Shown here piece after piece: positions 1-64,000 of a stretch of 64,000 nucleotides of DNA. Numbering within the stretch: the stretch's first letter is position 1; every line of letters begins with the position of its first letter. The position numbers and the translations under genes are program-made. Origin of the DNA: Bacteroidota bacterium (GTDB taxonomy: Bacteria > Bacteroidota > Bacteroidia > B-17B0 > Aurantibacillaceae); assembly GCA_013697245.1 (NCBI GenBank), contig JACCXH010000051.1:62001-126000 (forward strand). The letters are read 5' to 3'. Under the pieces are notes generated by a model. That model did not search any database. It was not told the origin of the DNA and worked only from the letters and a program-made list of their open reading frames with translations.

Positions 1-732
1 AATACCGGTAAATTTCATTTTTTTAATGATAATGATGAGTGGCTGCAAATGGATAAAGCAGGACATGTATTTACAACTTACCAAATGTCGCGTTTAATGA
101 TGGGCGCTTTTAATTGGGCGGGCTTTAGTAAAAAAAAGAAATTGTTTATTGGTGGTACAATTGGGTTAGGATATATGACAGCGGTTGAAATTATGGATGG
201 CTTTAGCAATGGATGGGGGTTTTCGGGTGGCGATGAGTTGTGCAATGTATTTGGAACTTCTTTAGCCATTAGTCAGCAAGCATTCTGGAACGAGCAACGT
301 ATACAGCTTAAATTCTCTTATGCACAAAGTGGTTTAGCACAATATAATCCCGAAATTTTAGGAAAGAATTTTGGCACGCAGATCTTAAAAGATTATAATG
401 CACAAACTTATTGGTTAAGCGTTAATCCGGCCTCGTTCATTAAAAAAGAAAATAAATTTCCAAAGTGGCTAAACGTTGCTTTTGGCTATAGTGCTTATGG
501 TATGATAGGTGGTAGCTTTAATAGTTTTGTAGTTCAGGATGTTGATGGCAATGTTTTAAAATACGAAAGAGAAAGACGTTACTATTTTAGTCTGGATGTA
601 GATCTAACTAAAATAAAAACAAGATCCGTAGTTTTAAAAAGAATTTTTTCTGCAATAAATATCCTCAAATTTCCGGCTCCCGCTATTCAGTTTAGTAAAC
701 ACAAGACAAGGTTCTATTATTTGTATTATTAA
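1..732 (+). CDS. DUF2279 (YfiM-like) protein, 5'-truncated
   Basis: The reading frame is open from base 1, so the gene starts upstream of the window; the ATG at 49 is internal. The visible protein carries the DUF2279 pattern: an FFNDNDEWLQMDKAGH-type stretch, then VEIMDGFS and WGFSGGDELCN further on. DUF2279 proteins are predicted exported or periplasmic proteins of unknown function that are common in Bacteroidota. The conserved His and Glu/Asp residues suggest a membrane-associated fold, but no reaction is known. The C-terminal part is rich in aromatic and beta-forming residues. Family assignment is fairly sure; function is unknown. The N-terminus and any signal peptide lie outside the window. 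Confidence 0.75.
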   Translation, partial: NTGKFHFFNDNDEWLQMDKAGHVFTTYQMSRLMMGAFNWAGFSKKKKLFIGGTIGLGYMTAVEIMDGFSNGWGFSGGDELCNVFGTSLAISQQAFWNEQRIQLKFSYAQSGLAQYNPEILGKNFGTQILKDYNAQTYWLSVNPASFIKKENKFPKWLNVAFGYSAYGMIGGSFNSFVVQDVDGNVLKYERERRYYFSLDVDLTKIKTRSVVLKRIFSAINILKFPAPAIQFSKHKTRFYYLYY

Positions 733-798
733 CCGCTTTCTCTTTCTTGTTGAAAACTATTAATTTGATTTTGTAACAAATTAATGTATTTTTAATCT

Positions 799-1146
799 AT
801 GCCAGTTAACGAAAAAGAAGAAACCGAAAAGCTATATTATTCAATTAGCGAAGTTTCAGAGTTATTTGATCTAAACGCAAGTACTATCCGTTTTTGGGAA
901 AAAGAGTTTGAGATGTTAAGCCCTACCAAGAACAAGAAAGGGAACCGTTTATTTACAAAAAAAGATATCGACCATCTTGCACAGATAGTTGAATTAGTAA
1001 AACAAAAAGGCTTTACAATACAAGGTGCCAAAGAGCAGTTAAAAAATAAACCTTCTTTAAAAAAAGGCAGTAATAACGATGAGGTTATTGCCAAGTTAAA
1101 AGAAATTAAAGACAAGCTCATTAAATTAGGAAATAACGAAGCATAA
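799..1146 (+). CDS. MerR-family transcriptional regulator
   Basis: The 115-residue protein has a MerR winged-helix DNA-binding domain. The helix-turn-helix lies around residues 13-35 (YSISEVSELFDLNASTIRFWE), the wing at NKKGNRLF, and a helical segment around 55-80 reads LAQIVELVKQKGFTIQGAKE. A short charged C-terminal helix probably forms the dimer coil. There is no effector domain, unlike B12-binding LitR/CarH regulators, so it resembles the short MerR proteins found widely in Bacteroidota. The next gene starts 9 bases after its stop, so the two are likely co-transcribed. The target is unknown. Confidence 0.88.
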   Translation: MPVNEKEETEKLYYSISEVSELFDLNASTIRFWEKEFEMLSPTKNKKGNRLFTKKDIDHLAQIVELVKQKGFTIQGAKEQLKNKPSLKKGSNNDEVIAKLKEIKDKLIKLGNNEA

Positions 1147-1155
1147 ACTATTTAT

Positions 1156-1518
1156 ATGGAAAACACGAATACACCAACCCCAAGTGCAGATCAAGGCAAA
1201 ACCATTGCTATTGTTTCTTATTTCACCCTTATAGGATGGATAATTGCCCTTGTAATGCATGGTAGCAATAAAACCTCAATTGGGGCTTATCATATTCGCC
1301 AATCGCTTGGTTTAATGCTATTGGCAATTTCTACTATAGTAATTCGTATTCCATTAATGTTCATTCCTTTTTTAGGATGGGGCTTGAACTTAGCAATATC
1401 TATTGGCCTTTTGATCTTTTGGATCTTAGGTCTTGTTACCGCAATTAACGGCGAAGAAAAACCATTGCCATTAATTGGTGATGCTTTCCAAAAATGGTTT
1501 GCTTCTATTGGTAAATAA
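1156..1518 (+). CDS. DUF4870/Tic20-like small membrane protein
   Basis: This 120-residue protein has about three hydrophobic segments (roughly residues 16-36, 53-72 and 80-105). A polar loop contains AYHIRQSLGLML, the HxRQ-type signature of the Tic20-like/DUF4870 family, and a conserved NGEEKPLPLIGD tail follows. Bacterial members are small inner-membrane proteins of unknown function, sometimes annotated as import component-like. It directly follows the MerR gene and is followed by a strong intrinsic terminator, so the MerR gene and this one form a short operon. Confidence 0.75.
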   Translation: MENTNTPTPSADQGKTIAIVSYFTLIGWIIALVMHGSNKTSIGAYHIRQSLGLMLLAISTIVIRIPLMFIPFLGWGLNLAISIGLLIFWILGLVTAINGEEKPLPLIGDAFQKWFASIGK

Positions 1519-1540
1519 CGATTTTAACCCTTAATGATCA

Positions 1541-1576
1541 AACGCCCTTTTCAGTTTTGGAAGGGCGTTTTTTTTG
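1541..1576 (+). terminator. intrinsic terminator after the MerR operon
   Basis: A perfect 9-bp stem (AACGCCCTT at 1541-1549, AAGGGCGTT at 1561-1569) with an 11-base loop is followed by a run of T to 1575. It lies 22 bases after the stop codon of the upstream small membrane protein gene. Confidence 0.85.
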
Positions 1577-1580
1577 CTAC

Positions 1581-1742
1581 TATTTCGTCCCTACGGGACT
1601 TAAATAGCCCTGGTCATAATTTTTATCATATATAGTCCCTACGGGACATTAAGATAAATTAAAATGCTAAGATCCCTTTAGGGATCAAATCTTAGTAGAA
1701 AATATAGCATGAAAATTTTATTAGTCCCGTAGGGACGAAATA
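1581..1742. repeat. composite palindromic (REP/BIME-like) element
   Basis: This gene-free stretch holds four short hairpins: GTCCCTACGGGAC at 1587-1599 and 1635-1647, GATCCCTTTAGGGATC at 1671-1686, and the reverse complement of the first at 1724-1736. The outer 20 bases at each end (1581-1600 and 1723-1742) are exact inverted repeats. The central hairpin is itself flanked by CTAAGAT (1667-1673) and ATCTTAG (1689-1695), so the element is nested and could fold as one structure. It looks like a bacterial interspersed mosaic element of REP-type units. Mobility through a REP-associated tyrosine transposase is an inference; no such gene is in the window. Confidence 0.75.
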
Positions 1743-1784
1743 TATACAAATAACAATTCAAAGGCATATAAAAGAAAAATAGAG

Positions 1785-1816
1785 TTGCTCAATTAGGCCC
1801 AAAATCCTTACTTTTG
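1785..1816 (+). promoter_or_regulatory. Bacteroidota-type promoter for the lipoprotein gene
   Basis: TTG at 1785-1787 and TACTTTTG at 1809-1816 match the phylum's -33 TTG / -7 TAnnTTTG promoter with 21 bases between. The start codon lies only 9 bases after the -7 element, which implies a very short leader. Confidence 0.5.
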
Positions 1817-1824
1817 GCATCGCT

Positions 1825-3024
1825 ATGAAAAACACCTTTTTTTTATTTTTAACCATTACTTTACTTTTTGGTTGTAACACATCCGAAGCAACAAAAGAAC
1901 AAACTAGTGTAAAAAAAGATACTGCAAAAGTAGAGACCCCAAAAGATACCGTTCCTGAAGTTGTTGCAACGCCAACTTTTAATACCAACAACCAATTCAA
2001 TAATATTACCGCTGTTCTTAGTGGTTATAAAGGCAAAGCAAATAGTTTAAATTATTTATTTGATACCGTAATTTGGGATCAGCATTCAAAATTTATTGAT
2101 AGTAGCTGGAGTCGCCTGGAGCGCAAACGCTTAAAGGCTATGAAAGATTGGGGCAGAGAAGAATTTAAAAATGCCGGCGAAAAAACAAAGATCATCTTTT
2201 ATCCTTTTAGCGGACCAGATTATTTAACGGCCAATGCTTTTTTTCCGGAAGCAGATAAATATATTATGCTTGGCTTAGAACCTGTAGGTAAATTACCGGA
2301 GTTGGAGAAATTTAAAAAAGGCGAGCCGTCAGAATACTCAAATGATTTTAAGAAGTCACTCGGCGATATTTTTGATAAAAGTTATTTTATTACCCGCAAA
2401 ATGCAAAGCGATTTCCAGGCACAAAAAGTAAATGGCCTATTGCCAATACTTACTTTTTTTATTAAACGTACCGGTAACGAGATCTTAGATATTAAATATT
2501 TAGTGCGTTACGAACAAGACAGCATTGCCGAAGTGGCGTATAATTTTAAAAGCGATGAAAAAAAACCTTTTGGTGTGCGTGTAGATTTTTTGCAGGAAGG
2601 CAAACAAAAATCGGTTTATTATTTTAAGTATGATGTAAGTAATAAGAACTTTAACGACACTACCATTTTTCATAAATACATTGCAGATAATACACAAGGC
2701 GCTATTACCTATATTAAAAGCGCATCGTATTTGTTACACGCCGGTTTTATGAGTAATATGCGAACATTGATCTTAAAGAACTCTACTAGTATTATACAGG
2801 ATGACACCGGCATTCCGTTCAAATATTTTGAAGAAGGAAATTTTGAAACAAGTTTGTACGGCCAATACACACGCCCGGTAAGCGACTTCCCATATTTAAA
2901 TTTACAAAAGCCATTGCAGGAAGCCTTTCATAAAGATAGTTTGAACGTAAAAAAATTACCTTTCCATTTAGGGTACCATTGGGGAAGTAAAAAAGACGTG
3001 ATCATCTACGCAAGAAAAAAATAA
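1825..3024 (+). CDS. hypothetical lipoprotein
   Basis: The 399-residue protein starts with a lipoprotein signal peptide and lipobox (LLFGC, lipidated Cys at residue 17), followed by a Thr/Lys/Glu-rich linker to about residue 50. The rest is a soluble domain of about 340 residues without a motif I recognise; conserved-looking stretches are KIIFYPFSGPDYLTANAFFP near 110-130 and GYHWGSKKDVIIYARK at the end. It should be membrane-anchored facing the periplasm or cell surface. A -33/-7 promoter sits immediately upstream, so it is probably a single-gene unit. Function is unknown. Confidence 0.8.
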   Translation: MKNTFFLFLTITLLFGCNTSEATKEQTSVKKDTAKVETPKDTVPEVVATPTFNTNNQFNNITAVLSGYKGKANSLNYLFDTVIWDQHSKFIDSSWSRLERKRLKAMKDWGREEFKNAGEKTKIIFYPFSGPDYLTANAFFPEADKYIMLGLEPVGKLPELEKFKKGEPSEYSNDFKKSLGDIFDKSYFITRKMQSDFQAQKVNGLLPILTFFIKRTGNEILDIKYLVRYEQDSIAEVAYNFKSDEKKPFGVRVDFLQEGKQKSVYYFKYDVSNKNFNDTTIFHKYIADNTQGAITYIKSASYLLHAGFMSNMRTLILKNSTSIIQDDTGIPFKYFEEGNFETSLYGQYTRPVSDFPYLNLQKPLQEAFHKDSLNVKKLPFHLGYHWGSKKDVIIYARKK

Positions 3025-3029
3025 CCTTT

Positions 3030-3152
3030 GGTTCTACGGATTACGAATAGGTAAGAATATACGAATTTGTATGCCTATCTACGAATTACGAATTTACGAA
3101 TCAGGATAAGCTTTTAGATTCGTATATTCGTAGTTCATTCGCATTCGTAGAA
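3030..3152. repeat. ATTCGTA/TACGAAT repeat cluster with a long hairpin
   Basis: The region is built of TACGAAT heptamers in both orientations. A 16-bp stem with one mismatch is formed by 3087-3102 and 3117-3132 around a 14-base loop. The same heptamer family appears again at 53.1-53.3 kb and, more weakly, at 53.75-53.85 kb, so this is an interspersed repeat of this genome rather than a local accident. It may also act as a terminator between the lipoprotein gene and the amidohydrolase gene. Confidence 0.65.
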
Positions 3153-3162
3153 AAATTAAAAT

Positions 3163-4152
3163 ATGTTTACAATAGACACCCACACCCACATCATCCCAAA
3201 ACACATTCCCGATTTTAATAAAAAATTTGGCTATGGCGATTTTATTATGTTGGATCATCATCAAGAAGGTAAAGCCTGGATGATGCAAGGGAATAAAAGG
3301 TTTAGAGAGATTACTGAGAATTGTTGGGATGCAGAAACCCGTTTACACGAAATGGATTACCATAAAGCTGATATGCAGGTTATTTGTACCATTCCGGTAA
3401 TGTTTAGTTACTGGGCAAAACCTAACGATTGTTTAGAGGTAAGTAAATTTTTAAATGATGATATTGCAACTACTGTAAATACATATCCCGATAAATTTAT
3501 TGGCCTGGCAACAATTCCAATGCAAGATACAAAACTCGCAGTGCAGGAATTAGAACGTGTTATGAAGAACGGTTTTAAGGGTGTGCAAATTGGTAGTAAC
3601 ATAAATAATTTAAATTTACACGAACCACAGTTTGACGAATTTTTTGCAGCCTGCGAAAATTTAAATGCTGCTATACTTGTTCACCCTTGGCAAATGATGG
3701 GGCAGGAGCATATGACCAAATATTGGCTGCCCTGGTTAGTTGGTATGCCGGCAGAAATTAGCCGTGCTATTTGCAGCATGATCTTTGGTGGCATTTTTGA
3801 AAAATATAAAAAATTAAAAGTGTGTTTTGCACACGGCGGTGGGTCTTTTTTACCAACTATAAGCAGAATAGAGCATGGCTGGGACTGCCGTCCTGACCTT
3901 GTTGCAATAGACAATCCAATTAACCCGAAAGAATATTTAGGTAAATTTTGGGTAGATAGCCATGTGTGTGATCATAAAATGTTACAATACGTAATTGATT
4001 TGGTTGGCGCCGATAAAGTAATGCAAGGCAGTGATTATCCTTTTCCTTTAGGAGAGGCAGTGCCGGGCGAATTGGTAAGAACAGCGCCACTTTCTGAAAA
4101 AGAAAAAGAAATTATTTTAGGAGGCAGCGCGAAGAATTGGTTGGGGATTTGA
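3163..4152 (+). CDS. aminocarboxymuconate-semialdehyde decarboxylase-like amidohydrolase (ACMSD)
   Basis: The 329-residue protein is a TIM-barrel metal-dependent decarboxylase. The first strand carries DTHTHI (metal ligands His7 and His9), a later strand has ILVHPWQMMG (third metal His), FAHGGGSFLPT carries the catalytic His, and MQGSDYPFPLG carries the metal-binding Asp. The ENCWDAETRLHEMD stretch is characteristic of ACMSD (EC 4.1.1.45), which decarboxylates 2-amino-3-carboxymuconate semialdehyde from tryptophan or 2-aminobenzoate breakdown. Length matches the family. No other kynurenine-pathway genes are adjacent, so the substrate is inferred from motifs. The 3' end is oddly echoed 120 bases downstream. 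Confidence 0.85.
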   Translation: MFTIDTHTHIIPKHIPDFNKKFGYGDFIMLDHHQEGKAWMMQGNKRFREITENCWDAETRLHEMDYHKADMQVICTIPVMFSYWAKPNDCLEVSKFLNDDIATTVNTYPDKFIGLATIPMQDTKLAVQELERVMKNGFKGVQIGSNINNLNLHEPQFDEFFAACENLNAAILVHPWQMMGQEHMTKYWLPWLVGMPAEISRAICSMIFGGIFEKYKKLKVCFAHGGGSFLPTISRIEHGWDCRPDLVAIDNPINPKEYLGKFWVDSHVCDHKMLQYVIDLVGADKVMQGSDYPFPLGEAVPGELVRTAPLSEKEKEIILGGSAKNWLGI

Positions 4153-4169
4153 TTTTTATTTAAACTGAA

Positions 4170-4219
4170 ATCCCTGTCAGGGATAATGCGGAAAATTTTG
4201 TTATAACCCTGACAGTGTT
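4170..4219. repeat. palindromic repeat pair (CCCTGTCAGGG type)
   Basis: A perfect 15-base palindrome ATCCCTGTCAGGGAT (4170-4184) is followed by a second related imperfect one, AACCCTGACAGTGTT (4205-4219). This looks like a second REP-like family distinct from the CTACGGGAC element at 1.6 kb. It sits exactly between the end of the ACMSD gene and a displaced copy of that gene's last codons. Confidence 0.6.
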
Positions 4220-4230
4220 AACCCAAAGGC

Positions 4231-4272
4231 ATTATTTTAGGAAGCTCTGCTAAGAGTTGGTTGGGGATTTAG
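4231..4272 (+). pseudogene. displaced 3' tail of an ACMSD gene
   Basis: These 42 bases encode IILGSSAKSWLGI followed by a stop, almost the same as the last codons of the intact ACMSD gene at 4111-4152 (IILGGSAKNWLGI, stop), exactly 120 bases upstream. The two copies differ mostly at silent positions, with two conservative changes (Gly/Ser and Asn/Ser). That pattern suggests the end of a once-functional divergent allele rather than a fresh duplication. The likely history is replacement of the gene by a related copy, with the old tail left behind after the palindromic repeat. It ends on the stop codon of the toxin gene on the other strand. Confidence 0.7.
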
Positions 4273-4583
4273 TAACCTAAAGGCTCTCTACTTGTATGTC
4301 GGATTCTTAGAATTCTAATCTCTAAATTTTCAGATTTTATTTGATAAGTTATTCTATAGCTGTAAATAACAAATGCCCTGAAATCTTTATCTGAATTATC
4401 TTTTAATTTATCTCGTTCGCAAATAAGCGCATTTGTACTTATGACATTTAATCGAGATAAGATTCCATCCTTTACAATTTTTGGAGCTAAAGTACTTTGT
4501 TTGGAAAGAAAAGTAAGAATTTCTTTGAAATCATCAAGAGCATTTCTGTCCCAGATAATTTTAAATGATTTTTTCTTTACCAT
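4269..4583 (-). CDS. RelE/ParE-family toxin
   Basis: The 104-residue protein has the ParE/RelE fold pattern: an N-terminal strand (FKIIWDRNALDDFKEILTFL), two helices, then strands with YRITYQI and a C-terminal RILRIRHTSREP. The last is the typical end of ParE-type toxins (ILRVRHxxRxP). Such toxins cleave mRNA at the ribosome or inhibit gyrase. The start overlaps the end of the antitoxin gene by 7 bases, the usual antitoxin-first arrangement. The stop codon touches the ACMSD tail remnant on the opposite strand. Confidence 0.85.
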   Translation of the reverse strand: MVKKKSFKIIWDRNALDDFKEILTFLSKQSTLAPKIVKDGILSRLNVISTNALICERDKLKDNSDKDFRAFVIYSYRITYQIKSENLEIRILRIRHTSREPLGY

Positions 4584-4807
4584 TTCGATAATTCCTTAAT
4601 GGCATCTTTATGCGACACAAAATTTCCTTTTTCAATACGGGCAATAGCTTCATTGATTTCTTTGTTATATTGTTTTCTGGAGATTCGTTTCGTGTCTTTG
4701 TCAACATTTAAAAAACTTTTTACCATTTCTAAAAGCAATGTTTGTTGCTTAGCAGATAATAATGGCAAATAGCTATCAAATTGTTTTTTTATGGCTGTAG
4801 CAGTCAT
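4577..4807 (-). CDS. antitoxin of the RelE/ParE pair
   Basis: The 76-residue protein precedes and overlaps the toxin gene by 7 bases. It is helical and charged, with QYNKEINEAIARIEKGNFVSHKDAIKELSKW at the C-terminus; the GNFVSHKDAIKEL part is typical of Bacteroidota antitoxins paired with RelE/ParE toxins. The N-terminal half (KQFDSYLPLLSAKQQTLLLEMV) probably provides dimerisation or DNA contact. It is expected to neutralise the toxin and repress the operon. Confidence 0.8.
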   Translation of the reverse strand: MTATAIKKQFDSYLPLLSAKQQTLLLEMVKSFLNVDKDTKRISRKQYNKEINEAIARIEKGNFVSHKDAIKELSKW

Positions 4808-4939
4808 TTATGTAATTTTTGTTACTCAAATTTACAAAAAAAGGAATTAAATTCAAAACTGTGGGTTACGTCATTCCAGAGAATTGCTTTTTAGAATGAG
4901 TTTTCGCTTTATGTGTTAATAAATTTTGCAAGTTAAATA

Positions 4940-5578
4940 TCACCAATTTTTAGCCTCAGGATATTTTTTATACATTCCTCGAATATTAAGAATAGCAATA
5001 GAATCTCCTTTTTCAGCCGATTTTTTATAATCATCAAATGTTCCCTTAATATCGGATAATCCGTATTTTATTTCCGCTCTATAATTATATATTTTTGAAG
5101 ATGGCTGCTTATTTATAATATAGGTTAAATCGTTAATAGATTCTTGATGCATTTTTAAATCTGTATTTGCAATGGCTCTTCCTAATCGAAGGAGCAAAGA
5201 GATATCAACTTTTGCTATTAATGCATTATAAATAATAAGAGCTTCCTTCGATTTGTCTTGATCTGCATAAATAGAAGCTTTTAATGATAATAATTCAACA
5301 GATGTATTTGTACTTTCAATTATATCTATTATTTTTAAGGCCTCTTTATCTTTTTTGATGTAAATAATTACATCCTGCAATTAAGCTTTTTGATTAAAAT
5401 GTTTATTTGATATTTCTAATCGTATATATTTTAATAAGCTATCATCATTACCTTTATTCATATAGAATAATATTTCTTTGTTATATATTTTTTGTTGATT
5501 TTCGCAGCTTACGAGAAATATTAAGTTAAAACACAGCGTTAAAAATAGAATGTTTTTAAGGAAAGAAGTAACTATTAT
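4940..5578 (-). pseudogene. decayed TPR-type lipoprotein
   Basis: On the minus strand one frame runs from a lipoprotein signal (KNILFLTLCFNLIFLVSC) through about 30 residues to HFNQKA, meets a TAA at 5381-5383, and continues in the same frame as a 146-residue open frame read from the TTG at 5378-5380. That second part has Sel1/TPR-like helical repeats (KEALIIYNALI, RAEIKYGLSDIKGTFDDYKKSAEKGDSIA). No ATG, GTG or TTG exists in frame before the signal peptide: the codon preceding KNILF is CTT at 5558-5560. The gene has therefore lost both its start and its continuity. A sequencing error could explain one lesion but hardly both. Confidence 0.7.
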
Positions 5579-5610
5579 TATATGTATTGTGGAATAACCT
5601 CTGTGTTAAG

Positions 5611-6039
5611 CTACAGCTTCGTCACCAAAGCAAAATTACCTTCAATTTTAAAGTGCCAGCCTTTTTCGAAGATCTTTGGCAGGAAACGGCGGTATAATAC
5701 CATGCGGCCATTCTCAATAGAATCTTCTTCGTTATCGCGGCCAACAGCATTAAATTCATATACATTTACTTTAGGGTGTTCTTTCATGTAATTCTTTACT
5801 ATTTCAACAATAGTGTTCATTACCTGGTAAACTTCACCTTTGTTGGTGGCAACATATTCTTCGCCTTCAAACTCATCGTTTACAACGCCAAATACAATGT
5901 TAGAATGTAAGATATTATCCTGTAAACGGCCAAACCTTACTTCATACCTAAGCGCGCTTTTAGTATTAAAATAATACACGCCCGCACTTGGAATGTTAGG
6001 GTATTCAATAGGAAGGGTATTTTTATAAACTTCGCTCAA
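5611..6039 (-). CDS. conserved hypothetical protein
   Basis: I do not recognise this 142-residue protein. It has no signal peptide or membrane segment. It looks like a compact alpha/beta domain with an amphipathic helix (YQVMNTIVEIVKNYMKEHP) followed by a strand, VNVYEFNAVGRDNEED, and then RMVLYRRFLPKIFEKGWHFKIEGN. Its ATG lies 5 bases after the stop of the hydroxyacyl-CoA dehydrogenase gene, so the two are co-transcribed. The last codons may tolerate variation, since only pseudogene debris follows. Confidence 0.75.
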   Translation of the reverse strand: MSEVYKNTLPIEYPNIPSAGVYYFNTKSALRYEVRFGRLQDNILHSNIVFGVVNDEFEGEEYVATNKGEVYQVMNTIVEIVKNYMKEHPKVNVYEFNAVGRDNEEDSIENGRMVLYRRFLPKIFEKGWHFKIEGNFALVTKL

Positions 6040-6044
6040 TTTTT

Positions 6045-6953
6045 TTACGCTAACTCAGCTACTTTTTTTTTAAATCTGTCAGCCAGCACTAATTCTTTAG
6101 ATCCGCCGCTGTAATCGTAAAAACCTTTTCCTGATTTTACACCAAGATGGCCTGCAGTAACCATATTAACTAATAAAGGACAAGGAGCATATTTTTGGTT
6201 GCCAAAACCATCTTGCAACACGCGTAAAATATTTAAACAAACATCCAGTCCAATAAAATCGGCTAACTGCAATGGGCCCATTGGGTGCGCCATTCCTAAT
6301 TTCATTACCGTATCAATTTCTTCAACGCCGGCAACACCTTCTTGTAAAGTAATGATGGCTTCGTTTATCATTGGCATTAAAATTTTGTTAGCAACAAATC
6401 CCGGAAAATCATTTACCTCTACCGGAACTTTATTTAATTTTTTTGACATTGACATGATGGTCTCTGTTACCTCATCAGAAGTACTGTAACCACGAATGAT
6501 CTCAACCAGTTTCATAATTGGTACTGGGTTCATAAAGTGCATTCCAATTACTTTATCGGCACGTTTTGTAACTGCCGCAATTTGAGTGATGGAGATAGAG
6601 GAGGTATTACTTGCTAAAATTGTATTAGGCGAGCAAATCTCATCCAGTTGTTTAAAGATCTTTAATTTAATATCCAGATTCTCACTTGCAGCTTCAACTA
6701 CCAGGTCGGCATTTTTTGCTCCGGTGGCAACATCCGTATAAGTAGTTATATTTTTAAGCGTCGTATTTTTTGCCTCTTCGGTAATAGTTCCTTTTTGAAC
6801 CTGACGGTCTAAATTTTTTGTAATGGTAGCTAATGCTTTTTGAAGAGCAGCTTCACTAATATCTACTAAATTTACTTTATAATCGCATTGTGCAAAAGCA
6901 TGGGCAATTCCATTTCCCATTGTGCCACTTCCTATTACTGTTATATTCTTCAT
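6045..6953 (-). CDS. hbd: 3-hydroxybutyryl-CoA (3-hydroxyacyl-CoA) dehydrogenase
   Basis: The 302-residue enzyme oxidises (S)-3-hydroxyacyl-CoA with NAD. The N-terminal Rossmann fold carries GSGTMGNGIA at residues 8-17. The catalytic motif MHFMNPVP places the active His at 139, with Glu151 in LVEII, and the C-terminal helical domain begins at NDFPGFVANKILMP. The tail has GHLGVKSGKGFYDY, typical of the Hbd/PaaH family. Length is normal. It likely works in beta-oxidation or aromatic/short-chain acyl degradation. It leads a two-gene operon with the hypothetical gene downstream, and a candidate promoter lies about 90 bases upstream. Confidence 0.92.
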   Translation of the reverse strand: MKNITVIGSGTMGNGIAHAFAQCDYKVNLVDISEAALQKALATITKNLDRQVQKGTITEEAKNTTLKNITTYTDVATGAKNADLVVEAASENLDIKLKIFKQLDEICSPNTILASNTSSISITQIAAVTKRADKVIGMHFMNPVPIMKLVEIIRGYSTSDEVTETIMSMSKKLNKVPVEVNDFPGFVANKILMPMINEAIITLQEGVAGVEEIDTVMKLGMAHPMGPLQLADFIGLDVCLNILRVLQDGFGNQKYAPCPLLVNMVTAGHLGVKSGKGFYDYSGGSKELVLADRFKKKVAELA

Positions 6954-7041
6954 TGTAAATTATTTTTGTTGTTGTTATTCTTTCTTTTATGCCTCTAAAT
7001 GTATTTAGGCAATTTAATGTTCCTTTTGGTTTTTTGAAGAC

Positions 7042-7073
7042 TAAATCTAACTTACAAATCTGATTTAAACAAA
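7042..7073 (-). promoter_or_regulatory. candidate promoter of the hydroxyacyl-CoA dehydrogenase operon
   Basis: On the minus strand TTTG (complement of 7070-7073) is followed after 20 bases by TAGATTTA (complement of 7042-7049), close to the Bacteroidota TTTG / TAnnTTTG consensus. It would give a leader of about 80 bases. Confidence 0.4.
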
Positions 7074-7103
7074 GAAAATTTTAAACATTTGCCTTTACAA
7101 AAT

Positions 7104-7134
7104 AAAAACCTCAAACTTAGGGTTTGAGGTTTTT
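7104..7134 (-). terminator. intrinsic terminator of dnaA
   Basis: A perfect 13-bp stem (AAAAACCTCAAAC at 7104-7116 with GTTTGAGGTTTTT at 7122-7134) around a 5-base loop lies just after the dnaA stop. T-runs on both strands would let it act in both directions. Confidence 0.85.
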
Positions 7135-7149
7135 AAATGTTCAATAGAA

Positions 7150-8589
7150 TTAGTTGCTAATGCTTATCTTCTTTTCAAGTTCTTCGATATAAGCTTTAAA
7201 ACGCTTATCGGTATCCATTAAATTATTTACAGTACGGCAAGCGTGTAAAACTGTAGCGTGATCTTTGCCTCCGCAATGCATACCAATTGTAGCTAAAGAA
7301 GATTTGGTCATGCTTTTTGCAAAGTACATGGCAATTTGACGGGCCTGAACTACTTCGCGCTTGCGGGTCTTAGACTTCATTGTGTCTATTGCCAAATCAA
7401 AATAATCGCAAACCACTTTTTGGATATAATCAATAGATACCTCTCTTGCTGTGCTCTTCACAAATTTGTCGATCATTGTTTTGGCTAATTCCAAAGTGAT
7501 CGTTTTTTTGTTTAAGCTAGATTGGGCTAATAATGAAATTAAAGCACCTTCCAGTTCGCGAACGTTTGAGGTAATGCTGTAAGCTAAATATTCAATAACC
7601 TCTTTTGGAAGCTGAATGCCTTCGTTGTAAACTTTTTTCTCAAGGATAGCAATTCTGGTCTCTAAACCCGGAGCTTGAAGATCGGCACTAAGCCCCCATT
7701 TGAAACGAGATAACAAACGTTGTTCAATTCCTTGTATATCAACCGGTGGGCGATCAGATGTTAGAACGATCTGTTTACCTAATTGGTGTAAGTGATTAAA
7801 AATATGGAAGAACACATCCTGTGTTTTTTCTTTACCTGCAAAATACTGTACATCATCAATGATCAAGACATCTATCATTTGGTAAAAATGAACGAAATCG
7901 TTTTGGTTGTTATTTTTTATCGACTCAATAAATTGAGTGATGAATTTTTCTGACTGAACGTATAGAACGGTTTTGTTAGGGAAATTCTTTTTTACTTCAA
8001 TACCAATAGCTTGTGCTAAGTGAGTTTTACCTAAACCAACACCTCCGTAAAGTAATAATGGGTTAAAAGCGTTTCCGCCCGGTTTTTGTGCAACTGCAAA
8101 ACCGGCACTGCGTGCTAAACGGTTACAATCACCTTCTACCGAATTATCAAAACTGTAGTTAGGATTTAATTGCGATTCAACTTGTACCTTTTTTAAACCC
8201 GGAATTACAAATGGATTTTTAATTGGGTTTGAACCAATATCAATTGGCATTGATACCGAAGGATTTTTTAAATTAGTATTAATGTTTGGTAATTTAAAAG
8301 TAATTGGTGTTTCAGTTTTACCTGAAGCATTATCCATGATGATATTGTATTCTAATCTTCCTTCAGCGCCTAATTCTTTTTTAATTACTTTTTTAATTAA
8401 GGTAATATAATGTTCTTCAATCCATTCATAAAAAAACTGAGATGGAACTTGAATGGTTAAAACGTTATTTATTAATTTAATTGGCTTAATCGGGTCAAAC
8501 CATGTTTTAAAATTTTGAGGGCTAACATTGTCCTTTATTATTTCGAGACATCCATTCCAAATCTGTTCTGCAGTTTTCTCCTTCATCAT
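7150..8589 (-). CDS. dnaA: chromosomal replication initiator protein DnaA
   Basis: The 479-residue protein binds DnaA boxes at oriC and opens the duplex. Domain I (about 1-85) begins TAEQIWNGCLEIIKD; a short linker domain II follows to about 140. The AAA+ domain III has Walker A GGVGLGKT at 182-189, Walker B VLIIDDVQYF near 245 and the sensor LTSDRPP. The C-terminal domain IV carries the helix-turn-helix signature CGGKDHATVLHAC. Two Met codons open the frame; either could be used. The neighbours are not the classic dnaN-recF set, which is normal for Bacteroidota. No DnaA-box cluster is visible next to it. Confidence 0.97.
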   Translation of the reverse strand: MMKEKTAEQIWNGCLEIIKDNVSPQNFKTWFDPIKPIKLINNVLTIQVPSQFFYEWIEEHYITLIKKVIKKELGAEGRLEYNIIMDNASGKTETPITFKLPNINTNLKNPSVSMPIDIGSNPIKNPFVIPGLKKVQVESQLNPNYSFDNSVEGDCNRLARSAGFAVAQKPGGNAFNPLLLYGGVGLGKTHLAQAIGIEVKKNFPNKTVLYVQSEKFITQFIESIKNNNQNDFVHFYQMIDVLIIDDVQYFAGKEKTQDVFFHIFNHLHQLGKQIVLTSDRPPVDIQGIEQRLLSRFKWGLSADLQAPGLETRIAILEKKVYNEGIQLPKEVIEYLAYSITSNVRELEGALISLLAQSSLNKKTITLELAKTMIDKFVKSTAREVSIDYIQKVVCDYFDLAIDTMKSKTRKREVVQARQIAMYFAKSMTKSSLATIGMHCGGKDHATVLHACRTVNNLMDTDKRFKAYIEELEKKISISN

Positions 8590-8751
8590 TATAAAAAAAT
8601 TTAAATATTATGTAGTGTATAAAAGTAATTAACTTATTCGTGTTTGTAAATATAATGGGATTATTTGTCTTTGCAACAAAAAAACCGAAAAAAAAACTTA
8701 AGAAAATTTTCGTCTAAAACTTGCAGGATTAGTTTTTTTTTACATGGGCTT

Positions 8752-9693
8752 CTAAATCCTGATATTTTTGTTGTTTTGTAAGCTTTTTTTGTTATATGAA
8801 GAGAAGAGTATTTCTATCTTGCCCAGCCAAATACCTGCCCAGCCAACCTGCGTAATTTGAACTTCTTTGCCATTGCTATTTAAAACAATTTGTGGCGCCT
8901 CTAAAAACGTATGTGTATGACCACCAATTATCAGATCAATATTTTCAGAACGTCCGGCTAAAACCATATCTGAAACTTTAGTTGTATCGTATTTATAACC
9001 CAGGTGCGACAAGCATATCACGTAATCGCACTTTTCTTCATTCTTTAAAATAGAAGCAATTTTATTGGCATTTACAATTGGATCTTTGTAAATAATTCCT
9101 TTAGTGTATTTTATATCTACCAAATTTTCAAGGTCAATTCCTACTCCCAAAACTCCAATTTTTAAAGGACCTTTTTTATATATTTTATAAGGAGATATTT
9201 TTTTATTTTTTACCAGCGCAGTATCTTCAAAACCATAATTACAATTTATAAAATCAAAGTTTGCGTGAGGCATTTGCGTCACTATATTTTCACATCCAAG
9301 GTCAAAATCATGATTGCCAAAAGTTACAGCATCATACTGCATCAGGCTCATTAACTTGTATTCTATTTCGCCATGATAATAATTAAAATAGGGTGTGCCC
9401 TGAAAAATATCGCCGGCATCTAAAAGTAAAACATTTTTATCTTCCGCTCTTATTTTTTCGATGAGCGAAGCCCTTTTTGCAAAACCGCCTTCGCCGGCAT
9501 ATTTAGCATCGTTGTCAGGAAAAGGTTCTATTCTGCTGTGTTGATCGTTAGTATATAAAATAGTCAGTTTTGTAAAACCTTTTTCAAATAATAAATTATT
9601 TTGTGCATGACTGTTTAAGCCATAAATAGCTGCTGCCGAACCCAAAGTGAATTTTAAAAATTCGCGTCTATTTTGAAATTTGAAGTCGCCCAT
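8752..9693 (-). CDS. metallophosphatase, catalytic half of a split 5'-nucleotidase
   Basis: The 313-residue protein has a twin-arginine signal (NRREFLKF at 8-15, then a hydrophobic run to about 28), so it is probably exported by Tat. The UshA-type two-metal phosphoesterase motifs are all present: TNDQHSRIE (Asp50, His52), DAGD (Asp95), GNHDFDLG (Asn127, His128), a CLSHLG histidine and GGHTHTF. It should hydrolyse nucleotides or related phosphate esters in the periplasm. The substrate-binding C-terminal domain is missing and is encoded by the gene just upstream, which overlaps this one by 26 bases. Together they equal one classical 5'-nucleotidase. Confidence 0.88.
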   Translation of the reverse strand: MGDFKFQNRREFLKFTLGSAAAIYGLNSHAQNNLLFEKGFTKLTILYTNDQHSRIEPFPDNDAKYAGEGGFAKRASLIEKIRAEDKNVLLLDAGDIFQGTPYFNYYHGEIEYKLMSLMQYDAVTFGNHDFDLGCENIVTQMPHANFDFINCNYGFEDTALVKNKKISPYKIYKKGPLKIGVLGVGIDLENLVDIKYTKGIIYKDPIVNANKIASILKNEEKCDYVICLSHLGYKYDTTKVSDMVLAGRSENIDLIIGGHTHTFLEAPQIVLNSNGKEVQITQVGWAGIWLGKIEILFSSYNKKSLQNNKNIRI

Positions 9694-10408
9694 CTGTATA
9701 GGGTATAATTTGTTTTTTATTTTCGGTTAAATAATTACAGTAATTAATAAGTGCATCTCTGATCTTTAAACTACTTTTTTCTATGGCAACGGGAGCTTTT
9801 AAAAAGAGAAAATTATCGCCGCCATTGGCTAAATAATCACTTGTAACCACCGTATAAATTTTTGTTTTATCAATAAAACTACCATTAATAGTAGTTTCCA
9901 CAAGGGTGTTATTTTGAGCTTTTATTTTTAATCCCAAAAACGGATGTCTTTTTTCGAGAAGCGTTTGTAAAGCTTCAGTTAATTTTTCACCGGAAATTTT
10001 TACAAGAATAAGCTCATTCTCAAATGGCATTAGCTCAAAAATGTTGATGATCTTAATATCGCCTTTTGGTAAATTAACACGCAATCCTCCACGATTAAAT
10101 AATACAATATCTATAGGTAAATTTTTAAATTCTTTTTCGCCATTGTATTTTAAGGCATCACAAACAAAGTTCCCGAGTGGAGATTCTTCGGCATCTTTTA
10201 TGAGAATATCGTATGAAGACGCAATTACTTTTTTGGTCTCCGCATCTACTTTTATTTTATATTCCGCAATTGTGATCTTGGCATTTTCACTTTCGGGATC
10301 TTGTTTTAAAGAATAATGTGTAAAATCTGCTTTTTGTTTTAAATAGTTTTTTGAACAGGAAGAAATTATCAGAATGGATAAAAAAAGATATATAACTCTG
10401 GCTTTCAT
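9668..10408 (-). CDS. 5'-nucleotidase C-terminal domain lipoprotein
   Basis: The 246-residue protein is a lipoprotein (lipobox IISSC, Cys18) consisting of the 5_nucleotid_C domain alone. Diagnostic motifs are FNRGGLRVNLPKGDI, which contacts the nucleotide base in full-length enzymes, and SDYLANGGDNFLFL near the end. It lies upstream of the Tat-exported metallophosphatase gene and overlaps it by 26 bases, so translation is probably coupled. The two polypeptides likely assemble into one phosphatase held to the membrane by this partner's lipid anchor. Such splits occur in other Bacteroidota. Confidence 0.86.
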   Translation of the reverse strand: MKARVIYLFLSILIISSCSKNYLKQKADFTHYSLKQDPESENAKITIAEYKIKVDAETKKVIASSYDILIKDAEESPLGNFVCDALKYNGEKEFKNLPIDIVLFNRGGLRVNLPKGDIKIINIFELMPFENELILVKISGEKLTEALQTLLEKRHPFLGLKIKAQNNTLVETTINGSFIDKTKIYTVVTSDYLANGGDNFLFLKAPVAIEKSSLKIRDALINYCNYLTENKKQIIPYTDGRLQISK

Positions 10409-10492
10409 TAAAAAACTTATTTTTGTAAAAATAATGTTTTAAACCAGCTGTGTTTTATTATATTTAGATCACTATAAAAATTTAACATTGAG

Positions 10493-10900
10493 ATGATAAA
10501 AGCAGAAACCAAAATACGCGTGCGTTATGGCGAAACAGACCAAATGGGCTATGTTTATTACGGTGTTTATGCGCAATATTATGAAGTTGGCAGGGTAGAA
10601 GCCATGCGTAAATTAGGCTTTAGTTACAAGCAGGTTGAAGAAAGAGGCATCTTAATGCCGGTTATAGATTTTTCTATTTCTTACAAAAAACCGGCTTTTT
10701 ACGATGATGAAATTACGGTAGTTACATATATGCGCGAACGTCCAACAGGCCTGCGGCTTAACTTCGAATACGAGTGTTTTAATGCCTCCGGCGAGCTTTT
10801 AAATACAGGTAAGGTTACCCTTGTTTTGTTAGATAAAGCAACTAACAAAATGTGTAAGATACCTGATTGGTTTCAAAAAGGCTTCGACCCCTTTTTTTGA
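10493..10900 (+). CDS. acyl-CoA thioesterase, 4HBT/YbgC family
   Basis: The 135-residue protein is a single hot-dog-fold domain with the 4-hydroxybenzoyl-CoA thioesterase signature ETDQMGYVYYGVYAQYYEVGR (catalytic Asp16) near the N-terminus. YbgC-type enzymes cleave short- or medium-chain acyl-CoA or acyl-ACP. Length is normal. It stands alone, divergent from the 5'-nucleotidase genes, with the sugar-nucleotide operon 50 bases downstream. Confidence 0.9.
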   Translation: MIKAETKIRVRYGETDQMGYVYYGVYAQYYEVGRVEAMRKLGFSYKQVEERGILMPVIDFSISYKKPAFYDDEITVVTYMRERPTGLRLNFEYECFNASGELLNTGKVTLVLLDKATNKMCKIPDWFQKGFDPFF

Positions 10901-10950
10901 GCATTTTGTAAGCGAAAATTGCGTAAATTCGCTCTTCATAAAAACAAAGC

Positions 10951-12087
10951 ATGATCTCTACTAAAAAAATTCAAATGGTTGACCTGAAAGGGCAATACGA
11001 GAAAATTAAAAGTGAAGTTGATAAAGGAATCCAGGAAGTATTAAATTCAACAGCATTTATAAACGGACCAGCCGTAAAAGAATTTCAGGCAGATTTTGAA
11101 TCTTATTTAAAGGTTAAGCATGTTATACCTTGTGCCAATGGCACTGATGCTTTACAAATAGCCATGATGGCTTTAGATCTTAAGCCCGGTGATGAAGTAA
11201 TTACCGCTAGTTTTACTTATGTTGCCACCGCCGAGGTAATTGGTCTTTTAGGTTTAACGCCTATTCTAGTAGATGTTTACCCTGATACGTTTGATATAGA
11301 TGTTGAAGCAATTGAACGTAACATTACACCTAAAACCAAAGCTATTGTGCCGGTACATTTATTTGGTCAGTGTGCCGATATGGAAAGAATAATGGCTCTT
11401 GCCAACAAACATAATTTATATGTTATAGAAGATGTTGCGCAAGCCATTGGTGCCGATTATACATTTACAGACGGAAAAAAAGCAAAGGCCGGAACCATTG
11501 GTACCATTGGTTGTACTTCTTTCTTCCCGAGTAAGAATTTAGGTTGTTATGGTGATGGCGGCGCTATGTATACGAATAATGATGAGTTGGCAAAAAAAAT
11601 GAAAATGATCTCGCATCACGGTCAAAGTGTGCAATATGTGCATGATGTTTTAGGAGTAAATTCAAGATTAGATACTATACAAGCTGCAATATTGAAAGTA
11701 AAATTAAAGCACCTGGATGAGTATGCTGATGCAAGAAATGAAGTAGCAGATCATTACGACAAAGCATTTGCAAATAATACAAAACTAAAAATTCCGGTGC
11801 GTACAAAAAATTCAAACCATGTTTTTCATCAATATACTTTACAATTAAATGGTGTTGACAGAACAAAATTACGTGAACAATTAGCGGAAAAAGGAATTCC
11901 GGCCATGATCTATTATCCAATTCCATTACATATGCAAAATGCATTTAAAAGCGATAGGTTTAAAAAAGGCGATTTTCCGGTAACGGAAAAATTATGTGCA
12001 AATGTTCTTTCGTTGCCAATTCATACGGAGTTGGATAATGACACTTTAAAATATATTACAGATACAGTTCTTCAATTAGTTAATTAG
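10951..12087 (+). CDS. DegT/DnrJ/EryC1-family sugar aminotransferase (WbpE-like)
   Basis: This 378-residue PLP enzyme transfers an amino group to a keto-sugar nucleotide. ANGTDALQIA binds the phosphate of PLP, EDVAQAIGA carries the Asp stacking with the cofactor, and SFFPSKNLGCYGDGGA carries the Schiff-base lysine. The last motif closely resembles WbpE/WlbC enzymes, which make the 3-amino group of UDP-2,3-diacetamido sugars. It is followed by a UDP-glucose dehydrogenase and a UDP-glucuronate decarboxylase, so it probably supplies an amino sugar for the same surface polysaccharide. The exact substrate is inferred. Confidence 0.88.
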   Translation: MISTKKIQMVDLKGQYEKIKSEVDKGIQEVLNSTAFINGPAVKEFQADFESYLKVKHVIPCANGTDALQIAMMALDLKPGDEVITASFTYVATAEVIGLLGLTPILVDVYPDTFDIDVEAIERNITPKTKAIVPVHLFGQCADMERIMALANKHNLYVIEDVAQAIGADYTFTDGKKAKAGTIGTIGCTSFFPSKNLGCYGDGGAMYTNNDELAKKMKMISHHGQSVQYVHDVLGVNSRLDTIQAAILKVKLKHLDEYADARNEVADHYDKAFANNTKLKIPVRTKNSNHVFHQYTLQLNGVDRTKLREQLAEKGIPAMIYYPIPLHMQNAFKSDRFKKGDFPVTEKLCANVLSLPIHTELDNDTLKYITDTVLQLVN

Positions 12088-12149
12088 ACATTTAGTTAAT
12101 TGACAATTAAAAATGGAACAAAAAGAAAACGCCATTAAATAAAAAAATT

Positions 12150-13472
12150 ATGAAAACAGTAGTTATTGGAACAGGATATGTTGGTTTAGTTACGGGAACC
12201 TGTTTTGCTGAGGTAGGAGTTGATGTTACTTGTGTTGACATTGATATAAAGAAAATAGAAAATCTTAAAAAAGGCATTCTTCCTATTTACGAACCGGGAC
12301 TGGAAGAAATGGTTTTGCGTAACACACAAAAACAACGCTTGCATTTTTCTACTTCTTTAACAGAAAGTATTAAAGACGTTGAGGTAGCATTTATAGCGGT
12401 TGGCACTCCTCCCGATGAAGATGGTTCTGCCGATCTTAAATATGTTTTAGCGGTTGCTGCATCTATTGGTCAGCATATGGAAAAACCTTTGGTAGTGGTT
12501 ACAAAATCTACCGTGCCGGTAACTACCGCAGAAAAAGTAAGAAAAGCAGTACAAACAGAATTAGATAAACGTCATGCAAAAATTGATTTTTATGTAGCTT
12601 CCAATCCTGAATTTTTAAAAGAAGGTGCCGCGATTGAAGATTTTATGAAGCCGGATAGAATCGTTGTTGGAACAGACAGGCCGGAAGCGGAAGAAATAAT
12701 GCGCAAATTATATAAACCATTTTTAATGAATGGCCATCCGATTATTTTTATGGATATTCCTTCTGCAGAAATGACCAAGTATGCTGCAAATGCAATGCTT
12801 GCAACTAAGATCAGCTTTATGAACGATGTTGCTAATCTTTGCGAGATAATGGGAGCCGATGTAAATATGGTGCGTAAAGGTATTGGCAGTGATGGACGTA
12901 TAGGAACTAAATTTATTTATCCCGGCGTTGGTTATGGTGGCAGTTGTTTTCCGAAAGATGTAAAAGCTTTAATAAAAACAGCGAAAGAAAAAAATTACAA
13001 CATGCGTATTTTGAACGCGGTTGAAGAAGTAAATGAGAGCCAAAAAGAAGTTTTATTTAATAAAGTAAAAACACATTTTAAAGGCGATCTTAAAGGAAAG
13101 AAATTTGCTTTGTGGGGTTTATCGTTTAAACCAAAAACCGATGATATGCGTGAAGCACCATCGTTGGTGATTATCGAAAAATTATTAAGTGCTGGCGCCA
13201 GTGTGATCGCCTATGACCCCGTAGCCATGCATGAAGCAGAGCGTATGATCGGAAAAACAATTTCTTATAGCACGGATATGTATGACTGCTTAAATGATGC
13301 TGATGCTTTATTAGTGGTAACCGAATGGCCTGAATTTAGGGTGCCAAAATTTGAAGAATTGGGCAGACGTTTAAAGCAAAAAGTAATGTTCGATGGCAGA
13401 AATATTTTTGATCCTCAGGATATGAAAAAATTAGGCTATAGTTATTATTGTATCGGAATAAAAACAAATTAA
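12150..13472 (+). CDS. ugd: UDP-glucose 6-dehydrogenase
   Basis: The 440-residue enzyme oxidises UDP-glucose to UDP-glucuronate with two NAD. The N-terminal Rossmann motif is GTGYVGLVTG at residues 7-16. The catalytic Cys266 sits in GYGGSCFPKD, and the C-terminal NAD/UDP-sugar domain includes LWGLSFKPKTDDMREAPS. All are standard for the UDPG/MGDP dehydrogenase family. The next gene starts 3 bases after the stop and uses the product, so the two form a translationally tight pair. Confidence 0.95.
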   Translation: MKTVVIGTGYVGLVTGTCFAEVGVDVTCVDIDIKKIENLKKGILPIYEPGLEEMVLRNTQKQRLHFSTSLTESIKDVEVAFIAVGTPPDEDGSADLKYVLAVAASIGQHMEKPLVVVTKSTVPVTTAEKVRKAVQTELDKRHAKIDFYVASNPEFLKEGAAIEDFMKPDRIVVGTDRPEAEEIMRKLYKPFLMNGHPIIFMDIPSAEMTKYAANAMLATKISFMNDVANLCEIMGADVNMVRKGIGSDGRIGTKFIYPGVGYGGSCFPKDVKALIKTAKEKNYNMRILNAVEEVNESQKEVLFNKVKTHFKGDLKGKKFALWGLSFKPKTDDMREAPSLVIIEKLLSAGASVIAYDPVAMHEAERMIGKTISYSTDMYDCLNDADALLVVTEWPEFRVPKFEELGRRLKQKVMFDGRNIFDPQDMKKLGYSYYCIGIKTN

Positions 13473-13475
13473 TTT

Positions 13476-14462
13476 ATGCAAAAAAGAATTTTAATAACAG
13501 GTGCCGCAGGTTTTTTAGGATCGCATTTATGCGACCGTTTTATAAAAGAGGGCATGAATGTGGTAGCCATGGATAACCTGATAACAGGGGATCTTAAGAA
13601 CATTGAGCATCTTTTTAAATTACCGCAGTTTGAATTTTATCATCACGATGTAAGTAAATTCATTCATGTGCCGGGCAACATTGATTACATTTTGCATTTT
13701 GCTTCACCGGCCAGCCCGATAGATTATTTAAAAATTCCTATTCAAACTTTAAAGGTTTCTTCTTTAGGTACTCATAATGTTTTAGGATTAGCGCGCGTAA
13801 AAAACGCAAGAGTTTTAGTTGCTTCTACCAGCGAAGTATATGGCGATCCGCACGTTCATCCACAAACAGAAGAATATTGGGGTAATGTAAACCCTGTTGG
13901 ACCACGCGGTTGTTACGACGAAGCAAAACGTTTTATGGAAGCCTTAACTATGGCTTATCATGATACGCATGGTTTAGAGACACGCATTATCAGAATATTT
14001 AATACCTATGGCCCACGTATGCGCCTAAATGACGGGCGTGTATTACCCGCTTTTATTGGTCAGGCATTACGAGGCGAAGACCTTACCATGTTTGGTGATG
14101 GCAGCCAAACCCGTAGTTTTTGTTATGTAGATGATCTTGTTGAAGGTATTTACCGTTTATTAATGAGTGATTATTTTATGCCTGTTAATGTTGGTAATCC
14201 AAGTGAGATAACCATAAAAGAATTTGGCGAAGAGATCTTAAAGCTTACTGGTGCAAAACAAAAATTAATTTCGTTACCTCTTCCAAAGGATGATCCAAAA
14301 CAAAGGCGACCGGATATTACAAAGGCACAAACAATTTTAGGCTGGGAACCAAAGGTGAACAGGGCAGACGGCTTAAAGATTACGTTTGATTATTTTAAAT
14401 CATTAAGCAAAGACGAATTAAATAAAACCGAACACCGGAATTTAGAAACACTGAATAAGTAA
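13476..14462 (+). CDS. UDP-glucuronate decarboxylase (UDP-xylose synthase)
   Basis: This 328-residue extended short-chain dehydrogenase has [10 protein letters not shown] (residues 8-17) for [12 protein letters not shown] as the Thr/Ser region, and the active pair Tyr147/Lys151 in [16 protein letters not shown] and [15 protein letters not shown] are characteristic of UXS enzymes. These convert UDP-glucuronate to UDP-xylose through a 4-keto intermediate. It directly follows ugd, giving a two-step route from UDP-glucose to UDP-xylose. The last 20 residues are charged and variable. Confidence 0.93.
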
Positions 14463-14470
14463 TAAACTAA

Positions 14471-14563
14471 ACCACTAAGTCACTTAGTACAAAGAAACAC
14501 GAAGGAAATTTAATATAAGTATTTAAGCTTTGCGAAACCTAGTGACCTTAGTGTCTCGGTGGT
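14471..14563. repeat. imperfect inverted repeat, ACCACTAAG...CTTAGTG...GGT family
   Basis: The left part reads ACCACTAAGTCACTTAG then CACGAAG; the right part is roughly its reverse complement (CTTTGCG, CCTTAGTG, ending CGGTGGT). The arms are too diverged to be a simple terminator. Similar 'cactaag/cttagtg' dyads are scattered in many bacterial genomes. It occupies the space between the UDP-xylose synthase gene and a small minus-strand ORF. Confidence 0.5.
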
Positions 14564-14576
14564 AAAAGATTAATCC

Positions 14577-14741
14577 TTAATTATTATCCTGCTTCCTACC
14601 CAAGTAAAATTTTATTACAACTCCGGCAATTGATACAGTTATCAATATTGCTCCCAGAATGGGCTTATTGGCCATTATCTGCAAAATGCCCGCCAACAGT
14701 ACTAAAAATGAGCCTAAATAGCCTAACCAGGGTTTGTTCAT
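14577..14741 (-). CDS. small two-helix membrane protein
   Basis: This 54-residue frame begins at an ATG (14739-14741) and ends in TAA at 14577. It encodes MNKPWLGYLGSFLVLLAGI, a short polar turn with MANKPILG, a second hydrophobic helix AILITVSIAGVVIKFYL, and a charged tail GRKQDNN. The two-helix topology with positive residues at the end is convincing for a small inner-membrane protein. Next upstream on its strand is the terminator of secDF. No known family is recognised. Confidence 0.6.
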   Translation of the reverse strand: MNKPWLGYLGSFLVLLAGILQIMANKPILGAILITVSIAGVVIKFYLGRKQDNN

Positions 14742-14752
14742 AGTATACAAAT

Positions 14753-14785
14753 AAAAAAACCTCCGTTAAATGCGGAGGTTTTTTT
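14753..14785 (-). terminator. intrinsic terminator of secDF
   Basis: A perfect 13-bp stem (AAAAAAACCTCCG at 14753-14765 with CGGAGGTTTTTTT at 14773-14785) around a 7-base loop sits 12 bases after the secDF stop. Both strands carry T-runs. Confidence 0.88.
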
Positions 14786-14797
14786 AGTGTTTAATTT

Positions 14798-17700
14798 TTA
14801 TTTCTTTTTATCAAAATCTACAACTATTGGTGTAGAGATACATAATGATGAGTAAGTACCAATGATACGGCCAATTAATAAGGCGAAGATAAATCCGCGG
14901 ATACTGTCGCCACCAAAAATGAAGATCACTAATAATACGAAGAACACAGTTAACGATGTTAAGATCGTACGACTTAACGTACTGTTCAATGCAAAATTAA
15001 TAAGCTTGTTCCTCTCTTCACCAAATACATCGGCTTTTCCGCTGTCAGCTAGTTTCTCACGGATCCTGTCAAACACAACAACAGTTTCTGTCATCGTATA
15101 ACCCATTACCGTTAAAATGGCAGCAATAAAATCCTGACCAATCTCTAAGTTTAATAATGAAGGGAATAGGCCATGAAAAATAGTGTAGCACGATAATACA
15201 ATTAACACATCATGGAATAAAGCCACAACCGAGCCTAAACCATATTGCCATTTACGGAAACGTACAACAATGTATAAGAACATCATTAAGCAAGAGAATA
15301 ATACAGCGCCATATGCACCGTAAACAATGTCTGTTGCAATGGTTGGTCCAACTTTTTGCTGCGATACGATATTATCGTTAGTAGCACCAAATTGTTTTAA
15401 GCCGGCCAATAATTTTTCTTCAACTTGTTGATCAGCATTTGGATCATTATCACTTACACGGTAAGTAGTAGTGATTTTTACTTTACTAGAGTTGCCACCA
15501 ATTGTTTTTACTTCCGGCGCTCCTTCAAATAATGGCGCTAAAGATTTTTTAACGTCTTCGGTATTCACTTCCTTCTCAAACTGGATCTGGTAAGTACGAC
15601 CACCTTTAAAATCAACACCTAAATTTAAACCACCATTTTTAAAGTAGAATACAATACCTAATACAATGATCACGGATGAAATAGCGTAGTATAATTTTCT
15701 TCTTCCAACAAAATCAAATGAGATGTTTTTAAAGGCATTACGAGTAGCAGTCGTGTCAAACGGAATTTCCATTTTACGATCTAACATCCATTCAAAAATA
15801 ACACGTGTAATTAATATTGCAGAGAATAATGAAGTACATATACCAATAAATAAAGTAGTGGCAAAACCTTGAACAGGACCTGAACCAAATACATATAAGA
15901 TAACTGCAAGAATAGCTAAAGTAACGTTAGAGTCAATGATAGATGACATGGCATGTTTAAAACCTTCTTTAATAGCCTGGCTGGAAGCTTTACCTAATGC
16001 CAGTTCTTCACGTACACGCTCAAATATTAAGATGTTGGCATCTACCGCCAAACCAATAGTTAAAACTATACCCGCAATACCGGGTAAGGTTAATACAGCA
16101 CCTAGGGAAGTTAAGATCCCCATAATAAAGAACATATTAGCAACTAAGGCAATGTTTGCAACCAAACCAGCTTTGTTATAATACATAAACATAAAAACCA
16201 AGATCACTAATAAAGCAATACCAAAGCTCGTTAAACCCGAATCAATGGCTTCTTGTCCTAATGATGGACCAACAATACTTTCTTCAACTATGTGTGCCGG
16301 TGCCGGCAACTTACCCGCGCTTAAGATCGCCGCTAAGGCATCTGCTTCAGCGTCAGTAAAGTTTCCTGTGATTTGAGATTGGCCACCTGTAATGGCACCG
16401 TTTACACGTGGTGCAGAATACACCATGTTATCCATAACAACAGCAACACATTTACCTTTATTTGCGCCTGTAATGGTTGCCCATTTTTGAGAAGCTTCAG
16501 AGTTCATGCTCATGCTTATTAATGGAACACCACCCTGGCGTTGATCGTAATCTTTACGCGCATCGGTAATAATATCGCCACTTAAAGCGGCTTTGCCTTT
16601 ACTGTCTGTTTGTTTAATAGCAAATAATTCAAAATACGTAGCAACTACTTTTCCTTCTTCATTTTTTTGTTCAACTTCTTTTGATCCCCACATGAATTTT
16701 AATTTTGAAGGGAAAATGCTTTTCGCTTTAGCAATCTTTAAATACTGGTTAACCAAGGCAGTATCTGCTTTTGAATAACAACGACCAACAACAGGGCCTT
16801 CGCCATAGTTTTTTGGTTGACCTTTTTCATCCATTACCACATTTGGTTTTAATGGAGAGTACATAGAATATAAAGGATAACGCTTAACGAAATTCTTTAA
16901 GGCAGTATCCTGGGGATTTACTGAAGCTGTTGAAGCAGTTTTAGTGGTGTCAACTTTTTTATTTGCATTATTTGTTGAATCGATCTTAGCAGCTAATGCA
17001 GGATTTGCAGCTCTTGCAGAATCTGAAATTGTAATTAAAGTTGAATCTGTACCTGAGGTAATCGTTTCAGGACTAATTGTACTTCTAACCAAATAATTTA
17101 CTTTATCAAATAATTGAGCGATCTCGCCATTCTCATAAGTTTCCCAGAACTCAAGATTGGCAGTACCTTGTAATAATTCACGTACACGTGCTTTATCTTT
17201 AACGCCCGGTAATTCAACTAAGATACGTCCGGTTGCTTCTAATTTTTGAATATTTGGTTGTGATACACCAAAACGGTCAATACGACTACGGAATGTTTTT
17301 TCTGCATTTCCAATAGCTTCGTAAACACGGGCTTTTATAAAGGTAATTACTTCTTCGTTGGTTGAATTGTATGAAAGTTTACTTTTATTTTCGATAGTTT
17401 GAAATAATGGCGCTAAACGGCCTTGCGGCGCAGTACGTTTGTATGTTTTTTCAAACAAAGTAATAAAGTCATCATTATTATTTACACCAAGATTTTTTTG
17501 AGTTTCATTTAAGGCAGCGTTAAATTGAGCATCAGCGCTATTATTACTTAAATTCTTAATGATATCAATAACCGAAACCTCGAGGGTTACGTTCATACCA
17601 CCACGTAAGTCAAGACCCAAATTGATAGCGTTCTTTTTACATTCTTCGTAGGTGTATTCTGCAATAAGTATATCATATACCGTTTGCTTTTTCATTGAAT

Positions 17701-17938
17701 CCAGGTAACGGTCAGAAACATAAAGCTTCACAGAATCGATGTAGCCTTTTGATTTTGCCTCACTTCCCTTTGAATACTCCTTTGCAGCCATTTTTACTTT
17801 GGCAGATTCAATAATGTTGTTGGCGTACTCTTCAGCATCCTTTTCAACTCCATTAGTTATCCACGTAAACGATAAATAAAATATACACGCCAAGCCTAAT
17901 AAAACGGCAAATAATTTAACAGCACCTTTGTTTTGCAT
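14798..17938 (-). CDS. secDF: protein translocase subunit SecDF (fused)
   Basis: The 1046-residue protein is the fused SecD-SecF accessory pump of the Sec translocon, which uses the proton gradient to pull preproteins across the inner membrane. The first helix spans about residues 7-27. The SecD part follows, with LGLDLRGGMNVTLEV and RIDRFGVSQPNIQ and a long periplasmic insert rich in Ala/Thr/Lys around 290-340. A six-helix block follows (IVLTIGLAVDANILIFERVREEL). The SecF half begins near residue 740 (NLGVDFKGGRTYQIQF) and has TVMGYTMTETVVVFDRIRE. The fusion and size are normal for Bacteroidota. It is divergent from secA. Confidence 0.97.
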   Translation of the reverse strand: MQNKGAVKLFAVLLGLACIFYLSFTWITNGVEKDAEEYANNIIESAKVKMAAKEYSKGSEAKSKGYIDSVKLYVSDRYLDSMKKQTVYDILIAEYTYEECKKNAINLGLDLRGGMNVTLEVSVIDIIKNLSNNSADAQFNAALNETQKNLGVNNNDDFITLFEKTYKRTAPQGRLAPLFQTIENKSKLSYNSTNEEVITFIKARVYEAIGNAEKTFRSRIDRFGVSQPNIQKLEATGRILVELPGVKDKARVRELLQGTANLEFWETYENGEIAQLFDKVNYLVRSTISPETITSGTDSTLITISDSARAANPALAAKIDSTNNANKKVDTTKTASTASVNPQDTALKNFVKRYPLYSMYSPLKPNVVMDEKGQPKNYGEGPVVGRCYSKADTALVNQYLKIAKAKSIFPSKLKFMWGSKEVEQKNEEGKVVATYFELFAIKQTDSKGKAALSGDIITDARKDYDQRQGGVPLISMSMNSEASQKWATITGANKGKCVAVVMDNMVYSAPRVNGAITGGQSQITGNFTDAEADALAAILSAGKLPAPAHIVEESIVGPSLGQEAIDSGLTSFGIALLVILVFMFMYYNKAGLVANIALVANMFFIMGILTSLGAVLTLPGIAGIVLTIGLAVDANILIFERVREELALGKASSQAIKEGFKHAMSSIIDSNVTLAILAVILYVFGSGPVQGFATTLFIGICTSLFSAILITRVIFEWMLDRKMEIPFDTTATRNAFKNISFDFVGRRKLYYAISSVIIVLGIVFYFKNGGLNLGVDFKGGRTYQIQFEKEVNTEDVKKSLAPLFEGAPEVKTIGGNSSKVKITTTYRVSDNDPNADQQVEEKLLAGLKQFGATNDNIVSQQKVGPTIATDIVYGAYGAVLFSCLMMFLYIVVRFRKWQYGLGSVVALFHDVLIVLSCYTIFHGLFPSLLNLEIGQDFIAAILTVMGYTMTETVVVFDRIREKLADSGKADVFGEERNKLINFALNSTLSRTILTSLTVFFVLLVIFIFGGDSIRGFIFALLIGRIIGTYSSLCISTPIVVDFDKKK

Positions 17939-17978
17939 AATCTAAAATTCTACTAAGTATTTTTTTAATTTAAGGGTG

Positions 17979-18009
17979 CAAATATATCATTTTACGCCAT
18001 CTTTCCCAA
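17979..18009 (-). promoter_or_regulatory. promoter of secDF
   Basis: On the minus strand TTG (complement of 18007-18009) and TATATTTG (complement of 17979-17986) are separated by 20 bases, an excellent match to the Bacteroidota promoter. The leader would be about 35 bases. Confidence 0.65.
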
Positions 18010-18301
18010 TTTTTGGCGAAAATAATTGTTTGCCAATGGGTTAATTTTGAGTGAATTATATTGAAACCGCAACAAGAAATAAGAAACCGACTTTTAATTA
18101 ACGAATTAATAGCTTTTAAAGTCTTTATTTTCACATTGTTTTAGCCCACATAAACCCAACATCTTTGCCATAATTTTATATGTTAGCGAAATGGATATTT
18201 AAAGTGGGCATTTAAAAGCAGAAATCTGTTAACAAATCAAAATTAAGTACCCTCGAACTCTTAAATTTTGCTACCTTTATTGGCTTAAAATTTATAAATA
18301 C
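18010..18301. other. secDF-secA intergenic region, no gene
   Basis: I see no coding sequence here. An imperfect dyad, TTGGC...GCCAA at 18013-18036, lies directly upstream of the secDF -33 box and could be an operator. TACCTTTA at 18272-18279 is a possible -7 element for secA with no clear -33 partner. Confidence 0.4.
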
Positions 18302-21300
18302 ATGTTCGATTTTCTAAAAAAGCTTTTAGGTACTAAAAGCGAAAAAGATGTTAAAGGCCTTGAATCAAAAGTTGAAGAAATAAATACCATCTATAACTCC
18401 TTAAATTCTATTTCACACGATGAGCTCAGAGCAAAGTCTGCGGCCTTAAAAGCAAAAATTCAAACGGCTGTTAAACCACAAAATGATGAGATCGCAGCTA
18501 TTAAAACGCAAGTAGAGTCTAATCCTGATATTGATGTAAATACCAAAGAGGATTTATACAAAAAAATTGATGAGATCGATAAAGAGGTCACTAAAAAAAT
18601 AGAAGAAGTTTTAAATGAGATCCTTCCCGAGGCTTTTGCCATCTTAAAAGAAACAGCTCGCCGTTTTAAAGAAAATGAGAGCATGGAAGTTACCGCAACA
18701 GATGTGGACAGAGAGCTTTCTAAAGAGCATGCAAACATTCAAATAAATGGATCAAAAGCATCTTACAAAAATAAGTGGTTAGCCGCCGGTAACGAAATTA
18801 CCTGGGATATGGTGCATTACAACGTTCAGTTAATTGGCGGTATGGTATTACACTCCGGAAAAATTTCTGAGATGACAACCGGTGAGGGTAAAACCTTAGT
18901 ATCTACATTGCCTGTGTTCTTAAACGCTTTGTCAGGTAGAGGTGTTCACGTTGTAACTGTGAATAATTATTTGGCAAAACGTGACAGCGAATGGAATGCG
19001 CCATTATTTTATTTTCATGGCTTAATTGTTGATTGTATTGATAAGCATGAACCGAATACAGACGAACGCCGCAAAGCCTATAACTCAGATATTACATATG
19101 GTACCAATAACGAATTTGGTTTTGATTACCTGCGCGATAACATGGCTCGCAGCGTGGATGAACTGGTTCAACGTAAACATAATTTTGCTATTGTAGATGA
19201 GGTCGATTCAGTTTTAATTGATGATGCGCGAACGCCATTGATCATTAGCGGACCAACACCACAAGGCGATAAGCACGAGTTTTTAGATTACAAACCAAGG
19301 ATCGAAAAACTAGTTAATATACAAAAACAATATTTAAATACTTGTATTACCGAAGCAAAAAAATTATTTGCCGAAGGGAAGGAAAAAGAAGCAGGCATTC
19401 CATTATTAAGAGCGTTTAGAGGTTTGCCAAAAAATACTGCTTTAATTAAATTCTTAAGTGAGAATGGTGTAAGGGCTTTATTACAAAAGACTGAAAATCA
19501 TTATATGCAGGATCAAAATAAAGAGATGCATAAAATTGATGTAGAACTTTATTTTACCATCGACGAAAAAAATAACCACGTTGAATTATCTGAAAAGGGA
19601 ATTGATTTTATTACAGGTAATACAGATGATACTAAGTTCTTCGTTATTCCAAATGTGGGCGATGAGGTAGCGGATATCGAAAAAACAATTCTTGACCCTA
19701 AAGAAAAATTATTGGCTAAAGAAGCGGTGATGCGTGAGTTCAGTATTAAAAGCGAACGCATTCATACCATGAACCAATTATTAAAAGCATACACTGTTTT
19801 TGAAAAAGATACGGAATATGTAATTGATGGCGGGCAGGTAAAAATTGTTGATGAGCAAACCGGCCGTATCATGGAAGGCCGTAGATACAGCGATGGACTG
19901 CACCAGGCCATTGAAGCGAAAGAAAATGTAAAGATCGAAGCAGCTACTCAAACTTATGCGACTATTACATTACAGAATTATTTCCGTATGTATAATAAGC
20001 TGGCGGGTATGACGGGTACTGCAACTACAGAAGCACAAGAGTTTTGGAGCATTTATAAATTAGATGTGGTGGAAATTCCAACCAACCGTCCAATGACGCG
20101 TAAGGATGAACAGGATTTTGTTTACAAAACCAAACGCGAAAAATATAACGCGGTTATTGAAGAGGTTGTAAAATTAGTTGCCGCAGGAAGGCCGGTACTT
20201 ATAGGTACTACAACCGTTGAGATCTCTGAATTATTAAGCCGCATGTTGAAATTGCGCGGTATTAAACACAATGTGTTAAATGCGAAATTGCATGCAAAAG
20301 AGGCAGACATTGTTGCCGAAGCCGGCAAGGCAGGAACCGTTACCATTGCTACCAATATGGCCGGTCGTGGAACGGATATTAAATTAGGGCCGGGTGTTAA
20401 AGAAGCGGGCGGTTTAGCAATTATAGGTACAGAGCGTCATGAGTCTCGCCGTGTAGACAGGCAGTTGCGTGGTCGTGCTGGTAGGCAGGGAGATCCCGGA
20501 AGTTCGCAATTCTTTGTTTCTTTGGAAGATAATTTAATGCGTTTATTTGGTAGCGAGCGTATTGCTTCGTTAATGGATCGCATGGGATTAAAAGAAGGTG
20601 AAGTGATCCAGCACAGCATGATCAGCAAGAGTATTGAGCGTGCCCAAAAGAAAGTAGAAGAAAATAACTTTGGTACCCGTAAACGTTTGATCGAGTATGA
20701 TGATGTAATGAATGCGCAACGTGACGTTATTTACAAACGTCGTCGTAATGCATTATATGGTGATAAATTAAGTATTGATATTGCCAACATGATCTACGAA
20801 GTGGCAGCCAGTTTGATTGAAGAACATCAGGTATCAAAAGATGCAGAAGGGTTTAACTTAGAATGTATTAAGAATTTCGGTATCGAAAGTCCGTTTACCG
20901 AACAACAATTTAATTCGGGTAAAGAAGATGAATTAGCAGAGCAGTTATTTGCTGCCGTTCAAACATATTATACTCAAAAATCAGCGGTGGTGGCCGAGCA
21001 GGCTTTCCCGGTTGTTAAAGATGTTTATACCAATCCAAACAATACCTTCGAAAATATTGTTACGCCCTTTACTGATGGTATCAGGGGCGTACAGGTTGTG
21101 GTTAATTTAAAGAAAGCTTTTGAGACCAAAGGCCGCGCTTTAGTTTTAGGCTTCGAGAAATCGGTTGTGCTTGCCATGATAGATGATTCCTGGAAAGAAC
21201 ATTTACGTGAATTGGATGATCTAAAGCAAGCTGTTCAAAACGCTTCGTTAGAGCAAAAAGATCCTTTGGTTATTTATAAGTTAGAATCGTTTAATTTATT

Positions 21301-21598
21301 TAAAGAGATGATAATTAAGAGTAACAAAGAAGTTATTTCGTTCTTAATGAAAGGTGGTTTGCCGGTTGAAAATGATCAGCAACAAATTCAACAAGCTAAA
21401 TTTACTCAAGAGCAACCAAAGCAAAAGAAAGAAAAACTGGTTGAGAGCCGCGATGAAAATATCGTCGAAGAACAAAATGCACAACAACAAAAACCAAAAA
21501 TTCAACCTATCCGTGTTGACGCAAAAATTGGACGTAACGATCCTTGCCCTTGCGGTAGCGGTAAAAAATACAAGAGTTGTCACGGACAAGGATTGTAA
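18302..21598 (+). CDS. secA: preprotein translocase ATPase SecA
   Basis: The 1098-residue motor drives preproteins through SecYEG. NBD1 has the Walker A TGEGKT near residue 195 and DEVDSVLIDDARTPLIISG. The preprotein cross-linking domain follows; NBD2 includes IATNMAGRGTDIKLG and the HESRRVDRQLRGRAGRQGDPG arginine-finger region. The C-terminal scaffold and wing are followed by a Gln-rich linker and a zinc-binding tail, CPCGSGKKYKSCHG, which in other bacteria contacts SecB or ribosomes. It is longer than E. coli SecA (901) because of insertions near residues 330-400 and a longer C-terminal region, as is usual in this phylum. Confidence 0.97.
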   Translation: MFDFLKKLLGTKSEKDVKGLESKVEEINTIYNSLNSISHDELRAKSAALKAKIQTAVKPQNDEIAAIKTQVESNPDIDVNTKEDLYKKIDEIDKEVTKKIEEVLNEILPEAFAILKETARRFKENESMEVTATDVDRELSKEHANIQINGSKASYKNKWLAAGNEITWDMVHYNVQLIGGMVLHSGKISEMTTGEGKTLVSTLPVFLNALSGRGVHVVTVNNYLAKRDSEWNAPLFYFHGLIVDCIDKHEPNTDERRKAYNSDITYGTNNEFGFDYLRDNMARSVDELVQRKHNFAIVDEVDSVLIDDARTPLIISGPTPQGDKHEFLDYKPRIEKLVNIQKQYLNTCITEAKKLFAEGKEKEAGIPLLRAFRGLPKNTALIKFLSENGVRALLQKTENHYMQDQNKEMHKIDVELYFTIDEKNNHVELSEKGIDFITGNTDDTKFFVIPNVGDEVADIEKTILDPKEKLLAKEAVMREFSIKSERIHTMNQLLKAYTVFEKDTEYVIDGGQVKIVDEQTGRIMEGRRYSDGLHQAIEAKENVKIEAATQTYATITLQNYFRMYNKLAGMTGTATTEAQEFWSIYKLDVVEIPTNRPMTRKDEQDFVYKTKREKYNAVIEEVVKLVAAGRPVLIGTTTVEISELLSRMLKLRGIKHNVLNAKLHAKEADIVAEAGKAGTVTIATNMAGRGTDIKLGPGVKEAGGLAIIGTERHESRRVDRQLRGRAGRQGDPGSSQFFVSLEDNLMRLFGSERIASLMDRMGLKEGEVIQHSMISKSIERAQKKVEENNFGTRKRLIEYDDVMNAQRDVIYKRRRNALYGDKLSIDIANMIYEVAASLIEEHQVSKDAEGFNLECIKNFGIESPFTEQQFNSGKEDELAEQLFAAVQTYYTQKSAVVAEQAFPVVKDVYTNPNNTFENIVTPFTDGIRGVQVVVNLKKAFETKGRALVLGFEKSVVLAMIDDSWKEHLRELDDLKQAVQNASLEQKDPLVIYKLESFNLFKEMIIKSNKEVISFLMKGGLPVENDQQQIQQAKFTQEQPKQKKEKLVESRDENIVEEQNAQQQKPKIQPIRVDAKIGRNDPCPCGSGKKYKSCHGQGL

Positions 21599-21615
21599 TA
21601 AAATAGAATTTATTT

Positions 21616-21655
21616 AAACAGAAAGAGCCACTTTATCGAGTGGCTCTTTCTGTTT
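21616..21655 (+). terminator. intrinsic terminator of secA
   Basis: A perfect 17-bp stem (21616-21632 with 21639-21655) around the 6-base loop TTATCG begins 17 bases after the secA stop. The stem ends in CTGTTT, so the T-tract is short, but the hairpin is very stable. Confidence 0.8.
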
Positions 21656-21736
21656 AAAATACTTTGTTTTCACTTCGGGCGCACTTACTGTTCAAAAGGA
21701 ATTCATGAAAAGGTTAATTTATTAGCTATAATTCAC

Positions 21737-21744
21737 TACTTTTG
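21737..21744 (+). promoter_or_regulatory. -7 element upstream of the photolyase island
   Basis: TACTTTTG matches the TAnnTTTG -7 element; the -33 region is weak (TTAATTT). Transcription from here would give a leader of about 310 bases before the first photolyase gene. A TTTTTGTT/AACAAAAA dyad follows at about 21750-21770. Confidence 0.4.
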
Positions 21745-21781
21745 TTTAATATTTATGCGTTTTTGTTAAACAAAAAAAACA

Positions 21782-21980
21782 ATGTTATTTCCGACCAAAA
21801 CAGTTCAATTAATCAAAAGTGACGAAAAAAAGGGTTATAACTTTATCGTTTCGCCTAAAACCATGCCGCTATTAACTTGACAATTTGGACTTGAAATTTT
21901 AAATAAATGATAACACAGAATTGTATCGAAAAAGAAGTTTTATTGATATTGAAAAAGAAGTAACCACTACAGGTAGTGGT
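21782..21980 (+). other. leader region with a 32-codon ORF, a decayed frame and a hairpin
   Basis: A small ORF (21782-21880) would encode MLFPTKTVQLIKSDEKKG then YNFIVSPKTMPLLT. After its TGA, protein-like stretches continue in shifted frames (QFGLEILNK, then RSFIDIEKEVTTTGSGWIV up to about 22010), which suggests a decayed gene of perhaps 80 residues. Overlapping the last part is a perfect hairpin, AACCACTA-CAGG-TAGTGGTT at 21962-21981. I do not recognise the family. It is either an old gene remnant or a structured leader of the photolyase operon. Confidence 0.35.
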
Positions 21981-22057
21981 TGGATAGTTATACTAATGGA
22001 AAAAGAATGACTCGACCGCTGCATACAAAACATAATATCACATAAAAGAAAAAAATA

Positions 22058-23539
22058 TTGAAACAAAAAATAAATATAGTTTGGTTTAAGCGTGATTTGA
22101 GGTTTACAGATCACGAACCTTTATACCTGGCACAACAAGAAAGTTTGCCGTTATTGCTTGTTTATTTTTTTGAGCCTTCTTTAATGGGTTACGCTGATAG
22201 CGATGTTAGGCATTGGCGTTTTGTTTACGAATCGTTAAAAGAAATGCAAGAAAAGCTAAAAATAATAAACGCTCAACTATTTGTTTTTCATAATGAGGCA
22301 ATACCATTATTTACAGCTATTTCCGAATGCTATGATATTCAAACCATTTTTTCTCATCAGGAAGTTGGAAATAAATTAAGTTACGATAGAGATATTACGG
22401 TTAAACAATTTTGTAAACAGAACAACATTATTTGGAAAGAATCGCAGTTACATGGTGTTATCCGTAAATTAAAAACACGTCAAAATTGGGAACAACGCTG
22501 GCATCAAACAATGTCTCAAGCTCCAAAATTGATAAACGAAATCGATTGGAATATTTTAAATTTAGACGATGGATTCTATAAAAAATTAAAGGGGAATGAT
22601 CTGCCAACGGCAATTACAACTTCTCATAAGAACTTTCAGCCTGGCGGAGAGTCTTTTGCTTGGAAATACTTAAGTAGCTTTATTCAAAAGCGCTATATTA
22701 ATTATAGCAAACATATTTCGAAGCCATCTCTTAGCCGTAAAGGTTGCAGTCGCTTGTCACCTTATTTAACTTATGGCAATATAAGTATGCGCATGGTGTA
22801 TTTATATATACAACAACATTACGATAATGCTGAAAACAAACGAGCGCTTGCAAATTTTAAATCTCGTTTATTATGGCACTGCCATTTTATGCAGAAGTTT
22901 GAAGATGAATGTGAAATGGAATTTGAGAATGTAAATAGAGCTTATGATAAATTAATTAAACCTAAAAACGAAACTTATATTAAAGCCTGGCAAAATGGTA
23001 ATACCGGTGTTCCATTAGTTGATGCGTGTATGAAATGTTTAATAGCTACAGGTTATATCAATTTTAGAATGCGAGCCATGGTGGTTTCTTTTTTTGTATT
23101 TAATTTATGGCAAGACTGGCGCGATCTACATTTTTTAGCGCGTCAGTTTTTAGATTATGAACCCGGCATCCACTATCCTCAACTCCAAATGCAGAGCGGC
23201 GTTACAGGTATTAATACTATTCGCATTTACAATCCTATAAAAAATTCACAAGAGCACGACCCTGAAGGTTTATTTATTAAACAATGGCTCCCTGAGTTGA
23301 TAAATGTCCCCGCCAATTTAGTTCATGAGCCCTGGAAATTATCTTTAATAGAACAACAGCTCTATAAATGCAAAATAGGTACTGACTATCCCTCGCCAAT
23401 AGTAGATATTGAAGAAAGTAGAAAACGAGCAAGTGATATTGTTTGGTCATATCGCAAAAAAGATGATGTAAAAACAGAAGGGCAACGCATTTTAAAAAAG
23501 CATGTCAGTAATCCAAAATCACACTTAACAAAAAGATAA
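22058..23539 (+). CDS. cryptochrome/photolyase-family flavoprotein
   Basis: The 493-residue protein starts at a TTG ([22 protein letters not shown]). The N-terminal alpha/beta photolyase domain (about 1-135) binds the antenna cofactor; the C-terminal helical FAD domain runs from about 190 to 440. Motifs include [42 protein letters not shown] and, in place of the E. coli photolyase sequence, [22 protein letters not shown] with QEHDPEG. The last is typical of an uncharacterised prokaryotic photolyase/cryptochrome subgroup, so repair of CPDs versus a signalling role is undecided. It heads a row of light-related genes after a 300-base leader. Confidence 0.9.
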
Positions 23540-23589
23540 CTAAAACCCCAACTTAATTATAAATACTTTTAAATTAATATATAAGACTA

Positions 23590-24303
23590 ATGACTAATTT
23601 TTTACAGGCAAAGTGGGAAAATATTATTATGGCTAATTATGCAGTACCGGTAAACGTGCTTGCGCCTTATTTGCCCAAGGGATTAGAAATAGATACTTAC
23701 CAAGGCAATGCATATGTGAGTTTAGTAGGTTTCTTGTTTAAAGATACACGGATATTTAAAATACCCATTCCAAAATTAGGGACGTTTGAAGAAGTTAACT
23801 TACGTTTTTACGTGTGCCGAAAAGAAGGAGGCGAACTAAAACGAGGCGTGGTATTTATTAATGAAACTGTACCTTACAAGGCGGTGGCTTGGTTGGCTAA
23901 TAAATTGTATAAAGAACACTATACTGCTGTTAAAACTAAACATCGTTGGCAAATAAATGACAGTATAAAACAAATTACCTACCAATGGTTATTGAATAAT
24001 AAGTGGAATACAATTAGTGTTGAGGCGCAACAACCAACTTTAGAAATGTTTAAAAATAGTTTTGAAGAATTTATTTTTGAACACTATTATGGCTATACTA
24101 AAGTAAATGCAACGACGACTGAAGAATACAAAATTAATCACCCACGTTGGAAAATCAACACCATTAAAAGCAGCACGATTGATTGTGATTTTGAGGCAAA
24201 TTATGGCAGCGATTTTGCTTTTTTAAATAGCATTAAACCAACATCTGTATTTATTGCAGAAGGATCTGCTATTGAAGTAAAGTGGAAACGAAAAAAAATA
24301 TAA
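23590..24303 (+). CDS. DUF2071 (YqjF-like) protein
   Basis: The 237-residue protein matches the YqjF/DUF2071 family: FLQAKWENIIMANYAVPVN and LAPYLPKGLEIDTYQGNAY at the N-terminus, then YVSLVGFLFKDTRI and NLRFYVCRKEGGE. Members resemble acetoacetate decarboxylase-like beta-barrel folds but have no established function. The gene sits between two photolyase-type genes; DUF2071 genes near photolyases occur in other bacteria, which hints at a role in light or oxidative stress. Start ATG is 50 bases after the upstream stop, so it probably belongs to the same transcript. Confidence 0.85.
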   Translation: MTNFLQAKWENIIMANYAVPVNVLAPYLPKGLEIDTYQGNAYVSLVGFLFKDTRIFKIPIPKLGTFEEVNLRFYVCRKEGGELKRGVVFINETVPYKAVAWLANKLYKEHYTAVKTKHRWQINDSIKQITYQWLLNNKWNTISVEAQQPTLEMFKNSFEEFIFEHYYGYTKVNATTTEEYKINHPRWKINTIKSSTIDCDFEANYGSDFAFLNSIKPTSVFIAEGSAIEVKWKRKKI

Positions 24304-24454
24304 TATGAATTGGATTTACCCAAAATGCGAACGAATACTACTAAGCCCAAAGCAATGGAATAATTGTGTAAAGTGAATACAGATAGTTTATTCGAAGGAA
24401 ATCAAACGAATTAATTTTAGTATTTGATACATTATTATAAATTGAAAAACCCCC

Positions 24455-24508
24455 ATGACTTTTACGCACTTGATATTAGGAGATCGTAGAAGTTTAAAAA
24501 ATGAATAA
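24455..24508 (+). pseudogene. 5' remnant resembling the Fe-S photolyase gene
   Basis: An ATG-initiated stretch encodes [17 protein letters not shown] and a stop. MTFTHLILGD looks like the start of Fe-S photolyases (the intact gene 200 bases downstream begins MAIKKTMRLILGDQLN). The two share an identical 13-base run, ATATTAGGAGATC (24473-24485 and 24679-24691). It is probably the decayed start of an older copy. The rest of 24304-24454 holds only a 23-codon frame (MNWIYPKCERILL...) that I do not recognise. Confidence 0.4.
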
Positions 24509-24651
24509 TGAAAGGCGTTAAAAAACAACATTTACCCTCTAAGATCTGCTTAATATGCCGCAAACCTTTTACTTGGAGAAAGAAATGGGAAAAAAATTGG
24601 GACGAAGTGAAATATTGCAGCGAAAGATGCAGAAAGACAAAACCAAATTAA
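24508..24651 (+). CDS. DUF2256 small zinc-finger-like protein
   Basis: This 47-residue gene begins at ATG 24508 and ends in TAA at 24649-24651, one base before the next ATG. It encodes [40 protein letters not shown] and CRKTKPN. Four cysteines in a CxxC...CxxxC pattern, plus the phrase [18 protein letters not shown], identify DUF2256. This family is repeatedly found next to cryptochrome/photolyase genes and is sometimes annotated as a photolyase-associated small protein. It probably binds zinc; its role is unknown. The tight junction argues for co-translation with the Fe-S photolyase. Confidence 0.88.
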
Positions 24652-24652
24652 A

Positions 24653-26194
24653 ATGGCAATAAAAAAAACAATGAGGCTAATATTAGGAGATCAACTTAAT
24701 AGTCAGCACTTCTGGTATCAGAAGGTTGACGAAGGGGTTACTTATGTAATGATGGAAATTAGGGCCGAGACAGATTATACAACACATCATATTCAAAAAA
24801 TTTTGGGTTTTTTTGCAGCAATGCGTCAGTTTTCTAACGAGCTGAAAGGAAAAAAGCATAATGTTATTTATTTTAAATTAAATGATAAAAATAATTTACA
24901 GTCATTTGAAGAAAACATTTCTGTATTGATAGTAAAGGAAAAATTTACACATTTTGAATATCAACTACCCGATGAATATCGTGTAAATAAGCAGTTGATT
25001 GATTTTTGCAAAACACTAAAAATAGAGAGCAACGCTTTTGATAGTGAGCATTTTTTTAGTAAACGTAACGAGCTAGGTGAATTTTTTACAGGAAAAAAAA
25101 CCTTTCTGATGGAAAGTTTTTACCGTGCAATGCGGAAAAAACATAATATACTAATGAACGGGGATCAACCATTAACAGGGCAATGGAACTATGATAAAGA
25201 TAACCGTAAAAAATTACCTGCAAATCATACATTTACATCCCCATTGGTGTTTGATAATGATGTAACCGGAATTAACGACATGCTAAACCAAACAGATATT
25301 AAAACAATTGGTACCGTTGATGCAAAAAGATTTATTTGGCCTATTAACAGAAAACAGTCTTTGGAGCTGCTAAATTTCTTTGTAGAAGAATGTCTGCCGT
25401 TATTTGGCACTTATGAAGATGCGATGACTCCTAATGATTGGTCATTGTATCACTCAAGATTATCATTTTCGCTCAACATAAAATTACTGTCACCGAAAGA
25501 AGTTATTGAGAGAGCAGTTTCTGAATGGCAACGTCGACCTGAGTCTATAGCGATTAATCAGCTCGAAGGTTTTGTAAGGCAAATATTAGGTTGGCGGGAA
25601 TACATGCGTGGTATTTATTGGTTAAAAATGCCCGAGTTTGCAAAAATGAATTTCTTTAATCATACCCAAAAATTGCCAAAGTGGTACTGGACGGGTGATA
25701 CTAAAATGAAATGTTTGAGTAACTCTATTAAACAATCTTTAAATTACGCTTATGCTCACCACATACAAAGATTAATGGTAACAGGTAATTTTGCGCTGTT
25801 AGCTGGTGTGCATCCCGATGAGGTAGATGCTTGGTATTTGGGTATTTATATTGATGCCATCGAATGGGTTGAAATTACGAATACGCGTGGTATGAGTCAG
25901 TTTGCAGATGGCGGAATAATTGGTACAAAACCTTATGTAAGCTCGGCTACGTATATTGATAAAATGAGTCATTATTGTAATACCTGTTACTATAAAAAAG
26001 ATATAAAAACGGGCGATAAAGCTTGCCCATTTAATAGTTTGTACTGGAACTTTTATGATAAACACGAAAAAATATTATCAAAAAATCCAAGGATAGGGAT
26101 GATGTATAAAGTTTGGCAGCGTATGGCTCCAAAAGCGAAAGCTGATTTGTTAGAACAGGCTGATTTTTATTTGAATAATATTAATACATTATAA
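24653..26194 (+). CDS. Fe-S bacterial cryptochrome/(6-4) photolyase (PhrB/CryB type)
   Basis: The 513-residue protein belongs to the iron-sulphur photolyase group (FeS-BCP). The N-terminus has MRLILGDQLNSQHFW, typical of this class. The FAD domain includes LEGFVRQILGWREYMRGIYW and HHIQRLMVTGNFALLAG. Four cysteines that bind the 4Fe-4S cluster are all present: Cys354 (MKCLSNS), Cys442 and Cys445 (HYCNTCYY) and Cys458 (KACPFNS). From memory, A. fabrum PhrB uses Cys350, 438, 441 and 454, so the spacing is identical with an offset of 4. Such enzymes repair (6-4) photoproducts using a lumazine antenna. It follows DUF2256 by one base and abuts the next gene. Confidence 0.95.
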   Translation: MAIKKTMRLILGDQLNSQHFWYQKVDEGVTYVMMEIRAETDYTTHHIQKILGFFAAMRQFSNELKGKKHNVIYFKLNDKNNLQSFEENISVLIVKEKFTHFEYQLPDEYRVNKQLIDFCKTLKIESNAFDSEHFFSKRNELGEFFTGKKTFLMESFYRAMRKKHNILMNGDQPLTGQWNYDKDNRKKLPANHTFTSPLVFDNDVTGINDMLNQTDIKTIGTVDAKRFIWPINRKQSLELLNFFVEECLPLFGTYEDAMTPNDWSLYHSRLSFSLNIKLLSPKEVIERAVSEWQRRPESIAINQLEGFVRQILGWREYMRGIYWLKMPEFAKMNFFNHTQKLPKWYWTGDTKMKCLSNSIKQSLNYAYAHHIQRLMVTGNFALLAGVHPDEVDAWYLGIYIDAIEWVEITNTRGMSQFADGGIIGTKPYVSSATYIDKMSHYCNTCYYKKDIKTGDKACPFNSLYWNFYDKHEKILSKNPRIGMMYKVWQRMAPKAKADLLEQADFYLNNINTL

Positions 26195-27496
26195 ATGAGG
26201 AGATCTATAATTTGGTTCAAAACAGATCTGCGTTTACATGATAATGAAACGCTGATAGAAGCCATTAACCATAGCGACGAAATACTACCGGTGTATTGTT
26301 TTGACAATAGTCATTTTAATATTACCGAATTTGGATTAAAAAAAACCGGCAATTTTAGAGCCCAGTTTATATTAGAATCACTTCTGGACTTAGATAGTAA
26401 ATTAAGAAAAATAGGCTCAGGACTTCTAATTTTAAATGGCCATCCAAAAGATGAACTATTAAGAATAGCATCTCAATATGGTGCCAGCAAAGTTTATGCA
26501 AAAAAAGAAGTTGCCTTTGAAGAAAAGAGAACTGAAGCGGAGGTTGAAAAAGAATTATGGAAGATAAACTGTACACTTGAAACATTTAGCACAAGCACTC
26601 TTTACCATGCGGTTGATTTACCTTTTTCTATTAAAGATATACCTGATGTTTTTACAATATTTAGACGAAAGGTAGAAAAAGAGTCGGCTATTCGTACAAT
26701 TTTTGACACTCCGGCGCAAATCAAATCTCCTAAAATAAATCACCTTGTCTTACCAACTTTAGAAGAATTAGGATTAACAAAACCTATTAACGATAAACGA
26801 AAAGCGTTTAATTTTAAAGGTGGAGAAACGGAAGGTTATGCTCGACTGCATTATTATTTTTCGCAAAGTAAAGCTGTTTCTAATTATAAAGAAACACGCA
26901 ATGGTTTAGTTGGAGCAGATTATTCTACAAAATTTTCGGCCTGGTTAGCTCAGGGTTGTTTATCGCCACGAGAGATCTATTACGAGCTAAAAAAATATGA
27001 ATCTGTGTATGGAGAAAATGATTCAACCTACTGGTTGGTGTTTGAATTATTTTGGCGTGATTATTTTCGTTTTATGATGAAGAAATATCGCCAAAAATTA
27101 TTTTTGCAATCTGGAATTAAAACATGGGAGACAAATCTAAAAGTTCATAATCAAGAAGTGTTTGAGAAATGGATTAATGGCAAAACAGGAATAGATTTTG
27201 TTGACGCTAATATGCAGGAATTAAAATTGACAGGTTTTATAAGTAATCGTGGCAGGCAAATTGTAGCCAGTTATTTGGTGAACGACTTAAAACTAGACTG
27301 GCGTTATGGAGCAGCTTATTTTGAACAGCAACTAATTGATTATGATGTTTGCAGCAATTGGGGTAATTGGGCATACTTAGCTGGTGTTGGAAACGACCCG
27401 CGAGGTAACAGATACTTCAATATTGAGAAACAAGCACTTGAGTACGATGCTAAAAAATTGTACAGAAATTTGTGGTTAAATAAACGAATAAATTAA
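26195..27496 (+). CDS. DASH-family cryptochrome
   Basis: The 433-residue protein starts immediately after the preceding stop (TAA-ATG), so translation is coupled. The N-terminal antenna domain begins RSIIWFKTDLRLHDNETL. The FAD domain carries KFSAWLAQGCLSPREIYYEL, LVFELFWRDYFRFM, TGFISNRGRQIVASYLVNDL, DWRYGAAYFEQQLIDYDVCSNWGNWAYLAG and GNDPRGNRYFN, all hallmarks of Cry-DASH. These proteins bind FAD and MTHF and repair cyclobutane dimers in single-stranded or looped DNA. Length fits bacterial members, which lack the plant C-terminal extension. Confidence 0.96.
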   Translation: MRRSIIWFKTDLRLHDNETLIEAINHSDEILPVYCFDNSHFNITEFGLKKTGNFRAQFILESLLDLDSKLRKIGSGLLILNGHPKDELLRIASQYGASKVYAKKEVAFEEKRTEAEVEKELWKINCTLETFSTSTLYHAVDLPFSIKDIPDVFTIFRRKVEKESAIRTIFDTPAQIKSPKINHLVLPTLEELGLTKPINDKRKAFNFKGGETEGYARLHYYFSQSKAVSNYKETRNGLVGADYSTKFSAWLAQGCLSPREIYYELKKYESVYGENDSTYWLVFELFWRDYFRFMMKKYRQKLFLQSGIKTWETNLKVHNQEVFEKWINGKTGIDFVDANMQELKLTGFISNRGRQIVASYLVNDLKLDWRYGAAYFEQQLIDYDVCSNWGNWAYLAGVGNDPRGNRYFNIEKQALEYDAKKLYRNLWLNKRIN

Positions 27497-27725
27497 TCGT
27501 CGGCTTTAATTTTTTGTTCCTTAACTCATTGTATGTTACGCGTAGCTTAGCTAAATCTGTTGATGAATAATTAAATCCCATATTTGAACACGTGATAATA
27601 TTTTCAAAATCAATAACAAGATCTATCTTTTCTATAGACTTTAAAACCTTATTATTAGTGGATCTGTTTCCGGTTTGGAAAAAGGTTGCGATTTCTTTAA
27701 CACAAATGTTTATGCGTCGCTTCAA
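27450..27725 (-). CDS. STAS-like (DUF4325-type) small protein, possibly frameshifted
   Basis: A 91-codon frame from a TTG includes VKEIATFFQTGNRSTNNKV and IDLVIDFENIITCSNMGF, which vaguely resembles STAS-like DUF4325 proteins (DFENI...S). Its 3' end runs 47 bases into the Cry-DASH gene on the other strand. A one-base shift near its end would instead finish ...KKLKADD with a stop at 27493-27495, back to back with the Cry-DASH stop, which looks more natural. It is therefore probably a real but damaged gene. Low certainty on both family and integrity. Confidence 0.35.
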   Translation of the reverse strand: MKRRINICVKEIATFFQTGNRSTNNKVLKSIEKIDLVIDFENIITCSNMGFNYSSTDLAKLRVTYNELRNKKLKPTINLFVYLTTNFCTIF

Positions 27726-27795
27726 TGTTGATTAAACATAGAGCCCTCTGTGGGACAATTAATTTCCACGTTTGTCAAACCGCTTTTAGCTTTAG

Positions 27796-28014
27796 TTATT
27801 TTTTATGAATATCAATTTTCCGTATTTCTCCTTTAGCATTTCGAATTTTTAAAGTTGCAATTTTTACATCTAATAATGGTGAGTTTAAAAGAAATTCACA
27901 TTCAGAAATATTTAGCATTTCTTTTTCGTTAATAGAAAGGATTTCATCACCAATTGATATTTTCTTTAGTGAGACAGTAAATTCTCTAAATTTCCGACCT
28001 CTTCTCCCAGTCTT
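27796..28014 (-). pseudogene. PDZ-domain fragment
   Basis: One minus-strand frame reads GRKFREFTVSLKKISIGDEILSINEKEML and later LLDVKIATLKIRNAKGEIRKIDIHKK before a TAA. ISIGDEILSIN is the conserved core of a PDZ domain, and the tail fits the end of Bacteroidota aspartyl-protease/PDZ or similar proteins. There is no start codon; the preceding frame is closed by TAA at 28015-28017, and the segment expected before the core (SPAxxAGI-like) is missing. It is a leftover 3' fragment of a larger gene. With the STAS-like frame it fills most of the 546-base gap between Cry-DASH and the HxlR gene. Confidence 0.5.
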
Positions 28015-28042
28015 TTAATAATATTTTGTTGAAGAATATCTA

Positions 28043-28363
28043 TCATTTCTTTTTTAAAACATTTTCTGTTCCCCAATTGCACATGGCTTTCATTACAGGT
28101 TTTAATGATTTTCCTTTTTCACTCAGTTCATACACAACACGTGGTGGAATTTCTTTATACTCGGTTCTTGTAATAAGGCCATCAGCTTCTAACTCCTTTA
28201 ATTGTTCAGTTAATATTTTACGACTAATGCCAGTTATAATAGCATCTAATTGGCCAAAACGTTTACTTCCGTTTGATAATGTCCAGATAATAATCGGCTT
28301 CCATCTGCCTCCAATAACACTTAACGTAGCTGTTACCGGACATTGATACACTTCTTTTTTCAT
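28043..28363 (-). CDS. HxlR-family redox-type transcriptional regulator
   Basis: The 106-residue protein is a winged-helix HxlR regulator: CPVTATLSVIGGRWKPIIIWTL, RFGQLDAIITGISRKILTEQLKELEADGLI and PPRVVYELSEKGKSLKPV. Cys8 in YQCPV is the position used by YodB, CatR and HypR to sense quinones, diamide or disulphide stress. It is transcribed away from a five-gene reductase/OsmC operon, with a palindrome between the two. It very likely represses that operon until oxidised or alkylated. Confidence 0.93.
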   Translation of the reverse strand: MKKEVYQCPVTATLSVIGGRWKPIIIWTLSNGSKRFGQLDAIITGISRKILTEQLKELEADGLITRTEYKEIPPRVVYELSEKGKSLKPVMKAMCNWGTENVLKKK

Positions 28364-28398
28364 TAGTTACCTTTTTGTTACCACTTTATTTTTTACTT

Positions 28399-28417
28399 TA
28401 GTTACTATATGTAACTA
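28399..28417. promoter_or_regulatory. palindromic operator between hxlR and its target operon
   Basis: TAGTTAC-TATAT-GTAACTA is a perfect 7-bp inverted repeat with a 5-base spacer. Further GTTAC half-sites occur at 28365-28370 and 28377-28382. Such a dyad fits an HxlR dimer, and it overlaps TACTTTA (28394-28400), a possible -7 element for the rightward operon. Confidence 0.5.
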
Positions 28418-28474
28418 TTATTAGTTCCTTTACAAAACTAACTAAATTAAGTTAAACCACAAAAACAAAAAAAC

Positions 28475-29359
28475 ATGATCGTAGTAACAGGCGCAACCGG
28501 ACATATCGGTTCTAAAACAGTAGCTAATTTATTAGCTAAAGGAAAACAAGTAAAAGCAATTGGTCGTAATGACGAAAAGTTGCAAGCATTAAAAAAACTA
28601 GGAGCAAGCATTGAAAAAGGTGATTTACATGATGCCTCTTTTTTAAGCAATGCATTTAAAGGAGCGGAAGCTGTATTTCTTATTATCCCTCCAAATTTAC
28701 AATCTAACAATATTGGTAAGTACCAAGATGAAGTTGGAGAAGCACAAGTAATAGCTATTAAAAATTCAGGTGTTAAAAACGTAGTTTTTATTTCATCACA
28801 AGGCGCACAGGATATTGAAAATACAGGCATTGTAGCCGGTTTAGGCAGACAAGAACTTCGTTTAAATAAATTAGCTGAAGACGTAAACGTCATAAGTTTA
28901 AGGGCTAGTTATTTTATGGAGAACTTATTCAATCAAATTGGAATTATAAAAGGCATGGGAATTATTGGTTCACCGGTTAAAGCAAATTTAAGTATGGGTA
29001 TGATTGCCACGAAAGACATTGCAGAAGTAGCAGCCAATAAATTGTCTTCCTTAAATTTTAAAGGAAAATCATTTTTAGATTTATTAGGTGACAGACACTA
29101 TAATCATACTGAAGTTGCGGCTATCGTTGGAAAGGCCATTAACAAACCGGAATTACCTTACATTGAATTTCCGTTTGAAGATAATAAAAAAGCATTATTA
29201 GAATATGGTATTTCAGAAAGTGTAGCGGATGCATTTAACGGAATGTATGTTGGTATTAATGCAGGATTATTTAATATATCTTCTCGCACCGCAGAAACCA
29301 CTACACCAACAACTTTAGAAGATTTCACCAATAATGTATTTAAATTTGCTTTACAATAA
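28475..29359 (+). CDS. NmrA/QorB-type NAD(P)-binding quinone reductase-like protein
   Basis: The 294-residue atypical short-chain dehydrogenase starts MIVVTGATGHIGSKTVANL (NAD(P)-binding GATGHIG at residues 6-12). It continues with VFLIIPPN, NVVFISSQGA and SLRASYFMENLF, the NmrA/QorB-like pattern. It lacks the YxxxK pair of classical SDRs. QorB-like members reduce quinones with NADPH, and others sense the NADP redox state. It is the first gene of the operon divergent from the HxlR regulator, which suggests quinone or electrophile detoxification. Confidence 0.86.
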   Translation: MIVVTGATGHIGSKTVANLLAKGKQVKAIGRNDEKLQALKKLGASIEKGDLHDASFLSNAFKGAEAVFLIIPPNLQSNNIGKYQDEVGEAQVIAIKNSGVKNVVFISSQGAQDIENTGIVAGLGRQELRLNKLAEDVNVISLRASYFMENLFNQIGIIKGMGIIGSPVKANLSMGMIATKDIAEVAANKLSSLNFKGKSFLDLLGDRHYNHTEVAAIVGKAINKPELPYIEFPFEDNKKALLEYGISESVADAFNGMYVGINAGLFNISSRTAETTTPTTLEDFTNNVFKFALQ

Positions 29360-29381
29360 ATTTTAAAAAAAAGAAAACACT

Positions 29382-29819
29382 ATGCAACGTAAATCAAGTG
29401 CCGTATGGCAAGGAACAGGAATGGAGGGTAAAGGTAGCCTAACATCAACCAGTAACGTATTAAATAATACGCCTTATTCTTTTCAAACACGTTTTAAAAG
29501 TGAAGATGGAAAGGCGGGCACAAATCCTGAAGAATTAATAGCTGCGGCACATGCCGGTTGTTATAGTATGGCATTAAGTTTTCAATTAGGTGGCGCAGGC
29601 TTTCCTCCCACTGAATTAAAAACGGATGCTATTTTGACGATGGAAAATGAAGGTGGTCATTTTGTAATTAAAGGAATTCATTTAGAATTACTAGGTGTTG
29701 TTCCAAATATTACTGAGGAAAAATTTATTGAAATTGCTAATAATGCAAAATCAACCTGCCCGGTAAGTAAAGCATTATCCTCACTAGAAATTACATTAAC
29801 CGCAACATTAAAGAAATAA
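29382..29819 (+). CDS. osmC: OsmC-family peroxiredoxin
   Basis: The 145-residue protein has the OsmC/Ohr fold. GTNPEELIAAAHAGCYSMALSFQL holds the first active-site cysteine, and AKSTCPVSKALSSLEITL holds the second. These cysteines reduce organic and lipid hydroperoxides. NPEELIAAAHAGCYSMALS is typical of OsmC rather than Ohr. Its place in an HxlR-controlled operon fits peroxide or electrophile defence. The next gene starts 2 bases after its stop. Confidence 0.93.
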   Translation: MQRKSSAVWQGTGMEGKGSLTSTSNVLNNTPYSFQTRFKSEDGKAGTNPEELIAAAHAGCYSMALSFQLGGAGFPPTELKTDAILTMENEGGHFVIKGIHLELLGVVPNITEEKFIEIANNAKSTCPVSKALSSLEITLTATLKK

Positions 29820-29821
29820 CT

Positions 29822-30205
29822 ATGAGTTGGAATCATTCAATTAACTGGTTTGAAATACCGGCACTAAATTTAGAGCGGGCATTTAATTTTTATAATATTG
29901 TTTTGGGAGGGCATGTTCGAAAAGGCACTTTTGGAAATGGTGACTTAGTATTATTCGACGTGCCTTTTTCTACAGGTGAAGCCGTTGGAGGAGCCATCGT
30001 AGTTAGACCGGATTTAAAACCTACAACTGAAGGGCCGGTGATATACATTAACACGTTTGATAACATTGATGAATGTATTAATCGTGTAAGCGTAGCAGGC
30101 GGTAAAGTAATTGTTGATAAAATAGATTTAGGCAAATTTGGCTATAGTGCAATAATAATCGACTCTGAAGGAAATAAAATAGGCTTACATCAAAACACAA
30201 AATAA
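29822..30205 (+). CDS. VOC-family (glyoxalase-like) protein
   Basis: The 127-residue protein has the two beta-alpha-beta-beta-beta modules of the vicinal oxygen chelate fold: INWFEIPALNLERAFNFYN at the start and KVIVDKIDLGKFGYSAIIIDSEGNKIGLHQ at the end. The metal-ligand positions of true glyoxalase I are only partly kept, so it may be a binding protein rather than an enzyme. It is packed 2 bases after osmC and 2 bases before the next gene. Confidence 0.87.
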   Translation: MSWNHSINWFEIPALNLERAFNFYNIVLGGHVRKGTFGNGDLVLFDVPFSTGEAVGGAIVVRPDLKPTTEGPVIYINTFDNIDECINRVSVAGGKVIVDKIDLGKFGYSAIIIDSEGNKIGLHQNTK

Positions 30206-30207
30206 AA

Positions 30208-30825
30208 ATGAATATTGCAATAATAGGATCAGGAAATGTAGGTGGCGCCTTGGCAAAAAGATTTGCCGATGTTGGCCATCAAATTATACTCGGTGTTAGA
30301 AACATCAGTGAATTTAAAGGAAAAGAATTGCTTTCATATTCTAAAAATATTTCGGCAAATACTATTCCTGAAGCGGTAAAAGCGGCAGAGATAATTATAA
30401 TTTCTGTTCCTGCCCAATTAACATCTGAGGTAGCGAAATCTTTAGGAGATGTTTCAGGCAAAATTATTATTGATACAATGAATGCTGTATCATTAAAACC
30501 CGAAGGATTTACAAATACCGGCGATGCAATTATAGCTAATTGTAATACAAGCGAAATTGTAAAATGCTTTAATACAACAGGGTTTGAGAATATTTTAAAT
30601 CCCATTTATGAAGGAAAAGGAATTGATATGTTTACCGCCGGCTCTAGCGAGAAAGCAAGGCAAGTAGCTCAACAATTAGCAAAAGAAATTGGTTTTGAAA
30701 ATGTGTATCATTTTGGAGGAAACGATAAATTTACACTCATCGAACAATTTGCTTTTAGTTGGATTAATCTCGCTATTCTTCAAAAACAAGGAAGAGATAT
30801 GGCATTTAGGATTGTAAGACGATGA
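30208..30825 (+). CDS. F420-reductase-like NADP-binding oxidoreductase
   Basis: The 205-residue protein has an N-terminal Rossmann domain, MNIAIIGSGNVGGALAKRFADVGHQIILGVRN, followed by IIIISVPAQ and IIIDTMNAVSLKPEGFTNTGDAI and then FNTTGFENI, as in the NADP oxidoreductase coenzyme F420-dependent family. In Bacteroidota, which do not make F420, these proteins are assumed to use NADP with another partner. Its last four bases overlap the next gene's start (ATGA), so translation is coupled. Confidence 0.85.
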   Translation: MNIAIIGSGNVGGALAKRFADVGHQIILGVRNISEFKGKELLSYSKNISANTIPEAVKAAEIIIISVPAQLTSEVAKSLGDVSGKIIIDTMNAVSLKPEGFTNTGDAIIANCNTSEIVKCFNTTGFENILNPIYEGKGIDMFTAGSSEKARQVAQQLAKEIGFENVYHFGGNDKFTLIEQFAFSWINLAILQKQGRDMAFRIVRR

Positions 30826-31559
30826 AAATTGCTTTAGTAACAGGCGCTTACAAAGGTTTAGGATTAGAATGGTGTAAGCAATTATCAAATATTGGTTATA
30901 CCGTAATTCTAACTGCACGTGATATTGAGAAGGCAAAAGAAGCTGCTTTAATAATGGATCCAACTTTAACTAAAGTAATTCCAAAAGCGTTGGAAGTAAC
31001 TGACGAGCATCAAATCAGAGAACTTGTTGATTGGGTAAATCTAACATTTGGAAAGTTGGATGTTCTGATCAATAACGCTGGTATTAACTCAGGTACAAGG
31101 GCTAAAGGAGATAAGGAATTAGCACAAAAGAATTTGTCGTTAGAAATTTTAGACGCTACTGAGGTTTTAAATATGTTTCATATTAATGCTATTGCTCCTG
31201 TATTAGTTGCCAAGTATTTTAAAGGAGTATTAGCTAAAGCAGAAATACCAAAAATTATAAATATTGGAAGTTGGTTGGGAAGCATTTCTATTAAAACCAC
31301 GGGAGGCAATTACAGTTATGCTGTCAGTAAATCAGCGCTTAATATGATGACACGAGCATTGGCTTTTGATTTAGTAAAAGAAAATATCATAACTGTTGTT
31401 GTTAATCCGGGCTGGGTGCAAACCGATATGGGTGGGGGAAAAGCCGCACTTACAACTGAGCAATCTGTTAAGGGATTATTAGAAAACGTCTTACATAAAA
31501 TTACGTTACAGGATAATGGTAAGTTTCTGCAGTGGGATGGAAGTGAACATACTTGGTAA
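30822..31559 (+). CDS. short-chain dehydrogenase/reductase
   Basis: The 245-residue classical SDR has the nucleotide-binding TGAYKGLGLEW near residue 7, the structural LINNAGINSG, the catalytic YSYAVSKSALN (Tyr and Lys of YxxxK) and VNPGWVQTDMGG. YKGLGLEWCKQL resembles carbonyl-reductase-like SDRs. It is the last of five genes downstream of the HxlR operator and probably reduces carbonyl products of oxidative damage. The substrate is unknown. Confidence 0.92.
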   Translation: MKIALVTGAYKGLGLEWCKQLSNIGYTVILTARDIEKAKEAALIMDPTLTKVIPKALEVTDEHQIRELVDWVNLTFGKLDVLINNAGINSGTRAKGDKELAQKNLSLEILDATEVLNMFHINAIAPVLVAKYFKGVLAKAEIPKIINIGSWLGSISIKTTGGNYSYAVSKSALNMMTRALAFDLVKENIITVVVNPGWVQTDMGGGKAALTTEQSVKGLLENVLHKITLQDNGKFLQWDGSEHTW

Positions 31560-31672
31560 ATAAACTATTTATTGAATTTTACGAAGGGTTTTCATTCAAT
31601 CTGAGAGCTCATAAATTAGATCCGCAGAAAACTTAAGCATTGAAATCAATACCATTTAATTTATAAGTTAGC

Positions 31673-32635
31673 TTAAATTAGTTGTACAACATAAAGATAC
31701 AACGGCATCCCAATCGTAATATTTAAAGGAAATGTTATCGCTAATGCCATTGGTAAATAAAGCCCTGGGTTTGCTTTTGGTATGGCAATTTTCATAGCAG
31801 CAGGAACAGCGATGTAAGATGCGCTGGCCGCTAAAACCGCAAAAATAAATCTGTTGGCAATGTCGTTTGTAACTATTGAACTCACGAATGCTACTGCGCA
31901 TCCATTAAAAAGAGGTATTATAATTGCAAATATCAAGGGGAACAAACTATTACCAACAAAGGAACTTAATTTACGACCACTTGTTATGCCCATATCCAGT
32001 AAAAAAATTGCTAAGAATCCTTTGAAAATATCATTTGTAAAGGGCTTAATACCTTCAGCTTGTTTAGCATTAGCTAATAATCCTATAATTAAACTACCTA
32101 AAATTAAAAGAACACTGCCATTTGTGAATGAATGTTTGATAATAGATAATTTACTAACCTCACTATTTCCTTCTTTGTTGTAAATAGACATCAAAATTAA
32201 ACCAGCAATTATTGCAGGGGATTCCATCAATGCCATAATTGCAACCATATGACCATGGAGTTGTAGTTTTTGAATATCCAAATAGGACACTGCTGTAACA
32301 AACGTAACAGCGCTAACAGAGCCATAAGCCGCAGCAATAGCACCGGCATCATAAATATTCATTCTCCGCTTTAGTATAAAAAAAGTGTAAAGTGGAATTA
32401 TTAACGAAATTCCAATTCCGAAAAGCATTGACAATAATATTTCAGCGCTAAATGTTTCATGTGATAGCTCTTGTCCGCCTTTAAATCCGATGGAAAAAAG
32501 TAAATAAATAGAAATGAACTTGGAAGAGTTAGGTGGGATTTCTAAATCACTTTTTAGTTTAACTGCTATTACGCCTAAAATAAAGAATAGGAATGCTGGA
32601 TTTGTAATATTTGAAATTAATAAATCTAAATTCAT
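31673..32635 (-). CDS. sbtA: sodium-dependent bicarbonate permease, SbtA family
   Basis: The 320-residue membrane protein has about ten hydrophobic helices in two inverted halves. Family features are NPAFLFFILGVIAVKLKSDLEIP near the start, YLLFSIGFKGGQELS, AYGSVSAVTFVTA, MALMESPAII and SYIAVPAAMKIAIP. SbtA imports bicarbonate with sodium at high affinity and is best known from cyanobacteria. On the same strand just upstream are a DUF6671-like protein and an exported beta-carbonic anhydrase, which supports inorganic carbon as the substrate. A gap of 210 bases separates it from the DUF6671-like gene, so it may have its own promoter. Confidence 0.93.
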   Translation of the reverse strand: MNLDLLISNITNPAFLFFILGVIAVKLKSDLEIPPNSSKFISIYLLFSIGFKGGQELSHETFSAEILLSMLFGIGISLIIPLYTFFILKRRMNIYDAGAIAAAYGSVSAVTFVTAVSYLDIQKLQLHGHMVAIMALMESPAIIAGLILMSIYNKEGNSEVSKLSIIKHSFTNGSVLLILGSLIIGLLANAKQAEGIKPFTNDIFKGFLAIFLLDMGITSGRKLSSFVGNSLFPLIFAIIIPLFNGCAVAFVSSIVTNDIANRFIFAVLAASASYIAVPAAMKIAIPKANPGLYLPMALAITFPLNITIGMPLYLYVVQLI

Positions 32636-32845
32636 AATTGTTGTTTTTTTACAATCTGTTTTATTTGATATGATCTTCTTTTATTAAAATTTATACCTTA
32701 TCTCAAGTCGTATTAAAAAAAATCGTTTTAGTAAAGATGTAAACCATTGGCAAATGTTTTTCACTACTTTATATTTAATATTGACAATCGGTAAATGTCA
32801 ACCTACGCATTTATACAAGATTGTATTTGAGTCACAATTCAATCT

Positions 32846-33682
32846 TTAAGGATTACAAATATCACAGTACATAGGATCTTCAAATTTTTTTCCATTTGGG
32901 TATAATTTTTCTGAGCTAAAATCGCAGGATTGACAATTTAAAACGTGAAGCAATGTCGATCTTGTTGGCGCCCCACAGTTTTCGCATAATAGACCGGCTT
33001 TTCCGCCGGTAATAGAAAACCCCGGCATTTTACATTTAGGGCATTGTGATTTTAGTTTTTCTATTAGTTTTTTTGTTGCCTTTTCAATCACTTTCATTCT
33101 TGTTGGATTATACATTGCTCTCATGTCGGTTTCCACATAAGTCTCTCCGAACTTATCCATTAAAGTGTAGTAAGCTTCTTTTAGTTTTGCAGCTGTTGTA
33201 ATACCTTTAAAAATATCTTCCTTATTTTCCTTTGATTTTCTAAGGATTAAACCATGAGATGGGAATTGAATAGATTTTGCAAACTCATATAATTCTTTAT
33301 AAGATCTTATTTCAGTGCCATTAAAATTAGTTTGTGTACTAATTTCTCTAGATATAAATTCTAAATTATTTTTTTTATCAACTAGCATAATTATCTCAGA
33401 ATCGGCATTAACAAAAAATAGAGTTGGATGCGATCCAAAAGAGCCTTCACTTGAAACAGCCATATCACATCCCGATAATTCTATAGCCTTTAAACATTTT
33501 TGTCGAGCTGTTTCTATTGGATCATTCAATCTTTCTATTTCACCAGTAAATGTTCCAAATATATCCCTATCAATATCAGGCGAAACAAAACACTTCACGC
33601 CTAATTCTATTTCAAGCAAAGGAGCTATGACTTTTTCTTTTTGATGCTTTGTGGCAATAATTAAGCGTCTACCGTTAAACAT
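32846..33682 (-). CDS. DUF6671-like protein with C-terminal zinc ribbon
   Basis: The 278-residue protein starts MFNGRRLIIATKHQKEKVIAPLLE and ends in a cysteine-rich part: CPKCKMPGF, CENCGAP, CQSCDF and CDICNP, about eight cysteines in four CxxC pairs, likely two zinc ribbons. The family (DUF6671 as I recall it) has no known reaction. Its stop-to-start neighbours are tight: it begins one base after the carbonic anhydrase stop. That placement suggests a role linked to inorganic carbon handling, but this is inference. Confidence 0.78.
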   Translation of the reverse strand: MFNGRRLIIATKHQKEKVIAPLLEIELGVKCFVSPDIDRDIFGTFTGEIERLNDPIETARQKCLKAIELSGCDMAVSSEGSFGSHPTLFFVNADSEIIMLVDKKNNLEFISREISTQTNFNGTEIRSYKELYEFAKSIQFPSHGLILRKSKENKEDIFKGITTAAKLKEAYYTLMDKFGETYVETDMRAMYNPTRMKVIEKATKKLIEKLKSQCPKCKMPGFSITGGKAGLLCENCGAPTRSTLLHVLNCQSCDFSSEKLYPNGKKFEDPMYCDICNP

Positions 33683-33683
33683 T

Positions 33684-34424
33684 TTAATTTTTAATTAATT
33701 CTAGATAATTTTCCGGTAAAAACTCTACTATACCCGATGATAAATTATATACTGCTCCAACAACTTTTAAATTCCCGTTTTTAATTGCTTTTGTTAAAAT
33801 AGGTTCAAGGCTTTTTAATTGTTTAACTTGTAAGGCAACATTTACCTTTACCGCATTATCAATAGTATCACCTTTCATTTTTACAGCAATGTCAGCGGCT
33901 GGTTTAATAGCGTTTATTAGTGTGATTATATGGCCTGGAACATCCGGCAATTTACAAGCTGCTGATACGGCGCCACATTTTGTGTGGCCCAACACAACAA
34001 TTAATTTAGAACCTAAAACAGCGTTTGCAAATTCAATACTACCCCAAGAAGCATACGAGGAAACTTGTCCTGCTGTTCTTATAATAAACAAATCTCCTAA
34101 GCCTTGATCAAAAATTATTTCGCTTGGTACCCGAGAGTCAGAACATCCTACAATTATTGCAAAAGGCTTTTGCCCTGTTTCAACTTCCTTTAATCTAGCT
34201 ATATCTTGATTTGGGTGACTGCTTTTTTGGTTCACAAATCTTATGTTGCCTTCTTTTAAACTTTTCAATGCACTATCTGCGCTAATTTGCCCATAAGCAG
34301 AAAGTGATGTTACTAAAAGAAAAATTGTTGTGATATAAACAAAAATATGTCTTTTTGCGTATGTTTTATTTTTCAATTCAAAATTTATTAGTAGCTGTGT
34401 TTCTTTTATTTCTATTGTATCCAT
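33684..34424 (-). CDS. beta-carbonic anhydrase, exported
   Basis: The 246-residue enzyme interconverts CO2 and bicarbonate. Zinc ligands are Cys94 in VGCSDSR, His147 and Cys150 in LGHTKCG; Asp96 and Arg98 form the catalytic dyad. A hydrophobic stretch at 27-45 ending SLSAYGQ is a signal peptide, so the enzyme acts in the periplasm. The first 24 residues may not be translated, since a start closer to RHIFVY would make a normal signal. It could feed periplasmic bicarbonate to the SbtA permease. Confidence 0.92.
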   Translation of the reverse strand: MDTIEIKETQLLINFELKNKTYAKRHIFVYITTIFLLVTSLSAYGQISADSALKSLKEGNIRFVNQKSSHPNQDIARLKEVETGQKPFAIIVGCSDSRVPSEIIFDQGLGDLFIIRTAGQVSSYASWGSIEFANAVLGSKLIVVLGHTKCGAVSAACKLPDVPGHIITLINAIKPAADIAVKMKGDTIDNAVKVNVALQVKQLKSLEPILTKAIKNGNLKVVGAVYNLSSGIVEFLPENYLELIKN

Positions 34425-34455
34425 GAATTTGTTTTTAAAATGTATCTTTTATTAA

Positions 34456-34671
34456 TTAATTTTCTGATTTTTTTGTTTCACTTTGTTTTTCTACTAAAAT
34501 CGATATCAAGTATATCAGCGTAGTTGCGACAACTACAATAGTCAGAATTGACAGTATTTCTAAAGGTGTTTTGTAACTTCTGTCATCAACTCCATTTGAA
34601 GGAGAAATTAACCCGGCTACGATTAAAAGAATAGAAACGAAGAGCGATTTTAAGTTATTTACTGTTTCCAT
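34456..34671 (-). CDS. small membrane protein of the carbon-uptake locus
   Basis: The 71-residue protein has two hydrophobic helices (LFVSILLIVAGLISP and ILTIVVVATTLIYLISILV) and a charged tail EKQSETKKSEN. It starts 2 bases after the stop of the next upstream membrane protein gene and precedes the carbonic anhydrase gene by about 30 bases. I recognise no family; subunit or accessory of a transporter is a guess. Confidence 0.7.
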   Translation of the reverse strand: METVNNLKSLFVSILLIVAGLISPSNGVDDRSYKTPLEILSILTIVVVATTLIYLISILVEKQSETKKSEN

Positions 34672-34673
34672 TT

Positions 34674-34949
34674 TTATATTTTTTGAGGGTTAGTGCTTTG
34701 ACCGGTTTCTTGTTGACTTTCATTAATATGTCTATTTAACATCATACTTAACTTTTGATATAATGCAAAAGGAGTTAAGAAAATTAGTAGTAAAATTTCT
34801 TCCGCAAAAGTGAGTAGAAGGATGACTATTAGAGTGTCATTTCCAAACTCAAGGAACTTGTTAGAGAAACTGTGGTACAGCTTTAAATGAAGCAGTCCAG
34901 CTATTGTTAGGGACGCTGAAATCGGCATTAAAATTTTCTGTTTTGTCAT
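34674..34949 (-). CDS. small membrane protein, first gene of the carbon-uptake operon
   Basis: The longest frame starts at 34991, but I prefer the ATG at 34949 (MTKQKILMPISASLTIAG), giving 91 residues. TATTTTTG, a good -7 element, lies at 34969-34976, inside the longer frame and about 20 bases upstream of this ATG. The protein has two or three hydrophobic helices (MPISASLTIAGLLHL and DTLIVILLLTFAEEILLLIFLTPFAL) and a polar tail. Function is unknown; it leads the run towards carbonic anhydrase and SbtA. Confidence 0.68.
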   Translation of the reverse strand: MTKQKILMPISASLTIAGLLHLKLYHSFSNKFLEFGNDTLIVILLLTFAEEILLLIFLTPFALYQKLSMMLNRHINESQQETGQSTNPQKI

Positions 34950-34968
34950 ATTTAAATATTTTATGTCG

Positions 34969-34976
34969 CAAAAATA
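34969..34976 (-). promoter_or_regulatory. -7 element of the carbon-uptake operon
   Basis: The complement reads TATTTTTG, matching TAnnTTTG. No clear -33 TTG is visible 20 bases further up, which would fit a promoter that needs the divergent LysR activator. A second -7-like TATATTTG for the lysR gene lies at 35003-35010. Confidence 0.45.
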
Positions 34977-35034
34977 GGCACCTAAATACATATATTTTTA
35001 TTTATATTTGTTATTAAATGCATAAACAAAAATT

Positions 35035-35994
35035 ATGAATTATACACTTCATCAATTAAAAATTTTTGCCAAGGTGGCTCAAACTAAAAGTATCACAAAA
35101 GCGGCTGAGGAGCTTTATATGAGCCAACCGGCAGTTTCTATTCAATTAAAGCATTTGCAAGATCAGTTTGAGATTCCGTTAACTGAAGTCGTAGGTCGGC
35201 AATTATATGTAACAGATTTTGGCAAAGAGATATATTCCATGGCTGAACGCATAATTAACGAAGTGTATGCAATTAATTATAAGACGATGTCATATAAAGG
35301 GTATTTAGCCGGAAGGCTAATTATATCAGTTGTCTCTACAGGAAAATATGTTATGCCATATTTTTTAACTGAGTTTTTAAAAGAGAATAAAGGAATTGAT
35401 TTGGTAATGGATGTAACCAATAAATCCAAAGTAATTAATAGTTTACAGAATAATGAAGTTGATTTTGCATTAGTATCAGTACTACCAGATGATATGAAGG
35501 TACACAAGGAAACTTTAATGGAAAATCAGTTGTATGTTGTTGGCGGCAGAAATGAACAATTACCTAAACATATAATTAGTAAAGATGAATTAAAGAAAAT
35601 GCCCCTTATTTTCAGAGAGGAAGGGTCAGGAACACGATATGTTATGGAAAATTATTTCGATAAACATAAAATCAATGTTCGAAAAAAAATGGAGCTCACC
35701 TCCAATGAAGCTGTAAAACAAGCATTGATTGCAGGATTAGGTAATTCCATTATGCCATTAATTGGATTAAGAAATGATATTTTATCAGGCGATCTAAAAA
35801 TTCTACCAACTGCTGGTTTTCCTATCAAATCACAATGGCAATTAATTTGGTTACAAGGAAAAAAAATGTCACCTGTTGCTCAAGCATATATTGATTATAT
35901 AAAAAAGAATAAAACAAGTATATTGAGAGATAAGTTTTCTTGGATAGATGAAATTCCTTTAATTAGTTTAACAAAAGATAAAAAAATAAAATAA
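35035..35994 (+). CDS. LysR-family transcriptional regulator
   Basis: The 319-residue protein has the LysR helix-turn-helix at residues 1-60 (LHQLKIFAKVAQTKSITKAA and MSQPAVSIQLKHL) and a two-lobed effector domain after about residue 90 (LIISVVSTGKYVMPYFLTEF, REEGSGTRYVMENYF). The sequence is of the CbbR/CmpR-CysB-like type. It is divergent from the small-membrane-protein, carbonic anhydrase and SbtA genes with only 85 bases between starts. CbbR/CmpR relatives control carbon uptake in autotrophs, so control of this locus by a carbon metabolite is likely. Confidence 0.92.
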   Translation: MNYTLHQLKIFAKVAQTKSITKAAEELYMSQPAVSIQLKHLQDQFEIPLTEVVGRQLYVTDFGKEIYSMAERIINEVYAINYKTMSYKGYLAGRLIISVVSTGKYVMPYFLTEFLKENKGIDLVMDVTNKSKVINSLQNNEVDFALVSVLPDDMKVHKETLMENQLYVVGGRNEQLPKHIISKDELKKMPLIFREEGSGTRYVMENYFDKHKINVRKKMELTSNEAVKQALIAGLGNSIMPLIGLRNDILSGDLKILPTAGFPIKSQWQLIWLQGKKMSPVAQAYIDYIKKNKTSILRDKFSWIDEIPLISLTKDKKIK

Positions 35995-36144
35995 TCACTA
36001 AACACATATAAATGTTATTTAACTTTAATCTGCACACTAGTATAAATTATCTTTTAATCTAAAATATAATAAAGTACTAAATAGCTTTTTTTTTATTTAG
36101 TTTTGTTACACTAAAAAATTAAACTGAAATACCTTACCGCTAAC

Positions 36145-36531
36145 ATGTCTATAGTAATCAGCACAAATAATTTACAACATACGGTTGTTACACTTTATGC
36201 TAATACTATTTGTGAAGTAGAGTTGAATGATGATTATTTTTATACAATAAAAGAAGCCATAGAAATTAGTAAAACCTTAGGCGAATTTTCTAAAAAAAGT
36301 AAACTAAGAGCCGTATTAGTTGCAGGTCAATATTCTGATTGCGATGCAGAAACAAGAAAGTTTATTGCCTCTGAAGAGATCTGCAACAATATTGTTGCAA
36401 TGGCAATATTAACCAAATCAATGGCACAAGACCTATTAGGTAATTTTATACTTGTTTATGATAAACCATCTAAACCGGCAAAAGTATTTCGTTCAAAAGA
36501 AAAAGCATGGGAGTGGATTTTAAGTAAATAA
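36145..36531 (+). CDS. DUF7793/STAS-like conserved protein
   Basis: The 128-residue protein has the pattern of a Bacteroidota family related to STAS/SpoIIAA-like folds: an N-terminal strand set, KEAIEISKTLGEFSKKSKLRAVLVAGQ, then DAETRKFIASEEICNNIVAMAILTKSMAQDLLGNF and KPAKVFRSKEKAWEWI. Residues in TRKFIAS and SMAQDLLGNF are typical of the family. No enzyme motif is visible. TAGTTTTG, a likely -7 element, lies at 36098-36105. It is followed by a beta-barrel-like protein gene. Confidence 0.75.
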   Translation: MSIVISTNNLQHTVVTLYANTICEVELNDDYFYTIKEAIEISKTLGEFSKKSKLRAVLVAGQYSDCDAETRKFIASEEICNNIVAMAILTKSMAQDLLGNFILVYDKPSKPAKVFRSKEKAWEWILSK

Positions 36532-36544
36532 GTTACTTTAATTA

Positions 36545-37435
36545 ATGATAAAAAAAATCTCATCATTTCAACAACATTATTGGATTTATTGTTTACTGTT
36601 TTTTTTGTATATTTATTTTATGAAAAAGCCAAAAGAGATAAAAGTGATATTTTTTTTGACTTTTTTGTTTTCTGGATATTGTATTTTTGCCGGTACATTT
36701 TTAAAGGATGACTCCTTAAATGTAAAACTTAATCGAAGCCCATGGTTAATTAAATATGGCGTAAATTATTTAACGCAGGGAAGTAATTTTTTCTATAATG
36801 ACGGTCACCCAAGTAATTCTATGAGTTACAATGGGTCTGGAATACATGCGTATGATCAACATTTTTTAGATGGTGTCGGACCCTATATAGCCTTAGGCAA
36901 AGTACACGAACGCAGTAAACATTTTTCTATTTACTCTGGTTTTTATTACTCACAGACCAGGTTTGAATTTACATATGGACGTACAGCGTTAACTAAAACT
37001 GATACTCCCTTTTATTACAACCAAAAAACATATATAGCGGAAGGTTATATTTTGAGGCACATTATAGGTGCGGAAATAAATTTTAATATTGATATAAATA
37101 GATCCCGTATTATTATAAGTCCGATCAACCCAGCATTTGTATTCTCGAGTTATATCATACAGAAAAAACACACAGAGGAATTCAACGCTATTATTACCTA
37201 TGGAAGTTCAGGTACCCATGAAATTCCAATTTCAGATACGAAAATTGGAAATGAAAACTTTAATGTTAAGTATCCTGGAATTTCACTTCGGATGATATTT
37301 CCTGTTCAGATAGGTTTTGAGCAAAGAATAAAATTGAGAAAACGTGTAATAGTTGCAGGAATTAAAAGTACAGTTCAATTAAAGAGCCTTCCTTTTAATT
37401 ATGGAGGTTTGTTGTATAGTGGCTTCGAATTTTAG
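36545..37435 (+). CDS. predicted outer-membrane beta-barrel protein
   Basis: The longest frame gives 296 residues, but the likely start is the ATG at 36620 (MKKPKEIKVIFFLTFLFSG), which gives a normal signal peptide and a mature protein of about 250 residues. The mature part has alternating hydrophobic strands rich in Tyr, Phe and Gly (YGVNYLTQGSNFFYND, HFSIYSGFYYSQTRFEF) and ends YGGLLYSGFEF with a terminal Phe, as outer-membrane barrels do. I recognise no specific family. Confidence 0.65.
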   Translation: MIKKISSFQQHYWIYCLLFFLYIYFMKKPKEIKVIFFLTFLFSGYCIFAGTFLKDDSLNVKLNRSPWLIKYGVNYLTQGSNFFYNDGHPSNSMSYNGSGIHAYDQHFLDGVGPYIALGKVHERSKHFSIYSGFYYSQTRFEFTYGRTALTKTDTPFYYNQKTYIAEGYILRHIIGAEINFNIDINRSRIIISPINPAFVFSSYIIQKKHTEEFNAIITYGSSGTHEIPISDTKIGNENFNVKYPGISLRMIFPVQIGFEQRIKLRKRVIVAGIKSTVQLKSLPFNYGGLLYSGFEF

Positions 37436-37447
37436 TATTGTTATAAA

Positions 37448-38992
37448 TTACAACTTCTTCAATAAACTTTGTAAACTTGTTCTTTCTGTAAGGATGGTAT
37501 GTAATTTATCGATAGCAACACGTTCCTGTTTCATGGTATCTCTATCACGAATAGTTACTGTTTTATCTTCTAAACTTTGATGATCTACGGTAATACAAAA
37601 TGGCGTTCCAATGGCATCTTGTCGTCTGTAACGTTTTCCCACTGTATCTTTTTCATCGTAAGCCATCATAAAATCAAACTTAAGATCTTTCATAATGCTT
37701 TCTGCCAACTCGGGCAAACCATCTTTTTTTACTAAAGGAAAAACAGCTGCTTTATAGGGCGCAAGTGCAGGGGGTAAGCTTAATACAGTTCTTGTATCGC
37801 CGCCTTCTAACGATTCCTCTTTTAGGGCAGAAGCAAGAACAGATAAGAACAAACGGTCTAAGCCAACCGAAGTTTCTACAACATAAGGTACGTAACTTGC
37901 GTTTAATTCCGGATCAAAATATTGTAATTTTTTCCCGGAGAATTCTTCGTGTTGTTTTAAGTCAAAATCTGTTCTGCTATGAATGCCTTCTAATTCTTTA
38001 AAACCAAAAGGGAATTGATGTTCAATATCTGCAGCTGCATTGGCGTAATGCGCTAATTTTAAATGATCGTGAAAACGGTATTTTTCTGCACCCAAGCCAA
38101 GAGATAAATGCCAGTTCAAACGCGTTTTTTTCCAATACTCATACCATTCCATTTCTGTACCTGGCTTTACAAAAAATTGCATTTCCATTTGTTCAAATTC
38201 ACGCATCCGGAAAATAAACTGACGCGCTACGATCTCATTTCTAAATGCTTTACCGGTTTGTGCAATACCAAATGGTATTTTCATACGTCCGGTTTTTTGT
38301 ACGTTCAAATAATTTACAAAAATACCTTGTGCAGTCTCAGGTCTTAAATAAATAATGTTTGTTTCATCAGTAACTGCGCCGGTAGAAGTATTGAACATTA
38401 GGTTAAACTGACGGACATCCGTCCAGTTTTTAGTTCCGCTTATAGGACAAACAATTTCAAGATCAATAATTATCTGTTTTACCTCATCTAAATTAGTTGC
38501 ATTTAAAGCTGTTTTAAAACGCTCATTTATCGCATCAATTTTATCCTGATATTCTTTTACACGCGCGTTTGTACTTTTAAACATTGCTGCGTCAAAATTT
38601 TCAAAACGTTTTGCGGCTTTTTCAACTTCCTTATTTATTTTATCTTCAATTTTTGCAACATGTTCTTCAATTAAAACATCGGCACGGTAACGTTTCTTGC
38701 TATCTTTATTGTCTATTAAAGGATCGTTAAATGCATCTACATGTCCGCTGGCTTTCCAGGTGGTTGGGTGCATAAATATTGCTGTATCAATACCAACAAT
38801 ATTCTCGTTCATTTGCACCATGGCTTTCCACCAGTAATCGCGAATGTTCTTTTTCAATTCAGTACCCAATTGTCCGTAATCATAAACGGCACTTAGGCCA
38901 TCATAAATTTCGCTGCTCGGAAAAATAAAGCCGTACTCTTTACTGTGCGAAATAATATTCTTAAAAAAATCTTCGGGTTTTATGTTGCTCAT
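37448..38992 (-). CDS. glyS: glycyl-tRNA synthetase (homodimeric type)
   Basis: The 514-residue class II synthetase charges tRNA-Gly. Class II motifs are visible: RDYWWKAMVQ near motif 1, YLRPETAQGIFVNYLNVQ, IPFGIAQTGKAFRNEIVARQFIFRMREFEQMEMQFF (motif 2), and TSVGLDRLFLSVL (motif 3). The anticodon-binding domain follows (LAPYKAAVFPLVKKDG). This is the single-chain eukaryotic/archaeal-like type, not the alpha2beta2 form. It stands as a single gene upstream of nothing else on its strand until 37.4 kb. Confidence 0.96.
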   Translation of the reverse strand: MSNIKPEDFFKNIISHSKEYGFIFPSSEIYDGLSAVYDYGQLGTELKKNIRDYWWKAMVQMNENIVGIDTAIFMHPTTWKASGHVDAFNDPLIDNKDSKKRYRADVLIEEHVAKIEDKINKEVEKAAKRFENFDAAMFKSTNARVKEYQDKIDAINERFKTALNATNLDEVKQIIIDLEIVCPISGTKNWTDVRQFNLMFNTSTGAVTDETNIIYLRPETAQGIFVNYLNVQKTGRMKIPFGIAQTGKAFRNEIVARQFIFRMREFEQMEMQFFVKPGTEMEWYEYWKKTRLNWHLSLGLGAEKYRFHDHLKLAHYANAAADIEHQFPFGFKELEGIHSRTDFDLKQHEEFSGKKLQYFDPELNASYVPYVVETSVGLDRLFLSVLASALKEESLEGGDTRTVLSLPPALAPYKAAVFPLVKKDGLPELAESIMKDLKFDFMMAYDEKDTVGKRYRRQDAIGTPFCITVDHQSLEDKTVTIRDRDTMKQERVAIDKLHTILTERTSLQSLLKKL

Positions 38993-39046
38993 TATCGAAT
39001 GTAAAATTTAAAGTTTAACGGCTCAAAAATAATCTTTTTATATTTC

Positions 39047-39889
39047 TTAATTCAATGGAAGATTATCTATTAATCTTATTTTGCCAACAAAAACAGCTAT
39101 TAAGGCAATGGCATTTTTAGGAACATTATTATCTGTAATGGTTTTTAAAGTATCCGCATTGCAGATCTCAAAATACTCTAATTTCATTAAGGACACTTTT
39201 TCTACCTCATTATCTACAAATTGTTTTGCTTCGTTAATGCCTTTATTTAATGCCAGTTGTTTTGCCTCTATCATTATTTTGGGAACCTTAGTGGCAATTT
39301 CTCTTTCTTCTTTACTTAGTAAAGTATTTCGCGAGCTCATGGCCAAGCCATCGCTTTCTCGTAATATAGGACAGCTAACTATCTCTATGTGTGAATGCAT
39401 TTGTTTTACAAGGGCTTTTATGATCATAACCTGTTGGTAGTCTTTGCTCCCAAAAAAAGCTTTATCAGGTTCAACAATTTCAAACAGGCGCTTTACTACC
39501 TGCGCTACACCATTAAAATGTCCGGGCCTGAATTTGCCCTCCAAAACGGTGTTTAAATAGTCGAAATCATAAGCCTCTTTTTTCTCGGTTGGATAAACTT
39601 CTTCTACCGATGGCATAAATAATACATCGCAGCCGGCATTTTCCAAAAAAGCAGCGTCTTTTTCAGGCATTCTGGGGTATCTTTTAAGATCCGCCTTATC
39701 ATTAAACTGTGTAGGATTCACAAAAATGCTGCAAACCGTTATATTACAGGTCTTTTTCGAAATAGAAATAAGGGAGATATGACCGTTGTGCAGGGCACCC
39801 ATGGTTGGCACAAAGCCCACAGATTGACCTAAGCTTTTTATTTCCTTTAAAAAGCCTCTTAAATCTGCTATTTTCGTGAAAATTAACAT
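39047..39889 (-). CDS. panC: pantothenate synthetase
   Basis: The 280-residue enzyme condenses pantoate and beta-alanine with ATP to pantothenate. The HIGH-like motif is MGALHNGHISL, the pantoate/ATP loop is GKFRPGHFNGVAQVVKRLF, and the KMSKS-like motif is SDGLAMSSRN. FGSKDYQQVMII is also typical. Length is normal. It is divergent from the glycogen-synthase-like gene; this pairing is common in Bacteroidota. Confidence 0.97.
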   Translation of the reverse strand: MLIFTKIADLRGFLKEIKSLGQSVGFVPTMGALHNGHISLISISKKTCNITVCSIFVNPTQFNDKADLKRYPRMPEKDAAFLENAGCDVLFMPSVEEVYPTEKKEAYDFDYLNTVLEGKFRPGHFNGVAQVVKRLFEIVEPDKAFFGSKDYQQVMIIKALVKQMHSHIEIVSCPILRESDGLAMSSRNTLLSKEEREIATKVPKIMIEAKQLALNKGINEAKQFVDNEVEKVSLMKLEYFEICNADTLKTITDNNVPKNAIALIAVFVGKIRLIDNLPLN

Positions 39890-39916
39890 GATAAACGAGG
39901 CAAATGTACATTTTAC

Positions 39917-39948
39917 TTTGAAATATGGATTTTTTTTTATTACTTTTG
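39917..39948 (+). promoter_or_regulatory. promoter of the glycogen-synthase-like gene
   Basis: TTTG at 39917-39920 and TACTTTTG at 39941-39948 are separated by 20 bases, an excellent Bacteroidota promoter. The leader is about 45 bases. Confidence 0.65.
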
Positions 39949-39999
39949 TATAATTATTTAGGAAACTAAATTCAATTCAGAGGAAACTAAAACTAAAGT

Positions 40000-40830
40000 A
40001 TGAAGAAAGCCAAAGTTCTTTTTGTTTCGCAAGACATTACCCCTTATTTAGACGAAACTTATGTTGGAAAAATTGCCAGGAAGCTACCGCAGGGTATTCA
40101 GGAGCGTGGTAAAGAAATTCGTACTTTTATGCCAAAATACGGCTGTATTAACGAAAGAAGACATCAATTACACGAAGTTATTCGCCTTTCGGGGATGAAT
40201 ATGGTGATAAACGATGTAGATCACCCATTAATTATTAAAGTTGCCAGCATACCAAGTGCGCGTATGCAGGTTTATTTTATTGATAACGAAGAATATTTTA
40301 GCCGTAAAGCTGTTTTAACAGACAAAACAAGTGGTAAATATTTTGAGGATAATGACGAGCGTGCTATGTTTTTTGCACGCGGCGTTGCCGAAACAGTTAA
40401 AAAATTAGGCTGGCAGCCGGATATTATCCATTGCCACGGCTGGTTCACATCATTAATGCCATTGTATATTAAAAAGTATTATTCGGAAGACCCTTTATTT
40501 GCTGATACAAAAGTAGTTGTATCGTTATATGAAGATGAATATCCAAAAACTTTAAATAAAAAATTCATCGATAAATTAACTTTTGATGGATTTAATAAAA
40601 AAGACCTTAAACATATTGCTGAAGAATCAAGTCACATTAACATGTTGAAACAATCTTTGGAATATGCTGATGGTATTATACAAGGAACCGAGAATTTAAA
40701 TCCGGATCTTGAAAAATTCATTAAAAAATCGGGTAAACCATTCTTATCTTATAAGAACGAATTAGAATATATGGATTCGTTTAATGAGTTTTATGATGTT
40801 ATGCTTGAAGAAGCAAACGTTCTAAGCTAA
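40000..40830 (+). CDS. glycogen/starch-synthase N-domain-like protein, truncated form
   Basis: The 276-residue protein resembles only the N-terminal GT-B half of GT5 glycogen synthases: KVLFVSQDITPYL, RTFMPKYGCINERRHQLHEV and PDIIHCHGWFTSLMPLYIKK. The KxGGL ADP-glucose-binding motif after the first strand is replaced by YVGKIARKL, and the C-terminal nucleotide-binding half is absent. It is therefore unlikely to be an active synthase. Short proteins of this kind beside panC appear to be conserved in the phylum, so it is probably not a recent truncation. Function is unknown, possibly regulatory or polysaccharide-binding. Confidence 0.8.
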   Translation: MKKAKVLFVSQDITPYLDETYVGKIARKLPQGIQERGKEIRTFMPKYGCINERRHQLHEVIRLSGMNMVINDVDHPLIIKVASIPSARMQVYFIDNEEYFSRKAVLTDKTSGKYFEDNDERAMFFARGVAETVKKLGWQPDIIHCHGWFTSLMPLYIKKYYSEDPLFADTKVVVSLYEDEYPKTLNKKFIDKLTFDGFNKKDLKHIAEESSHINMLKQSLEYADGIIQGTENLNPDLEKFIKKSGKPFLSYKNELEYMDSFNEFYDVMLEEANVLS

Positions 40831-40850
40831 ACTTTGTTCGCTATTTACTT

Positions 40851-40882
40851 AATACCCCGGCGCTTGTCGGGGTATTTTTTTT
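40851..40882 (+). terminator. intrinsic terminator
   Basis: A perfect 9-bp stem (AATACCCCG at 40851-40859 with CGGGGTATT at 40868-40876) is followed by a T-run. It closes the glycogen-synthase-like gene. Confidence 0.88.
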
Positions 40883-40950
40883 GATTTTTTAGTAAATAAT
40901 AAAAAATCTTGTTTAAATAAATCCCTATTTTTATCGCTTATAACAGTAAT

Positions 40951-42339
40951 TTGAAAATTTTAAAAAATACAGCGCTATTATTCGTTTTTTTAAGCGTTTT
41001 TTTTTCCTGTAAAAAAGATCATAGTATTTTAGGAGTGGATGTGCAGCCTGAGAGAGATGATATTAATGCTACTTTTTGCGATACGGCAACAATTACAGCT
41101 TATACTGTTAAAGTAGATACCATTGCCTCTTTTAACGATCAATATAAATTTTTAGGAAGTAATCAGGACCCTACTTTTGGCCGCATGGATGTGGGGTTAT
41201 ATTTAAATGCCAATATTCAGAATGGTGTAACCGGTACTTCTTTTGGCGATGATGCTAATTTAGTTTCTGCCGAAATAATTTTGGCAATAACCAGTTTAAA
41301 TTTTATTGGCGATCAAAGCACACCTTTAACTTATTCTGTTTTTGCATTAGATTCAGCTCTACATAATAATAAACTTTATTACTCAAATAAAGATAGTTTA
41401 CATAACCGTAATTCTCTTTTGGGTGTTTTTACCGGCACATATAGTGTTTTAGATGGTAAATTGGTTTTACGCATTCCAATTGATAATAATTATGCCAAGT
41501 CTATCTTAAATAATCCTCAGTACTTAACAGATAATAGTACTTTTATAAATACCTATAAAGGTTTTTACATTACATCTGAGGGTAGCAATTTAAGTCCGGG
41601 AACCTCACCCAGCACGCAAGGCGTTATTGGCAGGTTTAATTTGGCCGATGCATTAAGCGGATTTTATTTGCGTTATCAAAAAGGTACACCATCTGCAAGC
41701 AAAGATGAATTGAGTTATAAATTTAATTTTTCGGGAACAAGTGCAGTACGATTTAATACCGTTAAGTACCAACCGAGCCAGGGCGGCAATTATTTGCTTT
41801 ACCAGCAAATATTGGGTAACAAAACTTTAGGTAAGCAAGATCTTTTTTTAAAGGGATTGGCGGGCGCAAGGGTTAATATTCAATTACCTTTTTTAGATTA
41901 TTTAAAAAGCTATGCCGACTCTTTTCCAATTGCAATTAACCGCGCTGAATTTATTTTTAATCTTGACCCTTCTTTTGCTGCTTTTATTGGCACAGCGCTT
42001 TATTACACGCCGCCAAAATTAGCTTTATTGCCCTTAGATTCCGTAGGCAAAGAGATATATGCGGTAGATCAGTTGTCTTCTACAGATTACCTGCGTTATG
42101 GCGGAAGTTTTGATCCCACAAATAACAGATATGTATTTAATCTTGCCCGTCATGTACAAGCTATCATAAACAAAAAGAAGAAGAACTATGGGTTTCATCT
42201 TGTTGTTGCAGATCCCGATCCAACTATTGTTGTACGACGCGATAATTATGGTGAAAGAGTTATTCTTTGCGGAAACAATAATGCAACATTAAAGCCTACC
42301 TTTAATTTAAGTTTTATTAAATACACACACGATAAGTAA
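40951..42339 (+). CDS. DUF4270 lipoprotein
   Basis: The 462-residue protein starts at a TTG and has a lipoprotein signal (FLSVFFSC, Cys at about 20, then KKDHSILGVDVQPERDD). DUF4270 features include DTATITAYTVKVDTI near the start, SNQDPTFGRMDVGLYLN, and repeated beta-rich segments to the end (RVILCGNNNATLKPTFNLSFIKY). Members are cell-surface lipoproteins restricted to Bacteroidota, of unknown function. It is followed by a DUF7033 polysaccharide-deacetylase-like protein and a DUF4249 lipoprotein, suggesting a surface-related block. Confidence 0.9.
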   Translation: MKILKNTALLFVFLSVFFSCKKDHSILGVDVQPERDDINATFCDTATITAYTVKVDTIASFNDQYKFLGSNQDPTFGRMDVGLYLNANIQNGVTGTSFGDDANLVSAEIILAITSLNFIGDQSTPLTYSVFALDSALHNNKLYYSNKDSLHNRNSLLGVFTGTYSVLDGKLVLRIPIDNNYAKSILNNPQYLTDNSTFINTYKGFYITSEGSNLSPGTSPSTQGVIGRFNLADALSGFYLRYQKGTPSASKDELSYKFNFSGTSAVRFNTVKYQPSQGGNYLLYQQILGNKTLGKQDLFLKGLAGARVNIQLPFLDYLKSYADSFPIAINRAEFIFNLDPSFAAFIGTALYYTPPKLALLPLDSVGKEIYAVDQLSSTDYLRYGGSFDPTNNRYVFNLARHVQAIINKKKKNYGFHLVVADPDPTIVVRRDNYGERVILCGNNNATLKPTFNLSFIKYTHDK

Positions 42340-42395
42340 GATCTCTGCGTTAATTAATGAGGTGTTATCTTTAATTAAATTCATAATTTGATCTG

Positions 42396-43757
42396 GTGGA
42401 TAGAGTAGGGTTACATAAATTACTTAACCTTGAGGTAGATCAAAGATCGCCCGGCTTTATTCTGTATTCCGAAAAAATTAGTCCGCGATTAAATTATACA
42501 GCGCAATTTATTTTTGAGCATGTTTTAAAAACAAAATTAATTATTGCCAATACAATTTCGGAGTTTGAAAGTTCCGGGTATTTTAAAATTAATTATTCTT
42601 CAAAAATAATTCCCGGCGCCTTTCAAATTGTGCCACATCCATTTTTATTTGAAAGCGGCGTTTCAGAAAATAAACCACCTGCCACTTTAAAGAACGATCT
42701 TGTTTATTTTTTTGTAAACGATACCGGTAATTTTAATTACGATATTTTTTCTTCTGTTTTTTATTTTATTTCACGCTACGAAGAATGGCAAAGCTTTACA
42801 CCCGATGCCCATGGCCGTTTTGAAGCAAACAACAGTATTTTATTTAAACAAAAATTGCATTTAAAGCCCATTGTTGATATTTGGATACTAGAGCTTAAGA
42901 ACGAGTTAAATAATTTTTTTAATGGAATTAATTTTCCTACAAATAAATTTAAAATAATAAGTACCATTGATGTAGATAATTTATACGCTTATAAAGAAAA
43001 AGGTTTTTTACGAACTGCCGGCGCTATTTGTAAGGACATTTTAAAATTTGATCTTGCTAATTTAAAAGAAAGAAAAAATGTTCTGTCAGGAAAAGCTGCA
43101 GATCCTTTTGATATTTATACTTCTGTTTCTGACTATTGTTCAAACAATAAAATGCCACTTATTTATTTTTTTCTTTTCAGATCGGGTACAAAATACGATA
43201 GGACCATTGATCCAACTTCTAATGCCTTTGTTGAGGTGTTTAAGCGGATAAAAGAACGCGCTGCATTTATTGGGTTGCACCCCTCTTACCATTCTTCCGA
43301 AACTAAAACTATTTTACAGCATGAAATAAAAGATATTTCAAATAAACTGGGCAAGCAGGTTCAACTATCGCGCCAGCATTATTTAAAATTTAACATTAAA
43401 ACAACACCCGCTTGGTTACTGCAAAATAATATCCTGGCCGATTTTACGATGGGCTTTGCATCCGAAGTAGGGTTTAGGGCTGGTACTTCTTTCCCGTTCT
43501 ATTATTACGATCTTGCTAACGAAACGCAAACTGATCTTTTATTTGTGCCTTTTTGCGCTATGGATGGCGCCTATTTTGTTTACGATAAAATACATCCGGA
43601 TCAAATGCTAAGCTCATTGCTTAATTTGGCAAAAGAAGTTAAAAATGTGAATGGTTTGTTTATATCTGTGTTTCACGAACGCACCTTTTCTAACCATTTA
43701 TACCCCGGTTACGACCGTATTTATAAAAACCTGCACCAAAAAATAAATGAGCTGTAA
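42396..43757 (+). CDS. polysaccharide deacetylase-like protein (DUF7033)
   Basis: The 453-residue protein starts at a GTG. The N-terminal half (about 1-165) matches DUF7033 (NYTAQFIFEHVLKTKL, DVFYFISRYEEWQSF-type phrase). The C-terminal half looks like a NodB-type barrel: ISTIDVDNLYAYKEKG (the paired acidic residues), FIGLHPSYHSSE (the metal histidines) and LFISVFHERTFS. No signal peptide is seen, so it is cytosolic or exported by another route. Members remove acetyl groups from surface polysaccharides or wall components; the exact substrate is unknown. Confidence 0.82.
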   Translation: MDRVGLHKLLNLEVDQRSPGFILYSEKISPRLNYTAQFIFEHVLKTKLIIANTISEFESSGYFKINYSSKIIPGAFQIVPHPFLFESGVSENKPPATLKNDLVYFFVNDTGNFNYDIFSSVFYFISRYEEWQSFTPDAHGRFEANNSILFKQKLHLKPIVDIWILELKNELNNFFNGINFPTNKFKIISTIDVDNLYAYKEKGFLRTAGAICKDILKFDLANLKERKNVLSGKAADPFDIYTSVSDYCSNNKMPLIYFFLFRSGTKYDRTIDPTSNAFVEVFKRIKERAAFIGLHPSYHSSETKTILQHEIKDISNKLGKQVQLSRQHYLKFNIKTTPAWLLQNNILADFTMGFASEVGFRAGTSFPFYYYDLANETQTDLLFVPFCAMDGAYFVYDKIHPDQMLSSLLNLAKEVKNVNGLFISVFHERTFSNHLYPGYDRIYKNLHQKINEL

Positions 43758-43787
43758 GGTGATTAAAAAATAGTGTATCTTTAAACC

Positions 43788-44900
43788 ATGAAATTTTTGA
43801 ATTTTTCATATTTGTTAGCGGTTGCATGTATCCTTCTCTTTTCTACATGTAAGAATGATCTTAATATCAATGCCCCTTATAAGGAAGTGCCAACAATTTA
43901 TGCGATTTTAAATCCGCAGGAAGTTATACAAATGGTGCGGGTTAATAAAGTTTTTTTGGGTGAAGGCAATGCTGCGGATATGGCAAAAATATCAGACTCA
44001 ATCAACTACCAGCCCGATGAGATCACTGTTACTTTAGAGCGTTATATTAATGGTGTAAAAAATGCTGCAACACCTACCGGCAATAAACAAATAATTACCT
44101 TTCGTGATTCTGTTATACAAGCAAATCCGGGCGCATTTAACACTACACAAAGGGTGTATGTTACTTCAGACAGGTTGTATGTTAACGGACAATATGTTTT
44201 AAAAGTTACCAATACCCGCACCAATAAAGTATTTACTGCCAGGGCAAATGCAATAGACAGCATTAAACCTAGTGGCTTTACTCCTTTTACTGCGCCGTAT
44301 TACCCGGTTCCGGCAAACTCTAACCCTAGTAATCCGGATATTTATCCTGATTACAGTACCATGAACCAAACGTATTCTCCAAAATTCTATCCAAATGAAG
44401 GAGCACTGTATTCAATGAAATTGAGATTTCATTTCTTCGATTCATTATTTGATAACAGCAAAGTTTACCGTTATGTGGATTATGATTTTGGTAACCAATA
44501 TATAAAAGATCTTAGAACCATTCAGAGTTATAAATTATTTGCTTTCGATTTTAAAGGTGTTGATCTTTTTTCTTCGATAGGATATTCTTTATCAAAAATG
44601 GGCCTTGATAATAATATCCGTGGCCGTAAAATGTATAAAATGCAGGTATTTGCCTATACAACCACACAGGAATATATTGATTATTTACAATTTACAGCTC
44701 CCTCTTTAAGCATTGCCCAATCTAAACCTATTTACTCGAACTTTGACAATCGGGATGCCATGGGTATTTTTACGTTTAGAACACGGCACTCAGTTTACAA
44801 AGAAATGTCAAGTACTTTTATTTCGACCTTTTCTTTTAACCCAAGCACCTGTATGTATAAGTTTTATACGTCAGCCCTTGTCCTGCAGGGTTGTCCCTGA
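43788..44900 (+). CDS. DUF4249 lipoprotein
   Basis: The 370-residue protein begins with a lipoprotein signal (ACILLFSTC then KNDLNINAPYKEVPTIYAIL). The start PYKEVPTIYAILNPQEVIQMVRVNKVFLGEG and a long beta-rich body ending CMYKFYTSALVLQGCP fit the DUF4249 family of Bacteroidota surface lipoproteins, often found near TonB-dependent receptors or gliding/surface genes. No transporter is adjacent here. Function is unknown. Confidence 0.75.
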   Translation: MKFLNFSYLLAVACILLFSTCKNDLNINAPYKEVPTIYAILNPQEVIQMVRVNKVFLGEGNAADMAKISDSINYQPDEITVTLERYINGVKNAATPTGNKQIITFRDSVIQANPGAFNTTQRVYVTSDRLYVNGQYVLKVTNTRTNKVFTARANAIDSIKPSGFTPFTAPYYPVPANSNPSNPDIYPDYSTMNQTYSPKFYPNEGALYSMKLRFHFFDSLFDNSKVYRYVDYDFGNQYIKDLRTIQSYKLFAFDFKGVDLFSSIGYSLSKMGLDNNIRGRKMYKMQVFAYTTTQEYIDYLQFTAPSLSIAQSKPIYSNFDNRDAMGIFTFRTRHSVYKEMSSTFISTFSFNPSTCMYKFYTSALVLQGCP

Positions 44901-45048
44901 CCTTTAGGCAAATCGGGTCTCTTTTTTACGTCATTTTGTTAGCCTTTTTTATACTTTTTGTGACAGGTTGTCGCTAATTTCCCTTATAAAGCTTTTGGCA
45001 TATTTATTGAGATTAATCCACTAAATAATACATTAAATTAATATAGAA

Positions 45049-46968
45049 ATGGGAAAAATTATAGGAATAGATCTAGGAACCACCAATAGCTGTGTTTCGG
45101 TTATGGAAGGTAATGAAGCTGTGGTTATACCAAATAACGAGGGCAAACGCACAACCCCGTCTGTTGTTGCATTTGTAGAAGGTGGCGAACGTAAAGTGGG
45201 AGACCCGGCAAAACGCCAGGCAATTACAAACCCACGTAAAACCGTTTATTCAATTAAGCGTTTTATGGGCCATACTTTTGACGAGATAACAAGTGAGGCA
45301 GCCCGTATGCCATATAAAGTAATAAAAGGCGACAATAATACACCACGTGTAGAAATTGATGACCGTAAATATACACCTCAGGAAATTTCAGCAATCATTT
45401 TGCAAAAAATGAAAAAAACTGCCGAAGATTTTTTAGGTACAGAAGTAACAGAAGCAGTAATTACAGTACCCGCATACTTTAACGATGCGCAACGCCAGGC
45501 TACAAAAGAAGCCGGTGAAATTGCAGGTTTAAAAGTAAAACGTATCATTAACGAACCTACCGCTGCTGCTTTAGCTTACGGTATGGATAAAAAAGGAAAA
45601 GACATTAAATTAGTGGTGTTTGATTGTGGTGGAGGAACGCATGACGTGTCTGTTTTAGAATTAGGCGATGGTGTGTTTGAAGTAAAATCTACTGATGGTG
45701 ATACACACTTAGGTGGTGACGATTTTGATCAAGTAATTATTGATTGGTTAGCTGACGAATTTAAGAAAGATGAAGGCTTAGACTTACGTCAGGATCCAAT
45801 GGCTTTGCAACGTTTAAAAGAAGCTGCAGAAAAAGCAAAAATAGAATTATCAAGTTCAACCAGCACCGAAATTAATTTGCCATACATTATGCCGGTTAAT
45901 GGTATACCAAAACATTTGGTAAAAAACTTAACCCGTGCAAAATTCGAATCTTTAGCAGATAGTTTAATTCAACGTACTATTGAACCTTGCAGATCAGCAT
46001 TAAAAAATGCTGGCCTATCAACTTCAGAAGTAGATGAAATTATTTTAGTAGGAGGTTCAACACGTATACCTGCTGTGCAAGCTGCTGTAGAAAAATTCTT
46101 CGGCAAATCGCCAAACAAAGGTGTTAACCCTGATGAAGTGGTTGCTTTAGGTGCAGCAATACAAGGTGGTGTTTTAACCGGCGAAGTAAAAGATGTGTTG
46201 TTGTTAGATGTTACACCTTTATCATTAGGTATCGAAACAATGGGTGGTGTATTCACAAAATTAATTGAGTCGAACACAACCATACCAACAAAAAAATCGC
46301 AGGATTTTAGTACTGCTGCAGATAACCAACCTTCTGTACAGATTGTGGTGTATCAAGGTGAGCGCCCGATGGCACGTGATAACCGTAAGTTAGGTGAATT
46401 TAACTTAGATGGTTTACCACCTGCACAACGCGGTGTACCGCAAATTGAAGTTACTTTTGATATTGACGCCAATGGTATCTTAAATGTTAGCGCAAAAGAT
46501 AAAGCAACCGGTAAATCGCATAACATCCGTATTGAAGCTAAGAGTGGTTTAAGTCAGGAAGAGATAGAAAAAATGAAACGCGAAGCAGAAGCAAACGCCG
46601 ATTCAGATAAAAAAGCGAAAGAAGAAGTGGATAAATTGAACGAAGCAGATGCAATGATCTTTCAAACAGAAAAACAATTAAAAGAGTTTGGCGATAAAAT
46701 TCCTGCAGAGAAAAAAGCACCGATCGAAAATGCCTTAACAGAATTAAAAGCGGCACATGCATCAAAAGATGTAGAAAAAGTAACTACTGCTTTAGCTAGT
46801 ATAAATACATTATGGGCTGCCGCCAGCGAAGATATGTACAAAGCGCAGCAAAACGCAGGTGCAAACCAACAAAACAATACAGATCCAAATAACAATGGTG
46901 CACAAACAGACGCTAATAAAAGTAGCGGCGAAAATGTAACCGATGTTGATTTTGAAGAAGTAAAATAA
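45049..46968 (+). CDS. dnaK: chaperone DnaK (Hsp70)
   Basis: The 639-residue Hsp70 begins [20 protein letters not shown]. The ATPase domain includes [17 protein letters not shown] and [13 protein letters not shown]; the substrate domain includes [20 protein letters not shown]; the lid ends in a Gln/Asn-rich tail and [11 protein letters not shown], the terminal EEVK-type motif. Length is standard. DnaJ and GrpE genes are not adjacent. A short inverted repeat (GACA-GGT-TGTC) lies upstream at about 44960; no CIRCE element is visible. The secG gene follows by 16 bases and may be on the same transcript. Confidence 0.98.
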
Positions 46969-46984
46969 ATTAAAAAAACTAATT

Positions 46985-47179
46985 ATGATTTTATCAATTG
47001 CATTAATACTATTTTGTTCGTTGCTGGTTGTTGCAGTTTTGGCGCAAAATTCAAAAGGTGAATTTCAAAGCAAAACAGTAAAACAAGTTGTGAGTATTCA
47101 AAAAGCAAATAGCTTTATTGAAAAAACAACATGGACCTTAGCATTATTAGTTATGGTATTTGCGATCTTAATTAAATAA
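46985..47179 (+). CDS. secG: preprotein translocase subunit SecG (short form)
   Basis: The 64-residue protein has two hydrophobic helices with SecG landmarks: ILFCSLLVVAVLAQNSKG at the end of helix 1 (SecG has LVxVQxSKGGG) and SIQKANSFIEKTTWTLALLVMVFAIL for helix 2 (SecG has RxTxFLEKATWxLA). The glycine-rich cytosolic loop found in most SecG proteins is shortened to EFQSKTVKQVV. It follows dnaK closely and is ended by a hairpin terminator. With secDF and secA in the same window, the identity is quite convincing. Confidence 0.82.
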   Translation: MILSIALILFCSLLVVAVLAQNSKGEFQSKTVKQVVSIQKANSFIEKTTWTLALLVMVFAILIK

Positions 47180-47195
47180 GTTTAAAGTTTAATAC

Positions 47196-47233
47196 AAAAA
47201 AGATCCCTTTGGCGAAAGCTGAGGGGATTTTTG
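47196..47233 (+). terminator. intrinsic terminator after secG
   Basis: ATCCC at 47203-47207 pairs with GGGAT at 47224-47228, extended by A/T pairs, with an inner GGC-GAAA-GCT loop, and is followed by TTTTTG. It lies about 20 bases after the secG stop. Confidence 0.75.
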
Positions 47234-47260
47234 TTTAGTTTAACTTCAAGAATTATTTTC

Positions 47261-47268
47261 TATATTTG
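47261..47268 (+). promoter_or_regulatory. -7 element of the redoxin-phosphatase gene
   Basis: TATATTTG exactly fits TAnnTTTG and lies 9 bases before the start codon at 47278, implying a very short leader. TTTAAC about 20 bases upstream is a weak -33 match. Confidence 0.45.
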
Positions 47269-47277
47269 AATAGATAA

Positions 47278-49602
47278 ATGAAAAAGATCCACCCCAGTAC
47301 TACCTTAGCCGTTGTTTTTAATATTGGCTCCATTATATGCCTGGCTTTGGGTTATACTTTACCGGCTTCCATACTATCCTTGTTGGCCTATTTTGCTTCC
47401 ATTAAAGAGGTCTCAAAATATACCAGCTGGTATCAATTTATTACTGTTTTTGTTTCTGCACTTTTAATTGGGACTTCTTTAGATCTACCATATAACCATT
47501 TTCCTTTCTTAACAATTGCACTATTAATTGCCGGCTTTGGTTCTATTTTACGGATCGTGTTCTTTACCACTTTTTCTTATACCGGTTATTCCTGGTTCGA
47601 GCCTTTAATGGTTGTATTAGGTTCTTGTGTTTACATTCTTGGTAATATATTTGTTTCATACGGTTGGCAGGGTTACGCATTTCCGCTACCCATATTATTA
47701 TTTGGTGCATTATTAGGTTGGGGAATTATAAAAGATAAAAAACAATTAAAGATCCATTCGGGTGGTTACCGCGTACAAATTGGCAAGCCGGCAAATGAGT
47801 TTGCTTTGCCCGATCAAAATGGAGAATTAGTAAAGCTCTCTGACTTTAAAGATAAACGACATTTATTATTGATCTTTGTGAGGGGCGATTGGTGCCCGGG
47901 TTGCCACATGATGTTGCGCACCTACGAAAAGAACAATGCTAAATTTCAGGAAAAGAATATTTTGGTAATGGCTATTGGCCCCGATCCGGTTGGTGTTAAT
48001 CGCGGTATGGTAGAGAAATTAGGCTTGGATTTTAAAGTGCTTGCTGATGAAGGGCAACGTACTGCTATGGTATATGGCGTTCAGTTAAAAGAATATGATA
48101 ATGATTTTGCTGAAAAATACGAAGAAGGCATTCCATTACCCGCTTCTTTTTTAATTGATAAGACCGGTGTTGTGCGCTATGTTTCACGTCCGGATAAAGT
48201 AGGGGAGTTCTTAAATCCTTCTTTAATTTTCCCGATCATTGAAGAGTTAGACGGAAAGTATAAAACGTCTAAAGATATATTAAAGGAAAATGAGGCGTTA
48301 AAAGACACTTCTTTTAAAAAAACATCTACAAGCGAAGAGTCAAAAAATCAAGAAGAGACTATTGATTCATTAAAAAAACAATTAAGTAATTACGAAAGTA
48401 TTATCGACCAGGCTAATGATGCTATGATGGTAATTGATATTGTGGATGGAAAGATCCACCAAAGCAATCCCAGCGCAGGTAAATTATTAGAATATAACAA
48501 AGAAGAATTAGAAAAACTTTCGTTATTTGATCTTCATCCAAAAGAGTTTCTCGAAAAAAGCTCAAGTATTGTAGCTGATGTATGGGAAAAAGGTGGTTTA
48601 ATTTATAAAGACATTCCTTTTAAAACCAAATCAGGAAATTTAATTCCTGTTGAGTGCTCTGCTAAAGTTGCGCCTTTTGCGGGTCGTCCGGCAATTGTAA
48701 TTTACGCGCGTGATATAACAGAACGGTTACGATTAGAAAAGGAGATCAATGAACAACGAAAAGAGATAGATGAAAAGAATAAAGATATTTCTGATAGTAT
48801 CGAATATTCAAAACGTATTCAGCAATCTATTTTTATTGAAAAAGATAAATTAAAACAATATGCGCCTGATTCTTTCATATTTTTTAAACCACGCGATGTA
48901 GTAAGCGGTGATTTTTATTGGTTCACGAATTACGATATAAAAGAAGATCTTCATTCTACCGACGGTTACCATTATAAGGCCGGAACAAATATTTTAGTAA
49001 TAGCTGCTGTAGATTGCACGGGGCATGGCGTTCCGGGCGCCTTTATGAGTATCATTGGCAATACCTTATTAAATCAAACCTTAAATAATCTGGCTGTTGA
49101 TTCGGCGGGCAAAGCTTTGGATTATGTGAATTGGGAATTGAAGAAAAGTTTAAATAAAAATAATAACGAAACGCCATTGCGCGACGGAATGGATATGGCG
49201 CTTTGCTGTATTGATATTAAAGGTATGCGTTTGGAATATGCTGGTGCAAATAACCCTGTATACATTGTAAGAAATAAAGAGTTGATTGAGTTTAAAGCAG
49301 ATAAACAACCCATCACAGCGTCTATGGATTCGGTAGCAAAACCTTTTACCAATAAATTATTCGACCTTCAAAAAGGCGATATCATTTATTTATTTACCGA
49401 TGGTTATGCTGATCAGTTTGGTGGTTCAAATATTGAAAATGGCGGAAAGAAATTTTTATACAAACGCTTTAAAGAAACTTTGATAGATATGCACGACCAA
49501 ACAATGGAAGAACAAAAAACCACTTTGTATAATACTTTCGAAAAATGGCGTGGTTCTCTATCGCAGGTAGATGATGTGCTTGTTATTGGCATTAAAATTT
49601 AA
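47278..49602 (+). CDS. membrane redoxin-PAS-SpoIIE phosphatase fusion
   Basis: The 774-residue protein joins four parts. Residues 1-152 hold five or six membrane helices. Residues 165-320 are a thioredoxin-like peroxiredoxin domain (GKPANEFALPDQNGELVKLS, WCPGC at 205-209, PASFLIDKTGVVRYV). After a coiled coil comes a PAS domain at about 375-485 (YESIIDQANDAMMVIDI, DITERLRLE). A second coiled coil leads to a SpoIIE/PP2C phosphatase at 525-774 (FKPRDVVSGDFYWF, AVDCTGHGVPGAFMS, LFTDGYADQFGG). It probably senses redox state or a ligand and dephosphorylates a Ser/Thr target such as an anti-sigma antagonist. The redoxin input fused to SpoIIE is unusual. Confidence 0.88.
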   Translation: MKKIHPSTTLAVVFNIGSIICLALGYTLPASILSLLAYFASIKEVSKYTSWYQFITVFVSALLIGTSLDLPYNHFPFLTIALLIAGFGSILRIVFFTTFSYTGYSWFEPLMVVLGSCVYILGNIFVSYGWQGYAFPLPILLFGALLGWGIIKDKKQLKIHSGGYRVQIGKPANEFALPDQNGELVKLSDFKDKRHLLLIFVRGDWCPGCHMMLRTYEKNNAKFQEKNILVMAIGPDPVGVNRGMVEKLGLDFKVLADEGQRTAMVYGVQLKEYDNDFAEKYEEGIPLPASFLIDKTGVVRYVSRPDKVGEFLNPSLIFPIIEELDGKYKTSKDILKENEALKDTSFKKTSTSEESKNQEETIDSLKKQLSNYESIIDQANDAMMVIDIVDGKIHQSNPSAGKLLEYNKEELEKLSLFDLHPKEFLEKSSSIVADVWEKGGLIYKDIPFKTKSGNLIPVECSAKVAPFAGRPAIVIYARDITERLRLEKEINEQRKEIDEKNKDISDSIEYSKRIQQSIFIEKDKLKQYAPDSFIFFKPRDVVSGDFYWFTNYDIKEDLHSTDGYHYKAGTNILVIAAVDCTGHGVPGAFMSIIGNTLLNQTLNNLAVDSAGKALDYVNWELKKSLNKNNNETPLRDGMDMALCCIDIKGMRLEYAGANNPVYIVRNKELIEFKADKQPITASMDSVAKPFTNKLFDLQKGDIIYLFTDGYADQFGGSNIENGGKKFLYKRFKETLIDMHDQTMEEQKTTLYNTFEKWRGSLSQVDDVLVIGIKI

Positions 49603-49608
49603 GATCTC

Positions 49609-50949
49609 TTGAAAGAAAAACTCCCAATTGGTAAACAAATTGCTTATGCTTTTGGCATGATGGGTTGGAGTATTATGATCAACCTTATAGGCGTAATTTT
49701 AATTTATTTATATATCCCGCCGGATAATAGTGGTTTACCTAAATTTATTACGCAGGTTGCTATATTAGGTGTATTTAATGTTATAGCTATTGTTACCTCA
49801 AGCACAAGATTGATAGATGCTGTGTATGACCCTTTAATTGCACAATTCAGCGATAGTAGCAAAAACCCTAAAGGTAGAAGGATCCCCTTAATGAAACTGG
49901 CCATTATTCCGTCTCTTATTTTTTGTTGCCTGGTTTTTTACCCCTTGCGTGACGAAGAATGTACTTTAAATATTGTTTGGTTGGTTTTTATGCTAATAGG
50001 CTTTTATGTTTCTTCTACAACTTATATTATTCCTTACAATGCTTTATTGCCTGAATTGGCGCCTACCTCAGAAGATAAAGTACGTTTGGCTACCTGGCAA
50101 TCTGTTGGTTATGTATTTGGAATAGGAATTGCTTCTAATGCATTTAATTTAACGGAAGTTATGCAACATAGTTTTGGTGTAGATTCAAAAATTCATGCTT
50201 TGCAAATAACAATTTTTTTATTCGCTGTGTTAGCAGCAATTTTTATGTTAATAACAGTTTTAACGATTGATGAAAAAAAATACTGCACCTCTGTTCCAAG
50301 TTCTGTTCCTTTAAAGCAAGCTTTGATCCAAACATTAAGCAATAAGAACTTTCTGTTCTTTATTGTGGCAGATTTCTCTTATTTTATCTCTATCACACTT
50401 ATCACTTCGGGGTTAATGTTTTTTGTAAAAGTTCTTTTGCAGTTACCGGAAAGTATTGGGAATAAATTAATGATCACAATGGTTTTGGTGTCTTTTATTT
50501 TTTATCCTGTTACAAACTGGGCGGCAAAAAAAGTGGGTAAGAAAAAAATAGTTATTGGTTCTTTAATACTGCTTAGCTGTATTTTTCTTGGGATCTTTAT
50601 GTTGGGAAAATTTGCCGTAAATGCTGAAGTTCAGATCTTTTCCTTGATCGCTTTGGCAGCAATTCCACTAGCATCACTTAATATTTTACCGGTTGCTATT
50701 TTGGCCGAAGTTATTGAAAAAGATAGCCGGGAAACAAAACAAAACAAAGAAGCTATTTACTTTGCAGTACGTTATTTTTTTGTAAAGATCTCGCAAACAG
50801 TGGGCATTGCCTTATTTTCAATGTCGCTGTTATATGGTAAAGATGTTGGAAATGATTTAGGGATCCGTTTAAATGGAATTCTTGGTTTTGTATTATGCCT
50901 TTTAGCAGCAATAATTTTTACGAAGTTTAAGGAAAATAAAACTATTTAA
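49609..50949 (+). CDS. MFS_2/GPH-type membrane transporter
   Basis: The 446-residue protein starts at a TTG 6 bases after the phosphatase gene's stop. It has about twelve hydrophobic helices and MFS_2 landmarks: SSTRLIDAVYDPLIAQFSD, KGRRIPLMKLA, YVSSTTYIIPYNALLPELAP and YFAVRYFFVKISQ. The family includes melibiose-type sugar symporters and MFSD2A-like lysolipid transporters. It is convergent with the lipid-modification operon, so a lipid substrate is an attractive guess, but sugar transport cannot be excluded. Confidence 0.85.
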   Translation: MKEKLPIGKQIAYAFGMMGWSIMINLIGVILIYLYIPPDNSGLPKFITQVAILGVFNVIAIVTSSTRLIDAVYDPLIAQFSDSSKNPKGRRIPLMKLAIIPSLIFCCLVFYPLRDEECTLNIVWLVFMLIGFYVSSTTYIIPYNALLPELAPTSEDKVRLATWQSVGYVFGIGIASNAFNLTEVMQHSFGVDSKIHALQITIFLFAVLAAIFMLITVLTIDEKKYCTSVPSSVPLKQALIQTLSNKNFLFFIVADFSYFISITLITSGLMFFVKVLLQLPESIGNKLMITMVLVSFIFYPVTNWAAKKVGKKKIVIGSLILLSCIFLGIFMLGKFAVNAEVQIFSLIALAAIPLASLNILPVAILAEVIEKDSRETKQNKEAIYFAVRYFFVKISQTVGIALFSMSLLYGKDVGNDLGIRLNGILGFVLCLLAAIIFTKFKENKTI

Positions 50950-51000
50950 GGTCTAAAAGCTAATATTTCGTACCATAAGTACGATATATTTCAGATTAAT

Positions 51001-52239
51001 TTACCGTCCCGTATTATTCGGTCTTGTATAAACCAATTGCATCACATTAATGTTGCGCATAGCAAAAGCTGCTTCGCAATAACACAAATAATAATTCCAT
51101 TTACGGATAAAATAATCGTCAAATTCTAGTGCTTTAACTTTATCAATATTTTTATTGAATTCCTGGTGCCAGATCTTTAAGGTGTGCGCGTAATCTAAAC
51201 CAATATCTTTTAGATCAACTAAGGTGAGATCGCAGGTCTCGTTAATAGACTTGTTTATAGCCGCTACCGAAGGCAATAAAGAGCCCGGGAAAATATGTTT
51301 CTGGATCCAATCTACGCCATTCTTTAAACTTTCAAAACGTGAATCAGGACAAGTAATTACCTGGATCGCAAAAATGCCGTTCTTCTTTAAAAGATCGCTA
51401 CATTTTTTAAAGTAGGTATTATAAAATTCAGCGCCCACAGCTTCCAACATTTCAATAGATACGATCTTATCAAATTTACCAGTCATTTGCCTGTAATCCT
51501 TTATTAATACAGTTATTTTGTCGGACAGATTTTCTTTTTCAATGCTTTCTTTTGCCAGTTTATATTGTTCTTCAGATATGGTTAATGTAGTTACATTACA
51601 ACCATAGGTCTTTGCCATGTAAATAGCGTTGCCGCCCCAGCCGCTGCCAATTTCAAGCACATGATCGTGTGGTTGTAAATTTAATTGTTTGCACAAACGA
51701 TCGTATTTTGCTAACTGCGCTTCTTTTAAGGTCATGCCTTCTTTTTTAAAATAAGCAGAAGAGTAAGTCATGGTATCATCTAAAAATAACGCAAAAAACT
51801 CATTGTTGAGGTCGTAATGTGCTGAGATGTTTTTTTTAGAACCTGTAAGACTATTTGCTCTTTTTAAATGATATAATTTATTGGCAATTTTAAAAACGTT
51901 TAGAGTAAGGCTTTTTGTGTTACTGCCGGAAGCGGTAGGTGCTTTATCTACATTTAGTAAGAACCATTTGATGACATTAGTAATATTATCAGTATCCCAT
52001 TCACCATCGGTATAAGATTCTCCAAAACCAATGTCGCCATATAAAACACAGCGTTTAAAAAAATTAGGGTCATTAATTTCTATATTTGCCTGTAATTTAT
52101 TTTCTCCATTACCGATCTTAATTAAATGGCCGTTAGGCAAAGTAAGGTTAAGCGTGCCCAATTGCATTTTAGAAAGTAAATCTAAAATTACTTTCTCGTA
52201 AAATCCTTGTTTTGTTATAGTGCTAGCAGCAGTTGACAT
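51001..52239 (-). CDS. cyclopropane-fatty-acyl-phospholipid synthase family methyltransferase
   Basis: The 412-residue protein has the CFA synthase layout. The N-terminal lipid-binding part includes NPNFFKRCVLYGDIGFGESYTDGEWDT-like phrases; then DLNNEFFALFLDDTMTYSSAYF, the SAM motif VLEIGSGWGGNAIYMA, SIEMLEAVG and KHIFPGSLLPSV. CFA enzymes methylate double bonds of membrane phospholipid acyl chains. It is the last gene of a minus-strand operon with DUF1365, an FAD oxidase-like protein, a hydrolase, a CNMT-like methyltransferase and DUF1295. Whether the product is cyclopropane, methyl-branched or a furan precursor cannot be told from sequence. Confidence 0.93.
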   Translation of the reverse strand: MSTAASTITKQGFYEKVILDLLSKMQLGTLNLTLPNGHLIKIGNGENKLQANIEINDPNFFKRCVLYGDIGFGESYTDGEWDTDNITNVIKWFLLNVDKAPTASGSNTKSLTLNVFKIANKLYHLKRANSLTGSKKNISAHYDLNNEFFALFLDDTMTYSSAYFKKEGMTLKEAQLAKYDRLCKQLNLQPHDHVLEIGSGWGGNAIYMAKTYGCNVTTLTISEEQYKLAKESIEKENLSDKITVLIKDYRQMTGKFDKIVSIEMLEAVGAEFYNTYFKKCSDLLKKNGIFAIQVITCPDSRFESLKNGVDWIQKHIFPGSLLPSVAAINKSINETCDLTLVDLKDIGLDYAHTLKIWHQEFNKNIDKVKALEFDDYFIRKWNYYLCYCEAAFAMRNINVMQLVYTRPNNTGR

Positions 52240-52309
52240 TTTTCTTATTACGAATTTAAGAATATTAACCTAAAAATAGACGAATTTTCTCAGTAATCCT
52301 TACATTTTT

Positions 52310-53107
52310 TTAATCGTTTTTATATTTACGAAAAACTTCCTTTTGCAGATGTGATTTTTCGGATTTTTTGTGATAGGGTACCTTTTTAAACCACAATAGC
52401 ATGGCATTCCAATGAATTAAGGTAATTATTTTAAGCGTAATGAAGGGGAAACGGATACTATACCAAAGTAAATTTAGGTTAGTTATTGGTTTTTGAACCC
52501 CGGTTAACGTGCTTATAAAAATACGTTCACCTTCTTTAAAAGTATCTATTCTGTTATTTAATTTTTTACCCGGAACACTAAGAGTAAAATCAAAATTGGC
52601 ATCATGGTCCATAAATGGCGAAACATAAAAATATTTTTCTGTATTTAAATGAAAGATGTCGATGTTTAAATTTTCGTTCGTTAATAAATAAGGCTTCATT
52701 TCTTTAAAGGTATTGCTCACTTCGGCAATGCAGCAGATCGGTTCATTTTTTTTATCAAAACAATAATAAAAAGAGACGGGGTTAAAATTATATCCCAATA
52801 CATTTAAATTGGTAAGTAACATTATTTTTGTAGGAACAGTTTTAATGTCGTTTTGTTCAAGATAGTTTAAAATATGTTGTTTTGTTGTTTTACTTTTGTC
52901 AGGATTCTCAATTGGCAATTGTAAATGTTCATTATCTCTGAAACTAAAAAAATTGAATTTATTATGACTAAAAAAGAATAATTTCTTGCTAAGGCTTTCA
53001 ATTTCATCCAGATCGATATAGAACATAAATACATTGTAGTTGAACCTGTGGGATGTAGGTTTCATGCGATTGTGCATAACAAGAGATCTATATAAACAGC
53101 TATTCAC
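52310..53107 (-). CDS. DUF1365 protein
   Basis: The 265-residue protein starts at a GTG with NSCLYRSLVMHNRMKPTSHRFNYNVFMFYIDLDEI, and later has LTNLNVLGYNFNPVSFYYCF and EVSNTF. This is the DUF1365 pattern (YxGxVxHxRxxPxxHxFxYxxf, GyxFNPvsfyyc). The His-rich start suggests a metal or cofactor site. DUF1365 genes lie between an FAD amine-oxidase-like gene and CFA synthase in many proteobacteria, as they do here apart from the insertion of repeats. It is thought to take part in modified fatty-acid synthesis, with no proven reaction that I can name. Confidence 0.93.
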   Translation of the reverse strand: MNSCLYRSLVMHNRMKPTSHRFNYNVFMFYIDLDEIESLSKKLFFFSHNKFNFFSFRDNEHLQLPIENPDKSKTTKQHILNYLEQNDIKTVPTKIMLLTNLNVLGYNFNPVSFYYCFDKKNEPICCIAEVSNTFKEMKPYLLTNENLNIDIFHLNTEKYFYVSPFMDHDANFDFTLSVPGKKLNNRIDTFKEGERIFISTLTGVQKPITNLNLLWYSIRFPFITLKIITLIHWNAMLLWFKKVPYHKKSEKSHLQKEVFRKYKND

Positions 53108-53120
53108 TACGAAATACTAA

Positions 53121-53281
53121 TTAGTACGAATATACGAATCGAACCGCGAAGTTTTACGAATCTTAATGCTAATCTGCGAAAAGTAATTATTACGAATATA
53201 CGAATCGAACCGCCAAGCTTTACGCTATTCACTATGAATTACGAATATGTATGAATTTACGAATTGAACCGCTAAAGCTAT
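53121..53281. repeat. tandem-like TACGAATATACGAATCGAACCGC repeats
   Basis: Three degenerate units of about 37 bases start near 53121, 53188 and 53247 (spacing about 65 bases). Each contains TACGAAT heptamers followed by GAA(C/T)CGAACCGC-like sequence and AAG(C/T)TTTACG. They belong to the same heptamer family as the hairpin cluster at 3.1 kb. They lie between the DUF1365 start and a dead GxxExxY gene. Confidence 0.7.
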
Positions 53282-53305
53282 AAGGGTTTTTCGCGAAATT
53301 CAATA

Positions 53306-53706
53306 TTATTTTTGTTCAATATTGACAAGTCTTTTGCTTATAATTCCTTTTGCAGAGAAATTAATTAGCAATGCCAGTTGTAATTTGCTTGATAAAAAAT
53401 ATTGGTTTACCTGGTCAATATTAGATTTTGCAAAACGGTCGTTCTTTTTTAGCTCAATAATTATTTTGTCTTCAACTAAAAAGCCGAGATATAGCTTTCC
53501 AACAAGTTCACTTTGAAATTTAAGAGGCGCATAAAACTATTCTTTAAAATTCAAACCTGCGTTTTTGAGAGCTATTGCCATAGCTTTTTGATAATACTTT
53601 TCGGCATGACCAAAACCTAATTCAGTGAATACCTAAAATACAAAGCCTATTATTTATAACTTAATTCAGGATAAACCAGATCATCTCTTTTAAGTTTGAT
53701 TTCCAT
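53306..53706 (-). pseudogene. GxxExxY-family protein pseudogene
   Basis: Starting at an ATG (53706), the frame reads MEIKLKRDDLVYPELSYK and stops. After a frameshift it continues GFVF-stop-VFTELGFGHAEKYYQKA, then NFKE-stop-FYAPLKFQSELVGKLYLGF, VEDKIIIELKKNDRFAKSN and SSKLQLALLINFSAKGII to a final TAA at 53306. These are the clear hallmarks of GxxExxY proteins (about 130 residues, nuclease-like fold, unknown role). One frameshift and two in-frame TAG codons kill it. It interrupts the spacing between DUF1365 and the FAD oxidase-like gene and is flanked on both sides by TACGAAT-type repeats. Confidence 0.82.
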
Positions 53707-53754
53707 AACACTAAGATAACTGTTTAATTTTATTCTCTGCTGCTATGATTTGTA

Positions 53755-53850
53755 GTTTCGTGTTAATTCGTAAACCCAGTTTCGCTCATTCGTAATTAAT
53801 TCACATATCGTAAAACCAGATTTGTGGATTGTATTTAATTCGTATTTCTT
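53755..53850. repeat. ATTCGTA repeats, right flank of the GxxExxY pseudogene
   Basis: Degenerate ATTCGTA/TTCGT heptamers recur (TTCGTGTTAATTCGTAAACC, CATTCGTAATTAATTC, TTAATTCGTATTTC). They mirror the repeats on the other flank at 53.1-53.3 kb and run into the 3' end of the FAD oxidase-like gene. Confidence 0.5.
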
Positions 53851-55097
53851 AACAAGTGTTCACATAATACTACAGCGCTTGCGTAGGCGTCTTCATGAAA
53901 GCCGTATTTAAAATAACTTCCACAATAATATAATGGGCCTTTTTCATTTAATGTTTGTAATTCTTTTTGCGCGTTAATGGCTGGTACATCAAATAAAGGA
54001 TGCTCGTAATTTATTTCTTTTAAAATTTTTGCTTTAGCCACAGTTCCGGGAATGGCGTTGATGGAAACAAAATAATTTTTCTTTTTAGAAACTCCCTGTA
54101 ATCGGTTCATCCAGTATATAGTGGTTGGGATCTGTTCACCATTTCTTTCTTCGATTCTGTAATTCCAACTGCTCCAGATTGCCTTGTTCTTTGGCATTGT
54201 GGATTCATCTGTATGAACTGTTGCACTATTTTTTTGGTATTTAAACGTACCTAATAATCTTTTTTCTTCAGCACTTGGTTGGTCTAACAACGTTAAGGTC
54301 TCATCTGCATGCGAGGCAAAAATAACTTTATCAAATTCTTTTGATGTACCATCTTTTAAAAATACAATTGCTTTACCAGTATTAGTACGACTTACTTTTA
54401 CTGCACCATTATTAATATGGACCTTGTCTTTAAATGGTTTAATTAAAATTTCACGATAGGCTTGACTACCATTTGCCAGAGTGTACCATTGATGTTGTGT
54501 ATTTAAACCTAAAAAGCCATGGTTCTTAAAAAAACGAATAAGTGCAACGGCAGGAAAATCCAACATCTTGTCCATTGGCGTGCTCCATACTGCAGAGCTC
54601 ATTGGTACCAAATATTTCCACAGCACTTCTTCGCTGAAATTAAATTCTTTTATGTACTGTGCCAGCGAATGGTTCTCGTATTTTGGATTATCTAGGATCT
54701 CAACACTTATTTTGTTAAAGCGTGTGATCTCCATTAACATCTTGATGTATTTAATATTGAATAAATTTTTTCGTTGTGCAAATAAACCGTTAATGCCTGA
54801 GCCGCAATATTCCAGGCTACTGGGCCTATGTTGCACGCTAAACGACATTTCTGTTTTTTTGATCGGCGCTTTTATTTCATCAAATAATTGGCAGAGCTTA
54901 GGGTAGGTTTCAAAGTTAAATACCATAAAACCGGTATCCATAAAAACCTGTTCGCCATCTTCGTCAGTAGAAAAAGTATTGGTATGTCCTCCAATATAAT
55001 CGTTCTGCTCATACAAAGTGATATCATATTGCGTGTGTAACAAATGCCCACAACCCATTCCTGCAATACCTGTTCCTATGATCGCTACTGTTTGCAT
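53835..55097 (-). CDS. FAD-dependent amine-oxidase-like oxidoreductase
   Basis: The 420-residue flavoprotein starts MQTVAIIGTGIAGMGCGHLL with an FAD-binding GTGIAGMG, followed by LYEQNDYIGGHTNTFS (the acidic ribose-binding residue and GGH motif) and VFASHADETLTLLDQPSAEE. The C-terminal part YYCGSYFKYGFHEDAYASAVVLCEHLL is the family's closing FAD contact. Relatives in DUF1365/CFA clusters are annotated as NAD/FAD-binding or amine oxidase proteins and are thought to desaturate or oxidise methylated acyl chains. Its ATG overlaps the preceding stop by one base (TAATG), so translation is coupled to the hydrolase. Confidence 0.9.
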   Translation of the reverse strand: MQTVAIIGTGIAGMGCGHLLHTQYDITLYEQNDYIGGHTNTFSTDEDGEQVFMDTGFMVFNFETYPKLCQLFDEIKAPIKKTEMSFSVQHRPSSLEYCGSGINGLFAQRKNLFNIKYIKMLMEITRFNKISVEILDNPKYENHSLAQYIKEFNFSEEVLWKYLVPMSSAVWSTPMDKMLDFPAVALIRFFKNHGFLGLNTQHQWYTLANGSQAYREILIKPFKDKVHINNGAVKVSRTNTGKAIVFLKDGTSKEFDKVIFASHADETLTLLDQPSAEEKRLLGTFKYQKNSATVHTDESTMPKNKAIWSSWNYRIEERNGEQIPTTIYWMNRLQGVSKKKNYFVSINAIPGTVAKAKILKEINYEHPLFDVPAINAQKELQTLNEKGPLYYCGSYFKYGFHEDAYASAVVLCEHLLRNTN

Positions 55098-56227
55098 TAA
55101 CGTGTTACTGAGTTTAAAAAACGTTCTATTGCAAAAGTGCTTATCTGGCCGCTTGGCCCGTTAATATTATAATCGCAGCCATGTGTAGCCCATGGCAGGT
55201 TTAAAAAATAATGCGGCACTTTATTATCTTCTAATTTCTTATCTAAGCGTATGCTGTGTTCATATGCAACCATTGCATCATGCTCTCCATGAATGATCAG
55301 CGTTGGTGTGGAGTTTTCGGTAACATGATCCACCGCACCGGCTTCATTATATTTTTGCGGAACTTCATCAATAAGTCCACCTAAATAATCTTTAAACACT
55401 TTGTCTGTATTTAATACTAACGGGTTTCCTTTTATTCTTGCACCCCAAACCATATCGGCGGGAGCGTAAAAAGAAATTACACCTTTAATATTTGGTGTAT
55501 TTAAAGTATAAGCAGCACATAAAGCAATTTGCCCCCCTGCAGAACGGCCTAATAAAACAAAGTTTGAAGTATCGATCTTGAATTTCTCTGAATTAGCTAT
55601 AAGATAGTTTATAACATCGGTAACATCTTCAACCGGTGCAGGTGATTTATATTTTGGCGCTAAACGATAATTAATCGCTGCAACATGATAACCTTTGGCT
55701 GCTAAATAACTATTCAGGTCAGGTAATTGTTTACTGTCACCTTCGGCCCAGGACCCGCCATGTATAACAATTACACAGGGCGATACAGAGTTTTTTTGTG
55801 AAGGGAAAAGATCAATATTAAGATCTCTTTCAGGTAATTTTTTATAGGCCAAAATTTGTGGTGTAATTTTTTTCGGATTAATGCCGGAAAACATTTTAAA
55901 AAAAGAGTAGGGTTGATGTAATTGTTGCTCGTCTTCTTTAAAAGGGAATTTTTTTTTGAGATCTTCCGCCAAATTATTTCCGCGCAAATATACCTGGATA
56001 ATAGGCAGTATATAAATTAAAGTACTAAGACTACTTAATGATAAAACTGCAGTTTTGTATTTATTTGCTTTTAAGCACACAAAGAAAAAGAAGAGCGAAG
56101 CAAGTACAAAAATGTAAGGAAATTCAGTGATGGCTACTGATACGCGCCACAAAAAATTGGTTGGCGCTCTAAAGAAGACCATTAATGATAATAAAAAAAG
56201 GAGAACGGCTACAATCAAACGCCACAT
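55097..56227 (-). CDS. membrane-anchored alpha/beta-hydrolase (esterase/lipase type)
   Basis: The 376-residue protein begins with three hydrophobic helices in residues 1-90 (LIVAVLLFLLSLMVFF and later segments), followed by a hormone-sensitive-lipase-like alpha/beta-hydrolase domain. The oxyanion motif is HGGSWAEGD, the nucleophile is the Ser in GRSAGGQIAL, the acid lies in IIHGEHDAMV and the last His in ATHGCDYN. It probably hydrolyses a lipid ester at the membrane. In this operon it might release or recycle modified acyl chains; that is inference. It starts 5 bases after the CNMT-like gene's stop. Confidence 0.88.
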   Translation of the reverse strand: MWRLIVAVLLFLLSLMVFFRAPTNFLWRVSVAITEFPYIFVLASLFFFFVCLKANKYKTAVLSLSSLSTLIYILPIIQVYLRGNNLAEDLKKKFPFKEDEQQLHQPYSFFKMFSGINPKKITPQILAYKKLPERDLNIDLFPSQKNSVSPCVIVIHGGSWAEGDSKQLPDLNSYLAAKGYHVAAINYRLAPKYKSPAPVEDVTDVINYLIANSEKFKIDTSNFVLLGRSAGGQIALCAAYTLNTPNIKGVISFYAPADMVWGARIKGNPLVLNTDKVFKDYLGGLIDEVPQKYNEAGAVDHVTENSTPTLIIHGEHDAMVAYEHSIRLDKKLEDNKVPHYFLNLPWATHGCDYNINGPSGQISTFAIERFLNSVTR

Positions 56228-56232
56228 AGTTT

Positions 56233-57261
56233 TTACTTCTTAATAAATAAATAATGACTAACTATCCATTCTTCGCCATTGTTATAATTCCATAATTCTG
56301 CGCAGGCCATATAAAATATGCGCCAGTACACCCACCATTTTATAGCATTTTCTTTGCCATAGGTTTGTTCGAACAAAGGAATTATTTTGGCTCTGTGTGT
56401 ATCCATATTTTGCAGCCAGGCCTCTGAGGTCTTGCTATAATGATTACCACTTAAGTGCCAGTGTTTTTGAATATTTAAATGCTCATTAAAATAAAGTAAA
56501 AGATCATCGCTTGGCATAATGCCGCCTGTAAAAAAATATTTACTCATCCAATCGCTATCGTCTTTCACTTCAAACTTATATGCAAATTCTTTATGCGTAA
56601 AAATATGTACGAATAATTTTCCATTAGGTTTTAAAAGTGTTGCTACTTTGTGCATGAGTTTTTGATAATTACGCATGTGCTCAAACATTTCTACAGAAAC
56701 TACTCTGTCAAAAGTTTTATCTAAAGTAAAATCGTTTATATTAATAGTAATAACTGTAAGATTATTAATGTTTCTTTGTTTGGCCTGCTCATCAATATAA
56801 ATCTTTTGCGTTCGGGAATTAGAAACAACCGTAAAATTACTTTTTGGAAATTTTGCTGCCATAAACAATGAAAGCGATCCCCAGCCGCAACCCAACTCTA
56901 ATACATCCTGCCCGTCTTGTAATTCTGCACGTTGGCATGTCAATTCCAACATGTCTTTTTCAGATGTGTCGATATCCGTTACACCTTCATTCCAGTAGCC
57001 ACTGCTATATTTTAAATTTTTCCCTAAACAATATTGGTAAAATTGAGTAGGAACTTCGTAATGCTGTTCGTTTGCTTCTTGTGTATTAACTGCAATTGGC
57101 GATGCTTTTAATTCTGCTATCAATTCCATTAAATGCGCTTGCTGTGCTTCCGTATTTCCTTTGTCCTCATCCTGTAAACGCTGCTTTAATAATTTACGGA
57201 TACCAATACGTATAAGAGAATCGGGAAGTTTATCTTTTTCGAGTAATTTATCGTAAAACAT
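56233..57261 (-). CDS. CFA/coclaurine-N-methyltransferase-like SAM methyltransferase
   Basis: The 342-residue enzyme belongs to the CFA-synthase superfamily, but to the branch resembling plant coclaurine N-methyltransferases. Features are NEQHYEVPTQFYQYCLGKNLKYSSGYW, the SAM motif VLELGCGWGSLSLFMA, VSVEMFEHMRNY and DWMSKYFFTGGIMPSDDLL. It differs clearly from the other CFA-type enzyme in this operon, so the two likely act on different substrates or steps. Bacterial CNMT-like proteins commonly lie beside DUF1295, DUF1365 and photolyase genes. It starts 3 bases after the DUF1295 stop. Confidence 0.9.
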   Translation of the reverse strand: MFYDKLLEKDKLPDSLIRIGIRKLLKQRLQDEDKGNTEAQQAHLMELIAELKASPIAVNTQEANEQHYEVPTQFYQYCLGKNLKYSSGYWNEGVTDIDTSEKDMLELTCQRAELQDGQDVLELGCGWGSLSLFMAAKFPKSNFTVVSNSRTQKIYIDEQAKQRNINNLTVITININDFTLDKTFDRVVSVEMFEHMRNYQKLMHKVATLLKPNGKLFVHIFTHKEFAYKFEVKDDSDWMSKYFFTGGIMPSDDLLLYFNEHLNIQKHWHLSGNHYSKTSEAWLQNMDTHRAKIIPLFEQTYGKENAIKWWVYWRIFYMACAELWNYNNGEEWIVSHYLFIKK

Positions 57262-57264
57262 ATT

Positions 57265-58044
57265 TTATTTCTTTTTGAACCACGGAACAAATACGCTTGT
57301 GGTGCGCTGGTATTCTTTGTATGCTTCGCCTCTGCTTCTAACAGCCTGTTCTTCGGTCATAGGAATGCCTGTTACCTTAAAAAGTAAATAACCTATTGAT
57401 AAAGGACATATTGCCGAGATCCAGCCATAAGGACTTGGTAAAGCGAAAATTAAAACTGAGATCCAGAGAGAAAATTGAAAAAAGTAATTTGGGTGACGGG
57501 AATAATTCCACAATCCAAACTCACACACTTTGCCTTTTAAAGTATTGTGTTTTTTAAAATATTGTAATTGCCAGTCCGAAACGCCTTCGCCAACGATACA
57601 TATAAACCATAAACCGGCGCCAATGTATTCGATCATGGAGATTTCAGTTGCAGGATTAAGTGCAATGATAAAAAACGGCAATGCTAACATCACATTCGAA
57701 AACGCCTGCATTTGAAAAAAGAAAAAGAACTTAGTATCATTCCACTCTAAACGTAATTGTTTGTAACGGCCTTCCTCTTCTTTAATATGTCCACCAACAC
57801 GTATCAATAAATAAATACCCAATCGTAAACTCCATAACCCTGCTAACGCGCAAACTAAATTTTTTCTTTCAGAATTACCGTCCGCTAAATACAATATAAT
57901 ACCTGCAATAACAGTAAAGTTAAATGCCCAAAAAATATCTACAATACCATTGTTCTTGATCTTTAATGCCCAGAACCAAATAATGACCATGATAACAGCC
58001 ACTACTACCCAGGAAATTAAAGGAATTGAAAGGTAATTGCTCAT
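57265..58044 (-). CDS. DUF1295 membrane protein (steroid 5-alpha-reductase-like)
   Basis: The 259-residue protein has about six membrane helices and the DUF1295 signature: FWALKIKNNGIVDIFWAFNF, LRLGIYLLIRVGGHIKEEEGRY, FGLWNYSRHPNYFFQFSLWI and TEEQAVRSRGEAYKEYQR. The C-terminal NYSRHPNYF motif is shared with steroid reductases and isoprenylcysteine methyltransferases and probably binds NADPH or a lipid. It is the first gene of the lipid-modification operon and could reduce a double bond of the modified chain. The precise reaction is unknown. Confidence 0.93.
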   Translation of the reverse strand: MSNYLSIPLISWVVVAVIMVIIWFWALKIKNNGIVDIFWAFNFTVIAGIILYLADGNSERKNLVCALAGLWSLRLGIYLLIRVGGHIKEEEGRYKQLRLEWNDTKFFFFFQMQAFSNVMLALPFFIIALNPATEISMIEYIGAGLWFICIVGEGVSDWQLQYFKKHNTLKGKVCEFGLWNYSRHPNYFFQFSLWISVLIFALPSPYGWISAICPLSIGYLLFKVTGIPMTEEQAVRSRGEAYKEYQRTTSVFVPWFKKK

Positions 58045-58121
58045 AATTGTATGTTGTTTTGATCTATCGTTTTTAAATATACGTTTATCTAAGTTAAAAG
58101 TTTTTTTATATGCAGGTTTAT

Positions 58122-58850
58122 TTATTTTTCCGCGTAATAAATTGCCGCAACCCCAAAGCTTAAACTTTTAAAATGAGTGTTCTTATATTTTAGTTTGTTT
58201 AAAATAGCAGTAAAGTTCTCGTTATTCGGAAATGCCTTTACACTTTCTGTTAAATAGCTATAAGCACGGTTATCTTTTGAAAATATTTTCCCGATTGAAG
58301 GTGTAATATAAGAGAAATAAAAATTGTACAAACCTTTAATGAACCAATTCTTTGGATACGCAAATTCCAAAATAACTAATTGTCCGCCGGGTTTTAAAAC
58401 ACGGTATAAGTTATCAAGACCTTTTTCAAGATTTTGAAAATTGCGAACGCCAAAACCAACCACTATCGCGTCAAACATATTGTCGGGAAACGAAACGGTT
58501 TCCGCATTGCCATTTTCAAGTGTAATTAAGGCGTCTAATTTTAATTTTTTAATTTTTTCCCGGCCAAATTGCATCATGCCGTCGCTGATATCAATGCCAA
58601 TAATTTTTGTTGGAGCCAGTTTTGCACATTCGATGGCAAAATCGCCGGTACCTGTAGCAACATCCAATATTATTTTAGGATCTTTTGGCCTTAAAAGGTT
58701 AACACATTTTTTGCGCCAACCTTTATGAGTGCCCAATGATAAGAGCCCATTTAAAAAATCATAACGGTTGGCAATGTTATCAAACATTTGCGCAACCTGT
58801 TCTTTTTTAGGATCGTTGTTCTTATAAGGGGTAACATTATCGTGCAGCAT
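58122..58850 (-). CDS. ubiE: demethylmenaquinone methyltransferase
   Basis: The 242-residue SAM methyltransferase makes menaquinone from demethylmenaquinone. Signature stretches are VAQMFDNIANRYDFLNGLLSLG, ILDVATGTGDFAIECA (SAM motif I), DAIVVGFGVRNFQNLEKGLDNLYRVLKPGGQLVILEF and a C-terminal SLSFGVAAIYYAEK. All are diagnostic of UbiE/MenG. As Bacteroidota normally use menaquinone, the MenG role is expected. It starts 3 bases after the upstream kinase's stop. Confidence 0.96.
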   Translation of the reverse strand: MLHDNVTPYKNNDPKKEQVAQMFDNIANRYDFLNGLLSLGTHKGWRKKCVNLLRPKDPKIILDVATGTGDFAIECAKLAPTKIIGIDISDGMMQFGREKIKKLKLDALITLENGNAETVSFPDNMFDAIVVGFGVRNFQNLEKGLDNLYRVLKPGGQLVILEFAYPKNWFIKGLYNFYFSYITPSIGKIFSKDNRAYSYLTESVKAFPNNENFTAILNKLKYKNTHFKSLSFGVAAIYYAEK

Positions 58851-58853
58851 TAT

Positions 58854-59870
58854 TTATTTTACAAAATCAAGTTTTAAAGCTTCTTCAAATAATTGTGATT
58901 TGTCTATAGGCACCACACCAACCTGCTCACACACCAGGCCGCCTGCAAGATTTGCTAAGGCTGCAGTTACAATGTCATTACATTCAAGCGCCCGGCATAA
59001 AGAGGCAACGCTAATAACTGTATCACCGGCGCCGCTTACATCGGCAATACTTCTAACGTGTGCAGTTAAATGCTCCTTTACTTTTCGTGAATTGGTAATA
59101 ACACCTTTATCGGCAAGTGTAACTAAAATAGTTTCTGCTTTTTGTTTAACTCTAAAACTGCTAACGGCTCTTTGCAGCTCATTAATATTATCACCATTAA
59201 GATCCAGTTTTATTCCTTCGCGTAGTTCTTTTAAATTTGGTTTAAATAAACTTACTCCTTTGTATGTATTAAAATTTTTCTTTTTTGGATCAACGCAGGT
59301 TGGAATATTTTTACTTTTAGCTAATTCTACTACTTTGCTTACCAGTTTTGTAGTAATCAATCCTTTGTTGTAATCTTCAAATATGATCACATCAATTTTA
59401 TCGTGGTTAATAATGTAAGAGATCAAAGTAAGAAGCTGCTGTGTTTCAGACGGATCGATATCTTCTTCTACCTCTTCATCTACTCTTAATAATTGTGCGT
59501 TATTACCAATAACTCTGGTTTTTACTGTGGTAATTCTATCGCGACATTTTAAAATACCTTTTTGGCTTAATTTTTGGGCCCTTAACAAATCTAAAAAAGC
59601 AAGGCCTTCATAATCAACACCCACTACCGAACATAATATGGGGTTAGCGCCAAGGGCCTGAATATTTAAGGCTACGTTTGCCGCGCCTCCAAGCCTTCTT
59701 TCTTTTTTGCTAACTGCTACAATGGGTACAGGTGCCTCAGGAGAAATGCGACTAACTTTTCCCCATAAATAACTGTCGATCATTACATCACCAATAATAA
59801 GGACATTTAAATTATTGAAGGATTTGAAAATTTCGCGAATATGATCTTTTTTTATTGAAAATTTTTTCAT
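58854..59870 (-). CDS. rfaE1: D-glycero-beta-D-manno-heptose-7-phosphate kinase-like PfkB kinase
   Basis: The 338-residue PfkB-family kinase has VLIIGDVMIDSYLWGKVSRISPEAPVPIV, the N-terminal pattern of HldE/RfaE kinases, GGAANVALNIQALGA, FEDYNKGLIT and the ATP/active-site motif DVSGAGDTVISVA near residue 275. The nucleotidyltransferase domain of bifunctional HldE is absent, so only heptose-7-phosphate is made to the bisphosphate here. It feeds LPS core heptose synthesis. It lies 14 bases after the aminotransferase gene's stop on the same strand. Confidence 0.92.
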   Translation of the reverse strand: MKKFSIKKDHIREIFKSFNNLNVLIIGDVMIDSYLWGKVSRISPEAPVPIVAVSKKERRLGGAANVALNIQALGANPILCSVVGVDYEGLAFLDLLRAQKLSQKGILKCRDRITTVKTRVIGNNAQLLRVDEEVEEDIDPSETQQLLTLISYIINHDKIDVIIFEDYNKGLITTKLVSKVVELAKSKNIPTCVDPKKKNFNTYKGVSLFKPNLKELREGIKLDLNGDNINELQRAVSSFRVKQKAETILVTLADKGVITNSRKVKEHLTAHVRSIADVSGAGDTVISVASLCRALECNDIVTAALANLAGGLVCEQVGVVPIDKSQLFEEALKLDFVK

Positions 59871-59884
59871 TGGTAAACAAAAAA

Positions 59885-61081
59885 TTATTGAAGTTTTGAC
59901 AAAGCTTCTTTCATTCTTTTTAAAGCTTCTTTTAAATTCTCTTCACTGGTAGCGTATGAAAAACGAATATAAATATCGTCGCCAAACGCAGCACCTGGAA
60001 CTAATGCCAGGTGACCCTCGTCTAATAAATAAAGCGAAAGGTCGGTGGCGTTATTGATCACATGATCTTTATATTTTTTTCCGAAATAATAAGATACTTC
60101 GGGATATACATAAAAGGCACCCTGCGGAACGTTAGTTTTTAAACCCGGAATTTCTTTCATTAAACTTAAAACAAGATCCCTTCTTTTTAAGAAAGCATCG
60201 CGCATAGGTTTTATATAGGTTGCGTAATCCAGCTCCATGGCTTTGTGCATAGCTTTTTGTGTAATGCTGCAGGTAGCCGATGTAAACTGCCCTTGCATTT
60301 TATCACAAGCCTGTGCCAGCCATTTTGGTGCGGCCATAATTCCTCCGCGCCAGCCTGTCATCGCAAAACCTTTTGAAACGCCATTGATAGTAATAACCCT
60401 TTCTTTTATAAAATCAAACTGGGCAAAACTTTCGTGGCCGCTAACAAAATTAATGTGTTCATAGATCTCATCGCTGAGAACATAAAGCTCGTCGTGTTTT
60501 GCAATAACTTCAGCCAAAGCTTTTAACTCTGCCTTTGTATACACACTGCCTGTTGGGTTGCAAGGTGTACTAAGCATGATCAAACGCGACTTTGGTGTAA
60601 TGGCTTTTTCTAACTGCTCGGGCGAGATCTTAAAATCCGCTTCGATCTTTGTATCAACAATTACCGGAGTTCCTTCTGCAAGTTTTAATATTTCTAAATA
60701 GCTTACCCAAAATGGTGCCGGTATAATTACTTCATCTCCCGGGTTAACAAGGCACAACACCGCGTTTGCAATACTTTGTTTGGCGCCCGTTGAAACTACA
60801 ATTTGATCGGCAGTATATACTAAATTATTATCGCGTTTAAATTTACCACAAATGGCTTCTCTTAATTCCAAATAACCCGAAACGTGTGTGTAATAACTAT
60901 AATTATCATCTATCGCTTTTTTGGCGGCATCTTTAATTATTTGCGGTGTAGAAAAATCAGGTTCGCCAAGACTTAAACTTATAATATCAATTCCTGCAGC
61001 TTTTAACTCACGACTTTTTCTTGCCATCGCAATTGTTTGCGATTCAGATATTTTATTTACTCTATTTGATAAATGTGTCAT
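59885..61081 (-). CDS. pyridoxal-phosphate aspartate-type aminotransferase
   Basis: The 398-residue class I aminotransferase carries SLSLGEPDFSTPQIIKDA, VSTGAKQSIANAVLCLVNPGDEVIIPAPFWVSYLE, CNPTGSVYTKAELK, LSDEIYEHINF and the PLP-lysine motif NGVSKGFAMTGWRGG. The Lys/Arg residues match the Thermus-type aspartate/prephenate aminotransferases. It may convert aspartate and other acidic amino acids and possibly prephenate. It leads a short minus-strand run with the heptose kinase and ubiE. Confidence 0.94.
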   Translation of the reverse strand: MTHLSNRVNKISESQTIAMARKSRELKAAGIDIISLSLGEPDFSTPQIIKDAAKKAIDDNYSYYTHVSGYLELREAICGKFKRDNNLVYTADQIVVSTGAKQSIANAVLCLVNPGDEVIIPAPFWVSYLEILKLAEGTPVIVDTKIEADFKISPEQLEKAITPKSRLIMLSTPCNPTGSVYTKAELKALAEVIAKHDELYVLSDEIYEHINFVSGHESFAQFDFIKERVITINGVSKGFAMTGWRGGIMAAPKWLAQACDKMQGQFTSATCSITQKAMHKAMELDYATYIKPMRDAFLKRRDLVLSLMKEIPGLKTNVPQGAFYVYPEVSYYFGKKYKDHVINNATDLSLYLLDEGHLALVPGAAFGDDIYIRFSYATSEENLKEALKRMKEALSKLQ

Positions 61082-61276
61082 AATGTATAAGCACTAAATT
61101 TAATAACAATTTTAATGAGAATGCCGGGTTTTAAAAAATAAAAGTAAAGGTATTTGTATTGTTATTTTTCGACATTTTCAATATTAGGACAGTGTTTAAG
61201 GTTTTAATATTAAAAATAATGATAAAGATCTTACTTTTCCTTATCGAAATACCCTAAATGAGTAAAAAATGAACGA

Positions 61277-61771
61277 TTATACCTTCTTTCCAAGAATGAT
61301 AAGGTCTCTCATGGTCCCATCCATATCGGCAATTGATGGTAAATGGGCCCATTTTTCAAACTTGAACTGGTAAAATAGTTTTAAGCTGGGTTTGTTATGG
61401 CCAAAAATAAAACCTAAAAGTGAGTGAATATTGAGCAATGGGCAAACGGCTATAGCTTTTTGCAAACAAATTTTACCCAGCCCTTTTCCACGCATTTTTT
61501 CTTCCAGGTAAATGCTTACTTCAACTGTACCGTTATAAGCTGGGCGGCCATAAAATGAATTAAAACTCATCCAACCGGCATATTCGTTATCAACATTTAC
61601 TAACCAAAGCGGCCTTTTATCTGCCGAATGTGCATTGAACCATTGGATCTTGCTTTCAACCGTTACAGGTTCAAGATCGGCAGTAACAAGGCGTGAAGCT
61701 ACCGTGGAATTATAGGTTGCTACAATTTTTGGCAGGTCGTTAACAGATGCAAATATAAATTCAACCTCCAT
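61277..61771 (-). CDS. GNAT-family N-acetyltransferase
   Basis: The 164-residue GNAT protein begins MEVEFIFASVNDLPKIVATYNSTVASRLV and has the acetyl-CoA loop EKMRGKGLGKICLQKAI (R/Q-x-x-G-x-G/A). The N-terminal DLPKIVATYN and the TADLEPVTVE region resemble phosphinothricin acetyltransferase relatives, which acetylate amino groups of small molecules. The substrate is unknown. Its ATG overlaps the hflX stop by one base, so it is translationally coupled to hflX. Confidence 0.88.
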   Translation of the reverse strand: MEVEFIFASVNDLPKIVATYNSTVASRLVTADLEPVTVESKIQWFNAHSADKRPLWLVNVDNEYAGWMSFNSFYGRPAYNGTVEVSIYLEEKMRGKGLGKICLQKAIAVCPLLNIHSLLGFIFGHNKPSLKLFYQFKFEKWAHLPSIADMDGTMRDLIILGKKV

Positions 61772-62967
61772 TAATATAATAAATTATGGTACGGATATCT
61801 TTTAATGTGCATTTCCTTTACAAGATCATATACCGTTCTTTTAAATTCCTCTATATTTTCTTTTGTTTGTGCGCTTATAAATAAACAGGGATTGTTGAGA
61901 CTTTTCATCCAGGTGTTTTTTATATCCTCCAGCGATAAATTTTCGCGGGTAGAGGGCGTTAGGTCATCATCATCTTTTTTAATATAAGTAAACGCATCAA
62001 TTTTATTGAAGACCAAAATAACCGGTTTATCACCGGCGCCAATATCCTGTAAGGTTTGTTTCACCACATTTAAATGATCTTCAAAATTTTTATGCGAGAT
62101 ATCAACAATATGTATCAAGATGTCTGCTTCGCGCACTTCATCTAATGTAGATTTAAAACTTTCAACTAGTTCAGTTGGTAATTTTCTAATAAATCCAACC
62201 GTATCGCTTAAAAGAAAAAAAACATTATCAATGGTCACTTTTCTAACAGTAGTATCTAATGTGGCAAACAATTTATTTTCTGCAAAAACGGTGCTTTTGC
62301 TTAATAAATTCATAATGGTGCTTTTGCCAACATTTGTATAACCCACTAACGCAACCCTGATTAATTCGCCGCGGTTCTTGCGCTGAGTGGCCATTTGTTT
62401 ATCTATCTCTTTTAATCTTTCTTTTAATAAAGCGATCTTATCTCTTACGGTCCGCCTGTCTGTTTCAATTTCCTTTTCACCGGCACCACCGCGTGTTCCG
62501 GTGCCCCCGCGCTGCCGTTCAAGATGCGTCCACATACCTGTTAGGCGTGGAAGCATATATTGATATTGCGCTAATTGCACCTGCGTTTTTGCATGCGCGG
62601 TTTGTGCACGTTGTTCAAATATCTCAAGGATCAAAGTAGTGCGATCCAATATTTTTTTACCAAGTTCTTTCTCTAAATTTCGTTGTTGTGAAGGCGATAG
62701 TTCATCATCAAATATCACCACATCAATTTTATTCTCTAGTATAAAACTTTTAATTTCTGCTACTTTGCCTTTACCAATAAAAGTGGCCTTGTCAGGCTTC
62801 TCTAATTTTTGCGTGAAGATCTTTTTGGTTTCAAGGCCATAAGTTTCGGCTAAAAAGGCAAGTTCATCCAGATATTCTTTTGCGGCACCATCATCCTGTA
62901 GCTTATTTATAAGGCCCATTAATACACAGGTATGGGTAGGTATGGAGGTAGAGGTTGTTTCTTTCAT
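61771..62967 (-). CDS. hflX: ribosome-associated GTPase HflX
   Basis: The 398-residue GTPase has the HflX N-terminal domain (DVVIFDDELSPSQQRNLEKELG, VLDRTTLILEIFEQRAQTAHAKTQVQLAQ-type region), the glycine-rich RGGTGTRGGAGEKEIETDRR linker and the G domain: GYTNVGKST (G1), DTVGFIRKLP (G3) and NKID (G4). HflX splits stalled 70S ribosomes under stress. Length is normal. It lies 7 bases after the SirB2-cytochrome c gene's stop on the same strand. Confidence 0.96.
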   Translation of the reverse strand: MKETTSTSIPTHTCVLMGLINKLQDDGAAKEYLDELAFLAETYGLETKKIFTQKLEKPDKATFIGKGKVAEIKSFILENKIDVVIFDDELSPSQQRNLEKELGKKILDRTTLILEIFEQRAQTAHAKTQVQLAQYQYMLPRLTGMWTHLERQRGGTGTRGGAGEKEIETDRRTVRDKIALLKERLKEIDKQMATQRKNRGELIRVALVGYTNVGKSTIMNLLSKSTVFAENKLFATLDTTVRKVTIDNVFFLLSDTVGFIRKLPTELVESFKSTLDEVREADILIHIVDISHKNFEDHLNVVKQTLQDIGAGDKPVILVFNKIDAFTYIKKDDDDLTPSTRENLSLEDIKNTWMKSLNNPCLFISAQTKENIEEFKRTVYDLVKEMHIKRYPYHNLLY

Positions 62968-62974
62968 TAATTTT

Positions 62975-63595
62975 TTAGTGCCCTTTTATTTGAGTATTAA
63001 CGTATTCTGCAATTGCTCCGGCTTCTTCCGTATTCACCTGTGCGGCTGGCATAGCACCTTTTCCATGACTAATTATGTCTTTAATAGCTGCCACATCCAT
63101 AGTTGTTGCAGTAAGGTCTTTAGCGCCCGACATGCCCAGTTTTCCATTCGGGCCGTGACATAAATTACAATTGGCTTCGTATAAGGCTTTGCCATCATTA
63201 GCTGCTATATTCTCAGTTTGTTTTGCGATCCCTTTCTTTTTATGATACACTTCGCCTAAACCAAAACTACCCGTGATCATTAAAAGGCTTAAAGCAGCAA
63301 GGGTTTTGTTAAACCTTCTAAAACCTATTACAGCAATTGGAATTGAGCTAACGATCATTATCAGTTTTATCCAGAGCATATAATCGTATTTACTTCCATA
63401 CGGCAACTGAGTCATTAAATAAATACCGGTAAGTAAGAACATGAAGCTGATAACAATTTCAAAGACCCTTGTTTTTTTTGAGAAGGTTTTAAGAAGATCA
63501 GTTTTGTTACTAAGTAATAGAACAGTTTTTATTACATATAGCAATAGAAAAAGACTTACTACTAAATAATGGGTGTGCAAAAAACCTTTATACAT
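62975..63595 (-). CDS. SirB2-cytochrome c fusion
   Basis: I prefer the ATG at 63595 (MYKGFLHTHYLVVSLFLLLYV), giving 206 residues; an upstream ATG at 63646 would add 17 residues. The N-terminal SirB2 domain has four or five hydrophobic helices (HTHYLVVSLFLLLYVIKTVLL, SFMFLLTGIYLMTQLP, WIKLIMIVSSIPIAVIGFRRF). It is fused to a C-terminal mono-haem cytochrome c domain with ALYEANCNLCHGPNGKLGMSGAKDL (CxxCH) and a Met ligand in KGAMPAAQ. The haem domain faces the periplasm. Such fusions occur in Bacteroidota; an electron-transfer role in the respiratory chain is inferred. Confidence 0.86.
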   Translation of the reverse strand: MYKGFLHTHYLVVSLFLLLYVIKTVLLLSNKTDLLKTFSKKTRVFEIVISFMFLLTGIYLMTQLPYGSKYDYMLWIKLIMIVSSIPIAVIGFRRFNKTLAALSLLMITGSFGLGEVYHKKKGIAKQTENIAANDGKALYEANCNLCHGPNGKLGMSGAKDLTATTMDVAAIKDIISHGKGAMPAAQVNTEEAGAIAEYVNTQIKGH

Positions 63596-63766
63596 ATTGT
63601 GGATATTTACCGTAAAAATAGCAATAAATGACAGAATAAAGTGCAAATAAGAGTTAGTAATTTTCGTAAATCTGTTTAAATTTGAGGGTTGTTGAAATAA
63701 AGGCTTTATTGGTATTAACCACCTTTAAAGTGAGAGCAAATAATTATTAAATAAATTAACCCTTTA

Positions 63767-64000
63767 ATGAAAAGAATAAGCTCACTTATAGTAGTTTTAA
63801 GTTTTTTAAATTTTAATTTTTTTGGGCAATCTACTTTCCCCACAAATGGTGCGCCATTTAATACACATAGTATTTATGCTTTTGTAAACGCCACAATTTA
63901 TGTAGACTTTGAAACGGTTATTAAAAAAGGAACTCTTTTAATACAGGATGGGAAAGTTTTAAATGCTGCCGAAAAATTAGAGATTCCCAAAAATGCTATT
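63767..64000 (+). CDS. exported amidohydrolase-like protein, 3'-truncated
   Basis: The frame opens at ATG 63767 and runs off the window after 78 residues. It begins with a signal peptide (ISSLIVVLSFLNFNFFGQ) and continues FVNATIYVDFETVIKKGTLLIQDGKVLNAAEKLEIPKN. The strand pattern NATIYVDF...GTLLIQDGKV is the usual start of imidazolonepropionase-like or dihydroorotase-like amidohydrolases, before the HxH motif, which lies outside the window. Family assignment is therefore provisional. Confidence 0.7.
   Translation, partial: MKRISSLIVVLSFLNFNFFGQSTFPTNGAPFNTHSIYAFVNATIYVDFETVIKKGTLLIQDGKVLNAAEKLEIPKNAI

Follow-up and report, generated by a model that had tools for sequence, protein, structure and literature searches.

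We have identified here an operon of a Bacteroidota bacterium that very probably represents a complete gene set for making methylated furan fatty acids on membrane phospholipids. Furan fatty acids are antioxidant lipids of fish, plants and some bacteria. Among the paper titles listed, none points to these lipids in Bacteroidota, so the phylum may have no earlier record of a dimethyl furan fatty acid. The operon would extend furan fatty acids to the Bacteroidota and offers a compact system to work on. Whilst the furan pathway itself is already known, the pairing of a FufM-like gene with a DUF1295 gene, the predicted fold of the DUF1295 protein and the extended gene unit described below are new.

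The window, by which we mean the whole 64,000-nucleotide stretch of DNA analysed, contains the following features at this locus:

57265–58044, minus strand: DUF1295 membrane protein, candidate steroid-5-alpha-reductase/sterol-reductase/ICMT fold (PF06966, E 2e-60; PF02544, E 4.5e-7)
56233–57261, minus strand: FufM-like (CNMT-like) SAM methyltransferase, candidate furan-ring methylase (from clade and identity; best PDB match 6gkv)
55097–56227, minus strand: alpha/beta hydrolase (BD-FAE / Abhydrolase_3 in Pfam) with a hydrophobic N-terminal part, accessory
53835–55097, minus strand: UfaD-like FAD-dependent acyl desaturase (PF01593)
53306–53706, minus strand: GxxExxY (PDDEXK_3) gene, broken, lying in the interval from ufaD to ufaO (from tblastn, L064 protein as query)
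52310–53107, minus strand: UfaO-like DUF1365 protein, candidate O2-dependent furan-forming enzyme (PF07103, E 4e-73)
51001–52239, minus strand: UfaM-like acyl methyltransferase of the CFA superfamily (from tree clade and motif)
49609–50949, plus strand: MFS_2 (GPH-type) transporter, convergent (from family and co-occurrence in the genus)
47278–49602, plus strand: AhpC/TSA redoxin-PAS-SpoIIE protein, candidate sensor/regulator (from family and from being absent, like the operon, at the empty site)

All six genes of the minus strand lie where the original prediction had placed them, as does the convergent MFS_2 gene, and a neighbourhood survey confirms the operon as real and conserved. The unit is bigger than first drawn, starting at 47278 and so taking in the transporter and the redoxin-PAS-SpoIIE gene. 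Spacing of 3 to 5 bases or overlap had been claimed throughout except at the GxxExxY gene. This is true of the upstream genes (DUF1295–methyltransferase 3 bp, methyltransferase–hydrolase 5 bp, hydrolase–FAD a 1 bp overlap) but not of the DUF1365–CFA pair, which is separated by 70 bp. The GxxExxY gene, which is open in one relative (L064, 133 aa), is disrupted in the window's genome, where tblastn with the L064 query finds it fragmented over two reading frames, and interrupted by in-frame stops, in the 727-bp gap between the FAD and DUF1365 genes. Since this broken gene and 727 bp lie between ufaD and ufaO, a single transcript is not assured.

Conservation of the gene order was assessed in 40 same-phylum loci picked on DUF1365 alone, taken from 43 non-own DUF1365 matches (G417, G432 and G518 were left out) and in part ending at contig edges. 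DUF1295, the second methyltransferase, the FAD protein, DUF1365 and UfaM are found in one order and strand in 29 of these neighbourhoods, spread over 8 family codes. All six genes occur together in 14 of the 40, with 12 of the 14 coming from the window's own family, and the hydrolase is found in 16. The rarity of DUF1365, which 11 of the 395 genomes sampled from the phylum and 34 of 150 closer relatives carry (own genome counted in both), might be taken to favor an accidental adjacency of the genes. The survey, which had been proposed as a check on the operon, refutes that reading through the shared five-gene order, and a closely similar gene set also occurs on proteobacterial plasmids; accidental adjacency is scarcely conceivable. 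The plasmid clusters, found in Acinetobacter sp. SH20PTE14, Caballeronia sp. NK8, Mesorhizobium terrae and Cupriavidus sp. USMAHM13, bring together FAD, DUF1365, CFA-type, DUF1295 and CNMT-like genes in orders unlike the window's. The Acinetobacter cluster includes a desaturase and the Mesorhizobium cluster a BD-FAE hydrolase, whilst those of Caballeronia and Mesorhizobium hold a sigma factor with an anti-sigma gene. The original prediction regarded the esterase and second methyltransferase as additions made by a Bacteroidota version of the operon. The Mesorhizobium terrae plasmid, on which the furan genes stand with DUF1295, a methyltransferase of the same kind and a BD-FAE hydrolase, rules out both as Bacteroidota inventions, and the second methyltransferase has a characterized counterpart in FufM (PMC7380195).

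Likeness to the furan and branched fatty acid genes of Rhodobacter had been predicted, and both enzyme families and clades agree with it. According to Lemke 2020 (PMC7380195), formation of the monomethyl furan fatty acid 9M5-FuFA requires UfaM, UfaO (DUF1365) and UfaD, which has an NAD/FAD-binding domain, and the R. palustris set is sufficient. The ufaM-ufaD-ufaO genes of Rhodobacter (Cereibacter) sphaeroides and RPA2569-2571 of Rhodopseudomonas palustris belong to the same three enzyme families (PMC7380195) as the FAD protein, DUF1365 protein and so-called CFA synthase at the core of the window operon, which by sequence correspond to UfaD, UfaO and UfaM. The window differs from the Rhodobacter and R. 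palustris arrangements in having one operon that includes a FufM-like gene and DUF1295, and in adding the hydrolase, the convergent transporter and the redoxin-PAS-SpoIIE gene.

The 53835–55097 protein is, like UfaD, an FAD/NAD-binding amine-oxidase-like protein (PF01593), and shares 35% identity over 420 columns (E 5e-92) with a UfaD-like protein of R. palustris JSC-3b whose gene adjoins a DUF1365 gene. The 52310–53107 protein, the sole DUF1365 copy found in the window's genome, matches the family that defines UfaO at 246 bits (PF07103) and is 31% identical to the JSC-3b UfaO-like protein. A sequence search (E up to 1) found no relative of it among solved structures. Its structural model (pLDDT 88.5) gives weak matches (Z 5–6.5), the best being mostly calycin-type barrels (3bdr, OlmO, nitrobindin) at scores too low to mean much. 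Identities to the JSC-3b proteins are moderate, at 31–43%, and we count this against the furan interpretation.

The 51001–52239 protein groups with R. palustris UfaM in the tree (support 98/94), a clade it shares with UfaM of R. palustris relatives and which lies outside the cyclopropane synthases. It carries SIEMLEAV where cyclopropane synthases have GM-EHV. In the motif alignment all 21 UfaM rows read [SA]IEM[LIF]EAV, all 23 rows of the second methyltransferase S[VI]EMFEH[MV] and all 6 CFA rows S[VI]GM[FL]EHV; the protein has neither the GM[FL]EHV signature, defined for cyclopropane synthases on those 6 rows, nor a place in the CFA clade. Tree and motif together rule out a cyclopropane (CFA) synthase, so the "CFA synthase" label first given to this methyltransferase has to be withdrawn. 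The membership of two of the enzymes in the CFA superfamily could also suggest an operon for methyl-branched or cyclopropane fatty acids that forms no furan. Such a pathway is quite improbable given the UfaM-clade placement and EAV motif, and given that a UfaM gene is present in 38 of the 40 loci selected by DUF1365 alone.

The second methyltransferase (56233–57261) is CNMT-like, as predicted, its best PDB match being coclaurine N-methyltransferase (281 bits, versus 101 for the best cyclopropane synthase). It forms one clade with a CNMT-like protein of R. palustris (support 100/100), and is 43% identical to that of strain JSC-3b, which is encoded beside DUF1295. We consider that FufM (RPA0924) is most simply this CNMT-like protein, a match reached by elimination and map position in Rhodopseudomonas genomes other than CGA009. 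In each of the 16 Rhodopseudomonas genomes searched, one CMAS-family match agrees with the second methyltransferase in size and score, and in six (G536, G539, G543, G545, G548, G550) the sole other strong CMAS match is the UfaM beside DUF1365, which leaves the CNMT-like protein as FufM. The CNMT-like gene lies at 19–20% of the chromosome in two genomes (G541, G543), comparable with gene number 924 for RPA0924. R. palustris CGA009 has about 4,800 genes in total. One Rhodopseudomonas genome (G547) has a gene like that of the second methyltransferase without DUF1365, and thus the two are not always paired. On this assignment FufM shares the CNMT-like clade of the window protein, with 43% identity between the latter and the Rhodopseudomonas homologues; the FufM gene stands apart from the other furan genes in R. 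palustris, whereas the window gene is linked to them.

FufM turns 9M5-FuFA into the dimethyl form 9D5-FuFA both in vivo and in vitro, and fufM alone sufficed for dimethyl furan in R. sphaeroides cells making 9M5-FuFA (PMC7380195); methylation of 9M5-FuFA and not of 18:1 defines the FufM class. All ten solved sequences scoring above 200 bits against the second methyltransferase are named N-methyltransferases, which could indicate that it methylates an amine head group or alkaloid-like amine and not the furan ring. We consider this improbable, because the characterized activity of FufM is C-methylation (PMC7380195) and the second methyltransferase is linked to ufaD/ufaO in two phyla. Furthermore, the plant protein LIME1 (AtFUFM1 of Arabidopsis), 38% identical to FufM, is placed with the furan genes (PMC10940516). 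Chlamydomonas singlet-oxygen genes, all SAK1-dependent, include CFA1, CFA2, DUF1365 and DUF1295, with CFA2 named coclaurine N-methyltransferase in another table (PMC4067076).

We infer that the Bacteroidota enzymes perform the same chemistry as the alphaproteobacterial ones, on a substrate chain as follows. UfaM would methylate a cis-unsaturated acyl chain, the likely source of which is an aerobic desaturase whose gene lies elsewhere in the genome (contig C6). In support, a desaturase (PF00487) is linked to the operon in 21 of the 40 same-phylum loci and has a 61% homologue in the window's genome. UfaD would then form a methylated conjugated diene, and UfaO would add O2-derived oxygen, so closing the ring of the furan. 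Finally, the FufM-like enzyme would introduce the second ring methyl. Because the CNMT-like clade contains the presumed FufM, which adds that methyl, the likeliest product judged from sequence is a dimethyl furan fatty acid, a known class of compound; the end product need not be the undescribed lipid originally envisaged. The same pathway might alternatively place the ring elsewhere or on a branched chain, or yield a DUF1295-reduced intermediate, giving an undescribed furan-related lipid. The acyl chains and desaturase positions of Bacteroidota may differ, and the profile search found the operon-linked desaturase in only one proteobacterial locus, that of Acinetobacter. The reductase-type fold predicted for DUF1295, a protein to which the published pathway assigns no part, also points this way. 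Against it, fufM alone was enough for dimethyl furan in R. sphaeroides (PMC7380195) and the enzyme clades are shared with alphaproteobacteria, and we regard a different end product as possible but doubtful.

DUF1295 is usually the neighbor of the FufM-like gene, lying within 300 bp on the same strand in 66 of 80 alphaproteobacterial-ranked loci and 29 of the 40 same-phylum loci, and adjoining the CNMT-like gene in all five Rhodopseudomonas loci inspected (L146, L155, L247, L248, L250). The sole match of the DUF1295 protein to solved structures by sequence is at E 0.85. Its AlphaFold model (pLDDT 94.7) aligns in VIA-align with PbSRD5A (7c83; Z 16.0, rmsd 3.8, 211 residues aligned) and delta14-sterol reductase (4quv; Z 15.8, rmsd 4.7, 240 aligned), with which it shares 11–13% identity. 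The next rows, at Z 11.9–13.6, are SRD5A2, ICMT-type rows and one Ycf2-FtsHi complex chain, and the remainder fall at or below 6.6. Foldseek alone gives nothing below E 0.001, with 7c83 at E 0.10 (prob 1.00, TM 0.54). The model thus predicts a steroid-5-alpha-reductase/sterol-reductase fold, and DUF1295 may be a reductase that serves the furan pathway, the reaction expected of this superfamily being NADPH-dependent reduction of a C=C bond. PMC7380195 gives it no role there, and since fufM alone is enough for dimethyl furan in R. sphaeroides, DUF1295 is seemingly unneeded for the known product. It emerges as a widely conserved partner with a predicted fold.

The redoxin-PAS-SpoIIE gene ends 6 bp upstream of the transporter gene, and relatives that lack the operon at the corresponding site lack both genes there too. 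Of 17 operon-free loci, 4 show this empty-site order, with the ubiE side adjoining the 45049 gene, the other 13 having different neighbors or being cut. Within the genus the transporter occurs in 19/19 operon-bearing versus 2/20 operon-free genomes (unadjusted Fisher p 3e-9). The redoxin-PAS-SpoIIE protein occurs in 17/19 versus 2/20 (unadjusted Fisher p 5e-7), where the 17 include five (G397, G410, G422, G424, G432) in which the gene is partial, carries a stop, or is cut or split. It is absent from operon-bearing G396 and G417, whilst G405 and G421 have both genes without DUF1365, that of the redoxin protein in G421 being split with stops. In 9 of the 17 the redoxin gene is on a different contig from the operon, which in broken assemblies is no proof of distance. 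A UbiE+RfaE tree gives five independent supported pairs, of which three (transporter) or two to three (redoxin) change in the same direction and none in the opposite. With only these five pairs and a sign test p of at least 0.25, the co-occurrence is suggestive, not proven. The transporter, hydrolase and redoxin-PAS-SpoIIE protein may be involved in transport, release or sensing of the product or of its oxidation state. RSP1089 of R. sphaeroides is, we presume, also an MFS transporter; for the window's MFS_2 protein, sequence search to E 0.001 returned no solved relative.

In R. sphaeroides, an ECF sigma factor and ChrR exert control. Of the 89 proteins listed as neighbors of the same-phylum operons, 20 were scanned, and these included no ECF sigma/ChrR pair. 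The Bacteroidota promoter consensus is matched nowhere in 47278–58044, and its 7 matches in the window are at chance level (7.3 expected). The redoxin-PAS-SpoIIE protein is a candidate redox sensor where bacteria may regulate the pathway by means other than sigma-E/ChrR. We can imagine an antioxidant that is regenerated after use and monitored by a dedicated sensor, in which singlet oxygen or peroxyl radicals would open the furans to reactive ene-diones, DUF1295 would reduce the enones, and the redoxin-PAS-SpoIIE protein would sense the oxidation state and switch the pathway in place of sigma-E/ChrR, although this scheme is unlikely. Neighboring genes were rejected as evidence of light or oxidative stress: the 20 of 89 scanned include one glutathione peroxidase (L066) and, at locus L053, a TetR regulator accompanied by genes for a ketoacyl-synthase and a short-chain dehydrogenase, and the others have no such connection.

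We have high confidence that the six-gene operon encodes a furan fatty acid pathway; the roles of its accessory genes are assigned with low confidence. All six minus-strand genes of the original prediction, and the MFS_2 gene converging on them, were found.

47278-49602, plus strand: redoxin-PAS-SpoIIE gene (AhpC/TSA redoxin, PAS and SpoIIE phosphatase domains; domain scan)
49609-50949, plus strand: MFS_2 gene, convergent with the operon (Pfam family)
51001-58044, minus strand: operon of six genes (Pfam families)
In operon, minus strand: DUF1295 (PF06966)
In operon, minus strand: methyltransferase 2, CMAS-type, 342 aa (Pfam family)
In operon, minus strand: hydrolase, BD-FAE/Abhydrolase_3 (Pfam family)
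In operon, minus strand: FAD protein, amine-oxidase-like (Pfam family)
In operon, minus strand: DUF1365 (PF07103)
In operon, minus strand: CMAS-type protein, 412 aa, UfaM-like (Pfam family)

The intergenic gaps are, in order, 3, 5, -1, 727 and 70 bp. The 727-bp gap contains a broken GxxExxY gene (53306-53706, minus strand; tblastn with a relative's open copy, a PDDEXK_3 protein), spread over two frames with in-frame stops and followed by an attcgta-type repeated sequence. In relatives this position holds either an open copy or no copy; in the operon-free locus L281 a weak match, scoring 51 bits, adjoins ubiE.

Lemke and others (PMC7380195) showed that three proteins, UfaM, UfaO (a DUF1365 protein) and UfaD (which has an NAD/FAD-binding domain), form 9M5-FuFA, a furan fatty acid with one methyl group, on phospholipids, and that the R. 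palustris methylase FufM gives the dimethyl form. The FAD, DUF1365 and 412-aa proteins are respectively 35%, 31% and 39% identical to the UfaD-, UfaO- and UfaM-like proteins of R. palustris JSC-3b. In a 50-row tree the 412-aa protein falls in the UfaM clade (support 98/94); E. coli CFA and other CFA proteins, from Rhodopseudomonas/Bradyrhizobium, lie outside it. The motif [SA]IEM[LIF]EAV is present in 21/21 UfaM rows, S[VI]GM[FL]EHV in 6/6 CFA rows and S[VI]EMFEH[MV] in 23/23 methyltransferase-2 rows. Because its motif is of the UfaM type and differs from that of the CFA rows, the annotation of this gene (51001-52239) as a cyclopropane synthase, as first predicted, does not fit. Work on Halomonas shows that the 11-methyloctadec-12-enoate peak can serve as the read-out for a UfaM gene in E. 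coli (PMC12089945).

Methyltransferase 2 matches coclaurine N-methyltransferase over its full length at 281 bits, against 101 bits for cyclopropane synthases; Arabidopsis LIME1 is reported to be 38% identical to FufM (PMC10940516). All 16 Rhodopseudomonas genomes searched contain a CMAS match of the size and score of methyltransferase 2. Since six of them, including the named R. palustris JSC-3b (G536; the others are G539, G543, G545, G548 and G550), have just one further strong CMAS gene, namely the UfaM adjoining DUF1365, FufM would most simply be the methyltransferase-2-like protein. Against this identification, one genome (G547) has the methyltransferase-2-like gene without DUF1365. The gene lies at 19-20% of the chromosome (G541, G543), which agrees with the map position of RPA0924 (FufM), given the R. 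palustris gene total. DUF1295 adjoins it in all five Rhodopseudomonas loci inspected (L146, L155, L247, L248, L250), and RPA0923 is therefore probably DUF1295, judging from gene order. The window's methyltransferase 2 is 43% identical to the JSC-3b protein and shares a clade with it (100/100).

DUF1295 is the conserved partner without a part in the published furan pathway. A scan of genome_contigs with the methyltransferase-2 alignment was ranked against an alphaproteobacterial sequence, so that the best 80 loci, which were kept, sample that class. In 66 of these 80, DUF1295 lies less than 300 bp from the methyltransferase gene and shares its strand, and in the other 14 the profile did not find it; the FAD protein was present in 57, DUF1365 in 56 and UfaM in 36. 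The structure model (56 sequences, pLDDT 94.7) most resembles steroid 5-alpha-reductase PbSRD5A (Z 16.0; 211 positions aligned at rmsd 3.8) and delta14-sterol reductase (Z 15.8; 240 positions at rmsd 4.7). Next come steroid 5-alpha-reductase 2 (Z 13.6), several ICMT-type methyltransferases (Z between 11.9 and 12.9) and a single chain of the Ycf2-FtsHi complex (Z 12.6), before a drop to 6.6. Foldseek alone put the same entries on top, none under E 0.001, and Pfam Steroid_dh matches at 4.5e-7. Function does not follow from the modelled fold alone; methyltransferases have the same one. Judged by titles and abstract starts, only one paper on DUF1295 was pertinent: in Chlamydomonas a DUF1295 gene is described as singlet oxygen-induced via SAK1, as are a DUF1365 gene, CFA1 and CFA2, the last of which another table calls coclaurine N-methyltransferase (PMC4067076).

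DUF1365 occurs in 11/395 genomes of the phylum sample and 34/150 nearer relatives, own genome counted in each. A neighbouring aminotransferase fits the assignment to Bacteroidota: its three top plasmid matches come from Phocaeicola, Bacteroides and Prevotella at 57%, with the five rows after them under 48%. We took 40 of the 43 non-own neighbourhoods (13 family codes; some end at contig ends) and scored them with profiles built in this analysis: 35 have DUF1295, 37 methyltransferase 2, 39 FAD, 38 UfaM, 16 the hydrolase, 21 a desaturase and 24 MFS_2. The five core genes (all but the hydrolase) are identical in order and strand in 29/40 loci from eight family codes; the full six were so arranged in 14, 12 of them from the window's own family. 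MFS_2 faces the operon in 24 (distance -11 to 3,095 bp). The desaturase, on the operon strand in all 21, is PF00487 (one copy scanned); a homologue with 61% identity is encoded in the window's genome, on contig C6 and so apart from the operon. The ring position would be set by the double-bond position of the substrate. In one group (L055-L058) DUF1295 is divergent, 1.6-2.7 kb off. These loci, L066 and L049 carry a ~240-aa protein between methyltransferase 2 and FAD, with no Pfam match in the one copy scanned. DUF2062 follows UfaM in five loci; ten have a DUF1475 protein ahead of either DUF1295 or methyltransferase 2. Among loci from other families of the phylum, a glutathione peroxidase gene lies directly downstream of UfaM (L066, 3443-4006), and a TetR-type regulator, ketoacyl synthase and short-chain dehydrogenase lie divergently upstream of a desaturase-DUF1475-DUF1295 operon start (L053, 2343-5159).

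Six plasmid records were inspected among the matches. Acinetobacter has desaturase, FAD, DUF1365, CFA, DUF1295 and methyltransferase together; its UfaM is sister to the Bacteroidota UfaM (97/94) and its methyltransferase 2 is close to theirs (88/88). The set is present in Caballeronia, Cupriavidus and Mesorhizobium and partial in Shinella and Rhizobium. Sigma/anti-sigma genes accompany it in Caballeronia, Mesorhizobium, Shinella and Rhizobium; Acinetobacter and Cupriavidus have a photolyase nearby. The Mesorhizobium hydrolase adjoining DUF1295 is BD-FAE, like the window's.

Twenty genomes of the genus lack DUF1365, and the ubiE region was obtained for 17 of them. Four of these regions have the ubiE side meeting a homologue of the 45049-46968 gene, directly (L279, L281), after one ORF (L278, contig end) or after two (L277), so that operon, MFS_2 and redoxin-PAS-SpoIIE genes are all missing there. 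Elsewhere in these four genomes, operon and MFS_2 gave no strong match and the redoxin-PAS-SpoIIE gene only partial ones. Within the genus, MFS_2 occurs in 19/19 genomes that bear the operon against 2/20 that do not. For the redoxin protein the counts are 17/19 (five copies cut, split, partial or stop-bearing; on a different contig from the operon in nine) against 2/20. Kinship weakens this co-occurrence to five independent pairs, two to three for and none against. The points of most interest are the role of DUF1295 and a possible sensing of membrane oxidation by the redoxin-PAS-SpoIIE protein. Some relatives encode the halves of this protein separately or carry stops in its gene (G410, G424, G421, G422). 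In the lineage of the last of these, which has a stop, the L077 locus (8270-10311) showed only DUF1365 and UfaM of the operon genes, a reduced set that may reflect decay of the pathway.
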